From Physcia stellaris (Eukaryota; Ascomycota; Lecanoromycetes; Caliciales; Physciaceae): a stretch of DNA of 64,000 nt. Below are positions 1 to 64,000 of the stretch, piece by piece. The stretch spans positions 248,001 to 312,000 of the forward strand of contig JABSSW010000048.1 of NCBI GenBank assembly GCA_018902385.1. The letters run 5' to 3'. The notes under the pieces are model-generated. The model was not told the DNA's origin and did no database searches. It saw only the letters and a list, made by a program, of their open reading frames with translations. The stretch's first letter is position 1. Every line of letters begins with the position of its first letter. Made by a program: the position numbers and the translations under genes.

Positions 1-135
1 GGCAGTTTTAGATTTGTGTGAAAATGAAATTGGATGTGATCTAAGGCATTGCCACTGGTCATCCTCACGTTCGGTAGTCTCCGTTAATTGTCTACTCTGT
101 GTTAGCTCTATCTTTAATTGCCAGCGACTCCATAT

Positions 136-1580
136 TCAACTTACTACGTATTCGTGACTAAAATCGCAAAACCAATAATTCGCTTCTTCTTTTCCACCTC
201 CCGTGGCACCACCTCCAAGGTCAATGCGAATCTCGAGATCCTCAGCCTCCAGAATCTTTGCCGCCCTGTCCTCGTCGACAATTTCAGGTTCGCCTCTTGT
301 GAGAAGCTTCAGAGCCTCGCTCCCGTCCGTCGGCACGAAGCTCACACTCGTCTTCTCTGGAACCACAGTACCCTCATTCAATTCACCAGTATACCCTACC
401 GCGCAAAGGATACGTCCCCAATTAGCATCCTTGCCATACAGCGCGGTCTTTACTAAAGGAGAGCGGGCAACAGTGCTGGCTATTTTCTTGGCATCATTAT
501 ACGAAGGAGAGTTCGTGACATAAACCCGCACAAATTTCGTGGCACCTTCACCGTCCCGTACCACGAGCTGGGAGAGTCGTTGGGTGAAGGAGGTAAGAAT
601 CTCTATCATGGCTTGCCCGTCTTTGCAGCTTAATGATTCTATAGGTGGGCCGCATGCTGCGCCATTCGCCAGCAGAGCCAGTGTATCGTTCGTGGAAGTG
701 TCACCATCAATTGAAATCGCATTGAAAGATCTGTCGACTGCATGATTCAGAAGAGCTTGAATGACGGGCGCCGAGATGGCAGCATCGGTGCAGAGAATCC
801 CCAGAAGTGTTGCCATATTAGGATGAATCATCCCAGCGCCTTTCGTCATACCAGCAAGGGAGTATGTGGTTTGGGGAGATGAGGGAAGAGAGAAGTTCAT
901 TGACAGAAGCTTCGGAAATGTGTCGGTTGTGCAGATTGCACGGGCTGCTCGCAGCCACGAACTGTGGGATGAGTCAAGGGCAGCAAAGCCATTCGGTATG
1001 CCACCGAGTATCTTGGAGATAGGTAAGCGTTGACCAATGACGCCTGTAGACATTACAAGAGTGCTGCTACTCGGTGAGGGGGATCCAAAGCATTTATCCA
1101 CGGTGCTTGCCATACTCGATGCATCGTGCAGCCCACCTCTGCCGGTGACAGCATTTGCACAACCAGAATTGACGACGATGGCACGGACACCCTCGCCGTT
1201 GCGCTTCTCAAGGGTTTCGCGGCTGACAGTCACAGGAGCAGCCTGGAATTTGTTCTTGGTGAAGACAGCGGCAGCAGAGCAGGGTGTTTCCGAGTAGAGA
1301 AGAGCAAGATCGGGAAAGGACTTGTTGCTGGGTTTCACACCAACATGAGTGCCTGAGCAGAGGAAGCCTTTGGGGTAAGTGCCGCTGTTAGGGATATATT
1401 TCTGTTTGGCCAATGGGACGGCATGATCCAGCGGGGCCGAGTAACGGCGTACTTGAGAGTTGCTCAAGTATTGTAAAAGCCTCCATCGAGGTGCTCCCCC
1501 TGGGCACAATTGATAAGTCGATGTGGTAGGTGAGAAAAACAGGAAAGCAGACCTGGTACAGGGTGAAGAGTCATTAGCAT
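136..1580 (-). CDS. argJ: Arginine biosynthesis bifunctional protein ArgJ (glutamate N-acetyltransferase / N-acetylglutamate synthase)
   Basis: This mitochondrial enzyme moves the acetyl group from N-acetylornithine to glutamate and can also make N-acetylglutamate from acetyl-CoA, closing the acetyl cycle of arginine synthesis. Exons read 1580-1553 and 1499-136 with a 53-base GT-AG intron (1500-1552), giving 463 aa. The autocleavage motif [15 protein letters not shown] is present, with its Thr as expected nucleophile (residue 240 from this start). The N-terminus is rich in Arg, Ser and Leu, as expected for mitochondrial import. The large open frame begins at a TTG at 1509, which I rejected as a start: the upstream ATG at 1580 (or the in-frame ATG at 1574) plus the intron gives a proper start in frame. 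The gene is divergent from SEC8, and a Gcn4/CpcA-type site lies in the shared upstream region. Identification is very secure; the exact first Met is less so. Confidence 0.95.
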
Positions 1581-2302
1581 GAATAGATGACTTGGAAATT
1601 TATAATGGGAAAAGAGTTCTGATAGTCAGCTTTTGTCGCTTTCCTCCAGAACCGCCTCCAAGAAAATCCTAGAATGGTAGGTGAACCTTCCTGTAAAGAC
1701 CGAGGTAGTGACCAGCGATACCAGAATGCTCTTCCAATCGTAGTATTAAGTTCTATCATTTGAGATGTGAATACGTTAGAAGCAAAACTGAACTCCCGAA
1801 ATTAATGCTTCATTGTTGCGAATGGACCGAAGAATGACTGGGGTGGAACCTCAATAATATTATCGAATGCTAATGGCTGATATTTGTATCTCAGAAGGTA
1901 CATGATAGTTACCCTTCCATGGCTTGCTTGGCTCCTTAGGTACGAGTATGATACTTTAAAGTCCCTATCTCCTGCCCCTACCAGCTGCCCTACTGCGTAC
2001 TCTGTACGAGGTACCTAGCTCCCGTATTTTAGGCTTCATATACATGTAGCTAGAGCACCCGAGGTACCTTACCTTACAGTACTTAACCTTCTCTCCCAAG
2101 CTAGCTGTCTCCTTTACAACTAGTATCAAGTCGGCGCTCGCTGTTCGGAGCTTTCGATCTGAATGCAATGACGCGGAACCATTATTGACTCATTATTGGT
2201 GGGGAATTAGTCAGATTATCCAATCCAGGACGCCGCCCTCTCAAGTCGACGGTATAGGACAACCAAGACAGTCCTGAATAATCAATCCCGACAAATTGGA
2301 GA
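1581..2302. promoter_or_regulatory. Divergent upstream region between argJ and SEC8
   Basis: This 722-base stretch serves both genes, which are transcribed away from each other. It holds one perfect TGACTCA at 2186-2192 with a CCAAT box (minus strand) directly beside it. I see no coding potential. Several near copies of a GAGGTACCT/GGTACCTTA motif lie between 2005 and 2090. Confidence 0.6.
2186..2192. promoter_or_regulatory. CPRE-like TGACTCA site (Gcn4/CpcA type)
   Basis: Perfect palindromic TGACTCA about 600 bases upstream of the argJ start. Gcn4/CpcA binds this sequence in fungal cross-pathway control of amino-acid genes. ATTGG (CCAAT on the minus strand) follows within a few bases. The function is inferred from sequence and neighbour only. 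Confidence 0.45.
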
Positions 2303-5300
2303 ATGTCTTACGCCCAAAATGGTACCAATGGATATGACAATGGCGGCTATGCCCGGGACCAGAACGGCCGTTCTAGGGAAGACCTAGAGGAGGGAGGACC
2401 AGCTGCCGTATCACGAGCGCGCCGGGCAGGGGGTTATGGCGGCTTTCTTGGTGACAGCCTCCCGTCACCATCAGAGGTCGAGCCCCCCATAGCGTCGCGA
2501 CACATACCCTACGACGTCGGTTCGAATGGACGCTTTGCCAACGAAAGCTCGGATAGGGCGATTCAAGGCTACATGGCTCGTGATGGCCGAGACATAAGTA
2601 ACGCTGGGACTTACGGCACCGGGCCCGGAGGAAGACAAATTGAAAGTTAGTCTCTTGTTACCCCCCAATCTCTGCAATTATCCCCGAGTCCGCTTTTTTG
2701 CCGGCCGTCATTAAGATTCAAGGTCAAGAATCGGGCTGACACAGCTTGAAAGGTGTTATCCAACATATCGAGGAAAGCTGGGACGTATTGACGAAAGACG
2801 ACTGTGTACCCGTGCATGTTGCTCTCCAATTGATGGACCACAGCTCCCTCGGGCGTGGAAACGACTATCAGGATTTTCAAAGAACAAGTCAGCAGCTCCA
2901 GAAAGCCTTGAAGGCTATCGTAAATGGTACTTGGGTTCCACCGATTGTCTCCGTAATGGTTGATTTACGAATCTAGAGCATCATCAGGGGTTCAACAGTT
3001 CGATCGGCACGTTTCACAAGATCCAGTCAAGCATTCAGGCTTCCCAAGCCCGGGTACGAGCATTGAAAGATTCTGTTCAAGACGCCAAAGCAAGTCTTAT
3101 GATCACAAAACCTGAGTTGAAAGGCATGGGCACATGCTCGCAAAACTACGATGATATGATCCGTATCTTCGGTCAGATGTAGGTAGGTCGCTTGCACGTT
3201 GACGTGGTTTCAATTTATTTATACGGTTGTAGCGAAAAATTACAGTCGATTCCTGAGCAATTGGATGCACGCATCGCCGAGAAGCACTTTTTGCTTGCCG
3301 TAGATCTTCTACAGGATGCATTACGGTCGATTAGAAGATCGGACATGGAGAACATTGGTGCGTTGACGGACTTGAGGATATACTTTAGTAATCAAGAAAC
3401 GGTTCGTCTGGCCTCTAGGTATAAGGTAGGCGACGGTGCTCACGCGAGATACAGTCGTTAGCCGATATATTGGTTGAGGAGCTTCATGATCACATCTATC
3501 TCAAATCACCGTATAGCCAAGATCGCTGGAAGTCATCCCAAGCTGACCCTACTATATCCATGGCGTTGGAGAGCGGTACATTCGCATTTCGTCTGTGTCC
3601 GCCTTGACTTCTGCCTGACGATGACTAACAATACCTGTAGCTAACTCATGGGGAAGACCGCTATATACCTTTCTCGATGGCTTAGATACCTCCGTCTTCG
3701 TAAGCGTCAAATATCACACGTCCCATCTTACCCGCTTCTTAATTGATACGATTTAGATGGAAGATGACGCGTCCAAGAATCCGGAGAAGGATAGCTTCAA
3801 TTATATCCATATGGTTCTGGAGTCACTTAGTAGACTTGGTCATCTCGATGCCGCCGTTAACACTATGGAGCAGAGATTACCTGTTGAGCTTTTTGCGATA
3901 GTGGACAGGACAAATCAAGAGGTTGATCTACGTCATCTGTCGCATCTTCGCAATCTGCAGGGAGTTGATAAAAGATTAGCTGGTGCAGGTCATGATGATA
4001 GCAGTCGAAGCGATGTGTTGAACGACTTGCTATTGACGCTGTATTCTAAACTCGAAGCTATCGCCGAAGGACACCGTGCTGTGCACGACGTAGTGGTTGG
4101 TATCACCAAGCGTGAAGGTCTTGGAAACCGATCAGACCTTTCCGGAGGGTTCAAAGAGATGTGGAAGCTATATCAAAGCGAGGTAAGCATTCACCCAAGA
4201 CATGTCAACTGCTAGCTGACCATTACAGATGCGCTCCTTGCTGCATGATTACCTTGCAACGGATGGAGATAACTCCACGCGATCTGGTCGAATGCCCATG
4301 ACAGAAGCCAATGTATTTCACAAAACCTATCGAGACAAGTCAAAGGCATGCAAGCAATGCTCTCTTCCGAATAATTGACTGACTTGTTCTAGCGTGTTTT
4401 CAAGTTAGCTGAAATAGACAAGAAGTCTGCCGATCTCGCAGCGGAACAAGAAGACCTCGATCAAATACTTAAGGCCTCTGTTCCTGGCTTAGTATCCAAG
4501 TCTCGAGGGCGACCGGGCGTCATTGACCTTAAGAATTCTACGTTCGATGGTCCTGTGGCTGGTCATAAGTTGCTTATTGATCCTAGCGTGTTCAACATAA
4601 GCCTTCTTTTACCACCCTCGCTGGGCTTTCTCCAGCGACTAAAAGATATCGTACCGCCAGATTCCGATATTGCAAAGAGTACACTAACTTCATTCCTCGA
4701 CGACTTCCTTGTCAATGTCTTTCACCCGCAATTGGAAGAAACCGTAACGGAGCTCTGTACTCAGGCCATCACCGGTATCGATGCCTTCCAAAAGGATCCA
4801 CAATGGTCTCGAAAAGCTTCCAAACCTGTATTCAAGGTACCCAATCCTTTCCCTAATGGCGGGAGCCTCTATGTTCATTGTAAAATAGGGAACTTCAACC
4901 TTCTTTGCCCTCATCCAAGCCTTCTGCAAACTACTCCAAACCATACCGCAAGACCCTAATTTCACTCGATTGCTTGTATTGCAAATTGAATCTTACTATG
5001 ATAAATGCTCTGAATGGTATAACGGTACGTTGGAGCGGTCAGGAGTGTTTGATGCAAAGCCAAAGCTAATTAATTTAGCTCTGGTCGCTCGGCCACGGAG
5101 TCAGGAACAAAGTGAATCACAGCTGAAGACGGCAGCGGTCATGGCACAAAGCGGAGAAATCCGCGAAGTAGCAGAGCAATTGCTCAACAACCCCGATACA
5201 GGCATTGATCCGCTCCTCTACAAAGAAATTGGCATTCTCGTGTCGGCGAATCAAGAGCAACCCTTCCAGCCTAGCGATATAATCTCGGACCATCGCAATG

Positions 5301-6124
5301 TTCTCGCCCTCTGCCTTCTTCATACTAGCATGGTCTGGCTCGCGTCTTCTCTATCCGCGCTACGCCATGTCGTCTCTGAGCCCTCAGCTACATCCACTAA
5401 GTCTGCACAAACCCGACGTTGGACTGTGTTGACCCTTCAGACCAATAGAAGCTCGGCGGCCTCTACCCATCCACGTTTGTCTCTAACCCCTTCCATCGCG
5501 ACCTCGTTCGATCAGGCTTTATCCTCCATCCGATCTCTTGCGCTCACCGCTCTGCTAACTCTTCATCTCGACATCCGCGTTGGTACGATTCACATGCTTA
5601 GTCGTACTCTCTCAGCGCCGTATCTCCTCGCCCAGCCAACACAGGAGCCTGATCCGTCTGTATTGGCACTTAACAACGATCTTCTCTCGTCCGACGACAC
5701 CTTGAGCACGCATCTCAATGCGCGTGAACATACCTATATCATGAGCGGCCTTGCCCTACTTATCGATTCCGTTCTGATATCGCTGACGCCCAAGCTTGTA
5801 CCCGCCATGAACACAGATGGCTGTGCGCGGATTCAACTCAACATCCTCGTGTTGCAGCAAAATCTAAAGGCTATTGAAGCCGTCGCCGTATTGAGCAGAA
5901 GCGTGGAGTATTTTGATTTGTTTACGCGGGGAGCTGGTGGTATAGTAAGCTTGGCAAAGGAGCAGGGTAAAGAAATTGGATTCACGCTGGAGGAGCTCAA
6001 AGGTCTGGTGGCATTGTGCTACAGTGAGGGACTGAGGAGCGAAGGCAGAGAAGGCGCTGTGGCTGCCAGGAAGGGCATGAGTTCGGCGTTGATGGAGCTA
6101 AGCGAGGTTTTATGGGATACATGA
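2303..6124 (+). CDS. SEC8: Exocyst complex component Sec8
   Basis: Sec8 is a subunit of the exocyst, which tethers secretory vesicles to the plasma membrane at growth sites. I placed ten exons: 2303-2645, 2753-2926, 2977-3178, 3233-3401, 3455-3575, 3641-3699, 3757-4182, 4229-4345, 4393-4836 and 4889-6124. They sum to 3291 bases (1096 aa), a usual length for fungal Sec8. The N-terminus has a disordered Gly/Arg/Asn-rich head, followed by the conserved Sec8 N-terminal block (residues about 115-300: VIQHIEESWDVLTKDDCVPV, ALQLMDHSSLGRG, QKALKAIVNEHHQGFN). Most introns are 46-65 bases. Two splice sites are unusual: intron 1 appears to use an AAG acceptor, and the intron 4346-4392 has a GC donor. 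Both keep the conserved protein in frame. The gene is divergent from argJ. Confidence 0.95.
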
Positions 6125-7238
6125 GGCGCAAAGATGGCAAAACGTGAAGGAATGAGGGATAAAGCGACCAGGACAGGTACCTTGGGCAGAACATGGTTTG
6201 TTCCGGATGCTCACTCAGATATATGCTCCTCGAGCCACGGCCTCTAGGTTTGGAGAAGCTCTTCAAGGAGCCAGAATATCTCTTCCCCGACAATGCGTTC
6301 GCAGACTCTTGGGTCACACCTTTTGCTCCATAGCCTATGTCGTGCAAAGCTTCACGATTTCTGGAAAGTCAGTCTGACAATCGTGTCTACCAACTGTGGA
6401 CGGTTGGTTCTACTATATTTGTTTCAAACAGCTCGGCGAATCACACGTATGAAGAATGACACTTTTTCTGGCTGACGTGGATACTCAAGTTTGGTTTCAG
6501 AACAGCTACCTAGGTTGCTCGTCAGACAGAGAGGCTTTGGCGTTCTTCAAGTGACCAAAAGCCTGTGGGGGTTCTTATGTGTTTTTGCTACCCTCCCTTT
6601 CCCCCGCCTCTCGAATCATAGACCAGATATGATGTGTAATTTCGTGAAAGTAAGTTGTAAAGATTCGTAAAATTGTGTCCCGTAAGGGCAATAACAGTAA
6701 CCACGGACTCGGTGGTTAGAAGTCGTTATGCCAACGAAGTGTTTGTTTCCTCATTTTCCTCCTTGTGTGGACCTCAGTCCATCGGCCTTAGATACTTCCC
6801 AGGCGTTGGAACTTAGGGAGATGCCTTTGAATGTCAAATTCCGAGAATAGATGCAAGAAGCGTGTGTCGCTGAGAAACATTGCTTTGTGGTCACTTTGGC
6901 TCTCGAGACCTTGATGAGAATAAAAAAAAATGGAAATGCTATATGAGACGGACGCCGTGAACATGGATAGAACTTCTGAAGTACTTTGTTTGATGGGAAA
7001 AGGTACGGGAATATGGTGGTAATCGCTGCATCTGAGTACCATTATTCAAACTTCATGTATTGATGGACGTTCTCGCGAGCTGGCGCCCAAATACGCCGAT
7101 CAACCAGCCGCCTGAGCCGGAGCTCTGCGCTAGGCTCTTGTTTCCGGAGACCAAGTCTGGCAGTCTGACATTTTTCAGCAACTGACTTGAATCTAAACTT
7201 AATTTAGTCTTTGATCACAAGCGAGAATGAGTTTGCAC
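6125..7238. other. Intergenic, no gene seen
   Basis: 1.1 kb between the convergent 3' ends of SEC8 and the F-box-like gene. Only short shadow reading frames without recognisable similarity are present. It must hold the 3' ends of both transcripts; I could not place a poly-A site with confidence. Confidence 0.6.
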
Positions 7239-8525
7239 CTACGAAATCTCGCCCTTAGCACCCATGATACCCTTAAGTCTGCGGGCGTCCCAGAACACAT
7301 AGCCTAATGACCGTATCCCACCTTTGTGCCGGCAAGGAAAGCTCGGCGAAAGGGTCTTCAACGCCCACTTAAAGCCAGTGTTCGGCTGGGAAAGGGACAA
7401 GTCACAGTAGTAATCCTCGCGGGGCCATTCAGTGTGTCGCTGGGCTGCTTTGTTGCTGTACACGTTCAGAGCATGAGTGAGGAACTTGACTTCCGAGCGC
7501 TTGCAAGTGTTCTGGAGGACAATCCGTAATTGCTGTTTGGGGCCAGCTTCAAATAATTGATGGAGGAAGCTGAGACCCATAGAGGCCAAGTACTCTATAT
7601 GTTTTTCATGTGAATATCGTTTGGCTTGGTTCCGAAAGAAATCATGTGCTCCACCGGCGAAAAAGTCGTCCATGGCGCTAATATTGACACTTTCGTGGCT
7701 AGGGTAGTACTTTTTGCTGTCGTAATAAGCCTCTCTGAACAGAGCTTCCCGATCTTCGCCAGCCCAAGCATCCTCGCTTTCCAAGCCGAATGCCGTCTTC
7801 ACAAATTTATCCTCCAATGCGTTGAAAAGTTGTTCGAGCTGGGACCGAATATAGTGCCACACGGAAGCTAGCTCCTCGACCTCCCATGGTGGCAAATAAG
7901 ACAGGAAATTCTCCTCTTGCTGCTTGCTTGGTATCTGTTTGTGTTCACGATCGTTGAGCCCCTCCGAGGAGTGAAATAAATAACAATAGGCGTCCAGACG
8001 GTAAAAAGCTCTTTGGAGTCGGTTTTCCTCATTTTTTGAGAGTGGTAGTGCCGTAATGCTAGCTGCTGTAATCTTAGGGCTGATAGACTTGCTACATATC
8101 ATTAAATTTGGCAGACCAGAGCCAGCAAACCGCTTGATATGGTATCTGACCGAATTTTCGAGCTTCAGTAGACGTCCTGACTTGGTGACAGAAAGCTTCA
8201 ATTCCTGTTGTATGTTGAGCCAGGTATCAGCACCGTCTTCTCTACAATCAATCAGATCCCCCAAGAAGTCTTTCACACGATTTGTGGCTAGACCGAGAGG
8301 AGGAACACGAGCTTCTGATGACGCCACTAGAGCGTCAGGCAGGGCATCCATGTGGATGACGGTTTTAATGAGATCGGATAGGATTGATGTCTTTGAGGCA
8401 GCAAAGACGTGGTAGTATCGTGGTGAAGCTCGGATCAAGTTGTACAGTGCCTGCGTTGAAGGCATGTATCTCAATACGATCGTCTGAATCTCCGTTGGGA
8501 GTCGCTCAATGTTGAGAGTAGCCAT
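7239..8525 (-). CDS. F-box-like protein of unknown target
   Basis: A single open frame of 428 aa starting at ATG 8525. The first 45 residues (ERLPTEIQTIVLRYMPSTQA, LYNLIRASPRYYHVF) have the pattern of a degenerate F-box: L-P-x-E-I near the start, then a hydrophobic helix and a 'ray of serine/proline' turn. Such proteins usually act as substrate adaptors of SCF ubiquitin ligases, but the F-box fit here is only moderate. The middle (residues about 60-340) looks helical and has no motif I know. The C-terminal end, with G-I-R-S-L-G-Y-V-F-W-D, resembles the end of many lineage-expanded fungal F-box proteins of unknown function. No introns are needed. The substrate is unknown. Confidence 0.75.
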   Translation of the reverse strand: MATLNIERLPTEIQTIVLRYMPSTQALYNLIRASPRYYHVFAASKTSILSDLIKTVIHMDALPDALVASSEARVPPLGLATNRVKDFLGDLIDCREDGADTWLNIQQELKLSVTKSGRLLKLENSVRYHIKRFAGSGLPNLMICSKSISPKITAASITALPLSKNEENRLQRAFYRLDAYCYLFHSSEGLNDREHKQIPSKQQEENFLSYLPPWEVEELASVWHYIRSQLEQLFNALEDKFVKTAFGLESEDAWAGEDREALFREAYYDSKKYYPSHESVNISAMDDFFAGGAHDFFRNQAKRYSHEKHIEYLASMGLSFLHQLFEAGPKQQLRIVLQNTCKRSEVKFLTHALNVYSNKAAQRHTEWPREDYYCDLSLSQPNTGFKWALKTLSPSFPCRHKGGIRSLGYVFWDARRLKGIMGAKGEIS

Positions 8526-10636
8526 TTGCCAAAATTGAGCCCGCGGTGAATGATGTGAGAGGGAAAGGTCTAAGTTTACTTTGTGAAGTGTCGCTGGACA
8601 ATGATCAGGACTCGGGAATGTAGAAGTTTTATGACCTGATGTAAGCCTATTTGTGGTATCCTAGCACCGGCCTGAAAGGGGAGCTGGCCAATTAGTACAA
8701 CGGTTGTGAGTTAGCAAGGTATTGCTTCCTTAGCACAAGACTGTCCAGCTTGGTTAAAGTGAATCCTGGATGAGTCTCGCTTATTTTCTTCCTGATAAGG
8801 CCTTCGAAGTCCTAGAACGCGACGAAAAGGATAGAAATGCTGCGATCACTGGCAGACTGGAGTGGCCATGGCGTGTCAGTTGAAGTTGTTGCTTGCAGTT
8901 TGTGCGTGCTGAAGGTTCTGATTCTTTGAGTAAGACTGGACCGCATCAACGCAAATCTAGAAGCAGCCCGGTTATCAGTGTCAGTCTGGGTGCCAGATAA
9001 AGGTTGCAGGCGCATCGGAGTGTGAGCATTTTGTGAAGTGGCGAATGATTTGACGGCTTGGAAGACAACGCAACAGAGACCCATTAATATTGACATTCAC
9101 TCTCGTGGTGAAGATCTGTGAAATAACGGCATAGGCAGGGTCAAAAAGTCACCAGCTCATCCCAGCCCATAGATTTTTCCGAGCTGCTATACAACCCGCG
9201 ATCTGAGAAGCAGGATTTGGTAGCGACCCGGGCCTGTGAGTTACATTGGTAGCGATTTGTGGTAATCGAACTGGATTATGTGGTGTACTTGCAACTGAGA
9301 GTTTTACTCATTAATTCTGCAGTCTTGCGGCAATCGATAACGCCTCTCCACACACAGGGTCTTATACATGGTACCTCTGAGCATGTTTAGTCCCTCTCAG
9401 CGTTCAGCGTAGCTCGATCAGACTGGACGGAGAGACATGTAATTCTAGAGGAGTGAATATCCTTACACTCGACATGAAGGTGACGGTGGCGCCGTCGGAA
9501 TGCGTCGTTCGGTCGAGGATTGACATCCTATGGTGAAGTAGGAATCATAGTCCACGCCGACGGTAAGCTTGATCTCAATTGTATAGTGATTTCGAGACCA
9601 GCCGAAGGTCCTTGGGAGGTAAATTTATCTGCATGAGGGATATCATCACAGCAGTGACTGGTGCTGCAAGCCGACATATTTCGAGAAAATGATGCAAGCC
9701 GGTGATATAGTCAAGCCGTTGATACGAGTACAGATGCCTTGAATATTGGACGAAAGGGATACAGCGGACCCTTAGTTGGGCAATGGTTATGTGGATATGG
9801 CTTATTGGGTAACGACCTCCTCGTGAGAGCAATGGCGGCTACAATGGCATGCTCAATTCCACAGAAGTCAGCTCTGTCCGATGGCGATAATTGAAAAATG
9901 TTGTCGAGTTCAAGAGGACCCATAACGAGGATTGGTCATGTACCTAGTGTGTAGACGACGCGGACCATGATATCTGTTACAAAGACCGGGCCGCAAGCAA
10001 TGGAAGCCTTGTGGTCCAAGCTACCGTCCCCAAGCTGTAACGTTGTTCAGTCATTCTTCCGTGAGCTTGTTATGTCAATCGCAATATTCCGCGTCGATGT
10101 CGTGAATCTGGTGATCCGTTATCCCTATCATTGAGGGAGGGGAAACAATTATACATGAAACGAACAAAGGATCGAAATAAGGAACAGCCACGGACCTGAG
10201 CTGACCTGTAGATTGTCATTGATCTGGAAGGGGAGGCTTGACATATCTGCCCGAGTCAAAGGCCGTTATATCACGCTTGGAAGCTTCTAATTGAAGCTAC
10301 CTATCAAGCGAACGAAAATTCCTCCTGTGCAAAGAGCAAGCCACCAACACCGTGCATCCACGCTCATTTAGCTGCGATGAGCTGTCCGCTTCGCTTGAAA
10401 TCCATGCTTGAAGCAAATATGACCGGGTTGTCACCAGCGGTATGCTATCGTCGTATACAGGTGAGAAGACAGAAGGTGGCTTGGGCTCAACCTCGTGAAG
10501 CTGCGAATAATTGGATAGCGCAGCGGTGTCGACTCGCTTTCAAAGTGCGACTACAGGTCACTCATCCAGTCTTGTCGAGAGAACCCTCGGCAGTGTCGCC
10601 ATAATTCAGATTCAGGGTATATTCACCATGCCAATA
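8526..10636. other. Long gene-free stretch
   Basis: 2.1 kb between the start of the F-box-like gene and the 3' end of the bHLH gene. The reading frames here are under 100 codons, scattered over all frames and unlike any family I know. Base composition is ordinary and CpT/CpC dinucleotides are present, so it is not part of the mutated repeat class seen further right. It may hold a non-coding RNA or a lost gene; I cannot show either. Confidence 0.5.
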
Positions 10637-11649
10637 TCAGGAGTCGCCTTCATCATCTGTGCCGCCCCCATTCTCATCGTCATCTTCTTTCAAGTCAAAA
10701 TCATTATCGTGACATATTTTCCTGTACCGCTCTGCGGAGGACCGTGCTCGGTGCAGATCATCCTTAAGCTTGTCTAGGCTACTGGTCACTTCGGAAAGCG
10801 CCTGGTCCGTCAACATTTTTTCCAAAGTCCACTTCTCGATATTTCGTGTCTCATTGTCTCGTAGCTGGGTAATATACTGAACTGCACGCTGTAAGATTGA
10901 GCCCTTGTTCTTTTCACAGCCAGGAACGATTTTGGCAAGTTCGTTGATGCCTTCGTTGATGGTTTCTCGGCGTCTTCGCTCGACTGCTATGGTGTAAGTA
11001 GTGCCAACTTCAGAGAATCCGGACTGCACCTACCCTCTTTGTGGTTGTCTCTTCGAACCTTATGCCACTCATCTGATCCCACAGCTGGCTTGCCAGGGCC
11101 ACCTGCATTAGCCATAGCACTTGCCTGTGCCCGAGCTGCTTCCACTTGAGCAGCGGTGCCGGTGCCCTGAAAGCTCCCAAGATTGTAGGGGGTCCCTTGC
11201 GAATGTTGATTTTGTCCGTTTTCCTGACCGCTCATCTCGAATGAGGAATCGCCATCGTTTCCAGAACCTGTACTCGTAAATGAGAGCTCCGTCGGCTGAG
11301 GTACCGTCAACGAAGGCATGAGTCCCGCAAGAGCTGCTGCCGCTGTCGAGCTTGCGTTTGCGCCGTTCGCATGACCAGTGTTGGAATTAACGTGCCGTGC
11401 TAGCTGATGAGATAAAGCGCTAAAATCCGATGATGAGCCCGACCATTCATCGTGGCTATTATTCATTGAAACTCCTCTCTTTTTGCCGTCACCTCCTTGG
11501 TCCGAGGTATCTCGTTTCCTCTTATTCGAAGCCTTCATTTCTTTAAGCGCATGCTCCACTGCACTTGCTACTTGAGACTGGTCTTGCATGGGTGCGTTCA
11601 TTGTGGCACTTGGGGCTGAATGAGTAGCGTATGCCAGTTGATCAGGCAT
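10637..11649 (-). CDS. bHLH transcription factor, Cbf1-like
   Basis: Two exons (11649-11034 and 10986-10637, intron of 47 bases) give 321 aa. Residues about 200-265 form a basic helix-loop-helix: basic part H-K-E-A-V-E-R-R-R-R, helix 1 ETINEGINELAKIVP, a loop, then helix 2 KGSILQRAVQYITQLRD. The H...E...R pattern of the basic part is the class that binds CACGTG E-boxes. A leucine-spaced helix follows, as in Cbf1, and the tail is acidic. The N-terminal 180 residues are Ser/Gln/Ala/Gly-rich and probably disordered, with a short basic KRKR stretch. Cbf1 in yeasts controls sulphur genes and centromere function, and its filamentous relatives act in gene regulation. The intron lies inside the basic region, which supports the splice call. 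I chose the start at the first in-frame ATG; an upstream exon is possible. Confidence 0.85.
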
Positions 11650-13164
11650 TCTGACTCGATATAGCGTGATCGATATACCTTGTTGGAACCACAACAGCTG
11701 CTATCGAGATTTCGCTTGCGGAGACAAGCAGAATGAGGACTACTGGGTATTACTGATGAGCTACGCCTGACACAGAGATATGAATCCCCTGCCTTGTCGC
11801 GCAAACTGAGGGTAAATTTGGTCGACTCGCTCGGTTCCTGTGGCAGCCCACTATTTAAGGGGTTCGCGGGCGGAAATCTACTTCAAGCGCATACGGTCCA
11901 CGCCGCCAACAAATAGTTCAATTGTACGATTTGCGTCGTTCCGTATATTGCAGGGTTCGTGGTCGATATCGATCTTGGGTACAAATCGGGCCCTCACTGA
12001 CGTGGATTTCGCACGAACTGCTGTAGAGTGGATCGCAAATATGCCTGTCCGTGGTTGCTGTCAGCAGTTGTTCCGACACGTGGTAGTAAAGCATGTATCC
12101 GTGGGAATCCAAACACCGGTAGGCCGTGTGTTCTACGCGCGGGGATTCAGACAAGCATTTGGTAGACTGCATCTTCGAAAAGCGCAACTACCACCACACT
12201 GCGTATTTTCGATCAAGCAAAGGCTTCAACCAAAACAGAAGCTCAACAGCGCCACGCGATGGACATTGCGTACCGTTTGCGAACGGAAGGGAAGAGTATG
12301 TTCAGAGGCTGGACGGTACCATCAATGACGCGCGTGGACTGTCCAGGCAAAACAATCAGACACTACCCACCTTTTACCCGGGCGAGAGCAGAACAATGGT
12401 TGGATCTGGTCGTTCAATGTAATCTTTATGTTTGACCTGCTTTGGACGAGGGGGAGAGATAAGTTCAATGGAAGAAGCCGAGGGGCTAATGATGGGCAGA
12501 GTTGGCTCTCGAGGCCTTGGAAGATCAAGAAATCCTCGGTGATATCAATAGTCTGGGGCTCTTGATGTCTTCTCAAGCAAGTAGGGCTATCAAATGGTCA
12601 CGGGTTTGGATTATCGCATGCTAAGCCTGAATTGGGCAAGTGCGGGGTTCTTTGTTTGGTTCCGTCTTCACGTGGAAATAGCTGATTCATCTGATGTCTC
12701 AATATCATCGTCGACCCAGGAACAATCATGAATCATGTGAACAGAAGATGTTGCAAGGGTCGAAGATAGTTGATCATCTCCCTTCTCTGAAGTGGTTGCC
12801 ACCTGATCCTTCCAGAAGCCGGCTACGAGCAGAGCTAGCTACGTTGTTCATACATGCTGCTACGAGTATCAAGAGCAAACTTCTGACACTGATCAAATCT
12901 ATGGCCATTGACATGTGAAAGCTGACTAAGGTACCGTTGTAGCTACTCTCGTACTTACATGTAGTCTTCACTTGTCTCGGTACCTCGTGGATACTGTACA
13001 TACCGAATCCCGATGTGTGCTGTCTTATTGTTAATTCTACCTAGCGCGTCCATTGATGAAATTACGCAGAGGCACTTCTAGACAGCGGCGGGATACCCCG
13101 TACTTCTGCCTACACCCCCCTTGGTGTGGGACTTCGTGCCTTGACGCGAAAGCGTTCGCACATC
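11650..13164. other. Upstream region of the bHLH and amidase genes
   Basis: 1.5 kb between two divergent genes. A 162-codon open frame at 11840-12328 (+) is dismissed because it has no recognisable similarity and overlaps other random frames. A CACGTG E-box sits at 12077-12082, 428 bases upstream of the bHLH start. Confidence 0.5.
12077..12082. promoter_or_regulatory. CACGTG E-box upstream of the Cbf1-like gene
   Basis: A perfect CACGTG, the binding sequence expected for the class of bHLH protein encoded next to it. It could mediate self-regulation. A six-base site can occur by chance; other CACGTG copies lie at 23888 and 43017. Confidence 0.3.
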
Positions 13165-14161
13165 ATGCGAATCGCTTGTATACAGCTCGCTTCAGAACTT
13201 GGGAAGATTCAGGAGAACATCCGCCGTGCCGATGTTCTCCTTGAGCATCTTTCGCCGGGCCAATGCGATCTCTTGGTGCTTCCCGAACTGGCTTTCTCAG
13301 GTCTTGCATCCGCCTGTCTCGATGCTTCAAACCATATGCTGAGGCCTGATGTACATAGGCTACAATTTCCCTTCCTTGGACGCGATACGACCCTTCCTTG
13401 AGCCTACAGCCAGAGGGGCTTCTGCGACATGGGCGAGGGACACAGCAAGGCGCCTAGACTGCATCGTGACAGTTGGTTATCCTGAAATCACTGTGGGCTC
13501 CAAAGTCGATCCAACCATGCCAGCATCGATTTGTTACAATTCCACCATCACCGTTTCCGCACAAGGGGACACGTTGGCGCATTATCGCAAGACGCACCTC
13601 TATTATACCGATGAGACCTGGGCTTCGGAGTCGGATACGAAGTGGTTGACCATAGGACTGCCGCTCAGCCTTTCGCCACCGTCGAGCGTTGCACAGAGAA
13701 CTCAGGACAGGACAACCCAAACTACCTTTGGGATCTGTATGGATCTAAACCCTTATCAGTTCACCGCGCCTTGGACTTTGTACGAGCTGGCGTCATATTC
13801 TCTGAATTCCAGCACTCAACTTCTCGTGCTCTCGATGGCATGGCTAACTCACAGAACTTCTTCTGAGCTCCTCGAGAGCCCTGGCGACCCTGATCTTGAG
13901 ACATTGAACTACTGGGTAGAGCGCATAGTACCTCTCGTCAAGAACCGGGAAGGCGAAGTTGTCGTGGTATTTGCAAATCGTTGTGGTGAGGAGCCAATAG
14001 ATGCTCGTTACGCTGGGACAAGCTGGATAGGTCGCGTGGGATTCGGCAAAGTCAAGATATGGGATACTGCAGGGAAAGCCGAAGAGAAGCTGCTCTTAAT
14101 TGATACCGATCACGATCCGGAATATGAGCTTCGGACATCGGGAACTGGAATCTCCTCATGA
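13165..14161 (+). CDS. Nitrilase-family amidase, probably protein N-terminal amidase Nta1
   Basis: Nta1 removes the side-chain amide of N-terminal Asn and Gln, feeding proteins into the Arg/N-degron pathway. Two exons (13165-13300, 13359-14161; 58-base intron) give 312 aa. The carbon-nitrogen hydrolase triad is complete: Glu41 in PELAFSG, Lys123 in YRKTHLYYTDE and Cys172 in FGICMDLNPYQF. The M-D-L-N-P context after the Cys and the TDE...W stretch after the Lys are typical of fungal Nta1 rather than of nitrilases proper. The chosen start is the ATG in MRIACIQLA, the usual first strand of the family; an upstream in-frame GTG/ATG region adds only 13 unlikely residues. The 3' end is simple, although a later exon cannot be excluded. 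Confidence 0.85.
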
Positions 14162-14755
14162 CCTACCCGCAAACTGGTATACGGGCGGGTCACTGGGAGA
14201 AGGAGGAAGCGTCAAACACGCTTTGGCTGAGCTTGAATCACGACATGGAGATGTCCTGGGAAAAGGGCAGAGCGCTTTATGGAGGTCATTTAATCGTCGT
14301 TGTCTACTCGGCAAAGTCAGCAGCAGTCCAACAGGATGTTCCATCTAGCAATGCGGAGAGTGCAGACGAATTGTGTCATATGGATAACACAAGGCCTTCG
14401 CTAAAGGCTTTATGGTGACTTAGAGAGCGCATCTATATTTGTTCGATTCAAGTATGGGTTTGCTTTACTGCTCGCAGTTGCAATTTCGCATCCTGCCAAT
14501 CAAAGGTTTGGATTTTAACACTCACTGCTATGATCAAGACTAATGATCCCAGTTGCTATACTCAGGTTTCAATAGCCATTCTATCTGCGCTGCATGCTTC
14601 GTCTACTGCACAAAGCAGACTCGTTAGGGCATACCTACGTGAACTATGTAATTGCTTCCACTGCGAGCCTTTCTCATCCGCTGAACTGTACGTGACCACC
14701 ATGTAAATGCTTACCGCAGCCGCCCTCATGCTAGCCACTTTTGGGGTATAATGGA
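14162..14755. other. Convergent intergenic region
   Basis: 594 bases between the 3' ends of the amidase gene and CSE1. No reading frame with recognisable similarity and no clear structural feature. Confidence 0.6.
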
Positions 14756-17700
14756 TTAGCCCTGCATATAGCCAATGAAGATAGGCCGAGCTTCAGGGCT
14801 TAGTCTCTCCTGTGCAAATACCGAGACCTTCGAACCATTCTTCACCATCTGTTGGCGGACCCAAGCCTTCACGTCGGTGATTTCTGGATACGGGTCCCGC
14901 GGGGATTTCGTTACTGTATTCAATGGCGTAAAGCCTACGCCAAAACTCATATCGTCGACGTCCTGTTCGACGATGTTATCGCTTGTGGCAGCAGCTACCG
15001 GGGGAATTTCTAGGAGTTTGAGTAAGGCTTCGGCTGTGAACGCCCAGCCTTTCTTGTACTTCTGCGCAAATGCGTTCGATGTCACGAGGGTGGAGACAAA
15101 GGAAACGACAGCGCTCTTGCGGTCTATGGGCCGAGTAAGGATGCCAGTTGTTGGTAGGATAATCTTTAAATAGATGGGAACAAAAACACTGGTTATAACG
15201 TTAGATTGCTTCGATGAGCCGGTCAGAAGCACCCACCCTGCTTGTAGCTGTTCGCATGCGCCATCGAAGAAATCCGCTCCCATTCCTGCCTCCACTCTGG
15301 ATGAAATGAGATGATATAGTCGCACGAATCTTTGAGTAAACGCCTCAGAAGGCGCATTTTGAAGCCGCGTCAGGAGGAGCTGCAGGATTGTCTGAAAGTA
15401 AGGTTGTACGACGCTACTATACTGACAATTAGCTTCTTTTCCGAAACACAAACCTGATGTGTCTTACGCGGAGAAAGTAAGCAGAACGGATTCAAGTATT
15501 TCGAAAGCATAGACCTCGTTTGTTTTCGTTGAGATTAATCTCTGAAAGATGCCCAACAAGGTCTCCAGCTGGTTGTTCGCGATGATTTCCGTTGCGCCTC
15601 GTGGGATCACAGCGGACAGAAAGCGAACCAAGGCAGGGACATTTCCTCTCATGGCCCAGAGTCCGGGATTCAACGTTGGATCTAGCAATGACTGGTAAAA
15701 GCTAGGAAGGGCTGTCGAAGAATCTGCTTCGAGTAGAGCGGCAAGGAGCTGGAACACGTAAGGTATGAATTCTGAGAGAAATCAGACAATGAGGTCCACA
15801 CAGGGAGAATGGCCGGGGGGTTACCTGAGATATCGTTGACAAGGATTCCGGCGAAGGCACTGTTGAGCTGATTCTCGAATACCTGCGGCGCAGAGGGTGC
15901 AGCGTATCTACTATTGTCAGCAACTGTGAGCGTTGCCAAGACGCATTGAGAACTAACCGTATCAAAGCGCCTACAGCTTCGAAATGGTAGTAATCAAATC
16001 TCGGGTTCGACGGATTTTGACAGATGACTTGTGTGATTTTTATAAGACGTGGAAGGACTTGATTGATAATGGGCAAAGATCCCTCTCGGATCACAACAAG
16101 CACCCTCATTACACATCGCATGAGGAATTCGTTTTCTTGTAATTTTGCAGCATCTGGCTTTATCTCAATCAACCGGAACAACTGCTCAAGTAGCCGAGCT
16201 GATTGTTCCTGTACGGTGCTTTGGCTGATCACGGGTTCATTGTTCGAATTGCGAAGTGCCATAACACGCTCCAAGCACATCGCAGAATAAGAATAGACGA
16301 CGTAATCGGGCGACATCAAATGTTCAACCAGGATCGGAAAAACAGATTGCCATTGCTGTTGACTGATCTGACTCCGGAACAGGTACAAATACTTTATCGA
16401 ACCAACCTTCAGAATAGGCTCTACGCCGGCATCTGACAGAAAATCATGTGCGATGTTCTTCTCAAAAAAGTCTATGATATTGGCGAAAGGGTACGTTGTT
16501 ATAGCACCCTGGCTGGTGGTGACTGTGCCTTTGACAGCAATGGAGATGAAGAGGTTGATAGCAGTGTCTTTCGACTTCCAATTAGCTTTCGGATCTCGTT
16601 TATAGTCTGATTGATAATGATCAATATAGCGGAAGACAATTGTAGCAACTAGCTGGTCAAATTGTGCGACTAGCTGGCTGAGGAAGTCTGCTGCAGCCCG
16701 CCTTCGAGTTTCGCTATCTGATCCTTCTAGGTCTCTTCGTATAAATTCAATAGGTTCATCCTCGAATAATTCAGCGTCCGAGTCACGTAACACCAAATTC
16801 GGAAGAATAGCCTTTTGGATGACCTGGCTTGTAGTGTTTTCATCTTTGAACACCTCAGCGTGTTTCTGAATCCGGGTAACTGAAGTAAGGAAATGTAAGG
16901 CCTTGCTGACAACGATGTCATACTTAGTTTCTGGACCCACAGTAGTCAGGAAGTTCCACGAGCTTTCTATGAATTGTCCCACAAATGATGCAAAATCTTC
17001 GTCATACTTTTGAACATAAAGCGTCAATATTTCGAAAATGGCAGACTTGACCAGCTCTAGAGGCCCCGCTTCCGTGTCATCAGTAGTATGTAGAAGGGCG
17101 TTGTCGTATGTCAGATATGTTTGGAACAAAGTTGTGATGGTCTGAAGATTATCTTCGAAAATTGGTGGGAGATCTTGGGACGAAAGATCGTAGAAAAGCT
17201 TCATGAGCAGGTTGAGTGTTGTGAATATTTGGATAAATTGCCTTTTGTCTAGTTGACCCTGAGCTGCCGACGATTGCTCTTGGATAAGTGAGTGGGTGTT
17301 CTATGAATCGTTTAAGCAAGGCTGAGTAATTGGAATTCGAAGCCTTACCTGGAGTTGGACAAGAAAAGGTCCGCCGAACTTAGTGAGGACATGATTGATC
17401 TCAGTAAAAAGTTCATCTGAGCGCATCAAAGGCCGCCAACGCTTGAAAATGGAGTGGGCGACTTGAAGAACTCCATTGTTGACTACAACATCGTTCGGCG
17501 ATAGTCGCGAAACTAGATCCTTGGAAGGCTGTGAGCTTATGAGACATCGTTGAGTCGGTGATACACTACTTACATCGACAAGAGTGTCCCATTTTTCATA
17601 GAAATCGCTTTCTGCTATGATACCGATGGCTTCTCCAAGCTGAGACTGTATGTTTGGTGGGACCGAAGTCATTAGTCCGATGAGCTCCTTTTTGATAGTC

Positions 17701-18050
17701 ACGACTTCCTCCCATGAAAGCCCGTAATTGCCTTCTTGGTCCTGAGTACGTGTCAGTCCTGGCTTGAAGCTACCACAAGGGGTAATCACAGACGGTCCAT
17801 CTTCTCCTGACAAGATTCTTAAAGTATAAAGCACTTGCGAGGTGGGTATCTTTGAGCGAAGGGTCGGCGACGATGTGGAGGAGGAGGATCGAGAAACCCG
17901 GCTGTGCCTCTTTATTTCGAAGTACAAGCTCGGCTGGAAGAGTCAATAACGGAGACAGCGAAGGTCGAACATACACTGACCTTGCTTGTTTGTTGTGGGA
18001 TTCAAGCTGGCCCTGAGCAACTGCGCCAGCTCCTGAATGTTTCCAGCCAT
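14756..18050 (-). CDS. CSE1: Importin-alpha export receptor Cse1 (exportin-2/CAS)
   Basis: Cse1 is the karyopherin that returns importin-alpha from the nucleus to the cytoplasm together with Ran-GTP. Nine exons: 18050-17981, 17933-17794, 17741-17574, 17528-17349, 17300-15958, 15910-15825, 15771-15468, 15416-15237 and 15188-14756. They total 2904 bases (967 aa), close to the 960 aa of the yeast protein. The N-terminal importin-beta-type domain includes ALYFKNLVRRRW. The conserved Cse1 central blocks follow (HSIFKRWRPLMRSDELFTEI; IEFIRRDLEGSDSETRRRAA). The acceptor of exon 4 could instead lie nine bases further in. The acceptor at 15417 (TATAG) is the one that keeps frame. The gene is head-to-head with TSC2, with 0.85 kb between starts. 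Confidence 0.95.
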
Positions 18051-18901
18051 CGTTTGGACCTGGGGCTTCTTACGAAGAAGAAGCGAGAGCGGGCGGAGAA
18101 AACAAGCAAGTCGCTGCGAAGAAGCTATTGCTTACATTTGCAACGAGTAAGTCACTTGATGGTGGGTGACTGTGTTCCTTTGATTTTGCAACATGGGGGA
18201 AAAAGGACATACAATAATTCCAGTGATATTAAACACTGTACATTATTACATGTAGTCTTCACAAATTGAAAAATTACCAGTATCGAGGAAACCCCGGCCC
18301 GAACCTTCTTTACTCTCTAAGCGAATTTCCAGAAGCGCGAGATAAGGTAGCGAGATAAGGCAGCGAGATTCTTTTCTCCGGCTTTTTAAGGCTGCGAAAC
18401 CTCAGTGATCATTTCAGATTTGTTGACAAAGTAGTACTAGCTTTACCACTCAACTTGGATTGTCCTCCTTCTCACGACTTAAACAACTCAATCTGGTGAT
18501 GTTCGTTTGCGTTGATCGAGCTAGATTTTGAAGTCAATCTTCCTTCGTAGGATTACGGTACGTATCTATGTTCGCCACGTTGCTAAGAATTATTAGACGG
18601 GGGCGAAAGCAACAGTCATGTTGGGGTTCCGTGCGTTGCTCGAATATGCATATTACGTCCTGATTAATTGTCACGGCATTTGTAAAGCTGGATGGTCCTG
18701 GATCAACGTCCATGTTTCGTGTCCCCAAGCTTTAGTATATCTGTATTTCTTGTGGAAAACACTATGTCGCATCTCATCGCATCCAATCAATGCAGCACTC
18801 AAGTTCGTGTATTGACGATATTTCTTACAGGACAAGGCAACAGTACAATTCAGTATTAGACTCCATGGGAGACTACGTCGGACGACGCTCAAGTGAGGCG
18901 C
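18051..18901. promoter_or_regulatory. Divergent upstream region of CSE1 and TSC2
   Basis: 851 bases shared by two head-to-head genes. A short tandem repeat of GCGAGATAAGG units (about 18337-18370, two full units plus a partial one) gives closely spaced GATAA motifs. No coding potential was recognised. A short upstream exon of TSC2 around 18864 is possible but not needed. Confidence 0.5.
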
Positions 18902-21900
18902 ATGAAAGCAGAAGCAAATTCTGGGTCGCCCAACCAGGAGACCCTTACCCCCACTTTGGTCGAAAGGGTGAGGGAATTAGCTGTTGGGCGTCAAATAAAG
19001 GCATCGCCTCATAGCCGTGACGGGAGTGATCTTGCTAATGCATCAGCCACAACTGCTTTCGCTCGCCTGAGTCGTGTGTCCGCAAAGAATGCCCAGTCCG
19101 AGCGTGTATTCAAGGAGAAATGTTTGCGAGATATGGATCGTGGTCGTCCTTTCAAAGATCGGCTAGCTGCGATGAGAGCGATATCATCCCACGAGCTTCG
19201 ACAACTTTCTGTCGATAGTCTTAGAGCTATATGGGCAGCGATCGAAGATTTGATCTCAGTCCAAGCGAATATGGAAGCCAGGCAAGCGTCTCTCGAGCTC
19301 CTTCGCAGATCCGCCTCGCATCCGGGTCTTGGCCCTGAGGAACGGAAAGCGTTATGCAGCATGATACTCACACCTATCTCGCCATCTGGTTCGAGACCAC
19401 AGATCTTGGCCTTGAGAGAACTGATGCACGACGGTGTCAATGTATCCCCATGCGAGAAAGAAGTTTCCGCATATCTTGTAGCTACTCTGAAAGACGTTTT
19501 CATTGCCACTCTTGAGGCCCGCTCAGCACTGAAGAAGAATAAATCACGACGACCCATAATTGAAGAAGAGACACTTGAAGAGCTCCTAAGATTCGCCAAC
19601 GACCTCGTTGACCGTAGCTCCACAGTACTTGGAAAAGACAATCTCAGTATACTAATACAGAGATTGATCTGGATAGCCAACAAGACTACATCTCATAAAG
19701 ATCTCGAGCAAGTCGCTTTCCTGATCCGTACGATCACAAGCCGTTCGTCGATACCTCCAGAGCATTTTGAATCCTGCATTGAGGTCTTATGCGGCATATC
19801 TTGCACCTCGGATGCTAGCGTTGGTGAGGCGACTTGGACTTCGATGAAAAGTCTTCTAGCTTCGGAGAATCAAACCGCAGTGGTCGATTTTCTCTTGCGT
19901 ATCTTACGATACTGGCCAAAAGATAGGCAAAGCATCACTGTGCGGGGCGCTTTGCTATCACTGAAGCATATAGTGGAAGCGAATGGGGAAGACAGCGTAC
20001 CTATCATTGATATGCAGCAGCTACTTTACGCGCTGCAAGCGGTTGCTCCAACAAATTCTCGTCTGCAGGTAGATTGTTTACAGATTGTAATATCTTGTCT
20101 GGAGGACCAAGAAACTGCAAGTCGTCTACTCGCTTCTGATTGGTCCAGTCTCGATGCTGTGATCTATCGGACAGATGATACTCAGAATACCGTTAATCAG
20201 CCTTTGTGGTATCCTCTGCTGGGTCCAGCATCTCTTCTGAGCTCGTTTGTCAAATACTATCAAACTCGTGCCTTTTCGCATTTGCAAGAAAATTGGACAT
20301 CACTAGAGCGTCTTGCGAGGCATTTGGAGTCGAATTGGGCGAATCAGAATACCAGACAAAGGACGATGACGCTGGGTCTCATGCTTCATGTCGGCTGTTA
20401 TGTTGACCGTTCAATGCTCGCGGCCACTCTCGACCATATCATCGGAGATCGGCTCCTTCTGCCTACGAACGAGGACTGGATGTATCATATCAGTATATTG
20501 CTTGAGGTCATTGCGTTTGATACGTCAAAACCACTGAAATTCCGTTACCGCATTTTCGCTCTCTTTGATGAGATTGTTCAGGACACCAAGGTTGCGGCGA
20601 CTCGGCTGGAGGGTATCAAAGAGCTAGTACATCTTATCTTGAAGAAGATGGCAAAAGAGTCCGAAGTACCGTTGACAAATATTCTGGCCCAATCCCTCGT
20701 ACGGTTTGCCCTAGATGATGATGATGATGATGTGTTTGACGCAGTTCTTGCCTTTGTTGCTGGTGCCGCTTCTTTCGAAGGCACGACTGACCAGACTGCA
20801 CAAAACCCCGTGTCTACTGGCGCCCAAAACAATCGCGCTGCCACCCACCTGGTATGGCTGTTTCAGCAGTGTTTGACGAGATGTTGTCCGCTACGAACAA
20901 AGTGTTGCTTTGAATGTTTAATTGCAATTGCTGTTGACGCAACCATGCCCACGGATTCACGCTTGACCATAATGAAGCTTCTTTCACGACTGAGATGCAA
21001 TCCTGAGTGCGCTCTCGCAGTAATATCAGTACCAGATACGCTTGGTCTAGCGGCAGCATTGTGCCGAACGGAGGCTTCAGCCCAGATGCGACATCCAAGT
21101 CGTGGGATGTTGAACCGGGCCTCTGGGATAGCAGAATCTCCTGGAGGTCGCATTGGTCGTACGAGTGGGATCGAGCTCTCAAGATCTGCCCGTTCTCGAT
21201 CAACCACAAGGTCCGGAAACGGACGTGATCGATCCATCAAGGCCACACTTCCTCTTTGGATGTATCCAGGGACTAAAGGACTCCCAATAGACCCTCCCCA
21301 AACGTATAGCAAGGATGTTTACATATGCAACGGTTTGAAAGGACACGACCACGACCATACAGGCATGGCAGTCTTGGGAATTGAGAGGTGGTCGGATCTG
21401 ATACTTGACATTTTGCAATTTGGAAGCGATTGGGAGATCTACAGTTATGTCCTTGTCCACTTGCCATCGCAGCTTACGAACATTGCACTTTTCACGGGCC
21501 GTATACCATTTGTGCAGTCGTTGCACCGAACTGTTCTCTCACAGCTGCGTACAGGTAATTTCCATGAGCCACCGGCAATCACTGGAGTCAAAAAGGGTGA
21601 TGTTGCGCTTTGCTTATATAACACGATGACAATACTTTTGGCTTACAAAGAGTGTTTGGGTCGGGATCAACTTGATGAGACTGTCCGTATCTTCTATACA
21701 GGCATTGGAACGTGGGATCGAGCAGCCAGAAGCTGCATACATGCTCTTGTTCTGTGTTCTCACGAAATTCCTGCGAACCTGCGCCGCTTCATTCTACTCA
21801 TCATCCAAAAGATGTCACAGATAATTACGCAGTCACACCTCGCCGTAGATATTCTTGAATTCCTCGCCAGTTTGGTCAGGCTCCCGGAAACCTACCAAAT

Positions 21901-23572
21901 TGTAGGACCCGAGAGTCAAGATTTCCTACGAACGGTTTTTGGTATCTGTATCAGCTACATACATCATGCAAGGGAGCAGAGAGAGAAGAGCGTAGGAGCC
22001 ACAAGACCTTCACATGCCGCAGCGCGCCATAGCGGCTTATCAAACAAGTCTTCGACTGCGTCGGAAGCCAGTCAATCATCTGATGTTCAAAAGGATCTCC
22101 CCGAATATGTATTCACAATAGCGTATCACGTACTCACCCTTTGGTTTTTGGCTATTGACGTACGAGAGCGATCCAAGCATGTGGGATGGATTGTGAAAAA
22201 TCTGACGTGGAAGGATGAACTTGGTAACGAGAGTATGGAAGAGCAGAGCCAAGTGACTCTTGACATGATACATCGGACAGCATATAACGATCTTGGCGAA
22301 ACACACGCCAATGTGGATTTCCATGACGCACACGGACCGATCCTGAAAGAGACCTGGCTCGTTGGTATGAGCATCATCAGCTTGGAAACTGTACAGGAGA
22401 CCGGGCTTACGCTTATCACAAAGAGGCAGGCATCAGGTACCACTCACGCAATGTATCAACAGTATACCGCACAATTGCCACCACATCATGTAGCGATTTC
22501 GAGCGCCAATACGAACGTGAGCTCAAATTCAAGCACGAAAGTGTTCCCCCAGCACATTCTTCTCCAGTTAGGTTTCACTATTGCGCCTGTTCCGATTCCC
22601 CTACAACCTTTACTATTGCCCGAGGATGCCTTCATGAAACGAGCTATCAGCAGCTTCGATCGTAATCATACTGTGGATGGACACAAAGCTGGCGTGATCT
22701 ACATCGCCCCAGATCAAACCTCTGAGCCCGGCGTTCTCGCCAATGTTTCTGGAAGCAAGGTCTATGAGGAATTCCTCTCCCGTCTTGGTACAAAGGTCCG
22801 CCTCCAAGACGCTAAATTCAACACTCAAGGCCTTGATCGAGAGTCTGATATGGATGGTAGCTATACCTATGCTTGGCGGGACCGTGTCTCCGAGATCATC
22901 TTTCACGTCGCTACTATGATGCCCACCCTTGATCACGACCCGCAATGTACCAACAAGAAACGACATATTGGGAACGACTATGTGAAAATCATCTTCAACG
23001 AGTCCGGTCTACCGTTTCGATTTGAAACATTCACATCTCAGTTTAATCATGTAAACATCATCATCACCCCGGAACTTACTACACCACGCCATTCAATTGC
23101 CACAGACATAGACAGCTCTAATGATCTAACTGCTCAAACCAAACCCGGGGACACGCCTGAAGACGAAGAGACGGCATTCTTTTCAGTGCAAACCCTGTGT
23201 TCACCTTCGTTTCCCCAGGTTTCGCCAACAGCCACTCCCAAGGTCGTCTCAGCCTCGGCGCTACCCAGCTTCGTGCGCCAGCTCGCACTGAACGCATCAG
23301 TCCTCAGTCTCGTATGGTCAAACCAGCGGGAGGGCGGCGAGAACCTTTCGAGCTGGCGGAACAGACTCAAAGAGATTATCAAACTGAGACAGAGATACGC
23401 CAACACGGGAACTTCGGCCAATGTCTCGTACCCTGGTATGGGTAATCCATCTGATCGTGGCGGCGCACCGTCTTATGTTGACGGTGATCGATGGACAGGC
23501 AGGTTAGTCATGGCGGGCATGGCGGAGCAGGAGCACTTGTTGTACAGTGCGGACTTTACACGGTGGAACTAA
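18902..23572 (+). CDS. TSC2: Tuberin (TSC2), GTPase-activating protein for Rheb
   Basis: Tuberin switches off the small GTPase Rheb and so restrains TORC1 signalling. This is one uninterrupted frame of 1556 aa; the open frame reaches back to a GTG at 18893, but the first ATG is at 18902. Residues about 80-700 are a long helical-repeat region, with the tuberin-specific domain following. The Rap/Ran-GAP domain spans about 1264-1480 (VIYIAPDQ, FHVATMMPT, KKRHIGNDYVKIIFNESG). Asn1358 in HIGNDYV is the expected 'asparagine thumb' that drives GTP hydrolysis. A Ser/Arg-rich segment with many SR dipeptides near residues 730-775 is a likely phosphorylated linker. No hamartin (TSC1) gene is seen in the window. 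The single-exon structure stands out beside multi-exon neighbours. Confidence 0.95.
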   Translation: MKAEANSGSPNQETLTPTLVERVRELAVGRQIKASPHSRDGSDLANASATTAFARLSRVSAKNAQSERVFKEKCLRDMDRGRPFKDRLAAMRAISSHELRQLSVDSLRAIWAAIEDLISVQANMEARQASLELLRRSASHPGLGPEERKALCSMILTPISPSGSRPQILALRELMHDGVNVSPCEKEVSAYLVATLKDVFIATLEARSALKKNKSRRPIIEEETLEELLRFANDLVDRSSTVLGKDNLSILIQRLIWIANKTTSHKDLEQVAFLIRTITSRSSIPPEHFESCIEVLCGISCTSDASVGEATWTSMKSLLASENQTAVVDFLLRILRYWPKDRQSITVRGALLSLKHIVEANGEDSVPIIDMQQLLYALQAVAPTNSRLQVDCLQIVISCLEDQETASRLLASDWSSLDAVIYRTDDTQNTVNQPLWYPLLGPASLLSSFVKYYQTRAFSHLQENWTSLERLARHLESNWANQNTRQRTMTLGLMLHVGCYVDRSMLAATLDHIIGDRLLLPTNEDWMYHISILLEVIAFDTSKPLKFRYRIFALFDEIVQDTKVAATRLEGIKELVHLILKKMAKESEVPLTNILAQSLVRFALDDDDDDVFDAVLAFVAGAASFEGTTDQTAQNPVSTGAQNNRAATHLVWLFQQCLTRCCPLRTKCCFECLIAIAVDATMPTDSRLTIMKLLSRLRCNPECALAVISVPDTLGLAAALCRTEASAQMRHPSRGMLNRASGIAESPGGRIGRTSGIELSRSARSRSTTRSGNGRDRSIKATLPLWMYPGTKGLPIDPPQTYSKDVYICNGLKGHDHDHTGMAVLGIERWSDLILDILQFGSDWEIYSYVLVHLPSQLTNIALFTGRIPFVQSLHRTVLSQLRTGNFHEPPAITGVKKGDVALCLYNTMTILLAYKECLGRDQLDETVRIFYTGIGTWDRAARSCIHALVLCSHEIPANLRRFILLIIQKMSQIITQSHLAVDILEFLASLVRLPETYQIVGPESQDFLRTVFGICISYIHHAREQREKSVGATRPSHAAARHSGLSNKSSTASEASQSSDVQKDLPEYVFTIAYHVLTLWFLAIDVRERSKHVGWIVKNLTWKDELGNESMEEQSQVTLDMIHRTAYNDLGETHANVDFHDAHGPILKETWLVGMSIISLETVQETGLTLITKRQASGTTHAMYQQYTAQLPPHHVAISSANTNVSSNSSTKVFPQHILLQLGFTIAPVPIPLQPLLLPEDAFMKRAISSFDRNHTVDGHKAGVIYIAPDQTSEPGVLANVSGSKVYEEFLSRLGTKVRLQDAKFNTQGLDRESDMDGSYTYAWRDRVSEIIFHVATMMPTLDHDPQCTNKKRHIGNDYVKIIFNESGLPFRFETFTSQFNHVNIIITPELTTPRHSIATDIDSSNDLTAQTKPGDTPEDEETAFFSVQTLCSPSFPQVSPTATPKVVSASALPSFVRQLALNASVLSLVWSNQREGGENLSSWRNRLKEIIKLRQRYANTGTSANVSYPGMGNPSDRGGAPSYVDGDRWTGRLVMAGMAEQEHLLYSADFTRWN

Positions 23573-24051
23573 ACCGTCTTGAAACTGCATTCTTGGCGTA
23601 AAAATGACAATTGGAGGGAGCAAGCGTTTTTGAATCTGAAGGCCAATGTGCCACCAAAAGTTGTGTTTTTTCTGCTTTCTTTCCTGTTCGGTTTATCAAA
23701 ATCTGCCCTTTACCACACAGGGCGATCTGGATAAACGTCCATGTTCTCTTCTGTATAAACACCAACTGACAACTATGAAATCGCATCTGTACTGAATTAG
23801 TCACGTCCTTTTCGCATTGAATTTCATCAAAGGCATATAATTCTGAAACACCCCTGAATGGAAAGATGCTTAGTCATCAAGAACTAGCACGTGCTCACGC
23901 GTGATGCGTTTTTGGAATTGTCCCAGCTCTTCGGAACCACGACCAATCCACACACATCTGCGCCTGACTTTGTCACCAAATATCAATCCTGCTTTGATGC
24001 GCAGGTTGGTGCGCTGTCGTAGAAGATCTCGACGTTACTTCCGCCTTCAAG
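23573..24051. promoter_or_regulatory. Upstream region of the DUF7918-like gene
   Basis: 479 bases. It includes the TSC2 3' end and a CACGTG E-box at 23888-23893, 164 bases before the next start codon, followed by ACGCGT (MluI-box-like) at about 23898. No gene was seen. Confidence 0.4.
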
Positions 24052-25174
24052 ATGGCCTCTGGTAAAGGTGTCAAGGTCGAAATCATATCCAATGGTGAAG
24101 TGCTCCCCATGTACGATGATCCCGATGTTGTCGAAATGGACGAGGTTTCAGTCCCGCAGTATTTTATCGAAGCAACAACCGGAGCTACATTCAGTATAAG
24201 AGTAACTTTAACCCGTGCCTTTGAACGGGGACCATGTGACGCCGTTCGAGTCTACGTGAATTTTGACGGCGATCGAGTAAGCCATTTTCAAGATCTGCTC
24301 AAAGAAGGCATGGGCGCGTTACTTCGCGAAGCAGAGTTTAAAACGATAACTTTCGTGGATTCTGTGACAGACCACTGGGTTAAAGGCAAACTTATCTTTG
24401 CTAAACTGGAAACTAGTAAGGCCCAAAGTTTTGTACAGCGGTCCTAAGCTTAACAAAGGTTTTAGAAGAGACCAGTGACTTCACAGGAGCGCCTGAAATG
24501 AAGCGCGTGCAAAAGTTAGGAAGAATTGAGGTCAAGGTACTAAGAGTTAAGCTGCTCGGATCCCTTGCTACCTCTACCGGTACCAACCTGAAGCGAGTAT
24601 CGGAGCTCCCGGAAAAGATGCTGAAAGGAAAAGCCATCGAAAACACAATCGAGTATGCCGCTCCTTGGCTGCTAAGATTTCGATGAATTGACGACAAATA
24701 GTATTGCAGAATCCGTACCTTCGGATCCACCTCGACCGACCGAGCTATACAAGTGCATCAGTGGACCTTTTGGGAAGCCTACAATTGTCAACGTTCTTTA
24801 TCGATCGAGAAGTGTGTATTCCGAGTGACCTTTCGACGCTCGATGATCTTTAGCTGACAACCACGACTAGGGACTTTGCAAAGCTTGGGATGCATTCCCA
24901 GATCACCAAGCCCAGAGCCATCGACTAGCCCAAATCCAGAGGATGAAATCCGAAGGCTACGAGTTAGTAAAGGTGTGCTGCTCGGTCCCGCTAGTTGCTA
25001 ACCCTTTGCAAGGCACGACTAGCACTACTGGAACGGTCTGCTAACGTCAAGCCCGAAACCCACGCCACAACAAATTCTATCAAAAGAGAGCGGGAAGAAG
25101 CAACATCTCAAAAGTCTCGGAAGAAATCTCGCGGAGATGGCTCCATCACAGTTGTAGATCTCACCGGAGACTAA
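24052..25174 (+). CDS. DUF7918-like fungal protein with C-terminal SUMO-interaction motif
   Basis: Five exons (24052-24415, 24466-24652, 24702-24811, 24871-24962, 25013-25174) give 304 aa. The first two thirds resemble the fungal DUF7918 family: an N-terminal beta-rich block (VKVEIISNGEVLPMYDDPD, ...VRVYVNFDGDRV) and a later YRSR...LQSLGCIPRSPSPEP block. The molecular role of this family is not known to me. The tail (about residues 240-304) is charged, with a likely nuclear signal (KREREEATSQKSRKKSRG), and ends in ITVVDLTGD. VVDLT is a classic SUMO-interaction core, so a nuclear, SUMO-linked role is plausible but inferred. The splice sites were chosen because they restore these conserved blocks. 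The upstream region has a CACGTG box. Confidence 0.8.
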
Positions 25175-26248
25175 TTGTTTTGCTGCCTACCGAAACCCAC
25201 TATCTTGTGGCACTCGACGAGTGAAGGTACTTCTTCCAGTTGCTGTTATTCAAATTTGCTGCGTTCATATGGAACTCTTTTTTGTTGATACCCTTTGTGT
25301 TAATATAGTATCATGCATACTTCTCGGGAGCCCCTATTTACTTCTCAGAGCCTATTCTGTAACAACATAGCAATTCATGGCATCTTCGGTAAGCAGACGA
25401 ACAAGCAAAGCACTACGGTAAAAACCATCGAGTGTGTTCACTATGGTGGGTCTCTGATAATATGACCCGCCTCTATCGATTACCTTAGGGATTATCTGCT
25501 ACTGGAAGTAAGTAAATTCTATTTTGAAGATACCTGATTCTCAAAAACCGGCCGGATTCTTGGGTAGGAGAGATCCAACATCATTTGCTGACGGTAGCAA
25601 CTGGACGAGAAGAAAGCCTCAAATATCTGGCAGTATAGACTGTGTGAAATTCACTGATAATTGGGTCTCAACTAGTTCATTCTGCCCGGTGCTCGATGCA
25701 TGAATTTTTGGACCTTTTCTTAGTGCCTACCGTTGCGTGGATGAGCGGTTGTCATTGCATTCCTTTGGTGTCCTGATGCTCTGACGGTGCGTCAAGTGCT
25801 CTACAGCGGTAGCCCATGCTCGGTACTTCACAGCCAGCAGCTATACGACGCTAGCGCAGCTATACCGCGTGCAATGCTTACTCGGTAGGAGAGGGTCTGA
25901 TCCGCGATCGAAAGAAAGGTGGTTTTTCCTTTGCTTTCACGATCTCTGCGGGTGATACATTGAATAATGTCGAGAAAGCTCCCTACGTTTATTAGTCATC
26001 CTTGTTAGCAGAGCACTTCGATCTTTCCAAATACTCCTGGAGTCAAACTACGCTACAGATGGTCGACCCTTTGCTCGATAAAGGTTGATTCGTTTCAAGG
26101 AAGGCAGGGCTACCGTCCTCACGCTTCACGAAGTCTAGCTACCCAACATGGCTCCTGTAAATGCACGCTTATAGACCCATATACCATACGCCAACGCTAG
26201 AAGTCATTTCGCCCCATATTGAGGTGCACTCCCGAAAGTCCTGAGCTT
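25175..26248. other. Convergent intergenic region, no gene seen
   Basis: 1.07 kb between the 3' ends of the DUF7918-like gene and NEO1. Only random short frames; base composition is normal. Confidence 0.55.
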
Positions 26249-29200
26249 CTATAGCGCCTGCACCTTCCTATACGCCGGCGGTCTCAAAGTCCTCCTCAGT
26301 ATCTTCAGGCTGTAAACTGGGACAAGACTGATCGCACTGATGGCTACCACCCGCCATACGAAGCCCCAGCTCCAGACATAATCCAACTCGAAATACCCTC
26401 CCAAGAACGGTACGCTCCCAACATAGATCGCCATCGTACCCACCAGGCTGGCGATCATGATCCAGTGCCACGTGACGACCTCACATGCCACCATTACTAA
26501 TTCGTTGATGACGAGAACCGTGAAGCTGACGGATACCATACGTGGCGAATCGACGCTCCCAACCAGTAGTTGAGAGAGACCTTGGATGATGATGCCCTGA
26601 TAGAGAGAAATCAACACCCACATGAAGAAAGTTCGGTAGGAAAGGGAGGCGCCGGACGTGAGTTCCTTGTAGAGCTCTGGGTAGAGGTTCGCCAAACCTT
26701 CGTCGACATCCCGATCTAGGACGAGACTGAATACAGGCATCATGGTGTAGACTGTGGCGTAACCAACCAGTAACCAGTCTCTGTATAGTGCATGTGGTTC
26801 AAAATGCGTAGCAATGCTGTACACAGTTTGACAGACGCTGATCACTAGCCCTCGGTGCATAACAAACTGCGCTAACTTCGCCGAACGCTTGTAAGAATTA
26901 CGGCCATGCCAGACGAGGAGCTTGGTCAGGTGGTGGAATGATGTGATGCTGAAATCTGCGGCGAGGGATGCTTGTCGGCCTTCTTTGCCAACGATGCCGA
27001 CGCCAATGTCAGCAGCTTGGATCATTGAGACGTCGTTGCCACCATCGCCAATACATGCCACTCGCTTCTTCGTGAAGGTGCGGATGAGAGTCGCGACGTT
27101 CGCCTTCTGTGTAGGGGAGCATCTGCAGGCTATTACGGCAGGAAGCTGGACTGCAATGGATATGAAAGCGTCGCGGTGGTGAACCAAGAAGTTAGATAAG
27201 GAAGTACCGTCTATGAGGAGTGCTGTGGAAGCGGGTTTGGAAGCAAGCAGGGAGAGAGCGTCAAGGGCTGCTGTGGGGTCAAAGCCCGACGAGAAATTTG
27301 TTATGGTGTGAATGTACTGCGTGCGCGAAACCAATTTTGCAGAGACAGCCACGCAGCGCGCCGTTTCCACTTTGTCCCCTGTCAACATCCAGATTTTGAT
27401 ACCAGCGTTGCGAAGGAGCTCAAGAGAAGGTTTGACGTCCTTTTGCAGCTTATCTTCAACGCCAGTAACGCCAAGAAGCTCGAGGTTGCACTCGAGATAG
27501 TTTTTAAGGATTTGAGCCATCTGGGAATCCCTTTGATCCAGGGACATCGATGCTTGCTTATACTTTGCAGAAAAGTCGCGGTACTGTTCTGAGGAGAGCT
27601 TTCTTCTACCCACTACCAGCGTACGCAGTCCTTCCCGAGCCATATTTGCGGTTTCTTCCTCAAGCCAGTCATTCGCAGCTACAATCGAGGACATGACCGT
27701 GTCGGCACCCTTTTGAAAGAACCATAACTCTCCGGCGTCCTCGGAGGCATTCGAGGCCGACTCTGATCCTTGCAGGAACCGGACTATGATACCCATTCGC
27801 TTTCCTTCAGATGTGAATGGAAATACATCAAGAATACGCACACGGATCACAATACGAGAAGTATCAACCGACTGAAGAGTGATGCTCTGCCGATCTCTAT
27901 GCAGCAGTCGCAGTCCAACGCTTTCAGTCCAACGCACAATAGCGATTTCATCAGGTGAAGACGCTTGGTAAGTGGTAAAGCTATGACCGGCTTCTTCCTC
28001 GGTCGTAGGAGTGACATTGTGGCAAAGTGCTAGAGCGATGACTAAATCTCGAACGCGCGAGCCTATCTCTCGCCTTGTCCTTTTTGCTGAAGCTGCCCCG
28101 GTAGATGTTAGATTATATGAGGTTGATGGCGTGATAAGAGCAGAGGCCCCAGCGCCAGCTGCAGATCCAAACGAGAAACATTGTTTAACATGAGAGGTGA
28201 CCTCTTCCATAGCTTCGTTCGCATATGAAACGGTTCCAACATGGATCTTCTTGAGCTCCATTTCTATTACTCATTAGAGGTCGGTACAATAAAAATTCAA
28301 AAGGAGACGCACCGTTCTGGGTAAGAGTTCCAGTCTTGTCACTCAACAGGTATTCTATACGACCTAATTCTTCAGGTATAGTACTAGTCCTGACTACGGT
28401 GTCTGGGATGTCCGGATCTCGTTCGATGAACCAAGCATACACGGACTTGCCCATGTCAAGGTTCACGCGAAGGCTGATAGGTATGATCGTAGAAAACAGA
28501 ATGAGAAACCTCGTTATCGCAACGTACCACTTCTGGTTTTCACGGTTCTCAAATCCTTCCAAAGCAACCAGAACCACGGAGAGAGTCAATGTCAGAGCAC
28601 AGAGTATTTTTGTCAGATTGTTGATTTCATATTCTAGAAGGCCAGTTTTCGACCGAGACGGAGATGTTGACAAAGCTTGCCGTGTTTGAGCCCCTGTATA
28701 TACGACGACAGCGAGCACTGTAGCGCTCGAAGCAAGCACGGTGTTGGCCCAAGCGGTATTATCAATGGTCAGAGGCGCTGATTTTATCAAATTACCCACG
28801 CCGGAAGCTCCTTGGCAACCAGAGACGCTCGGTCCAAAAGGGTTGTATTCTACTGTGCCTACAAACTCGTTAATCTTTCTGTCCGGTTTCCCTGCTACAA
28901 TTTTGAGACGCGTGAAAGCTCGTGGATCGAGCGACTGGGTTAGAGATGAAGCCAAACGTAATTTCCAGTCGGTCTCCCCGTCAAGCTGATCGGTTCTGAT
29001 GAACGTCTCACTAGTGGCTGAGTTGCCTGACAATTTGGTGGCGCCTGGCTGATCCTCAAATTGCTTTAAAGCAGGGTCGTCACCCGTGTCGGTCTTTGTA
29101 CCATCGTCGATCAAGTTATTAGCCGTCTCAATACCCTTGGGAAGATGTGCAAGCGCAGGGGTAATCACCGGGGATTCAGTGACATAACTCTTCAAAATCA

Positions 29201-30251
29201 CCAGGTCGGCTGGTATACGTTGGTCCTTGCCAAGGCGAAGGACATCGCCGACCTTCAGATCTCGCGATTTAATCTTTATCTCGTCCATCTCAATATGCGA
29301 GTCATAAACCGAATCACCAATGTTACTCTCTTCCTCGGCGATCACATCGAGCCTAGTATTCTGGGAAAAGGCAGCGTTCCGGCGAGCAGTATTTGACGGT
29401 GGGACACCCTTGCCCTTCATTCGCTTTGATGATAATTGGGGATTGTTCCGTAATCTCAGCACGGTGTATTCTTCCTTATTCGCCTCATTGTCTCTCCTGC
29501 GCCGGGCAATGTCATCTAAAGCTTCTTTTCCCAGCGTAATCGTAAGGACAAACGCCAAAGGTGCAACGTAAGTTGAGAGATAGCCTATCCGCAGGACGGG
29601 TATAATTTGAGATAAGGCAACGAGAAGAAAGTACATATTGAAAAAGAACGAGAATTCGTTGTAGAGCGTGCGGGGTAGAAAGCTCCATGGAGTGTATTTA
29701 GCATTGGAGACAGCGTTTGGTGGAAAGCGAGGCGGCGGATACTGTCCTATACTGATGTTCCTTGAAGCTCCAATACTCTGCGCTTCTGGGGAACCTTCAG
29801 CATTAGCATCCGTCGTGTCAACGGAATAGAACCTTGGAAAGCGTAAATGTGACGAGAATGATCCCTTTGCTTTTGACTTTTCTTGTGGTCTTCCACTAGA
29901 ATCATGGCTTAGAAGAGGTGCGCTGTCCTCCACACTGCCTGGAGAATCTCTCGGGTTTCCATCTTCCTGCAGAAGTTCACGCAAGTCTTCATCTCCATCT
30001 CCATTCACGATTTCCGTCCTGGGCCTCCGATCGTAGTTCCACGATTCTGTCGTCCGCCCTCTGCGTAGGTTCCTGAGAGGTATGTGTCTCACTGCATTGT
30101 CCTTTGCATTGTGAGATCGACGCCAGACTCTATGCTGTTGGTTCGCGGTCGCAGGGTCTAGCTCTTGCAGGTCCCTATCGATGTCTGACTCGGACTCCTC
30201 ACCCGGAGAGCCCGGGGCGACGTGTTGCTGGTAATTATGGTTTCTCGACAT
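26249..30251 (-). CDS. NEO1: P4-type phospholipid-transporting ATPase Neo1
   Basis: Neo1 is the essential Golgi/endosome flippase that keeps aminophospholipids on the cytosolic leaflet. Two exons (30251-28313, 28263-26249; 49-base intron falling inside the phosphorylation-site region) give 1317 aa. P4 hallmarks are visible: DGET in the actuator domain (DQLDGETDWKLR), the phosphorylated Asp638 in DKTGTLTQN, TGDKVETARC, and the hinge GDGGNDVSMIQAADIGVGI. About ten hydrophobic membrane segments are present, six of them in the last 250 residues. The N-terminal 220 residues are charged and disordered. Unlike Drs2/Dnf proteins, Neo1 works without a Cdc50 partner. The open frame continues upstream of 30251, but the ATG at 30251 is the more credible start. 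The gene is divergent from SEC16. Confidence 0.95.
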
Positions 30252-30799
30252 CGTTTCATTGGCGCTGATTCTAGGTTGTGGACACGTTGGTGTGCCACAG
30301 AGGATAAGTGTCTGATCTTTGTTGAATCTCCTTATTATGGTATGGGTTTCTCCGAGTCCTCTGCGGTAGTTGCTGTTCCGTGAGTCTTGAAGGTGAAAGG
30401 TAGCCTCTATTCGGTAGGAATGGATTTCGTATAACATACGCAAGCTGGTCCGTGCTCGGGCGCTAGTGCGGCGAACTTGCCAGCGCCTCCGCTGGCAAGA
30501 TTACATGTGCTGATCCAGCTCTAGAGTATCTCTTCCAAGCAACAACTGACTTGCTCGTTGTGAGCGACCGGTATGTCAGTGTCATTCCATTATTCCATTA
30601 TTCCATTATTCCATTATTCCATTATTCCATCATTCGAGTCACTCGATAGCTTTGATTACTATTGATTTGTGAGCCCCGCTCTCGCTGCTTCATCGAATGG
30701 CCCAATCGAGGACAAATTTTGCTCACTGCTTTCGCGATTACGCGTGAGAATAATATCCATGAATGCCGTCCCACTATCGACCGCGGATCAAGTGTTCTG
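30252..30799. promoter_or_regulatory. Divergent upstream region of NEO1 and SEC16
   Basis: 548 bases between the two start codons. It contains an eight-base tandem repeat at about 30584-30631. Some of it is open in frame with either gene, so longer N-termini cannot be ruled out. Confidence 0.5.
30584..30631. repeat. Octanucleotide tandem repeat (TTCCATTA)n
   Basis: About six near-perfect TTCCATTA units in a row, the last one slightly changed. It lies roughly 170 bases upstream of the SEC16 start and 330 bases upstream of NEO1. The copy number probably varies between strains. Confidence 0.85.
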
Positions 30800-33700
30800 A
30801 TGGAGGAGCCTGTGGAGGGAGTGCATCTCGCTGGAAATACGCTGGGTACAACGCCTCCTGCTCGATGGCCCAATACGAAGGAAATATCTCATCAACCTAT
30901 CGAGGGGACCTCTAAAGAATCTGCGGAAGCAACGGTTGGGGAAGAGCAACGAGCCAACTATTCGATGCAGGGCTCTAACTCGGGCTTCGAGGCTTCTGCC
31001 TCCAATGATGATCACAATCAGCAAGGGCTGGATGCATATCCCAGCGAAAGTAAGGCGTTCCATGAGTCAAGTCTGTCCAATGTGGGGCCTTCTACGAACC
31101 TGTTAAGCCACCTAGATGTTCAAGAGAAGCCGAGAATGAGCGTTGGAGAGGATTCTAGTACGGCGGAAATGGAGAAGCGTTCAAGTATCTCAGCAGTTTC
31201 CGAGGAGAGGTTCCCCCCAAACAGTTCGGAATCCATTCTTCCTACAGATTCAGGGTTTGACGAGAGGTTAAAAATACATCAACCAACTATCGACGGTTTT
31301 ACGTCCGTTTCGTCTGGCTACATGCAAAGCTCCGCAGAAAACAGCATCTTCCCAAAACAGTCGATTGAAGGATATCCAGACTTAAACTGTTTCAATCGAA
31401 CGAATTCCTTTCCGGAAGTCCCACTGCTACCACATTCCAGCCTTCCAGCCCAGTCATTGTCTCACTCTCAGGCCGAGAAAATTATCGAAGAGGATGAGCA
31501 TGAGGATACTGGCGCAGAATACCGTCATAGCCTTGACGAAGGCCAAGGTACGCAGAGCGAACTCGATCGCTCAACGCAAAATCCTCTTTCTGATCATCTA
31601 GGCGATGAACCAAGCAATGTATTTTCTCCCGTGGCGGCTGCAGGTGGTCATGTACAATTGCCTCCTGACGACGAAGCAAGGTTTGAGGAAGGCCTACCAC
31701 TCATGGGTACCATCTCAAAGGATAAAAATGCTACTCAAGATAACCGTTGGAAATTGGGTTCTCAACAGGACTTTCCAGACCCTGGCCATGAAGTAGAGGA
31801 TGACTCCAGCAAGCCTCCAGATTTCATGGCCAAGGAGGAAATACATTTCCGGCCGCAAGCGCTTGATCGCAAAACAACAAGCCAAGTCCTAGATTCAATG
31901 CAATATCCGCTGCATGAGGAGACCCATGATGATGGGCAGCCCTTGACTGAAAGGCCGACTTTAGCGGATCTTACGGGAGGCGGGATCGCAGTTTCGTCAA
32001 GCACTGTCATTTCCCAAGTTCTCTCCGAGAAAGCGGGTAACAATGGAGAATCTGACAGCGGAAAGGACCTTGCAGCCATGTGGCAGGCAGCTTTGGATGA
32101 TGATGAACTTCTTGAAGAGGAGCCCCCTGATGATCACTCAGGTCTGTTTGAGGACGATGGATCAGGGTTCTTATCCGATGATCTCGGCAATATTGCCACG
32201 CAGCCGACCTTTTCACCTGACTTGCAACCAGTGTACAGTCCTGGCGGAAGTCTCCAAGGTTTTAGTGATTCTAAGGCTAATGTCGCTATCAACGATCCAA
32301 CGACCTCCTTTAAGTATGCACAAAGCCACTCCTCACAGCCACAGAACCGAAATTCGGAGGTCTACTTAGCAGGGCAAGCGCACCCTGCTGTATATCAGCG
32401 AGTAACTCATGGTCTAAGCAGCTCTACATCTGAGCCTACCGATTTCCGACCTACAACAAGACAACAGCCGTTTCACGGGGACATATCAACTCGAAGGCCG
32501 CAAATGCCCCCATCTGCACAAAGTTTTGCTGATAAGGCGAAAGGAGGGTACACATCGCCGTATGACCTCCCAATGGACATAAAACGTCCAAAAAAAAGGA
32601 ACATAACGCAACAGCTTCGTCCAGGATCATCATATTCATCGATTGGTAATCGCCCCTCAGCGCCACCCAGAAGTAGCAGCATGTTTACCAGCGGAACACC
32701 AGCAATTGATTCTCACCCACTGCCATCTTTACCCAAAACATCGAATGCCACACAATCTCTACCTCCACCCAATACAGCAAGCTTGAGAACAAAGAACAAT
32801 GCAAGCGAGGGGACTTTTTTCGAGGAACTGCCTCCAGTCAAACCTCGTCCATTGGTTGGTACGGCGAGGACTCATGCGCAAATTCCATCACCAGATCCTT
32901 CTTACCAATCGCCACCCTTACCACCACAGATGCAGCAGGAGCCTGTTCAACAAAAACCGCCTCGAGGCTCTTCTAGCGGTACTCCCGGCTATGGACTTAT
33001 CCCGCCGGCCCGAACTGGTCCTTATGCTGGTGTCAATCACCAAGCGACCAATGGACCAAATATGCCATCTGCGACTTCGAGGTACTCTCCAGCCCCCGCG
33101 CCCCAGTCAAATGTGCCTCCTTCTCGGACTCGTTACGCAGCATCGCCTGCTGGGAACGCTCGGGCGCCACCCCCGGCGAGTTTACCATTTCAGCCACGGA
33201 CCTCGAGTCCTCTGGCGCAGGCTAATGTTAGATCCGGGACTTTGCAAGAAAAGGTGCATTCTGATGAATCGCCTGGTTCTAGTATACATGCAATACATCA
33301 AGACTTAACGAGGCAAAAGCCATTTGATTCTGAAACTCCTTCCTACGGTCCTCAGGTTTCTCAGTCATTAGGACACTCTTCTGACTACGATGGGATTAAG
33401 CGAGCCACAAGCGACGCGCCAGCACTGTGCGATTCGTCTCCATCCACCCGTTTCTCTCCTTCGCCTCCCACAAATCGTTACGGACCAATTAGCAGCTCGT
33501 CAATGCGCTCCCATGCCGTTAATAAACCTGAACCAGATCGCCAAACCATGAATGTACTCCCATCGGGTTATGAAGGCCAATATCCAGTTAACGATCCAGC
33601 TGAGTTCGTGCCACCGCGTAGGTCACAGACGCAATCGCCAGGCGCTGTGACCTCAAAGCCATCTGTACCTTCGGCCACCCAGGACATCTACCAGCGACCC

Positions 33701-36700
33701 GCTTCTGTGAACAGCCGAGCGTTCCCTCAACAGGTAGTTGAGAACACAACAGTTGAGCCCTTTGCCTCGCGACCTTCAAGAAGCTTCTCACAGAACATGC
33801 AATACATCAGACCTACGGATGGCCGGGAGCACGATCCTCTAGAGCGATGGAAAGGATGCCCTTTGTTTGCTTTTGGCTTTGGAGGTACCATTGTGACAAG
33901 CTTCCCGAAGAAGGTGCAGCGGTACGCTGCAGGGCACATCGCGCCGCTCATGAAATGCAGTCCCGGAGAAGTTAAGATCCAGTCACGTAAGACCCATCTT
34001 GACGACCTTATGATTGTAAATTTTCCAGGTCCACTTAAATCGAAAAGCAAGAAAAAGGACGTTGCAGAATGGTTGCAACAGCAGATTCTACGGCTCCAAC
34101 AGAGTCACTCTGATGGGCACTCCAGCAATACCCTACCTGACTCTCGGAAGCGGAATGAGGAGAAGATCCTGCTCTGGAGAATAATGAAAGTCTTTGTTGA
34201 ACATGACGGCGTAATTGAAGGCAAATCTTCCGCCGAGCAAGCAGTCAGACTTATCCTGTTACCAGAACTTAATGGTAGCCTTCCAGACGATTCACTTCCA
34301 AGCTCAAACTCACAACTCCTTGCCGTCTCTAGAGCCAGTGGCTCGAGTAACATACCTGATCCTACACAGCCCGGTGATATTGAGACTTTGCGCCGTATCT
34401 TGCTTCAAGGTGAACGAGAGAAAGCTGTATGGCATGCGCTCGATCGACGACTATGGGCACATGCTATGCTCATCTCCTCCACGATGGACAAAACCATTTG
34501 GAAGCAAGTTCTTCAGGAGTTTATACGTCAAGAAGTGAAATCATCTTGGGACAACACTGAATCACTGGCTTCTCTGTACCAGATCTTCGCTGGCAATTGG
34601 GAGGAGAGCGTTGATGAACTAGTACCTCCATCTGCTCGTGCTGGCCTTCAGTTCGTCAGCAAAGCTGCAGGTACTGGCCCTACGAAGAATGCTCTCAGTG
34701 GTCTAGACAGATGGTGTGAGACATTGACCCTAGCATTGAGCAACAGAACTTTTGACGACAGTAAGGCCTTGGTCGCCCTCGGTCGGTTGCTTTTAGGTTA
34801 TGGAAGGGTTGAAGCAGCCCATATCTGCTTCATATTCACAAAGGTTCCTGGTATTTTTGGTGGTGTTGATGACCCTCAAGCAAGCGTCACCTTGTTTGGT
34901 GCGGATCATAACCTGCATCCCTCAGACTTCAGCCGTGATATTGACAATATACTTCTCACAGAGATCTACGAGTATGCTTCTACAACTCTAGCACCCTCTT
35001 CCATTGTAACAACTTCGCCACATCTACAAGCATACAAGCTTTATCATGCAATGCTCTTAGCTGAGCACGGCTTACGTAACGATGCACAAGAGTATTGCAC
35101 TGTCGTGGCGAGCGCCATGAAATCGACAACCAAGCTCTCACCTTATTACCATAGTCTCCTTTATACCGCTCTTGATGATCTAATCAACAGGTTACGACAA
35201 GCACCTAGCGCTGCGTCTGCGTCTTGGATGTCCAAGCCAAGTCTTGACAAGGTGTCTGGGTCTTTCCTGTCGAGAGTCAATCAATTCATAACGGGTGACG
35301 AAAAGGATGCTGACTCTGCAGCATCAAGTAAAGGAACAGATCCAACTGCTGGTCCATTTGCTGGGGTCACCGCTGATACTCCTAACATCAGTCCTTCTCC
35401 CTCTTCGTACGATTTATATAATGCGTATCCTTCCGGGGTCCTCTCAGCAACTCGACAGCGCCAACGTCGAGGTATGCTCCCGGCGGACAATATGCAGTTC
35501 AAGGACAATATACTCCAAGGTCGTCTATGGAGCAGAACCATGGGAGCATGCAAGATTCTCGGCACCATTCACACAACGATATGCTCAGAGCGCAGCTCTC
35601 TAATACTTCGAGACCCACCTCGTCAGGAAACATTTACCAGAAACCTCCACAGCAATTAGCGAAATCTTATCAAACAGCGCCGCAACCTGCTACGTATTCC
35701 CCGCAGCATGAGAGCTATCCGACGCCACCAACACTTCCCGAATATATGCCTGTCGCTCCGCCAGAGGAAATGTCGGCTTCTTTATACACCCAAGAGCCGT
35801 ATGATCCAAAGTCAGCTCCAGATCATCAAACCCCTCAGATACCTTATCAACGCTTCAATGAAACGCCGTTAGATATTAGGCAAGGCCCGAATCTAACTTC
35901 TTACCAATCTTCTTCAACTGAGATCGAGGGCCCGCAATCCTCATATCAACCACCTTCAATGCAGGAATCCTTATCATCTTACGAGCCACCAAGCGCTGGT
36001 CATTACGAGCCCCCTTCTCACAGTACATACACTCCAAACAGCCAAACAAATGACGCCTCGCCAATGGAAGAAAAGCCAAAGAAAAAGTCTTTCATGGATG
36101 ACGACGGAGACGACTTCGAAGCCCGGGCAGCAGCAGTGCTCAAGCAAGAGAAAGCACGCAAAGATCGTGAAGTCGACGAAGCCTTTCGTAAAGCCGCTGA
36201 AGCCGATAGTATGCTCCCCTTTATCTCCTCCGTTATGACCATGCTAATCTCTCCTTCTCCTTCAGCACAGAAAGGTGATCTCCGATCTAAAAAGTCCGGC
36301 TGGCTAGGTGGTTGGTTCGGTGGCGCCAAGAAAGATGGCGATCTCTCGGCGCAAAGCGCTCCTAACGCTCCCATCAGGGCCAAGCTAGGCGAGGAAAGCA
36401 GCTTCTACTACGACAAAGAACTGAAGAAGTGGGTCAATAAGAAAGGAGGTGGAGAAGGGCAAGCAGCTGCGGCGGCTACTCCACCACCACCTAAGGGTCC
36501 GCCGTCAAGAGCTGTGAGTGTCGCTGGAGCTCCACCTGGAAGAAAAGATACAGAGACGCCGCCTGTTCCCCCACTGCCTTCCACCGCTAGCAACACCGCA
36601 ACTCCTCCCATCAGCGTCACCAGCCCTCCAGGGCCTACGCCAGCGACGATGCCAAGTCCGTACTCGTCGATTCCAGCGTCGAGAAGCGAATCACCGGCTT

Positions 36701-36930
36701 TGACTCAAGGCGAACACCAGGCTGGCTCTTCGTTGTCGAACGCAGGCCTTGGTATCGCGGGCTCGAATGCGGCTGGACCAACATCTGCGCCTCCATCGCG
36801 ACCGGCGACAGGGATGAGTAATGCGAGTAGTATTGATGACTTGATTGGGGCGCCGCAAGCAAGGAAAGGCGGGACGATTAAGAAGGGGAAAAAGGGAAGG
36901 GGGTATGTCGATGTTATGGCCAACAAGTAA
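30800..36930 (+). CDS. SEC16: COPII coat assembly scaffold Sec16
   Basis: Sec16 organises ER exit sites and binds COPII subunits. I placed three exons (30800-35406, 35448-36208, 36266-36930), giving 2010 aa. The N-terminal 1000 residues are disordered and rich in Ser, Pro and acidic residues. The central conserved domain starts near residue 1010 (LERWKGCPLFAFGFGGTIVTSFPKK) and is followed by the helical ancestral coatomer element (about 1190-1480). The C-terminus contains SGWLGGWFGG and ends GYVDVMANK, as fungal Sec16 does. The second intron is clear (57 bases with a CTAAT branch site). The first is only 41 bases and removes a stretch that reads as conserved protein, so a frame change in a G-run near 35435 is an alternative. 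The start at 30800 is the first ATG; the open frame extends 46 codons further upstream from a TTG. Confidence 0.93.
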
Positions 36931-37504
36931 GTCAACGGGCTGAGAGCGTATTGTTTGTTTCGAAAGGCAGAGGCAAGTCGAATGCTTGTGTTGGGGGCAA
37001 TGTAAGATATAATAGCGGCATCGCTTGACTCAGGTGCCGGGTTTTTCGGCTGAGCTTGGGCGTTGGAGACTTTGGCAGAAGTCTTAGACCGAGGGAGCTG
37101 TAAAGTAGCAGTGTACTATTCCGATCTCCTCAAGCTCGAGGCATTGGAGCGTTCCGGCGCGGAATCATCGAGTCGGACATCAAAATGATTACATCCATCC
37201 CGTTGATCTTGCTCGACATGCAACCGAACCCAGATTCATCGACTTCCCGCTATCGCGCATGAGTGGTGGCTATCGACTCATGAAGCAGTTTCTGATGATC
37301 ATCAGCAAACATAAATACATTCAGGTAGATTCACCTGGCCTATAGGCTATGATGTGCTTCGTATTTACATAAAAGAACACATCGTTGCACGTGGTCACAT
37401 CCCATCGCCCTTGAACGCCGAGCCAGCACTAAGCACAGCAGAAGAGCTTATCATCGCTTGACATCAATCGTCGTAGATTTTCAAAAAGACATGCTTCTTA
37501 AGGA
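36931..37504. other. Convergent intergenic region
   Basis: 574 bases between the 3' ends of SEC16 and the GABA transaminase gene. No gene seen. Confidence 0.6.
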
Positions 37505-39119
37505 TCAACTCAATGACTTGACAACCTTCTCCGTAGCATCAAGCAAGATATCCGCTACGTTACTAATTAGCCACCGTCTCCGGGAAACTCCAGCACAAAC
37601 AGAGAAGAGATAACTCACCATGATGCTTCTGGAAAATCAACATCGGTCTTAATCTCACCGCACTTGCCCCACTTCCGCCGATTAAGATTCCCTCCCCCTT
37701 CGCCTTCTTCAAGAAGTCATCCCGCTTTGGACTGTCAAACGCCAAAAACGTGCCTTGGCCCTTGCCCCTCAGGTTCTGAATCTGGTCTGGGTATTGCTGC
37801 GCTAATCGCTCCAGCCCGTCGTATAGATACTCGCCCGTCCGGGCGGTGTTTTCTACAAGGTTCAGACGCTCGATCTCTTCGATAATGGCGCGGAAGAGGA
37901 TGGCGCGGGCGGGATCGCCCATCCATGTGTTGAACTGGCGGTATGGTTTGTTAGGTCGGAGATCTTCGTTGCCAAAGTAATAGCCTGCAGTCTGTGCTTT
38001 CTTGCTGAATGTCACCATGTCGGCTGGCTCAGATAAGTCCCAGTGCTCATGGGCCCAGAATTTACCGGTGGCGCCGACGCCGGTTTGGACTTCGTCGACG
38101 ATGAATAGAACGTTATTGCGCTTTGTGATGTCTCTCAGCCCGCGGAAGAAGCTGGGAGAGGCGTGATTGTCACCGCCTTCGGACTGGATCGGTTCAACTA
38201 CGACAGCAGCGACCGGGTTGTGGTAGTTGTGGATTAATTCTTCCGTTTCTGCAAGGCAACGTTTTTCTTCTTGCGCGTTCTCGGCTTCAAACTCAGAGAG
38301 GGGGTACCTAATGTGAGGGAAAGAGGCTTGGGGCCAATCAAAGGCAGGAATGTCGAGTTTGTGGATCGGCTTGCTTCGAGTTGTTGAGAGGGAGCCGAAA
38401 AGACGTCCGTGGAAAGCAGATTTGAAGGAGAGGATGGACATGTGTGGCGAGCCCGGTGATTGGTTTTTCATAGCTGTGTCGATTTCCTCTGCGCTGAACT
38501 CAACCTCAGGACCACCTCGCTCCATGCGACGCTTCCACATGAATGCGGCTTTGTAGGCGGTCTCATTCGCGTCCGAGCCAGCCATGGCAGTGAACACCTG
38601 ATCAAGACCTTTTGGGGCGACCTTGAGAACACCAGCTTCCAGTATCGAGGCCCAATCATGTTGCGGAAAGTTCCCTAGAGCTGGCCTGTTGATTATTGCA
38701 CTGGCCATGTCAGGCGATGTGGCTGCTGCCAGCAGAGACGGGTTGCTGTAGCCGACCGGAATGGAAGCTATCTGAGCATAAACATCCAAGAGAACATTCC
38801 CATCAGGATCAGCGAGATAATTGCCGAAGCTGTTTTGGTAATTGGCCATCATGTTCAAACTCCGTACGTCAAACACCCGATTCAAGTGCTGAACAGCCTT
38901 CTTGCTCTGTGGACCAGGTATAGCGGTGCGGATAGTTGGACCTTGCGGCTCAGAGGGGAAGAAGGGCTGGTCAAGACGGAGAGCTTCTGGCTTCAGAGCT
39001 GTCGCAACGTTGGCGGCTGATCTGGAGGTGGTGGTGACTGAGCGGGCAGACAGGCAGATGGATAGATTTGGGCATGACGAGATACGAAGCCGGGCAGTAT
39101 TTCGAATTAATGAGGCCAT
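37505..39119 (-). CDS. 4-aminobutyrate aminotransferase (GABA transaminase)
   Basis: This PLP enzyme converts GABA and 2-oxoglutarate to succinic semialdehyde and glutamate, the first step of GABA use and of the GABA shunt. Two exons (39119-37619, 37554-37505; 64-base intron) give 516 aa. The short last exon, ending EKVVKSLS, is conserved and confirms the intron. The N-terminal 40 residues are rich in Arg and Ser without acids, which suggests import into mitochondria. Class III aminotransferase marks are present: VVEPIQSEGGD, the cofactor-ring Asp in FIVDEVQTGVGATGKFW, and the PLP lysine in TFSKKAQTAGY. It is the counterpart of yeast Uga1 and Aspergillus GatA. It lies 457 bases downstream of SET2 on the same strand. 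Confidence 0.95.
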
Positions 39120-39576
39120 GGTGACCCCAATCGATGCCGCTCTACTGGCCTCCCATAAGTATCGCGAGACAACTCTGAGGGATGATACTGCTCCTCGTCA
39201 ACCCATCCTCTGAGGGAGTCGACACACAGATATGGGTAAGCTGAAAGGGTTCAGGGAGTGTATCAAGGCAGTCCCAAACATTGATGTCTTTAACTGGAGA
39301 GTGGGGAGCGACTTCGCGGGAGGCCGATGCAGTGGGTCTGTGATGCGCTAATGCTCCGATAGGAAGGTCCAGCCTTTGCACCGTTAGGCTAGACCGGATT
39401 GAGCCTCGTGCGTCTGGCCGGCAATGCATGATGGGAAGTGGGAGAAGCGAGAACTTAGACAGGAAGAACAAGATATATGTTGCCTTCTTCAAAGATAGCT
39501 CATTCGTTGGATTCCCATCCATCCTTTCCAACGGCTAAATGGCTTGCTATAGTACACATCTGTACGCCCAAGAGGT
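39120..39576. other. Region between SET2 3' end and GABA transaminase start
   Basis: 457 bases that must hold the SET2 terminator and the GABA transaminase promoter. Nothing further was recognised. Confidence 0.5.
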
Positions 39577-42500
39577 TCATGCTTCACTCCCCACTGGAAG
39601 CTTTGGGGCCCCAGGTAAATGCTGCAAACCAAACGCCCCACCCTGACCCTCATCCCCATCATGCCCGAACCCCGTCGTGGGACTTTGTGGAGCACAACCC
39701 GGGGATTGATCCATCCTAACATTTGCCAACCCATCGTCTATACCTCGGAACTCTCCGACAACTGAACCACGACGTCTACTATCTGGTGGTGACAGAATGC
39801 TATCCTCGTCAGCAGGAGACTCTGACTCACTGTTGGCCAGTCCCGCCCCACTGATAAACTCCGGCGCCTGATGATTCTGAAGCTTCAGTCTTGCCAACGA
39901 GTGTCGTGCATTCCCGTCCTCCAGAGGACTTTGTTGTGCAGTATGGCCGGCGGGAGGAGGCGGTGGGGGTGGAGGTGGCGGCGGCGTTTCCGACCGAAGG
40001 CGTTTGGTTGGCGTAGATTGCTCTTCGGCCGGTGTACCTTCCAACTCATGATCATCGATCCTTTTCCTTTTAAGTGCATCGCCATTAGCCCCTTGGCCAG
40101 CCGGTGTACTCGGTGTGGCGCTACCGGGCTTGCTATCGTTCCTCTCTTCATCAGATAACTCGGTGCATTGCTCTGTTTTCTGATGCTCTTCCAATCTCGG
40201 GTCTTTCGTCAACAGTGTTGCCGGGGCTGTTTTAGATGCGCCCACTTTCGATTCTTGCAAGGCTCGACGCTCTGCCTTCTTCTTCTCGTGCGCCTTCTTC
40301 TGTGCAACAACCTTCTCAAAGTAGTCCTTGACGTACTTTTTGACGTGTTGTTCCTGACGAGGCGATATCTTCATCGGATCCTCTACTCGGTGATTCTTGA
40401 AGTCTGAATCAACCAGCTTCTTGGCTATCTATACACGGGAATTGATAAGCAAAAGAAATCAACAGACTGATCTGAGGCTCACCTGTTTCGCAAATTTCTT
40501 GAGATCCTCTTTCGGAAGCTTATGCTTGAACTTGTCGACAACATATTTGATTGAAGGGTGGAGCTATGATAGATAAGCATAGCATCAATTGTTAGTAATC
40601 CAATCACATACCGTATTCTCGTATAGTTTCTTCTGCTTCTCTTCGCTGAACGATCGCCATTTTTCATTCCCTATTTTTTTATCCTTTGCATTGTCGCCAT
40701 TGATTGGTTGAGGTGTCGCAGAGGCAGACCCCTTCCGGTTTTGCTCATTAGCTTTGGATTCTTCGATCTCCTTGATTATAGCGTCCAATGCAGGATTGGC
40801 GGATGTGGGCTTAGGAGGAGGGGGAGGAGGAGGCAGTGCAGCCGCTTTCGGTAACAACCAAGTAACTGTACCATTCAAATCGTAATAGTATGGAGTCCCG
40901 TTTTCTGCTTTGTTTTCGAACCAACCAGGGGGCAGTGGGGGCTTTGAAATCCGCGGTCTTGGAGGAGGCCGCGGTCCACCGTAAAAGACAGGATTGCGTT
41001 GCGGAAACGTCCCACGGGGCCCAACTGGGGCGGCAGGACCTCGTGGAGGGGACCGTGAACGAGTTCTTGACTTAGATCTTGATCGACCTCTCCTCTCCTT
41101 GGGCCCTGACTCGCGACGAGAGTACCTATCAGGCTTCTCCGGAGTAGCACTGTCGTTAATATCCCTCTTCTTACGTGGTATTCGGTAAGCTACTTCCAGA
41201 GTACTCCACTCTTGCAACAGCGCCACGGACCGACTCTCGACACGCCCATCGCCACAGTTGGTCAGGCTCTCGATGGTGCTCTCAATCTTGGAATCGCTTA
41301 TTTTGTTCCTCGTTAGTCGAGGGAATTGCTCCAAGATGTCAAAGATCTGCAAGACCACATTGAAATCATCCTTCCACAACGTCAAAGTCGAGTTGAGGAT
41401 CTGATAGCCATGCATTTTCACGACCCGATTCCTGACTTTCTCGTCTTCACAACGCTGTATCCGACTGAGCACTTTGACCGCAATCCACTTCTCCTTGCAT
41501 TGCATGAGAGTGGCCATGACTTTGGTGACACCATCCTCATCGAGCGATTTCGGTTGAACGTTGTTGACATATTCCTCGTCGTCCTCACCTGCCTTCTTTT
41601 TGCGCGGTCGCTTTGCGACAGCAGTATCCCATCCATCACCGTCGTCGATACCGAGTGCTTCAATGGTAATCGTAGATAATTGGGTAGCACGTTCGGTTTG
41701 AGTCTTGCCACCAATGTATCCAGTGCAATTTGGCTCGCCGCAGTAGCATGGTTGTGGATCTGCTCCATAGCGATCGACGTTATAGTTGAAGACGAGTTCT
41801 TCGCCCGCTTTGATCTTGCGCTCGGCAAAAATTCCCATGCGCAACTTGTCACCAACCACCCATTTGTCGACATAGCAGTTGGGATTGCAGGAATGATTAC
41901 AGAACCTACCGAGATTACCTTTCTTGGTAGCATCGACAAATTCGTTTTTCGTAAGAGACATGAAATAGAAATGCTTGATGCCTTCGTCATTGTAATGGAC
42001 GGTCCGGCGGCGGAATTGGGCTTCATTAACAACCTCACCAATGTACTCGTAGACGAACTCATGAGGATTGATGTCGGTGTCAGCTCGTAGACCATAACCT
42101 TTTTTTTCGGTTTTGATTACTGTCACTTGGGCGTATTCTCGCTTTTGGAAGCGTTGATTCTGGCAGTCGGGCCCGCAGCCGCAATCTCCCACGCACTCGA
42201 TCTTGGTTGCGCGATTGATGCAGTCCGAGTCCTCACCGCAAGCTGCATTCGTCTTCGTGTAGCTATCTGTTGGAATCAATTAGAATAGGTGGAAAGATGC
42301 TAGACCAAACAAATTGTGCTGTGTCCTTACCCCACTCCTCGGAACAGTCGCAATCCATGCCATGCTCCGTAGCGCCCATAAATCTGGAGGAATAGACACA
42401 TGTTGGGATGGTCTCAAAGACGGCCTTCGCTTCCTCAGTCTTGTTGTCGTAGTCGGTGAAAAGGTGTAACGGACGTGAAGTAATCTTCTGTGACGAGCTT

Positions 42501-42793
42501 CGAGCTAGCTTTGGGGGCTGCCCGGGCTCCATCTTCAGAGTCACTTTGCCACCAACCATCTCCTCAGCTTTGTATATGTCAGGGCTGTGAGGAGAGTGCG
42601 AAGTCTTGACAGGCGATTGTGTTGAGGCCTTGGAAGATTTGCTGCTTGGTGTTCTAGCGTTCTCCATCGTAGCTTCCTCCGTCCGTATCCTACCACTATT
42701 CCCATCGAACGCTTGTGAACTTCTCGTGGACCTGAAATCCATCTCTTCCCTTGAGGTACTTGATCTTGCGGATCGGTTACCATTCACAGCCAT
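39577..42793 (-). CDS. SET2: Histone H3 lysine-36 methyltransferase Set2
   Basis: Set2 rides on elongating RNA polymerase II and methylates H3K36. Four exons (42793-42331, 42266-40612, 40563-40483, 40428-39577) give 1016 aa. Domains in order: a disordered head; AWS cysteine cluster (CxCxEEW, later [11 protein letters not shown]); SET domain with YEYIGEVV and NHSCNPNC and a catalytic-pocket FNYNVDRYG; post-[11 protein letters not shown]; a helical middle; a WW domain ([25 protein letters not shown]); and the SRI domain that binds the phosphorylated polymerase tail ([20 protein letters not shown], spread over exons 2-4). The tail has a poly-Pro run of about 11. The chosen start, ATG 42793, begins [12 protein letters not shown]; the frame is open 42 codons further upstream. 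Confidence 0.95.
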
Positions 42794-44917
42794 GGTGGCA
42801 CGGGACGAGGACCGACGGTGAAAATTATGTTGAGTGCAAGGGTTCCGTAGCAAAGGTTGACCTGAACGATGAATGAGCGGGCGAAGTCCACTGTGAGCTA
42901 CGGCTATGCCTATTTCCACTACACGTATATATCTTGCAACGTAGCGCTCAGTAGTATTTTAGTCGGTAAATGGTAGGCTTGTATGGTCGAGCTGATAGAA
43001 TGGGGCTAACGACCGACACGTGTGGTCATGGGAGTTGACGAGTTGACAAGGACCAAGAGAGTGTCGTTGACGTTTCTGTGTCTTGAGAAAGGAATAGAGA
43101 GTGACATAGAGCTTGCAAGAATCGGGAGCTCAAGTGAGCTATCGCAAGGTAGAAGAACGTTAGGGTGGGATTGGCACATTCACATGGGCAGGGCAACATT
43201 ACCAGGTGTACGTATCGGTCAGCCTGGCCAGTGATGTTATCTCGCCCGGGAAGGCGTCCTTGAGAGAGCTGCAAAGGCTTGTTGTTGTATGGTTGAGGGT
43301 GGAGGAGTTTTGTAGCGAAAAGCACATCATAGTTGCCTTTCGGTCTCCCGCTCAACCTCAAAGAAACCGAATGGAATGAATTCTGACTATGTCTAAATAA
43401 GGTACAGTATACATGTTTAAAATTGCGACAGAGTTCGATCAAGGAATGAGATTTTGATTCAATCGTCAAAACAGAAGGCGCCCGCGAATAGAAGGACGGG
43501 ATTTTGCTCAGAGCGGGGGGGCTCTTCCAACGACACACCCTTTTTTGCATGCTATGATATCTACCAGGCACAAACTTACCTTAGTTGCTGTATCCCATGG
43601 TCTGGTAGTAAGTGGTGCTAATTTTTATGATGCACCGACAGATCAGCGATTGCCCGACTTGGGACCAAATGAAAAGATGATGGCATCTTCATGTCGTCTT
43701 CATATGCGTTGTGCCAGAAACGGGTACGCGTTTTGTCATAATGGATGGATTAGTGACGATGCATCAGAGGCAAGATAGCACCACACCAGACCATAGGATA
43801 GTCGCTGTATAGTCACGGTATAGCCAATTCATAAGGTGAAACTGTAAAGTGATACTGCGATTGACGAGTGGCGACTTGATGGCGGTCGAATTGCAATCGC
43901 ATCACGAGCAAGGGCGTAGTGCGGTGACCTTGGAGTGGTGCTATGTAATCGACGTGGCACGGGGGGATGATGTGTTGCCATCCGACTGGTCTCGACAAGA
44001 CGGTGAGACAGCACAATGAAGAGAGAAGGGGCATATAGTCTGCGAGGCCTTCTTTTTCTCTTTCTCCGATTTCTGTGACTGTCTCATGCATGCTTCCAGG
44101 CTATGATCTTCTCTCAGATATGCTTCCGGAAGGCTTCGATCAATCCCGCCCACCTCGCTTCGCTCGCTTGAGCCACAGCAGCAGGGATGCAAAGACCGGG
44201 GTACCAGAAAGCCATTTGCCCTTCTGATTGGACGAAGGGAACAAGCGGAAGGAATGCCAGATCGATCTGTATCGCCAGTGTGGATGTGCCAGCAGTTGAC
44301 AAAGATGCTTCCCGATTTTCAGCTCCTGTCCATGAGCCAAACAAGACTCGAAAGCGGCGGCAATACCAATCTGCAAAGGGATTGAAAATGAAAATACTGC
44401 AGTATTATTTAATGGGTATTCGGTAGGGGAATTAATCGGGAAAATTCTCAAGCGCGAAATTGGAAATCCAGAAGATTGGTCCACTATTTGGCTTGCATCT
44501 GTCTGCCAAACCTTCTGCACCTCAGTTCCTTTCGACACCTGCAGTGTTCGCTCGCTCACTTTGCATTATTTATTGACTTTTCCACTGTATTTCCTTCATC
44601 GCGCTTTCAATCCATCTGCCTACCGCATTCGATCATTCTTTGCCCCTTTGGACACGCTTGGCGGCCTTCACTTCCTCCCAAGCGTGCAACACCTTCGTTG
44701 GCGGCCAGCTTCATCGAGGAAATATGCCCTTTCAATCACAGCCTGCCCTTTGGAAACTCATCCTACGCGTTTTCAACTCCTAGGTCATTTCATTTCACTC
44801 CTAGGAATCCTCTGCTAGGCTTGGTGGACAAAAGCTGTGACCGCACGACTATCACGGCGACGGTTGTACGCCCTCTGTTTCGCAGGCCCACAACTGGCTG
44901 CGCCTTTCCTTCACAAC
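42794..44917. other. Long divergent upstream region of SET2 and the AT-hook gene
   Basis: 2.1 kb without a recognisable gene. The longest frame, 181 codons at 43026-43571 (-), has no similarity I know and a composition unlike a real protein. A CACGTG E-box lies at 43017-43022. Many of the short frames on both strands overlap one another. Confidence 0.5.
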
Positions 44918-46022
44918 ATGTCCGGTTTCTCCGAACAACCCTTTTCGGAGTATGAGGAGGTACGCGTTCTCTGAATCTAGACATACGGAGCCACCCTGAA
45001 TCACTGCGCAATTGTGCTTCAGAGACTGTTAGCGTATGCTAATAATTCCACTGTCATAGCGCTACTTTCTTGCTGAAATCCTCAAAACCTCAATAATACC
45101 ACCATTCCATCTCCTAGGCTTCATTGAGCAGATGGGTGTTCAGCCGTTATGGAATGAGATCGCACTTCCAAACGGTGCGTCATGTTCTGAGAGAAAATCA
45201 CACCCTAACGCGTTTCTAAGGCTCTATGCTGCGACTCTTTCGTCATGGGCTGACATGAACGCGTATGTAGGCCGTTCCTTGTCTGCCTGCCAGAGGGCAT
45301 TTACTCGACTCCGTACCCGACAGGAAATGGGGACAGCAATGCGACCTCAAGGGGCTCCGGAGCAGTTTCTACCACTTTCGAGACCGAAAAAGCGAACATC
45401 AGCAGGCGATCTTTCGACTCCGAGCCATCCTGCCCCTGGCTTTTCCAGCTTTCCATCAGTGAACAACCCTAGTCCGGCTCATGGATTACCTTCCAATGTT
45501 TCGACTCCGGGCGGAAAGCCTCAGAAGAAGCGAGGGCGACCATCCAAGGCTGAGTACGAGTTGAAGGTTGCGGAAGCTGCTGCCCGCGGTGAAGTTTACC
45601 CTCCGCCCAAGAAAATCAAGACCCCAAAGACCGCAGGCGAGGAAGGGGCTTCCCTGATTGCAACAGGTGCGCAAGATGAAGGCAGTGCTCCCGGCAATCC
45701 TGCACCATCTGAGACAAGAAAACGTCTTCCAAAGGCGAAGGCACCAAAAGAACACCAACCTACTTTACAGGCTACTGCAAATGCTGCAAACGCGCTAGGT
45801 CAACCAAGCGAAGTGCCTGTCCTGGAAACGCAAAGTACCGAACTTGGGCATTCAGAAAGTCTGCTTGCTGGTCTCCAAGAGCATGCGGCACGGACCGAGA
45901 CCAATCCCACCGATCAGCAGCAGGAGCAGCAAGAGCAGCAACACCCCTCACAGATCCAGCCATTTCCTACAACGCAAAACGAACCGTATCAGACTCCGTA
46001 TCAGCAAACGTCAAGCGTATAG
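44918..46022 (+). CDS. AT-hook protein with a Myb/SANT-like N-terminal domain
   Basis: Three exons (44918-44959, 45060-45174, 45271-46022) give 302 aa. Residues 1-70 form a compact helical block (EYEERYFLAEILKTS...LWNEIALPNGRSLSACQRAFTRL). Its W...LP.GRS..AC spacing recalls fungal Myb/SANT-like DNA-binding domains; this is a resemblance, not a firm call. An AT-hook, KKRGRPSKAEY, follows at about 148-158 with further basic patches (PPKKIKTPK; TRKRLPKAKAPK). The C-terminal 80 residues are Gln/Pro-rich and end in QTPYQQTSSV. A nuclear DNA-binding role is likely; targets are unknown. The short first exon was placed because it restores the conserved MSGFSEQPFSEYEE opening. Confidence 0.75.
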
Positions 46023-46828
46023 CATCACGGTGAAATTTGAGGATAGAGGATCTTTGATCGCGACAACGATATCACGATACCGATTTTATGTACGTACAGA
46101 ATTCACGAGGCGGCTTTAGTCCAGCAGTTTCAAGCGTAAACGAACCGACACATTTTTCACGTATCGACGACCACTCTAAGCAATCTTTGCAGCTCGATGG
46201 CGATCAGTGTCATGCCTTTATGTATTATTACTAATCATCGCTTGCATTGGGTTTTCTCTTCTCTTCCGCTCTGACGTTCCTTCAGTATCATCCTGAAGCA
46301 ACATGGGCAGGAGCCTAATTTGATGGCGATTATGGACATATATGTGGCTTCTCAAAAACAGCATATCGAGCGCACGACGCATTCATTTTCCTTTGTCCGC
46401 TTCGCTGCTATGTTTCGTCTGCTTTGTAATCTATAGGTCAGAATACCCTTTCATGCTTAGCAGGCGATAGGGCAAATGACGGGTCTACTAGATAGAAAAT
46501 TCAAAATCTGGAAAGGCAAATGTTGCATAAACACAGGTCCCCTTGTTAATCCAAGTATCACCGGTAAGACTGACACCCCTCAGAACCCACATTACTTGAT
46601 GCATCGAAATTCCGTTCCTTGACTTTGGAGTTAGCTTGGGATGAAAACCATCTCTATTGATCTGAACCACGAATCATCACGTTGGGTTCCAGATGGAATC
46701 TAAGTACCTGCCGTGCTCCCAATAATGCAAGCGGGTATCCGATCTTACAACCAAGCATACCTCATAGTACTCCGTTAATCCCGTGATATGCCGCTCAAAT
46801 TAGATGAATCGATCCAGGCTGTCTTCCA
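46023..46828. other. Convergent intergenic region
   Basis: 806 bases between the 3' ends of the AT-hook gene and SPT4. No gene seen. Confidence 0.55.
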
Positions 46829-47578
46829 TTACGTGTCATCGTCCTCCGCAGTTCCATCTCTCCTGCCACGAAATGAGTACCGTATACATTGAAGTAGATT
46901 AGGGTGTGACACTCACGGAATGTACTTGATCCCTCTATCCTCCAGGTCCTGAAGCACCTCCTCTGGAAGCTGCCGCTCACATACCCATTAGCCAGTGTGT
47001 TTGAAGCGAGAGCTACCTCCCATTTCTCCACTTCATCCCAATCCATACATCCATCCGTGCTACCGACCCTACCTTTCCCATTCTTTCCCCCCGCTCGTTG
47101 CCACTCCTCCAGCCTCTTATTGTCTCTGAGCGTGTACTAAAATCGGCCAGTAAGAAATGGAGGTATCAACTTACAATACCAACCACCTTGGTAGCATAAA
47201 CCCCCTCCTGGTACCGATCCAGCCTCTGCCACTTGGCAACCCAACTCCTCTTCGGGTCAGTCAACGTGATCATGCCCTCAAACACCTGTGAAGTGCATTC
47301 GCCGACGGCGTCCGGATGGTTGATCAGATCGAGGAAATCTTCGCAATTGGGGCAGCCGATTTGGACGAATTTCTGTGGGGGTTGGGAGTTGCTTTAGCAA
47401 AAGTTCTCTGCTGTGCTTGGAGGTAGAAGAAGCGGTTGTAGGAAAGGGTGGGTGACGATGAGAGAAGTGGGAAGGGAAGGGAGATGGGAGATACCTGGTA
47501 TGGTTGGACAACGGAGCAAACGAGGCAGGCACGTAGGTGGCGCCACTGGTTGGAGGGGACGAAGCTGGATGCTGACAT
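46829..47578 (-). CDS. SPT4: Transcription elongation factor Spt4
   Basis: Spt4 pairs with Spt5 to form the DSIF elongation factor on RNA polymerase II and in yeast also helps at centromeric heterochromatin. Four exons (47578-47495, 47372-47175, 46969-46917, 46862-46829) give 122 aa. The zinc finger is complete: CLVCS near residue 18 and CPNCE near residue 35. It is followed by [25 protein letters not shown] and [21 protein letters not shown], all family hallmarks. Intron 1 (122 bases) and intron 2 (205 bases) are long for this genome, and intron 2 contains a stretch that stays open for about 53 codons. It is the last host gene before the AT-rich block, about 280 bases away. Confidence 0.93.
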
Positions 47579-47806
47579 CTTCAAAAATCACCAGAGACTG
47601 GAAGATCCAAGCCCGACAAGTGTAAGACTTGGGCGATGTTGTCGTTGGTTGAAGGGACGTACCTAAAGATACTTTGCCGCAAGCGGTTTGGTACGGGCGC
47701 TCTTCAACCCTGACCCTAAAACAAATGGCTAGGAGTTTCTGACTGAGGCGGAGAGAAATACTAGCCGAAGGTCAGGACCCTCCTGCGCTAGTCGCTTGGA
47801 GGGGCC

Positions 47807-47836
47807 CACCTCAAAGGGGTAATCACCTCAAAGGGT
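47807..47836. repeat. Short tandem repeat at the left edge of the AT-rich block
   Basis: Two copies of CACCTCAAAGGG separated by five bases (GTAAT). They sit at the point where normal composition begins to give way to AT-rich DNA. The cause is unknown. Confidence 0.6.
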
Positions 47837-48116
47837 CAAAATCGGGATGTTTTTCTTCGCAATACCATAACATATGCAATAATGGCCTGATTCTATTGAT
47901 TTTTGCGTCGTTGTGAAGCTCGTCTCCTGCGCTACAAATCATACACATAAAGTTAATTCATTGATCGAAAAGTGATGATGATGTTGAGTTTCGAAGTTGT
48001 TTACTTTCGAGATCCACAACGAGGTCGAAATCTTTCGAATTCGCTACATCACATTCAATCATCTATTTCCTATTGAAACTTGATGTTTTGAATAGTTCTA
48101 TGTATGTATTAATGTC

Positions 48117-48482
48117 TCAAGAATCGACATAATTCGTCGTCGCGATTAATGCGTTGAAACGCATTACTTTTTCGAAAAGTTGAAATTTTTTCTTTTCGTT
48201 CTCAAACTTTTTCTTTCTTTTTTCAAATTTTTTCTCATCGATATTCGAGTTCTGTATAGATGCTTCAAACGTTTCGAACACAAACGAATAAAAATTGACG
48301 TATTTCATTTTTTTTACGTCATTTATATTCAATGTTTCGATCACGACGATTTCGACGTTTTCGAAATTTTCGTCATTTTCGTTGTTTTGATTTTCGCTTT
48401 GCTTTTTTTGTTTCTTTGCAAACTTTCGTTGAGTTTTGCGTTGTTTTGTTTTTTTGTTCTTTGTTTTCTTTGCAATATACAT
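48117..48482 (-). other. Low-complexity Lys/Asn-rich reading stretch, origin unknown
   Basis: 121 codons open on the minus strand, mirrored by a Phe/Leu-rich frame on the plus strand. The minus reading is Lys/Glu/Asn-rich and ends with a short less biased tail. CpT is still present in this part, so mutation is less complete than further right. It is most likely a transposon remnant or a chance frame from AT-rich DNA. Confidence 0.3.
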
Positions 48483-48599
48483 AAATTTACACTCTTTTGT
48501 TGTGATGATTTCGAATATAAATGTTTTGTATTCTCGAATAAACTGATCGTCGAATCAAATTTCAAACTCGAATGCGTCGACTTGATTCGATTTGCAAAT

Positions 48600-51500
48600 C
48601 GAAAATTTCGATTTGAATTTGAATTTGAATCAAGTTCAAATTTTTAACACGTTAAAAGATTTGAACTTGAATCAAATTTCAAGTCAAAATGTTAAAATTT
48701 GACTTGAATTTGAATCAAACTTCAAATTTCGATGTCGAGTTTGATTTGATTCGTCAAAAATTCTAATTTCATGACGTATTATATTATTTCGCGATATTTC
48801 TGATATTAATTATAGATGTTTTTTTTTAGAATTTTCGAATTTTTTTTTTGCATTATTTCATATAAATCAAACGTGATAATTATAATACTATTTTGTATTC
48901 GAAATTATTATCAATTTTTTTCGACAATTTATTATTTTTTGAATTATATTATTTTTTGATTCAAAATTTTCATCAAACAATTGCAATTATCATATTTGCA
49001 TTATTTTTGTGCATTATTTTGAGATTTGATTTCGTGTTATATACAATTAATGTTTCAAATTGCATTATCACTTTGCATTATTTTTATCATCTATTCAAAT
49101 GTCAAATAAAATGTCGAATTTCGAATTGTTTTCGAATTTCTTTTCGTTTTCAATTCAAAATTTAAAAAATTCGTTCATCATGAACGACGATGACGATATG
49201 TCAATTGACAATTTTCAACAATCAATCATTTCAATTTTTGATAATCATTACAAATTTCAATCATCGATAATTTCAATTTTTGATAATTGTCAAATTTAAA
49301 TAATCAAATTGACGAAAAAATTTCGAACAAAACATTTTGATTTTAATTTTCATAACAATAAAAAATATGTATTTTGAAAAAAAAAAAAATTCAAATGTTT
49401 TTTTAAAATGATGAAAACAAATCAATTTTGATGAAAATATTTTGAACAAAATTCAAACAAAATACAATAATTCACATTGATCGAACAAGAAAAATAAAAT
49501 TGTTTTATGTTGACAAGAATTTGTTCAAATAGCGAAAATGTTTGACGAAACATCAATGATTGTTTATAAAACATGTCATAAAATTCAACAACATTCGTTA
49601 AGCGCAAATGACGACATCAACGTTATGAACAAACATTTGAAAAACGCAAAACATCGTTTTAAAATTGAAAAAAAAAATCGAACAATGTCGTTTGATTTTC
49701 AAAAAATAATCGAATTTTTCGAAAATATCAATGTAAATTTGTTGAATAATGCATGTTGATAATGCATTTATTTATTTTTATTAAAAAAAAAACAAATTCG
49801 ATTTTCGTACAACATTCGACGAAAATTTTTTGAAAAACATTTAATCAAAATTTTTATTGTTTGTGATTTTTCTTATCGAACGATCGAAAACGAACATTTT
49901 CGAATATGTTTGAAAATGAGTCGATTCATTTTGAAATTATCACATCGTATCAAATTAAATCAATTTGTAACGAAAAATTATAAAAAAATTCGTGATCAAT
50001 TGAAAAACGAATTGAAAAATGTTAATCGAATTTTTATTTCGTTAAATGTTTGATTCAATCAACAAAAAATCGTTTATTTAAATGTGATAATATATTGAAT
50101 GAATATTAATTTTCAATATCAAAAAAAATTTATCGATTTTGTTTCGTTAAATGTTTGTCATGACGAAAAAAAAATGTTAAATTTTTTGCTGTCAATATTA
50201 AAATTTTATGAAATAACAAAAAAGTTAATGACGATCACGATTGATAATGCATTCAATAATCGCATTTTCAAACAATTATTGAATTTAACGATGATTGAAA
50301 TGAACATTAATTGAAATGTGAATCAAAATTTCATGAATTGTTTAATTCATGTGTGCAATTTAATCGCACAAAATTTTATCAATTCGATTGAAATCGAAAC
50401 TATTAACGATAATGTTATTCAAAATTTGAAAAATGATCAAATCGATGACATCGAACAAAATACAAAAATGTCAAAAATCGTCAAAAAAATAAATCAATTT
50501 GATAATGCAAAAAAATAATGCATTTGTTAACAAAATAATCAAATTCGTGTTTTGACGATTGTTATCAATTTTTTCGCAACGAAAAATTCGCTTTGTGAAA
50601 TTACAAAAAAAAGCAAAAATTAAACGTTTTCGAAAATTGAAACAAAATGTCAAAATTCGTTGAAATTTCTGCTATTTTATGATACGACGTGTTTATCAGT
50701 TTCGACGATTCGTTAATAAATGAATTCAAAAAAATCGCAACGATGTCAAAATTGCTAAAATTCGAATATTTGATGATGATTGAAATCAAATTTTATTTTT
50801 CGAAAACATGTTAAAAACATTTTACGAAATCACGTTGATTGTTTCACGAATCACGAACATTAATGTGCAAATTGAATTTAAAATTTTCAATTTTTTATAC
50901 GATCATTTGAATTATTTCAATGAAACGATACGACAAAATCAATGTTTCGACAAATCATTAATCTTGATTGTTTGTGCGAAAATCATTCAAAAACTTTTCA
51001 AATATTATGCGAAAACAAAGAAAAATGATGAATTGATATACGATTTTGTTAATATTTTAAATTCAATCAACAAGTTATCGATTTATGAAATCTGAAATGA
51101 AAATGACAATTTCGAAAAAATCACAAAAAAAAAAAAAACATGCGTATATCAATGACGTTCGTAAACGATTTTTGAATTACTATCGAAATCATTATGATGA
51201 CAAAATATATGATAATTTTCAACGCGTTATTTTTCAATCGTTCGATAAAAAAGTAATGCATCAAAATAATGCATTGAAATTCAATTTAACAAAACAATAA
51301 ATTTTTTTTATTAATTCGATTTTGCGATCGAATCGAAAATCGAAACAATCACAGAACGAAATCGAACGTTATTTTTTTATATCAATCATGAAAGAAAATT
51401 CTAATTGACAATATTGAAACGATAATGTTTCGAGTTTTTTTCGATTGATTCGAATGACGAAAAATATTTTGTTTTGTTTTGTTTCATCGATAAAAATGAA

Positions 51501-51650
51501 ACGAATTTTCAATTTGACACGTCGAATTTGTAAATATAATCGAGCAATGTTGAATCAAAAAACGATTGAAAAAACGATGATAATCAAATATTATAATCGA
51601 ACGATAAATGCAAAATCTAAAAATGTTGTTTCGAAAATTTGAAATTTAAT
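48600..51650 (+). mobile_element. Decayed hAT-family DNA transposon
   Basis: The plus strand carries broken pieces of a hAT transposase. There is a start-like MSNKMSNFELF at 49099 and a BED-finger-like patch near 49550-49660 (C...SA....NKHLKNAKH). The catalytic-domain motif TITIDNAFNN lies near 50228-50260, with a following LIHVCNLIAQNF block at 50340-50380. The C-terminal dimerisation region (RIFNLTRRICKYNRAMLNQKTIE) is near 51490-51570. Stops interrupt the frame many times, so it cannot be active. The inverted repeats at 48624-48708 may be its left subterminal region; no matching right terminus or target duplication was found, so both ends are approximate. Confidence 0.65.
48624..48708. repeat. 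Two adjacent inverted repeats
   Basis: A first imperfect palindrome has arms around 48624-48647 and 48651-48676. A second at 48678-48708 has ten-base perfect arms (CAAGTCAAAT-like / TTTGACTTG). The motifs TTGAATTTGAATCAA and TCAAGTTCAAATT recur. Such clustered motifs are common in the subterminal parts of hAT elements. Confidence 0.6.
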
Positions 51651-52068
51651 AAAACGATAAAAAAACGAAAATAATGAAATTGCGATGAAAAATGCTTTTC
51701 GTCGTTCAATAAAAAAAATGTTTCGTTTTATGATTTCAAGATTTAATAATAGACGATTTGAAATGAAATTTGCAATAATCATCGATAATGCAAACAGATA
51801 ATGCATAAATTATTTGCATTCAATCAAAACATCGAAAATATTAATTAGATTGCGCATAATCGCATATAATTGCAAAATTTAATTTTCGAATCGTATAAAC
51901 GCTGATTTTTTTTTTTTTTTTTCAATTTTCATTTTAGTATCTTAATTAATCTATTATTAATAATTTATTTGATAAATTATCTCGTAACGCAAACAAACAT
52001 GAATTTTATGAAATTTGAAAATTTGTATTTTTCATTTTATTATCTGAATATATTATTGATAATACAAT
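51651..52068. other. AT-rich spacer between hAT relic and element A
   Basis: 418 bases of AT-rich DNA with homopolymer runs. Two similar segments (near 51930-51975 and 52030-52075) share a TTTTCATTTTA-TATCT core. No coding remnant was recognised. Confidence 0.4.
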
Positions 52069-52254
52069 TGTTAATGTAATGAATGTAAAAAGCTTGATTG
52101 ATTATTTAAAAATCAATGATCAGATATATATCATAATAATTACATAAATCGAATCATTCAGTTGACTGAATGTCGATTGATTGATTGAATGTTAATTACA
52201 ATTAATTATTCATCTGACTGTTTTCAAGTTTTAGTCACATGTCAATTCATAACA
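52069..52254 (-). repeat. Candidate 3' LTR of Gypsy element A
   Basis: 186 bases bounded by TGTTA and TAACA, the same inverted ends as the LTRs of element B. It lies where the 3' LTR of a minus-strand element is expected, about 200 bases past its chromodomain. The partner LTR would be outside the window, so the call cannot be checked by pairing. Confidence 0.35.
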
Positions 52255-53359
52255 ATCTGTCTCAATAGAAAAAAGTTAGCATTCGTTTCGATATTATTCA
52301 TATCATGTTTCGTATCAATATTAATTACATATTCTTAACATATCAAAGTTTAATCGAGTCGAGAAAATCGACGAATCAAAGCGTTAAAAAAAACGTCAAC
52401 AATAAAAATTTTGAATGAAATGACGACGACGAATTTCTGTTCAAAAAAGATTTTAGTAATTGACTTAATCGACTTAATTAACTTAATTGACGACGAAGTT
52501 AGCGACGATAAAATTGACGACGACGAGTTCGTAAATTCACTAAATGAAATTAGACGATCAAATAAAATGCTCTAAATCATAATCGCTTCGTATTCATCGA
52601 CGAAATTCATAACGTTGTCAAATTTCGACAAGTTTTTTCATACATCGTGTTTTGATTCGTAATCTTTTTATTCAACAAAATATTCAACGTTTCGTTTTTT
52701 GATCAAACGCTTGTTAATGATGCGAAACGATTCAAAAAATTTGACGTTGACTGTATCGTCGTTCACAAAGACGAAATCAAAATGATTTGATTTAGAACGT
52801 TTGAAAAAATCAACTGAAAACGATGAACATTTTTTCAGTTGTGTCACGTTGAAAACTGAATGAATAAATCAATTGTTAGAAATATTCAGTCGATAAATCA
52901 GACGATTAATCTTTTCGATGATAATAAAAAATTCAACGAACTGTTGATCATACTTTTTGCTAATAGTTGAAAATATATTGTAATTCTTGTGTAACTTGAT
53001 GAGCGCGACGTTTTCTTGTTTCATGAACATAAATTCATGCTTTTTGTTATAATAAAACTTAGCATTCATTTGATCAAAAACTATGACATCATTAACATTT
53101 TGACGAGTGATAAGACGACGTTTTTTTAACGTGAACTTAGAAATATTGACATCGATAAACTTAATCAAATCAATGATTTGAATTGAAATAAAATCGTAAA
53201 CGATTTCATTTGAAAAATTTTCAATGTTAACTGAATTGTTGAAATCTCGTTGCACATGTGACAAGATTTCAAATCAAAAATCAAAATATTTCAACGTAAA
53301 AATCAGAAAGCGAAAAACGATTTCGACGATTTGATTGATTCGTTCGAACAAATCATCAG
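52255..53359 (-). mobile_element. Ty3/Gypsy chromovirus A, 3' internal part (fossil)
   Basis: Minus-strand remnant holding, in order, a piece of the integrase core at the 53280-53359 edge, the integrase C-terminal region (about 52869-53264; Y-x-K-K-H...L-H-K-x-Y pattern) and a chromodomain-like segment (about 52540-52760). It is broken at several points. Its upstream part resumes at 60823 after element B, showing that B inserted into it. The family is assigned from the integrase-chromodomain order typical of fungal chromoviruses. Confidence 0.75.
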
Positions 53360-53553
53360 TGTTATGGCACAAGATCAGATTAGATGATATGAACTTAAAT
53401 CAAATATTCTGACATGACTTTTGACAAGAATTCTGTCGTCATCTCATATTAAATGAATGATGATCAAACAATTGACTCGCAATTACTGTACATAAATTGA
53501 CATTTTGTCGCTCATAATTTCTAAATCAATCAATTCACACATCAAGTTTAACA
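53360..53553 (+). repeat. 5' LTR of element B
   Basis: 194 bases, beginning TGTTA and ending TAACA. It aligns without gaps to 60629-60822. Confidence 0.92.
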
Positions 53554-56500
53554 ATTGATAGCATCATTCAAACGATGATTTGTACGTAAACAAAACGACA
53601 TCATTTTTTGCTTTTTAACGTATCAGTTTTCGAACAGTTTTGCATTCTGTATGCAAGTCAATTGCTCATCAATACTTTTTTCACGATCGCAATCAAAGAC
53701 TTGATTGTCGTTTGACTGACGTTTCGATTGACAGTCAATTATTCATTTTCATCAACAATCAGTATTCATTTGAAAATAAATCATTCAATCACGTTTTCTC
53801 GACTTTTTACAATTCTCAATAGAAACGACTGATCTTTTTTTCAAATAGCTGAACATTTCAAGCTTTCGTTTGAATTCGTGTTGCTATCGCTCAATGACGA
53901 CACACTTGAGCGTCAATTCATCATCGAATTTTTGTTTGATTCGAGCAATTCAATTCAACGATTTCATTTGTTTTTTTATCAACAAATAATTTGCTCAACA
54001 AGTCTTGAAAATTTCAGCTCGCTTTTTTTTTTTGTTTTGTTTATCATCATTTTATTTCAAATTTCAGTACGACACATCATTTTCATTTAAGTCATTTTGA
54101 CTGTTTTCACATCACAAATCATTCGTATTGCGTTTGAATTATTCGATTACATCGATACAATTGATTCAATTTATTTTGTCAATACATTTGCAAAAGTTAT
54201 TGTGAACAATATCGTAATTAGTTGTTTTAAATCAACATCGTTGTCAATTATTAATCATTCAATTTCGACAAACATTGTTTATTCAACAAAATGAATCGTC
54301 GACAGAATTCGTTTTCGCAAAAATTTTAAAATTTTCGTGATCGTCATCGAAACGTATCGAAACAATCAATCATTTTTCGACTGAATTAGTGATCGAATTA
54401 CGTCATTTATTTTTGATTTAAAATCGACGATTGCAAATATTTTTTTTGATATTTTTTACGTTCATTTTTCGAAAAATTTACGTCGTAAATTTCAAATCAT
54501 TTCGTCGACGTCGTTTTTTCAACGACGAAACAACATCATAATTTCGCTGAACATCATTTTTCGAAACACAAAAAATATCGAATTTATTTTCGCATTCAAT
54601 TCAAATATGACGAACGAAAATAACAATTGACAAAACATGAAATTTACGCAACAACAATGACAAATTTTTCAAACATTGATTACAGATGTTCGAAACGATG
54701 TTCAAACAAAATTTCAAAAATTCGTCGAATCATCAAATTCAATCGAATTTTTTGACAATGATGATGACGTCAAATGAAATGTTCAAAAAACAAAATTTTT
54801 CGATTCGTGATACGAAAAAAAAAACGTTATTATCGACAATTCGATCGAGCATTCGAACAAAAATACATATTTTCGAAATGTTCATCTTTACATTGAAAGA
54901 ATTAAAAATATGACATTGCTCAAAAATGCTGATGTGATTCGAGCAAATTTTTATAATTGCATGCGTGATCACGCGTTACGTTGATACACAAAAATAATCA
55001 ACGATGATTAAAAACGATTGATCAAACTCAAAAATGACGTAAAAAAGTGAAAACGTTTGTTGTTGAAACGATACAAAAATCGTCATCAACAGCGTTGACG
55101 ATCATCACGAAAAAAAAATACACGATGAAGAATGCTCGTCGACATCGCGAGTCATTCGACTTCGCTAAAATTATAATCAAAAAATTAAATCGACAATGAT
55201 GTCAATCTATTCGCAATTGTATTTAATTTACAATGAGTTGAAACTGAAATTTCGACGAGATTTGATCAAGTCGACAGAGAAAATTATCATGAATGAGTTT
55301 TTTCAACAACTTGATGATAAGAAGAAAATATAATGAAACATTGAAAACAAATATCGTTTCTATCATTCATCCGAAGACGATCGTCGTTTTCAATTCATTT
55401 ATCGTTTTCAAGTTTCAATTTCATTCGATTCGTATAATACTTTCTTTTTCATCAATGAACGTAGTGATTACGAAAATTTCAATGAATTTTTTTCGCAATC
55501 ACGGCAAACGCAATATTCAATTTCGTATCAATTTGACAAGCAGAATAACGTTTACGTTTTTCAACAACAACAACGTTCGTATCAATCAGACTATTCAAAT
55601 CGACAACAATCGACACAAAATATGCAAAAACGTTCATACGAAAATCAACAATATCGATTTCAACAAACGCAACAAGACGAAACTCAAAAAAATCGAAACA
55701 CGTTCGATTCGCGATTTCAATACTCGCAATTTTTACGTCTTAGTAATTATTTTGCTGATTTTTCAAATTCATTTCCGTTTTCGTTTAAACAAGATATTTA
55801 TTTTAATCAAAATGAAACGTTTAATCAAAATGAAACATCATATCGACGAGCGTATTTTGCGAAAGAAAAAGCAAAAAACAATTACTCAATCGATGAAAAA
55901 AGCTATCAAGATGATTACAACATGAATACTGAAAACGCGTCAAAAATATCTATGATAGATGATGAATATCATGACGAAAAACATTTCGAAATTCAGAAAT
56001 TTAATGAAAATTATGTGATTCATGAATCATTCGAATATTTTGTGAATATTTCAGTCAAGCAAACAAAAATTTATGCATGCAAACGTTGTCAATCGAAATT
56101 TTATTTTAATAACAAATTTCATCGACATTTGCGTTCGTGTCAAACAGTTTCGATTAAATTTGACACATCGTCGACGAAAAATGCTCATAATTATCAAACA
56201 TTTATCATACAATCAAGTGTCAAAACAGATACACGACTCAGTTTCGAATTTCGTTCATGACGTTACGTCACGATGAAAGCAAACATAGAACAATTTTTCA
56301 TTGATATGTGCGTCGATATCGAATGCGATGCATTTTTAATCGATCGTAAATTTTTGATGCAAGAAATATTTGATTACAAAATTCATGCGCGACAAATCAT
56401 GAAATTTTTCAAAATTCGCGACATCGAAAATGTCGTCGTCATCACAATTGATCATATTTCATTAATTTTTCGTGTTTTTGAAATTTCGATTGATGACGAC

Positions 56501-59500
56501 GATGCGATCGTCACATTTACGCGACAAATTTACATAATGAAAAAATTGAAAACAAAAGTTTTTTTAGACAATGATATATTGAATTCAAAACAAATAAATA
56601 TAAATGTAAACAAACAAGTCGTCACTATAAAAAGTTGCAAAAATATTCGAATTAAATTAAATGTCATTAATGTTGAATCACAAGTCAAACGCGTTATTCG
56701 TGCTAACGAGATTATTAAAATTTCAATTAAATCAATTTTTACAATTTTTTTCAAATTACGTGAAAAGAATAGTTTATTTATTGAACGCGACTTTATGTTC
56801 ACGCTTTCACGAATTGAACGACTAAATCAAAATGAAAATGTGCTTTCACATATCATCGATGCACATACAAAAATCGTTCAAGCTCACAACATCAATTTTG
56901 AAAATGTTTACATTTTCAAAAATACGCGTTTGAAATTCGTACAAAAATACGAGAAAAAAGAATGTTATTTAATTAACTCGAAATACGTTCATTTAGCTGT
57001 TAATGCTCATAAATTTGTTTCTAAAAATTGATTCAAGCAAACGTTGAAATTTGATGTTTCGATCATGACAATTGACGCGACTATGACGACTAACTATGAA
57101 AATTTGCACGATGCGATCGCGATTAATTTCGTCGATGTAAATGTCGATTTTGCGTTCAATTTTGCACGCAATTTTAACGATTTTATTGCTGTAAATTCTA
57201 ATATTAATGCGAAAAAAATTTTGCTTGTTGAAATTATCGTTTACGATGACGTTAACGCTCGAATTAAATTTGCAAACGTTGCGTTGAATTATTCAGAATT
57301 ATAAAACGACAATGAATTTATCGTGCGAATTTCGAAAAATGAGTGAATGTCAATTGAATTCAAATTCGACGCGAAAATAAAAACAACAAAAATCTATTTT
57401 TTCGATTTCGCAAATCGAAAATTAGTTGATAAAACTTTCGATAAATTGCACGTTCAAAAACGCATGAAATATATCAATCAATTCATTTCGCATGATTATT
57501 TTGTTTTCGTCGTATGAAAAACAATATTTGAATCGAATGATTCAAAACGCAAAAATCGAATCGTCGTCGACATACGCGAGCTAAACAAAATCATTTTCAT
57601 CGATTCTTATTCAATGTTTTTTCAATTTGACATTATTGCAATCGTCGTCGAATGCAAATTCATTTTCGTTTTCGACGCAACGGATTTTTTTCATCAATGA
57701 TTGATAAAATTTGCAAACAAACATAAGTTTATCGTCGTTTCACATAAAAAACAGAAACAGTTTAACGTGATCGTGATGAGTTTTAAAAATTCATCATCAT
57801 ACGTACAACGACGAATCGATTTTATTTTTTGAAATTTTCGCGAATTTGCTCGTGTCTACGTAGACGACATTGTCGTTTTTTTCAATATTTTTGAAAAACA
57901 TATGATTCATTTACATTCGATATTCGAACGATTGAATATTTATGAAATTAATTTGTCGTCGAAGAAATCGTTTTTCGATTATTTTACGATCGCATTTTTT
58001 GATCAGAAAGTTGACGTTTTTGATTTCATTATCGCAGTCGATAAATTGAAAACAATAATCAAATTGAACTTTTCATATATTTTGAAAAATCTGAAGATTT
58101 ATTTAAATTTAACAAAATGATTACGAAATTTTGTCGCGTTTTATGCTCAAAAGACGAACGCGTTACAACGTCGCAAAATTTTATTTTTACGTCAATCTTC
58201 AAGCAACAAAAAAACGATTCGCAAAATTTATTCGCAAAAAATTGTAATGAACAATTTTTCAATTGAGAAATTAAAATCATATCGATTATTGCAAAAAACT
58301 TTTAGCAAAATTTCATTTTTGATACATTTCAATTTCGATCGAAAATTGTATATCGACATCGACGCGTTTAAACGACGCGAATTTGACGCGATAATTTATC
58401 ATCTTAAAACAAACAACAATTCAAACAAATTCAAGCGTAACGACATCGAATTCATTTTATTTCTAAGCAAAATGTTGAACGAAATCGAAATCAAATATTG
58501 ATTCATCGAATTCGAAATGTGTGACTTAGTATGAATTGTCAGAAAAATTCGACATATGATAAAAGCAATCAAAAATATCATTGTCGTTTTCACGAATCAT
58601 GTCGTTAATATTTTTATCGTTAAGCAAATCACGATGAATTCGAACAACATCGATAAATTCAATTTTCGTCTCGTTCGTGTTTCAGTTTATTTGTCACAAT
58701 TTAAATTGAAAATGAAATATAAATCAGAAAAAAATCATGTCGTTTCGAATGCGTTATCAAAATTAGTTTTTGAAAATGAACAAATCGACAAGAATTCAAA
58801 AAATAAATTTGATTTGAACACATATCATGACGAAATAATCGATTTTTCGAATAATTTCGATTGCTACGTTTTTCAAAACATTTTTATCGCAATGTCGAAA
58901 AATTTAAAAAAAAAAATCAAAAACGAATATCAGAACGAAAAGACGTAACGAAACATGATCACGATGTTAAAATCGTTGACGATTCGAATGCACGAGAAAA
59001 AACAGAAATTGTCGATTCGAAATTTTCAAATTTCATCGTCGTTCGAAAACAACGTAGCGAAACGAAACGTCAATGAACAAAAAAATGACGATACGAAATT
59101 TATATCAAAGAAATTCAGAACAAAAATCAATTTTGCGATAGATACGAATGACATTATATATCACGTTGACATTGATTCGCGTCGATCGTGTATATCGATC
59201 ACAATGAAACGCGAAATATTTCGTTTAATTCACGATCAAAATCATCATTCGAAAATTCATCGATGTTATGACAGAATTTTCAATACGTTATACATATTTC
59301 GATTTTCGCGAAAAATCAAAAAATACATCGAGCATTGTTTTATTTGTCAATTAACACAAATTAAACGTCATCGATTTTACGAAAAATTGATGTTTATCAC
59401 ATTCGTTTCGCGTTCGTTTCATATCATTGTCATTGATTTCATTTTAATTATGTTTGACGAAATGAACATTGTTATGTTCGCAATTTGTAAACACTCTCGT

Positions 59501-60628
59501 CGAATTTCATTGATTTTCGACAAAAAAATTTATGAAACGAAAAAATGAATCAACGTATTACTGAACAAATTGTTAATAATCGATTGAGATGTGCTTGAAA
59601 TTATAATTTCAAATCGAAATTTCAAATTCATGTCGAATTTTTGACAAGTGTTTTTCATTAAATTAGACACGAGATTGCTAATTTCAATGACATATCATTC
59701 GCAAACGAATGATTCGTCAAAACGAATCAATCAAATTGTTGAAATTGTTATCAGATATTTCGTCATCGAATTTTCGAACATCGATTACATTTTAATTTTT
59801 TTTGCAATTCAAATTCAATTAAACAACACGTTTAACATCGTTACAAATTTATCATTCAATAAAATCATATACGAATTCAAAATCAAAAACGCGATATCAA
59901 ATTTAATCGAATTTAACACAACAAATGTATAAAATTTGTCAATTCAACGCATGAAATATCAGCGAAAAATTGTCGATATCACAAATTTTACAATTGTCAA
60001 AATCAAAATATATCATGATTCACGTCATATTTTTATTCGATTAAAACAAAATGAAAAAATCTATTTACAATTCAATAAAAATTACAAATTGTTTGACAAA
60101 TCAAATTCGAAACTATTTCAACAATGTTGCGAATCATTTCGAATTTTTGAACGCATCGAACGTTTAACGTATCGATTGAAATTGTCATCAACATAACGAA
60201 TTTATTTCGTTGTGTTTATTGCACAATTCGAATCAACATTTGTCGAAATTGATTTTTACAATCGTTCGCGTTTTCATTATTTTGATTTCATTGAAATCGA
60301 AAACGATACGAATCAATACAAATTTTATGAAATTGAGAAACTAGTCGGAAAGCGAACTAAAAAATACAACAAAATTTTTGTAATTCAATATTTAGTCAGA
60401 TGAATCGACTATGAATCGAAATATGACGAATGACGATTTATTTCAAAACTGAACAACGTCACGAATTTCATTGAGCAATATGAATTCAATCATTCGAATG
60501 ATGCTGATGATCGCAACGACAAAAAAAGAGCGAGAAGAAAATAAATTGATGCATGATATGATTACGCATGATGATAAAACATGAAATTCAATGAAAACAT
60601 TGATTTTTCTTTTTTTTGATTGACAAAT

Positions 60629-60822
60629 TGTTATGACACAAAATCAGATTAAATGATATGAATTTAGATCAAATATTTTGACATGATTTTTGACAAAGAT
60701 TCTGCCGCCATCTCATATTAAATGAATGATGATCAGACAACTGATTCGCAATTACTGTACATAAATTGACATTCTGTCGCTCATAATTTCTAAATCAATC
60801 AATTCACACATCAAACTTAACA
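60629..60822 (+). repeat. 3' LTR of element B
   Basis: 194 bases, beginning TGTTA and ending TAACA. It is followed at once by the second ATCAG target copy. 177 of 194 positions are identical to the 5' LTR. Confidence 0.92.
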
Positions 60823-61253
60823 ATCAGTTTGAAAATGATAAACAACTGAATATAAAAACTTAATTTTTAAACGAGTAAACATGACAATTCACATGTTCGA
60901 CAAAAACTTTCTGTCGCGATTCGAAATAATAATTTTAAATAATTTTCAATCAGTCATATTTAGACGATTTAGCAAAACGTAATTTCATTGTGCAATTGTT
61001 CATGTGTTCTTGTTTGAAATTAGCACTATACGTTTGAAATATTTACAGCTAATCGACATCACGCAATCGAATTGATCGATTCGTGACTTTGATAAAATCA
61101 AAATGAAATCGATAATGATAATGTGAAAGAAAATATTCGAAATGAATATAAATTGCAACGAATCATAAAATTTGTGACGACGTGTTTAATATGTTTGACA
61201 CTTAAAACAATGTTTAAAAAAATCTTTTAAATATTTAAACAAATCACGAATGT
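60823..61253 (-). mobile_element. Ty3/Gypsy chromovirus A, integrase part (fossil)
   Basis: Read on the minus strand from 61253, this encodes a recognisable integrase: the second half of the zinc-binding HHCC module (C-F-K-C) and then the DDE core with I-D-F-I-L and I-S-N-R-D-R-K-F-L. It stops exactly at the insertion point of element B and continues at 53359. Its own upstream part is cut by the LTR of element C at 61254 and lies outside the window or is lost. Confidence 0.8.
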
Positions 61254-61425
61254 TGTTACAGCCGTGCGTGGTAGTCGGTATTCATTAAACGAGGATTCTA
61301 AAACTAGGGAGGAAAGATGTACAGGTGGAGGCCGAAATGCCTGATGTAGGGCCTGCGAGTGCCAAGGCCCTAGTCACGTGTTCCTCCCAGCCCTGCGGCA
61401 ATGCCTCCGGGGCACGCTCGTAACA
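61254..61425 (-). repeat. 3' LTR of element C
   Basis: 172 bases bounded by TGTTAC and GTAACA. The left flank is AATGT; the second target copy would lie outside the window. It contains a CACGTG. The boundary between AT-rich and normal DNA falls exactly on its outer end. Confidence 0.75.
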
Positions 61426-61440
61426 CTATCCCCCCCTCTC
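61426..61440 (-). other. Polypurine tract of element C
   Basis: On the minus strand the 15 bases immediately before the LTR are GAGAGGGGGGGATAG, nearly all purine. This is the usual priming site for plus-strand synthesis of LTR elements and fixes the element's orientation. Confidence 0.75.
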
Positions 61441-61809
61441 TGCAAGCTTCGTCCCGAAGCGACTACCTCTCCCATATCCCTTTCATCGGCCGGCGGTTCC
61501 AGGGGTATCGTTGGCGGGGGTCCAGGTAGTTGAACAGGCCATTGCGGAAGCTGGAACGACCGAAACAGGTGCAACAAACGTGATCTGGGGGCGGAGATCG
61601 AAAGGACGGCGGAGACGTAGGCGGAGATGTAGGCCGAGGCCATGCGAATGAGGACCTTGACTGCAGAAATGAGGACCTTGGCTGCAGCGAGGTGTAGGAG
61701 ATGCCTGGCTTTTTGTATGGCGGAAGGGCCGATTTCTCTGGCAGAGCCGAAGCAGGGCGGATCGGTTTCGCAGGCATATGCTGCTGAAAACTCTTCGGAT
61801 TCGAGCTTT

Positions 61810-63633
61810 TCAGACCTTGACTAATCGGTGCCTTCTGATTGGCTGCAGGCAGGAAGTAGGAGGTGATTCGTGACTGGTAGGTGGTAGGTGGACAAGCGCC
61901 AGGGTTCTGCGGAGAAGGACGACGCTTTTGGTGCTGCGGCAGGCCAAATGGTCTCGGCTTCTCAGCAAACATGCGGTGGAGGTCATGGATTGTAAGATAG
62001 GACTTCGAGGCCGATTTTCGAAGCCTTGGTGGAGGTGTTGCGGGCGGGGTGAGCGGGCAATCGACTGATGCAGTCTCCGCGCGCTTTGATGCTGATTTTG
62101 GTGTAGGTATCGGGAGACGTGAGCGTTTTGGTGATGTTGTTGGTGCAATAGGTGCAGGAGTGGCGGGCGGAGTAGGTGGATTTCTTGGCCGTTCTGGGGT
62201 GTGACTGGCCTAGATATCGAAAATTTTGATGTTGTTGTTGGTGAGGTGGTTGGTGGAGTTGTTGGTGAGGTTGTTGGTGAGGTTTTATCTCCCTCTCTAT
62301 TGCAGCTTCGTCCCGAAGCGACTTTATCTACCTCCTTCGCTGTATGGTGTTGGCGGAGGTGCTCGTGGAGTTTATTCTTTGACTCGAAGGCCCCCTCGCA
62401 TTGCTTGCAGACGGCTTTTTGGCAGGTGGCTTCCTGAGTATGCTGCAATAGACGGGCCAATGACGAGTAGGACGCGGAGCAATTGAGGCACGAGTGATAT
62501 TGAGGCGGGGGACGAGAAACAGGCGGATTCGGTGCAGGGGCTTCGGATTTTGAAAGAGGTTTCGCAGGAAATGCAGTGGCCAGGGCTTCTAGCCACTCGC
62601 TTAGGCCCTTGGCGGTTTCGCTTTCGCTTTGTTCTTTATACCATGTCAAAGCAGGGCCACGTAAGCAGGTGTGGAGCACTTGGACTAGGTCGGCCTCGCG
62701 GTAGTTGGCTCGGATACGCTGCAATTGCTGACAAAAGGTAATCGCCTCGTGATGTAAGCCGAACTCCTGGATATCGCACAGAAGAGTTGGATCGAAATAA
62801 CCGATATCTGCAGCAACGGGGGTGGGTTTCGCGGCTTCGAGTTGTAAGACGAACGGGCATTCAGGTGAGTCCTGAAGATGTTTCTTCAACGGTTCAAAAT
62901 CTCGGTTACCGGCTACTTTCAGCGAGCAATGCATACATCTTGCTCTGTATCCACCATTGGTGCACTTGAATCCAGCGGCGGCCATGAGTTCCTTAGTAGG
63001 ACCTGTCTTTGTCCAAATCCAATATTGAAAGCTAGCTAATCTCTCTTCGTATGTGCTCAGGGATTTGACGGGCGAAGCGGGAGCAGGAGGAGGTTCGATT
63101 TTCGGCTTTGCAATAACCTTTTCAACGATCTTCAACTCAGCTTCTTTCTGGAGTTGTATGGCGAGCGGACAATGCGGTGCGTTCTGAAGATGCTTCTTCA
63201 ACGGTTCGGGTGTGAAGTATCCACTGTATATTAACAACGAGCAGGTGGTGCATTGCATGACGTTGGCATCTGAATCGTTTCCACCTCCTGAAAAGCCTGC
63301 GGCGGCCATGACTGCTTTGGAATGACGAGGTGTTTCCAGAAACCTCCGGCAGGGTTTTAGGCTCGCTAATCGCTCTTCATATGTGGATAACGGCTTCAAA
63401 GGGGGGGGATTCGTAGCCCTACAACCAGAGGGGTGCAGAAATATAGAATTCATGGCGGGCGGATTGAGATCGAATTGAGGAGTCTCCTGAACGAAGGAGG
63501 AGAGGGCGCGTCTATTTGGCCTGCAAACGCGTATGTTTTCGTCAGGTATCTCGAGCTGTAATGGAGATATGCTCGAGCAAAATCTGGAGGAGCTTGCTGA
63601 GCAGGTAGGGTAAATGGGGTGCGGGCGGAGCAA
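61810..63633 (-). CDS. Gag-like protein of element C with two BIR-type zinc modules and C2H2 fingers
   Basis: A 607-codon open frame inside element C. Residues about 84-160 and 193-265 are two related modules that each start STYEERLAS and contain an MAAAGF turn. Their zinc ligands fit the baculovirus IAP repeat: Cys128-x2-Cys131-x16-His148-x6-Cys155 and Cys233-x2-Cys236-x15-His252-x6-Cys259. Residues about 277-357 look like a retroelement capsid helix bundle (CLRGPALTWYKEQ). Two zinc fingers follow: C382/C385/H398/C404, and a classic C2H2 at C409/C412/H425/H429. The remainder is Pro/Ser/Thr-rich. The role is inferred as a structural, nucleic-acid-binding Gag, with C2H2 fingers in place of a CCHC knuckle. 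What the BIR-like modules do is unknown. The N-terminal start is uncertain. Confidence 0.7.
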   Translation of the reverse strand: MLRPHPIYPTCSASSSRFCSSISPLQLEIPDENIRVCRPNRRALSSFVQETPQFDLNPPAMNSIFLHPSGCRATNPPPLKPLSTYEERLASLKPCRRFLETPRHSKAVMAAAGFSGGGNDSDANVMQCTTCSLLIYSGYFTPEPLKKHLQNAPHCPLAIQLQKEAELKIVEKVIAKPKIEPPPAPASPVKSLSTYEERLASFQYWIWTKTGPTKELMAAAGFKCTNGGYRARCMHCSLKVAGNRDFEPLKKHLQDSPECPFVLQLEAAKPTPVAADIGYFDPTLLCDIQEFGLHHEAITFCQQLQRIRANYREADLVQVLHTCLRGPALTWYKEQSESETAKGLSEWLEALATAFPAKPLSKSEAPAPNPPVSRPPPQYHSCLNCSASYSSLARLLQHTQEATCQKAVCKQCEGAFESKNKLHEHLRQHHTAKEVDKVASGRSCNREGDKTSPTTSPTTPPTTSPTTTSKFSISRPVTPQNGQEIHLLRPPLLHLLHQQHHQNAHVSRYLHQNQHQSARRLHQSIARSPRPQHLHQGFENRPRSPILQSMTSTACLLRSRDHLACRSTKSVVLLRRTLALVHLPPTSHESPPTSCLQPIRRHRLVKV

Positions 63634-63775
63634 TCAAACAGCTGTTCCCGACGGGGGCAGAGAGGACACGTCTATTTGGCTTGTAAACGCGTGTATTTCA
63701 GGATCTTTCTCGGGCTGTAATGGGCAGGATACTCGTGCAATTGCTGGAGGAGTTGCCGAGCAGATAAGTAGGTAG
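63500..63775. repeat. Imperfect tandem duplication of about 160 bases in element C
   Basis: A segment near 63500-63620 recurs near 63660-63770, with the shared core TCTATTTGGC at 63511 and 63671. A third, shorter copy of the CTCGTGCAATT...GCCGAGCAGGT part follows up to about 63815. It lies upstream of the Gag modules. Confidence 0.6.
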
Positions 63776-64000
63776 GTGTTGGCTCGTGCAATTACCGAAG
63801 GGGTATGCCGAGCAGGTGGTAGGAAGGCGGCCAATGGGGTTGTACGGCCTGAATAAGGTCGTACTGGTGTAGCAGTTGATTCTGCTGTATGGTAGGCCAG
63901 ATTCTGGGCCTTGGTTGACTGATTCAATAGCACCGTTGCTTGGTGGTGCTACTCAGTCCTTGTTGCCTTCCTTCGGCCACTGGTGGTTAAGCAGACGCAT

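Follow-up and report, generated by a model that had tools for sequence, protein, structure and literature searches.

The window analysed here, the whole stretch of 64,000 nucleotides of Physcia stellaris DNA, contains several nested or adjoining mobile elements (Table 1). Element B is a Ty3/gypsy retrotransposon by its long terminal repeats (LTRs), which begin with TG and end with CA, by its 5-bp target duplication, and by the order of its domains (reverse transcriptase, RNase H, integrase). These domains were assigned from separate pieces of frame, and the reverse transcriptase, integrase and SH3 pieces remain in one common frame. B has inserted into an older gypsy element, element O, whose two pieces flank it on the opposite strand. 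Region A, to the left, is mutated AT-rich DNA. A stretch of it at about 49.5-51.1 kb resembles a hAT-like transposase by eye; Pfam searches of nine pieces of region A, in two runs, gave no match supporting a hAT transposase, and no convincing terminal inverted repeats were found among the 25 listed of 57 pairs.

Table 1. Features of the nested elements and their surroundings, in window coordinates
Feature	Position	Strand	Detail
Region A, mutated AT-rich DNA	47860..52583	.	dinucleotide densities
Element O, left piece (gypsy, integrase end and C-terminus)	52584..53357	-	35% identity to B pol, 264 columns, E 2e-43
Target duplication ATCAG, left	53355..53359	.	directly outside 5' LTR of B
5' LTR, element B	53360..53553	+	194 bp
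pol frame of B, as counted	55337..60403	+	1,689 codons
Reverse transcriptase of B	57518-58117	+	RVT_1, above Pfam cut-off
RNase H of B	about 58265-58420	+	RNaseH_2, below Pfam cut-off
Integrase zinc domain of B	about 59200-59360	+	H2C2, above Pfam cut-off
Tf2-like SH3 of B	about 60053-60190	+	SH3_Tf2-1, below Pfam cut-off
3' LTR, element B	60629..60822	+	194 bp
Target duplication ATCAG, right	60823..60827	.	directly outside 3' LTR of B
Element O, right piece (integrase)	60829..61251	-	43% identity to B, 134 columns, E 3e-30
LTR-like end of element D, TGTTACG..TGTAACA	61254..61425	-	172 bp, after polypurine stretch
Open frame of D	61810..63633	-	607 aa; BIR domains (PF00653, E 4.4e-15, 2 stretches)

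The right limit of the mutated region coincides with the LTR-like end of element D, which is probably a transposon. The second LTR of D would fall outside the window, and its open frame also shows a C2H2-like finger and looks gag-like by eye. Relatives of this frame were sought in non-fungal collections, where none of the pattern hits (32 among viral contigs, 59 among prokaryote genome contigs) could be confirmed. The viral contigs also yielded no relative of the B integrase and no further copy of the B LTR when searched with a degenerate pattern; as the collections are non-fungal, these negatives carry little weight.

The LTR pair of B shows most directly what has happened at this locus. In a repeat comparison the two copies are 91% identical over 196 nt, and our recount of the 194-bp pair gave the same 17 differences as the preliminary description (9 C/T and 8 G/A, with neither transversions nor indels). 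When the C or G form is set as ancestral at each difference, every change falls on a cytosine that is followed by a pyrimidine (CpY) on one strand or the other. Differences affect 17 of the 23 CpY sites, compared with 0/36 CpA and 0/6 CpG sites (Fisher P = 5.4e-11), so the earlier statement that neither CpA nor CpG had changed holds. The assignment of all changes to CpY likewise stands, but the reported split into 14 CpT and 3 CpC becomes 13 and 4 on recounting. The discrepancy stems from the neighbouring positions 53428/53429: one copy has GA, the other AG, and the ancestor was set as GG. Eight changes occurred in the 5' copy and nine in the 3' copy. None is found at the 171 non-CpY positions (95% bound 1.7%), so that divergence amounts to 74% at CpY versus less than 1.7% at the remaining positions. 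Within CC it is the first C that changed, and TpC is not depleted, which argues that the 3' base matters for mutation. The density of CpC plus CpT is 36-39 per kb in the LTRs versus 16 per kb in the interior of B; that the LTRs, which occur twice per element, are less mutated than the interior is a point against a RIP-like reading.

The dinucleotide count over 47860-61253 and its flanks, which the preliminary description had proposed, extends this pattern to the entire region. CpC is nearly lost: nine CC and six GG (together 15) remain in 13.4 kb, an observed/expected ratio of 0.03, and 200 mononucleotide shuffles gave 492 +/- 20 with a minimum of 443. CpT stands at about one third of expectation (CT/AG 0.33/0.34), and CpC is more heavily hit than CpT. 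The ratios for CA and CG are 1.31 and 2.97, with CpA and CpG densities about those of the flank, and TpA is not enriched. In the flank itself (1-47859) all dinucleotides containing C or G lie at 0.87-1.17. The strands of B are affected in balance (CC 4 and GG 4; CT 111 and AG 137). The earlier count of four internal lines, with no cytosine in CpT or CpC, does not extend to the whole interior of B, where about 11% of cytosines are still in CpT. Region A is most heavily mutated at 49000-52000 (CpC 0 and CpT 7 per kb), and at its left edge mutation fades over roughly 250-500 bp. Element D adjoins B and O and is likely a transposon, yet 61254-64000 has the densities of unmutated DNA (per kb, CpC 73.5, CpT 66.4, CpA 66.1 and CpG 61.2), which is a further point against a RIP-like reading.

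We fitted mutation rates on the assumption that the elements started with the composition of either the flank or D. For the interior of B, the fit has 99.1% of CpC, 76.7% of CpT, 5.4% of CpA and 0.2% of CpG mutated. In separate fits to thirteen 1-kb pieces, the CpC and CpT rates exceed those of CpA and CpG in every piece; the CpC rate reached the fit bound in 7 of the 13 and should there be read as 'very high'. The order is unchanged with the D composition as start and for element O and region A. Alternative models describe B less well: a Neurospora-like order is 3,813 log units worse, and the deficit is 2,868 for equal rates and 4,277 for no mutation. Fitted CpA mutation is 5-10% in B, 7-12% in O and 16-20% in A, fitted CpG mutation is 0.2-1% in B and 12-17% in A, and dropping both from the model lowers the fit by 12 log units for B and by 84 for A. 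The statement that CpA survives is therefore largely right, but with 5-20% mutated in the fits, sparing is not complete. A CpG-type RIP-like process was also considered, and was rejected on the CpG fits and the unchanged CpG sites of the LTRs. The indices on which CpA-based RIP detection relies, a comparison likewise proposed earlier, are 0.445 for TpA/ApT and 1.434 for (CpA+TpG)/(ApC+GpT), and CpA-based thresholds call none of 25 windows.

The coding remains reflect the same preference. The counted pol frame of B, from which 54680-55336 was excluded since the frame is doubtful there, has one Pro, one Gly and no Trp in its 1,689 codons, and its stops are 13 TGA, 4 TAA and no TAG. Another 5 TGA and 4 TAA lie upstream of the counted stretch and 1 TGA downstream, which gives 19 TGA, 8 TAA and 0 TAG over 54680-60448. 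Arg, Gln, His, Cys and Met in the mutated frames are near flank levels, for which 9 of 20 open frames were used. The codon and stop content of B agrees with the prediction from the fitted CpY rates, while a CpA rule predicts 34 TAA and 19 TAG per 1,000 against the observed 2.4 and 0. Both pieces of element O are devoid of Pro, Gly and Trp, with 3 TGA and 1 TAA in the 258 codons of the left piece and 4 TGA and 1 TAA in the 141 codons of the right piece. The codon-level prediction, together with consensus sequences, suggests that the stops originated from Trp codons; in an alignment of B to solved structures, the matched chains carry residues other than Trp at the stop columns.

These observations make it probable that a RIP-like hypermutation of repeats, converting C to T at the CpY sites of either strand, inactivated the nested transposons. 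The CpY-to-TpY change on both strands that the preliminary description put forward is backed by the differences between the LTRs, by the fits to the dinucleotides, by the codons present and by the kinds of stop, with one locus providing the evidence for the rule. Consistent with RIP in the broad sense, all 17 LTR differences are transitions, both strands are affected, and transposons are hit where the unique flanks are normal (1-47859 and 61254-64000), D also being spared. Under CpY-directed mutation, C would be changed to T on either strand where a pyrimidine follows, most often at CpC, next at CpT, rarely at CpA and hardly at CpG. The actor may be a RID- or DIM-2-type enzyme resembling DNA cytosine methyltransferases, whose target preference would have shifted from CpA to CpY; sequence duplication would presumably be the trigger, before meiosis, and several rounds of mutation may have occurred. 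We give a limited chance to the stronger proposal of a separate repeat-directed defence with a near-inverted target, whose enzyme would be strongly re-targeted or distinct from RID and DIM-2, and which would be invisible to CpA-based scans.

Mutation of C to T on both strands of silenced repeats would also be expected from slow decay, in which CpY sites are methylated over the long term and lost via spontaneous deamination of 5-methylcytosine with no active mutator, and the excerpted text of PMC13297926 reports non-CG methylation by Neurospora DIM-2 with CpT preferred. However, decay would have had to change 17 of 23 CpY sites and none of the 171 other LTR positions, at a required rate of about 40 times background, and to leave the LTRs free of indels and three domain pieces of pol in one frame; we find this rather unlikely. 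Still less likely is an unnamed mutator unrelated to RID and DIM-2, for instance a deaminase that reads a 3' pyrimidine. The order of targets here nearly inverts the one given for Neurospora in the portion of PMC5496416 available, and the data point to no particular enzyme, but a 3'-neighbour rule is a trait of RIP, whose targets vary among fungi (CpA, CpG and CpT in the accounts excerpted).

The remaining explanations conflict with the data more sharply. Since B, O and A share the same bias, these families could have come from a very AT-rich source or could have been without CpC and CpT from the start. This is excluded at the 17 differing LTR positions, because the two LTRs were identical when B inserted and now differ at CpY sites only; elsewhere it is unlikely because a working pol frame needs Pro, Gly and Trp, and a frame without them, and with stops, could not work. 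With CpA and CpG densities equal to those of the flank, ancestral composition is very improbable overall. Ordinary RIP of the Neurospora kind is scarcely credible: it fits mutated repeats, spared flanks, exclusive transitions and the small CpA component, but not the unchanged CpA sites of the LTRs, the TpA/ApT value, the absence of called windows or the scarcity of TAA and TAG. The same holds for APOBEC-like editing of minus-strand cDNA during reverse transcription, which would give a retroelement hypermutated from C to T only. APOBEC-like enzymes read the 5' base, whereas the context here is 3', and the strands are equally affected, both in the LTR differences and in the remaining CC and GG.

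Like RIP in Neurospora crassa, the process at this locus changes C:G to T:A on both strands of repeats, chooses by the 3' base and spares flanking genes. Unlike it, the order here is CpC>CpT>>CpA and CpG, where PMC5496416, as excerpted, gives CpA>CpT>CpG>CpC, and TpA is not enriched. According to the passages available from each paper, CpT is a main target, as it is here, in Magnaporthe oryzae, Botrytis cinerea and Sclerotinia sclerotiorum (PMC4352252), in Anisogramma anomala (PMC10998396) and in some Colletotrichum truncatum families labelled CpT (PMC6180176). However, CpA is targeted beside CpT in the first four species but kept here, and the CpA index of the C. truncatum families is strongly lowered (0.08-0.12); the passages from these three papers do not name CpC as a target. 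For S. sclerotiorum, an extract of PMC4188875, citing Clutterbuck 2011, has CpA and CpG hit more than CpY. RIP-like mutation of CpG or TpCpG in basidiomycetes (Microbotryum), and the CpG component in Aspergillus nidulans and Tuber, as described in excerpted sources, share with our locus a non-CpA target in transposons, but CpG is spared here. In Rhizoctonia solani AG8, CpC is the commonest CpN class of C/T variation (one per 214 bp across the genome, 301 within repeats; Table 2 of PMC4014442, in extract). There, however, CpA, CpG and CpT are all affected, and the variation is heterozygous between nuclei, involves genes and repeats alike and is labelled CpG-biased by its authors. DIM-2 methylation in Neurospora is similarly non-CG with CpT preferred, but is a methylation preference with no mutation record, and the excerpt of PMC13297926 does not mention a preference for CpC. 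Within the portions of the RIP literature searched, we found no description of CpY-first repeat mutation.

If the CpY rule is valid genome-wide, repeat-directed mutation can have its target turned almost into the opposite, and comparing CpA-type with CpY-type enzymes could reveal determinants of target choice in RID or DIM-2. Should a separate defence exist, similar systems may hide in genomes that are scored RIP-negative. The fossil left by CpY mutation can be recognised by frames with hardly any Pro, Gly or Trp and with TGA as the predominant stop, and such frames could pass for a genetic code in which TGA encodes Trp.

The depletion of CpY (CpC and CpT, both strands counted) in this locus is real and strong. 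The GC content is 27% in 47860-61253 compared with 49% in the flank (1-47859), and CC and GG together occur 15 times in these 13.4 kb, compared with 492 +/- 20 in shuffles of the same letters. CT and AG are also below their shuffled count (438 versus 1,319), while CA and TG (1,719 versus 1,326) and CG (728 versus 246) are above it. In the mutated LTR retrotransposon B and in region A, the mutated AT-rich DNA from 47860, the density of CpC is down from 56 per kb in the flank to about 0.6, and that of CpT from 66 to about 16. CpA (61-66 per kb, flank 69) and CpG (47-60, flank 55) remain near flank density, and cytosines have thus been lost almost only before a pyrimidine. These counts bear out the preliminary description, which had proposed hypermutation of CpY to TpY rather than classic CpA-type RIP. 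The right edge of the mutated stretch is abrupt, because the unmutated element D starts there; the left edge is gradual, over about 250-500 bp.

Coordinates of the elements in and beside the mutated stretch
Feature	Position	Strand	Description
Element B	53360-60822		194-bp LTRs (53360-53553, 60629-60822); 5-bp target duplication ATCAG
Element O	52584-53357 and 60829-61251	-	second gypsy element, split by inserted B
Element D	from 61254	-	172-bp LTR-like end, polypurine stretch, 607-aa open frame with BIR domains, normal composition
D frame, 607 aa	61810-63633	-	BIR (inhibitor of apoptosis) domain PF00653 in two stretches, 4.4e-15; gag-like sequence; C2H2-like finger

Comparison of the two B LTRs shows 17 substitutions and no indels. 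Every one is a transition (9 C/T and 8 G/A), in agreement with the earlier count. When the C or G form is taken as ancestral at differing sites, the pair has 65 C:G sites in total, and differences occur at 13 of 19 CpT and 4 of 4 CpC sites, but at 0 of 36 CpA and 0 of 6 CpG sites (CpY versus CpA plus CpG, Fisher P = 5.4e-11), in a comparison that is blind to sites mutated in both copies. The claims that the LTR changes are confined to CpY and that CpA and CpG are untouched therefore stand, while the split of 14 CpT and 3 CpC that accompanied them is replaced by the present one. That 17 of 23 CpY sites differ, compared with 0 of the 171 remaining positions (95% upper bound 1.7%), and that the pol domains retain one common frame across 57.5-60.2 kb, indicates active mutation rather than slow decay. 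In the LTR pair the first C is the changed base of CC sites, and TpC shows no depletion (observed/expected 1.46), so it is the 3′ base of the target that is read, as in RIP. The LTRs are less mutated than the B interior (CpC plus CpT 36-39 versus 16 per kb), and CpG is sparse in them (15.5 versus 63 per kb).

We also mutated unmutated flank DNA in silico with four context rates, matched to the B interior. Alternatives without mutation, with a Neurospora-like order and with equal rates were worse by 4,277, 3,813 and 2,868 log units, respectively. When 1-kb pieces were fitted singly, all 13 had higher rates for CpC and CpT than for CpA and CpG, and in 7 of them CpC reached the bound of the fit. 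Since CpY-only models fit worse (by 12 log units for the B interior and 84 for region A, 48200-53359) and fitted CpA rates are above zero, there is a minor CpA component that is either real or due to a different starting composition.

Fitted percentage of sites mutated in each context
Region	Starting composition	CpC	CpT	CpA	CpG
B interior	flank	99.1	76.7	5.4	0.2
B	D	99.4	77.9	10.0	1.0
O (52584-53357)	flank	100	68.8	6.5	0.4
O (52584-53357)	D	99.9	68.5	11.7	4.2
A (48200-53359)		100	80.9	15.8	7.4
Core of A (48500-52199)	flank	100	88	17	12
Core of A (48500-52199)	D	100	88.4	20.4	16.9

At the codon level, a CpY rule would be expected to remove Pro (CCN), Gly (GGN) and Trp (TGG), to leave Gln, His, Cys, Met and CGN Arg, and to create new stops as TGA, derived from TGG. 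The B pol frame (55337-60403, 1,689 codons) has 1 Pro, 1 Gly and 0 Trp, compared with 6.0, 6.0 and 1.3% in nine flank ORFs, while Arg (5.7 versus 6.3%), Gln (5.0 versus 4.2%), His (2.5 versus 2.4%), Cys (1.0 versus 1.4%) and Met (2.0 versus 1.7%) persist. Its stops are 13 TGA, 4 TAA and 0 TAG, or 7.7, 2.4 and 0 per 1,000 codons; the dinucleotide-fitted rates give 12.0, 2.9 and 0.7, and a CpA rule would give 0.4, 34.3 and 19.0. A CpG rule would give 6.9, 1.6 and 2.4, yet would retain Pro, Gly and Trp. The four TAA must have arisen through a CpA step or in some other way. Element O has no Pro, Gly or Trp in 399 codons, and its stops are 7 TGA, 2 TAA and 0 TAG. Alignment to solved structures gave no demonstration that stops lie on former Trp codons.

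LTR counts, fits and codon content thus agree on the proposed CpY-to-TpY process on both strands, in three mutated stretches (B, O and A) of a single locus. Editing of cDNA is ruled out by the strand balance. Classical RIP fails in its CpA feature: CpA-based indices, with the thresholds used in RIP surveys (product 1.1, substrate 0.75), called 0 of 25 windows in the mutated DNA. The pattern is best explained by a RIP-like mutation process aimed at CpY, which would convert C to T on both strands wherever a pyrimidine is 3′; its enzyme, its timing in the life cycle and duplication as its trigger would, by analogy, be those of RIP. As D is intact, part of the neighbourhood escapes the process; D may postdate the final mutation round, be single-copy or go unrecognised.

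In the portions of the RIP literature searched, we found no description of a process that removes CpC and CpT but leaves CpA and CpG in place. According to these portions, N. crassa has the order CpA>CpT>CpG>CpC, and in T. reesei CpA~CpG precede CpT and CpC (PMC5496416). Both CpA and CpT are targets in M. oryzae, B. cinerea and S. sclerotiorum (PMC4352252) and in A. anomala (PMC10998396); in S. nodorum the target is CpA, joined by CpT in some classes (PMC2621366). C. truncatum has CpT or CpA depending on the family, the CpT families with strongly lowered CpA indices (PMC6180176). The target is CpG in Microbotryum and CpG plus CpA in A. nidulans and Tuber (PMC2621366, PMC4352252), and in Monilinia mutation at CpA is accompanied by double mutations of CpC to TpT (PMC8959702). 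For CpC, R. solani AG8 comes closest as a precedent: there CpC is the commonest class of heterozygous C/T sites in Table 2, despite the CpG bias that its authors describe, but CpA, CpG and CpT are also mutated, and genes as much as repeats (PMC4014442).

Judged from its sequence, B belongs to the Ty3/gypsy elements and, within these, to the Tf1/Tf2 type. In a Pfam search of separate pieces, Integrase_H2C2 exceeded the cut-off (1.8e-9), and RVT_1, RT_RNaseH_2 and SH3_Tf2-1 were under it; RVT_1 exceeded it (1.1e-8) once its piece was read with X at stops. Among solved structures, the reverse transcriptase matches Ty3 and '8r0s Enzymatic polyprotein', and the integrase matches that of Ty3; by eye, the YVDD motif and H-H-C-C ligands are still legible. 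The proteins of O and B share 35% identity over 264 columns and 43% over 134 columns, and O is truncated at 61253 by D. Within A, frames in 49514-51095 look hAT-transposase-like by eye, for which Pfam gives no support, and an AT-rich palindromic block at 48551-48753 (73% when set against its reverse complement), which has two 65-nt copies in direct orientation, is perhaps a transposon end. Flank genes match ArgJ, Cse1, tuberin/RapGAP, a phospholipid-translocating ATPase, Sec16, a class-III aminotransferase and a SET/AWS/WW protein; judged by these genes, the host is probably a filamentous ascomycete.

D is probably an LTR element with one LTR-like end inside the window, and a BIR domain within such an apparently unmutated element is odd. 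It has a 38-bp direct repeat (84%) at 61427-61464, just before the polypurine stretch, and at 62286-62323, in the ORF. Upstream of the frame, two copies of a stretch of about 110 bp lie in direct orientation (76%; 63500-63607 and 63660-63766), and 62839-62895 and 63151-63207 (82%) are duplicated BIR segments of the frame.
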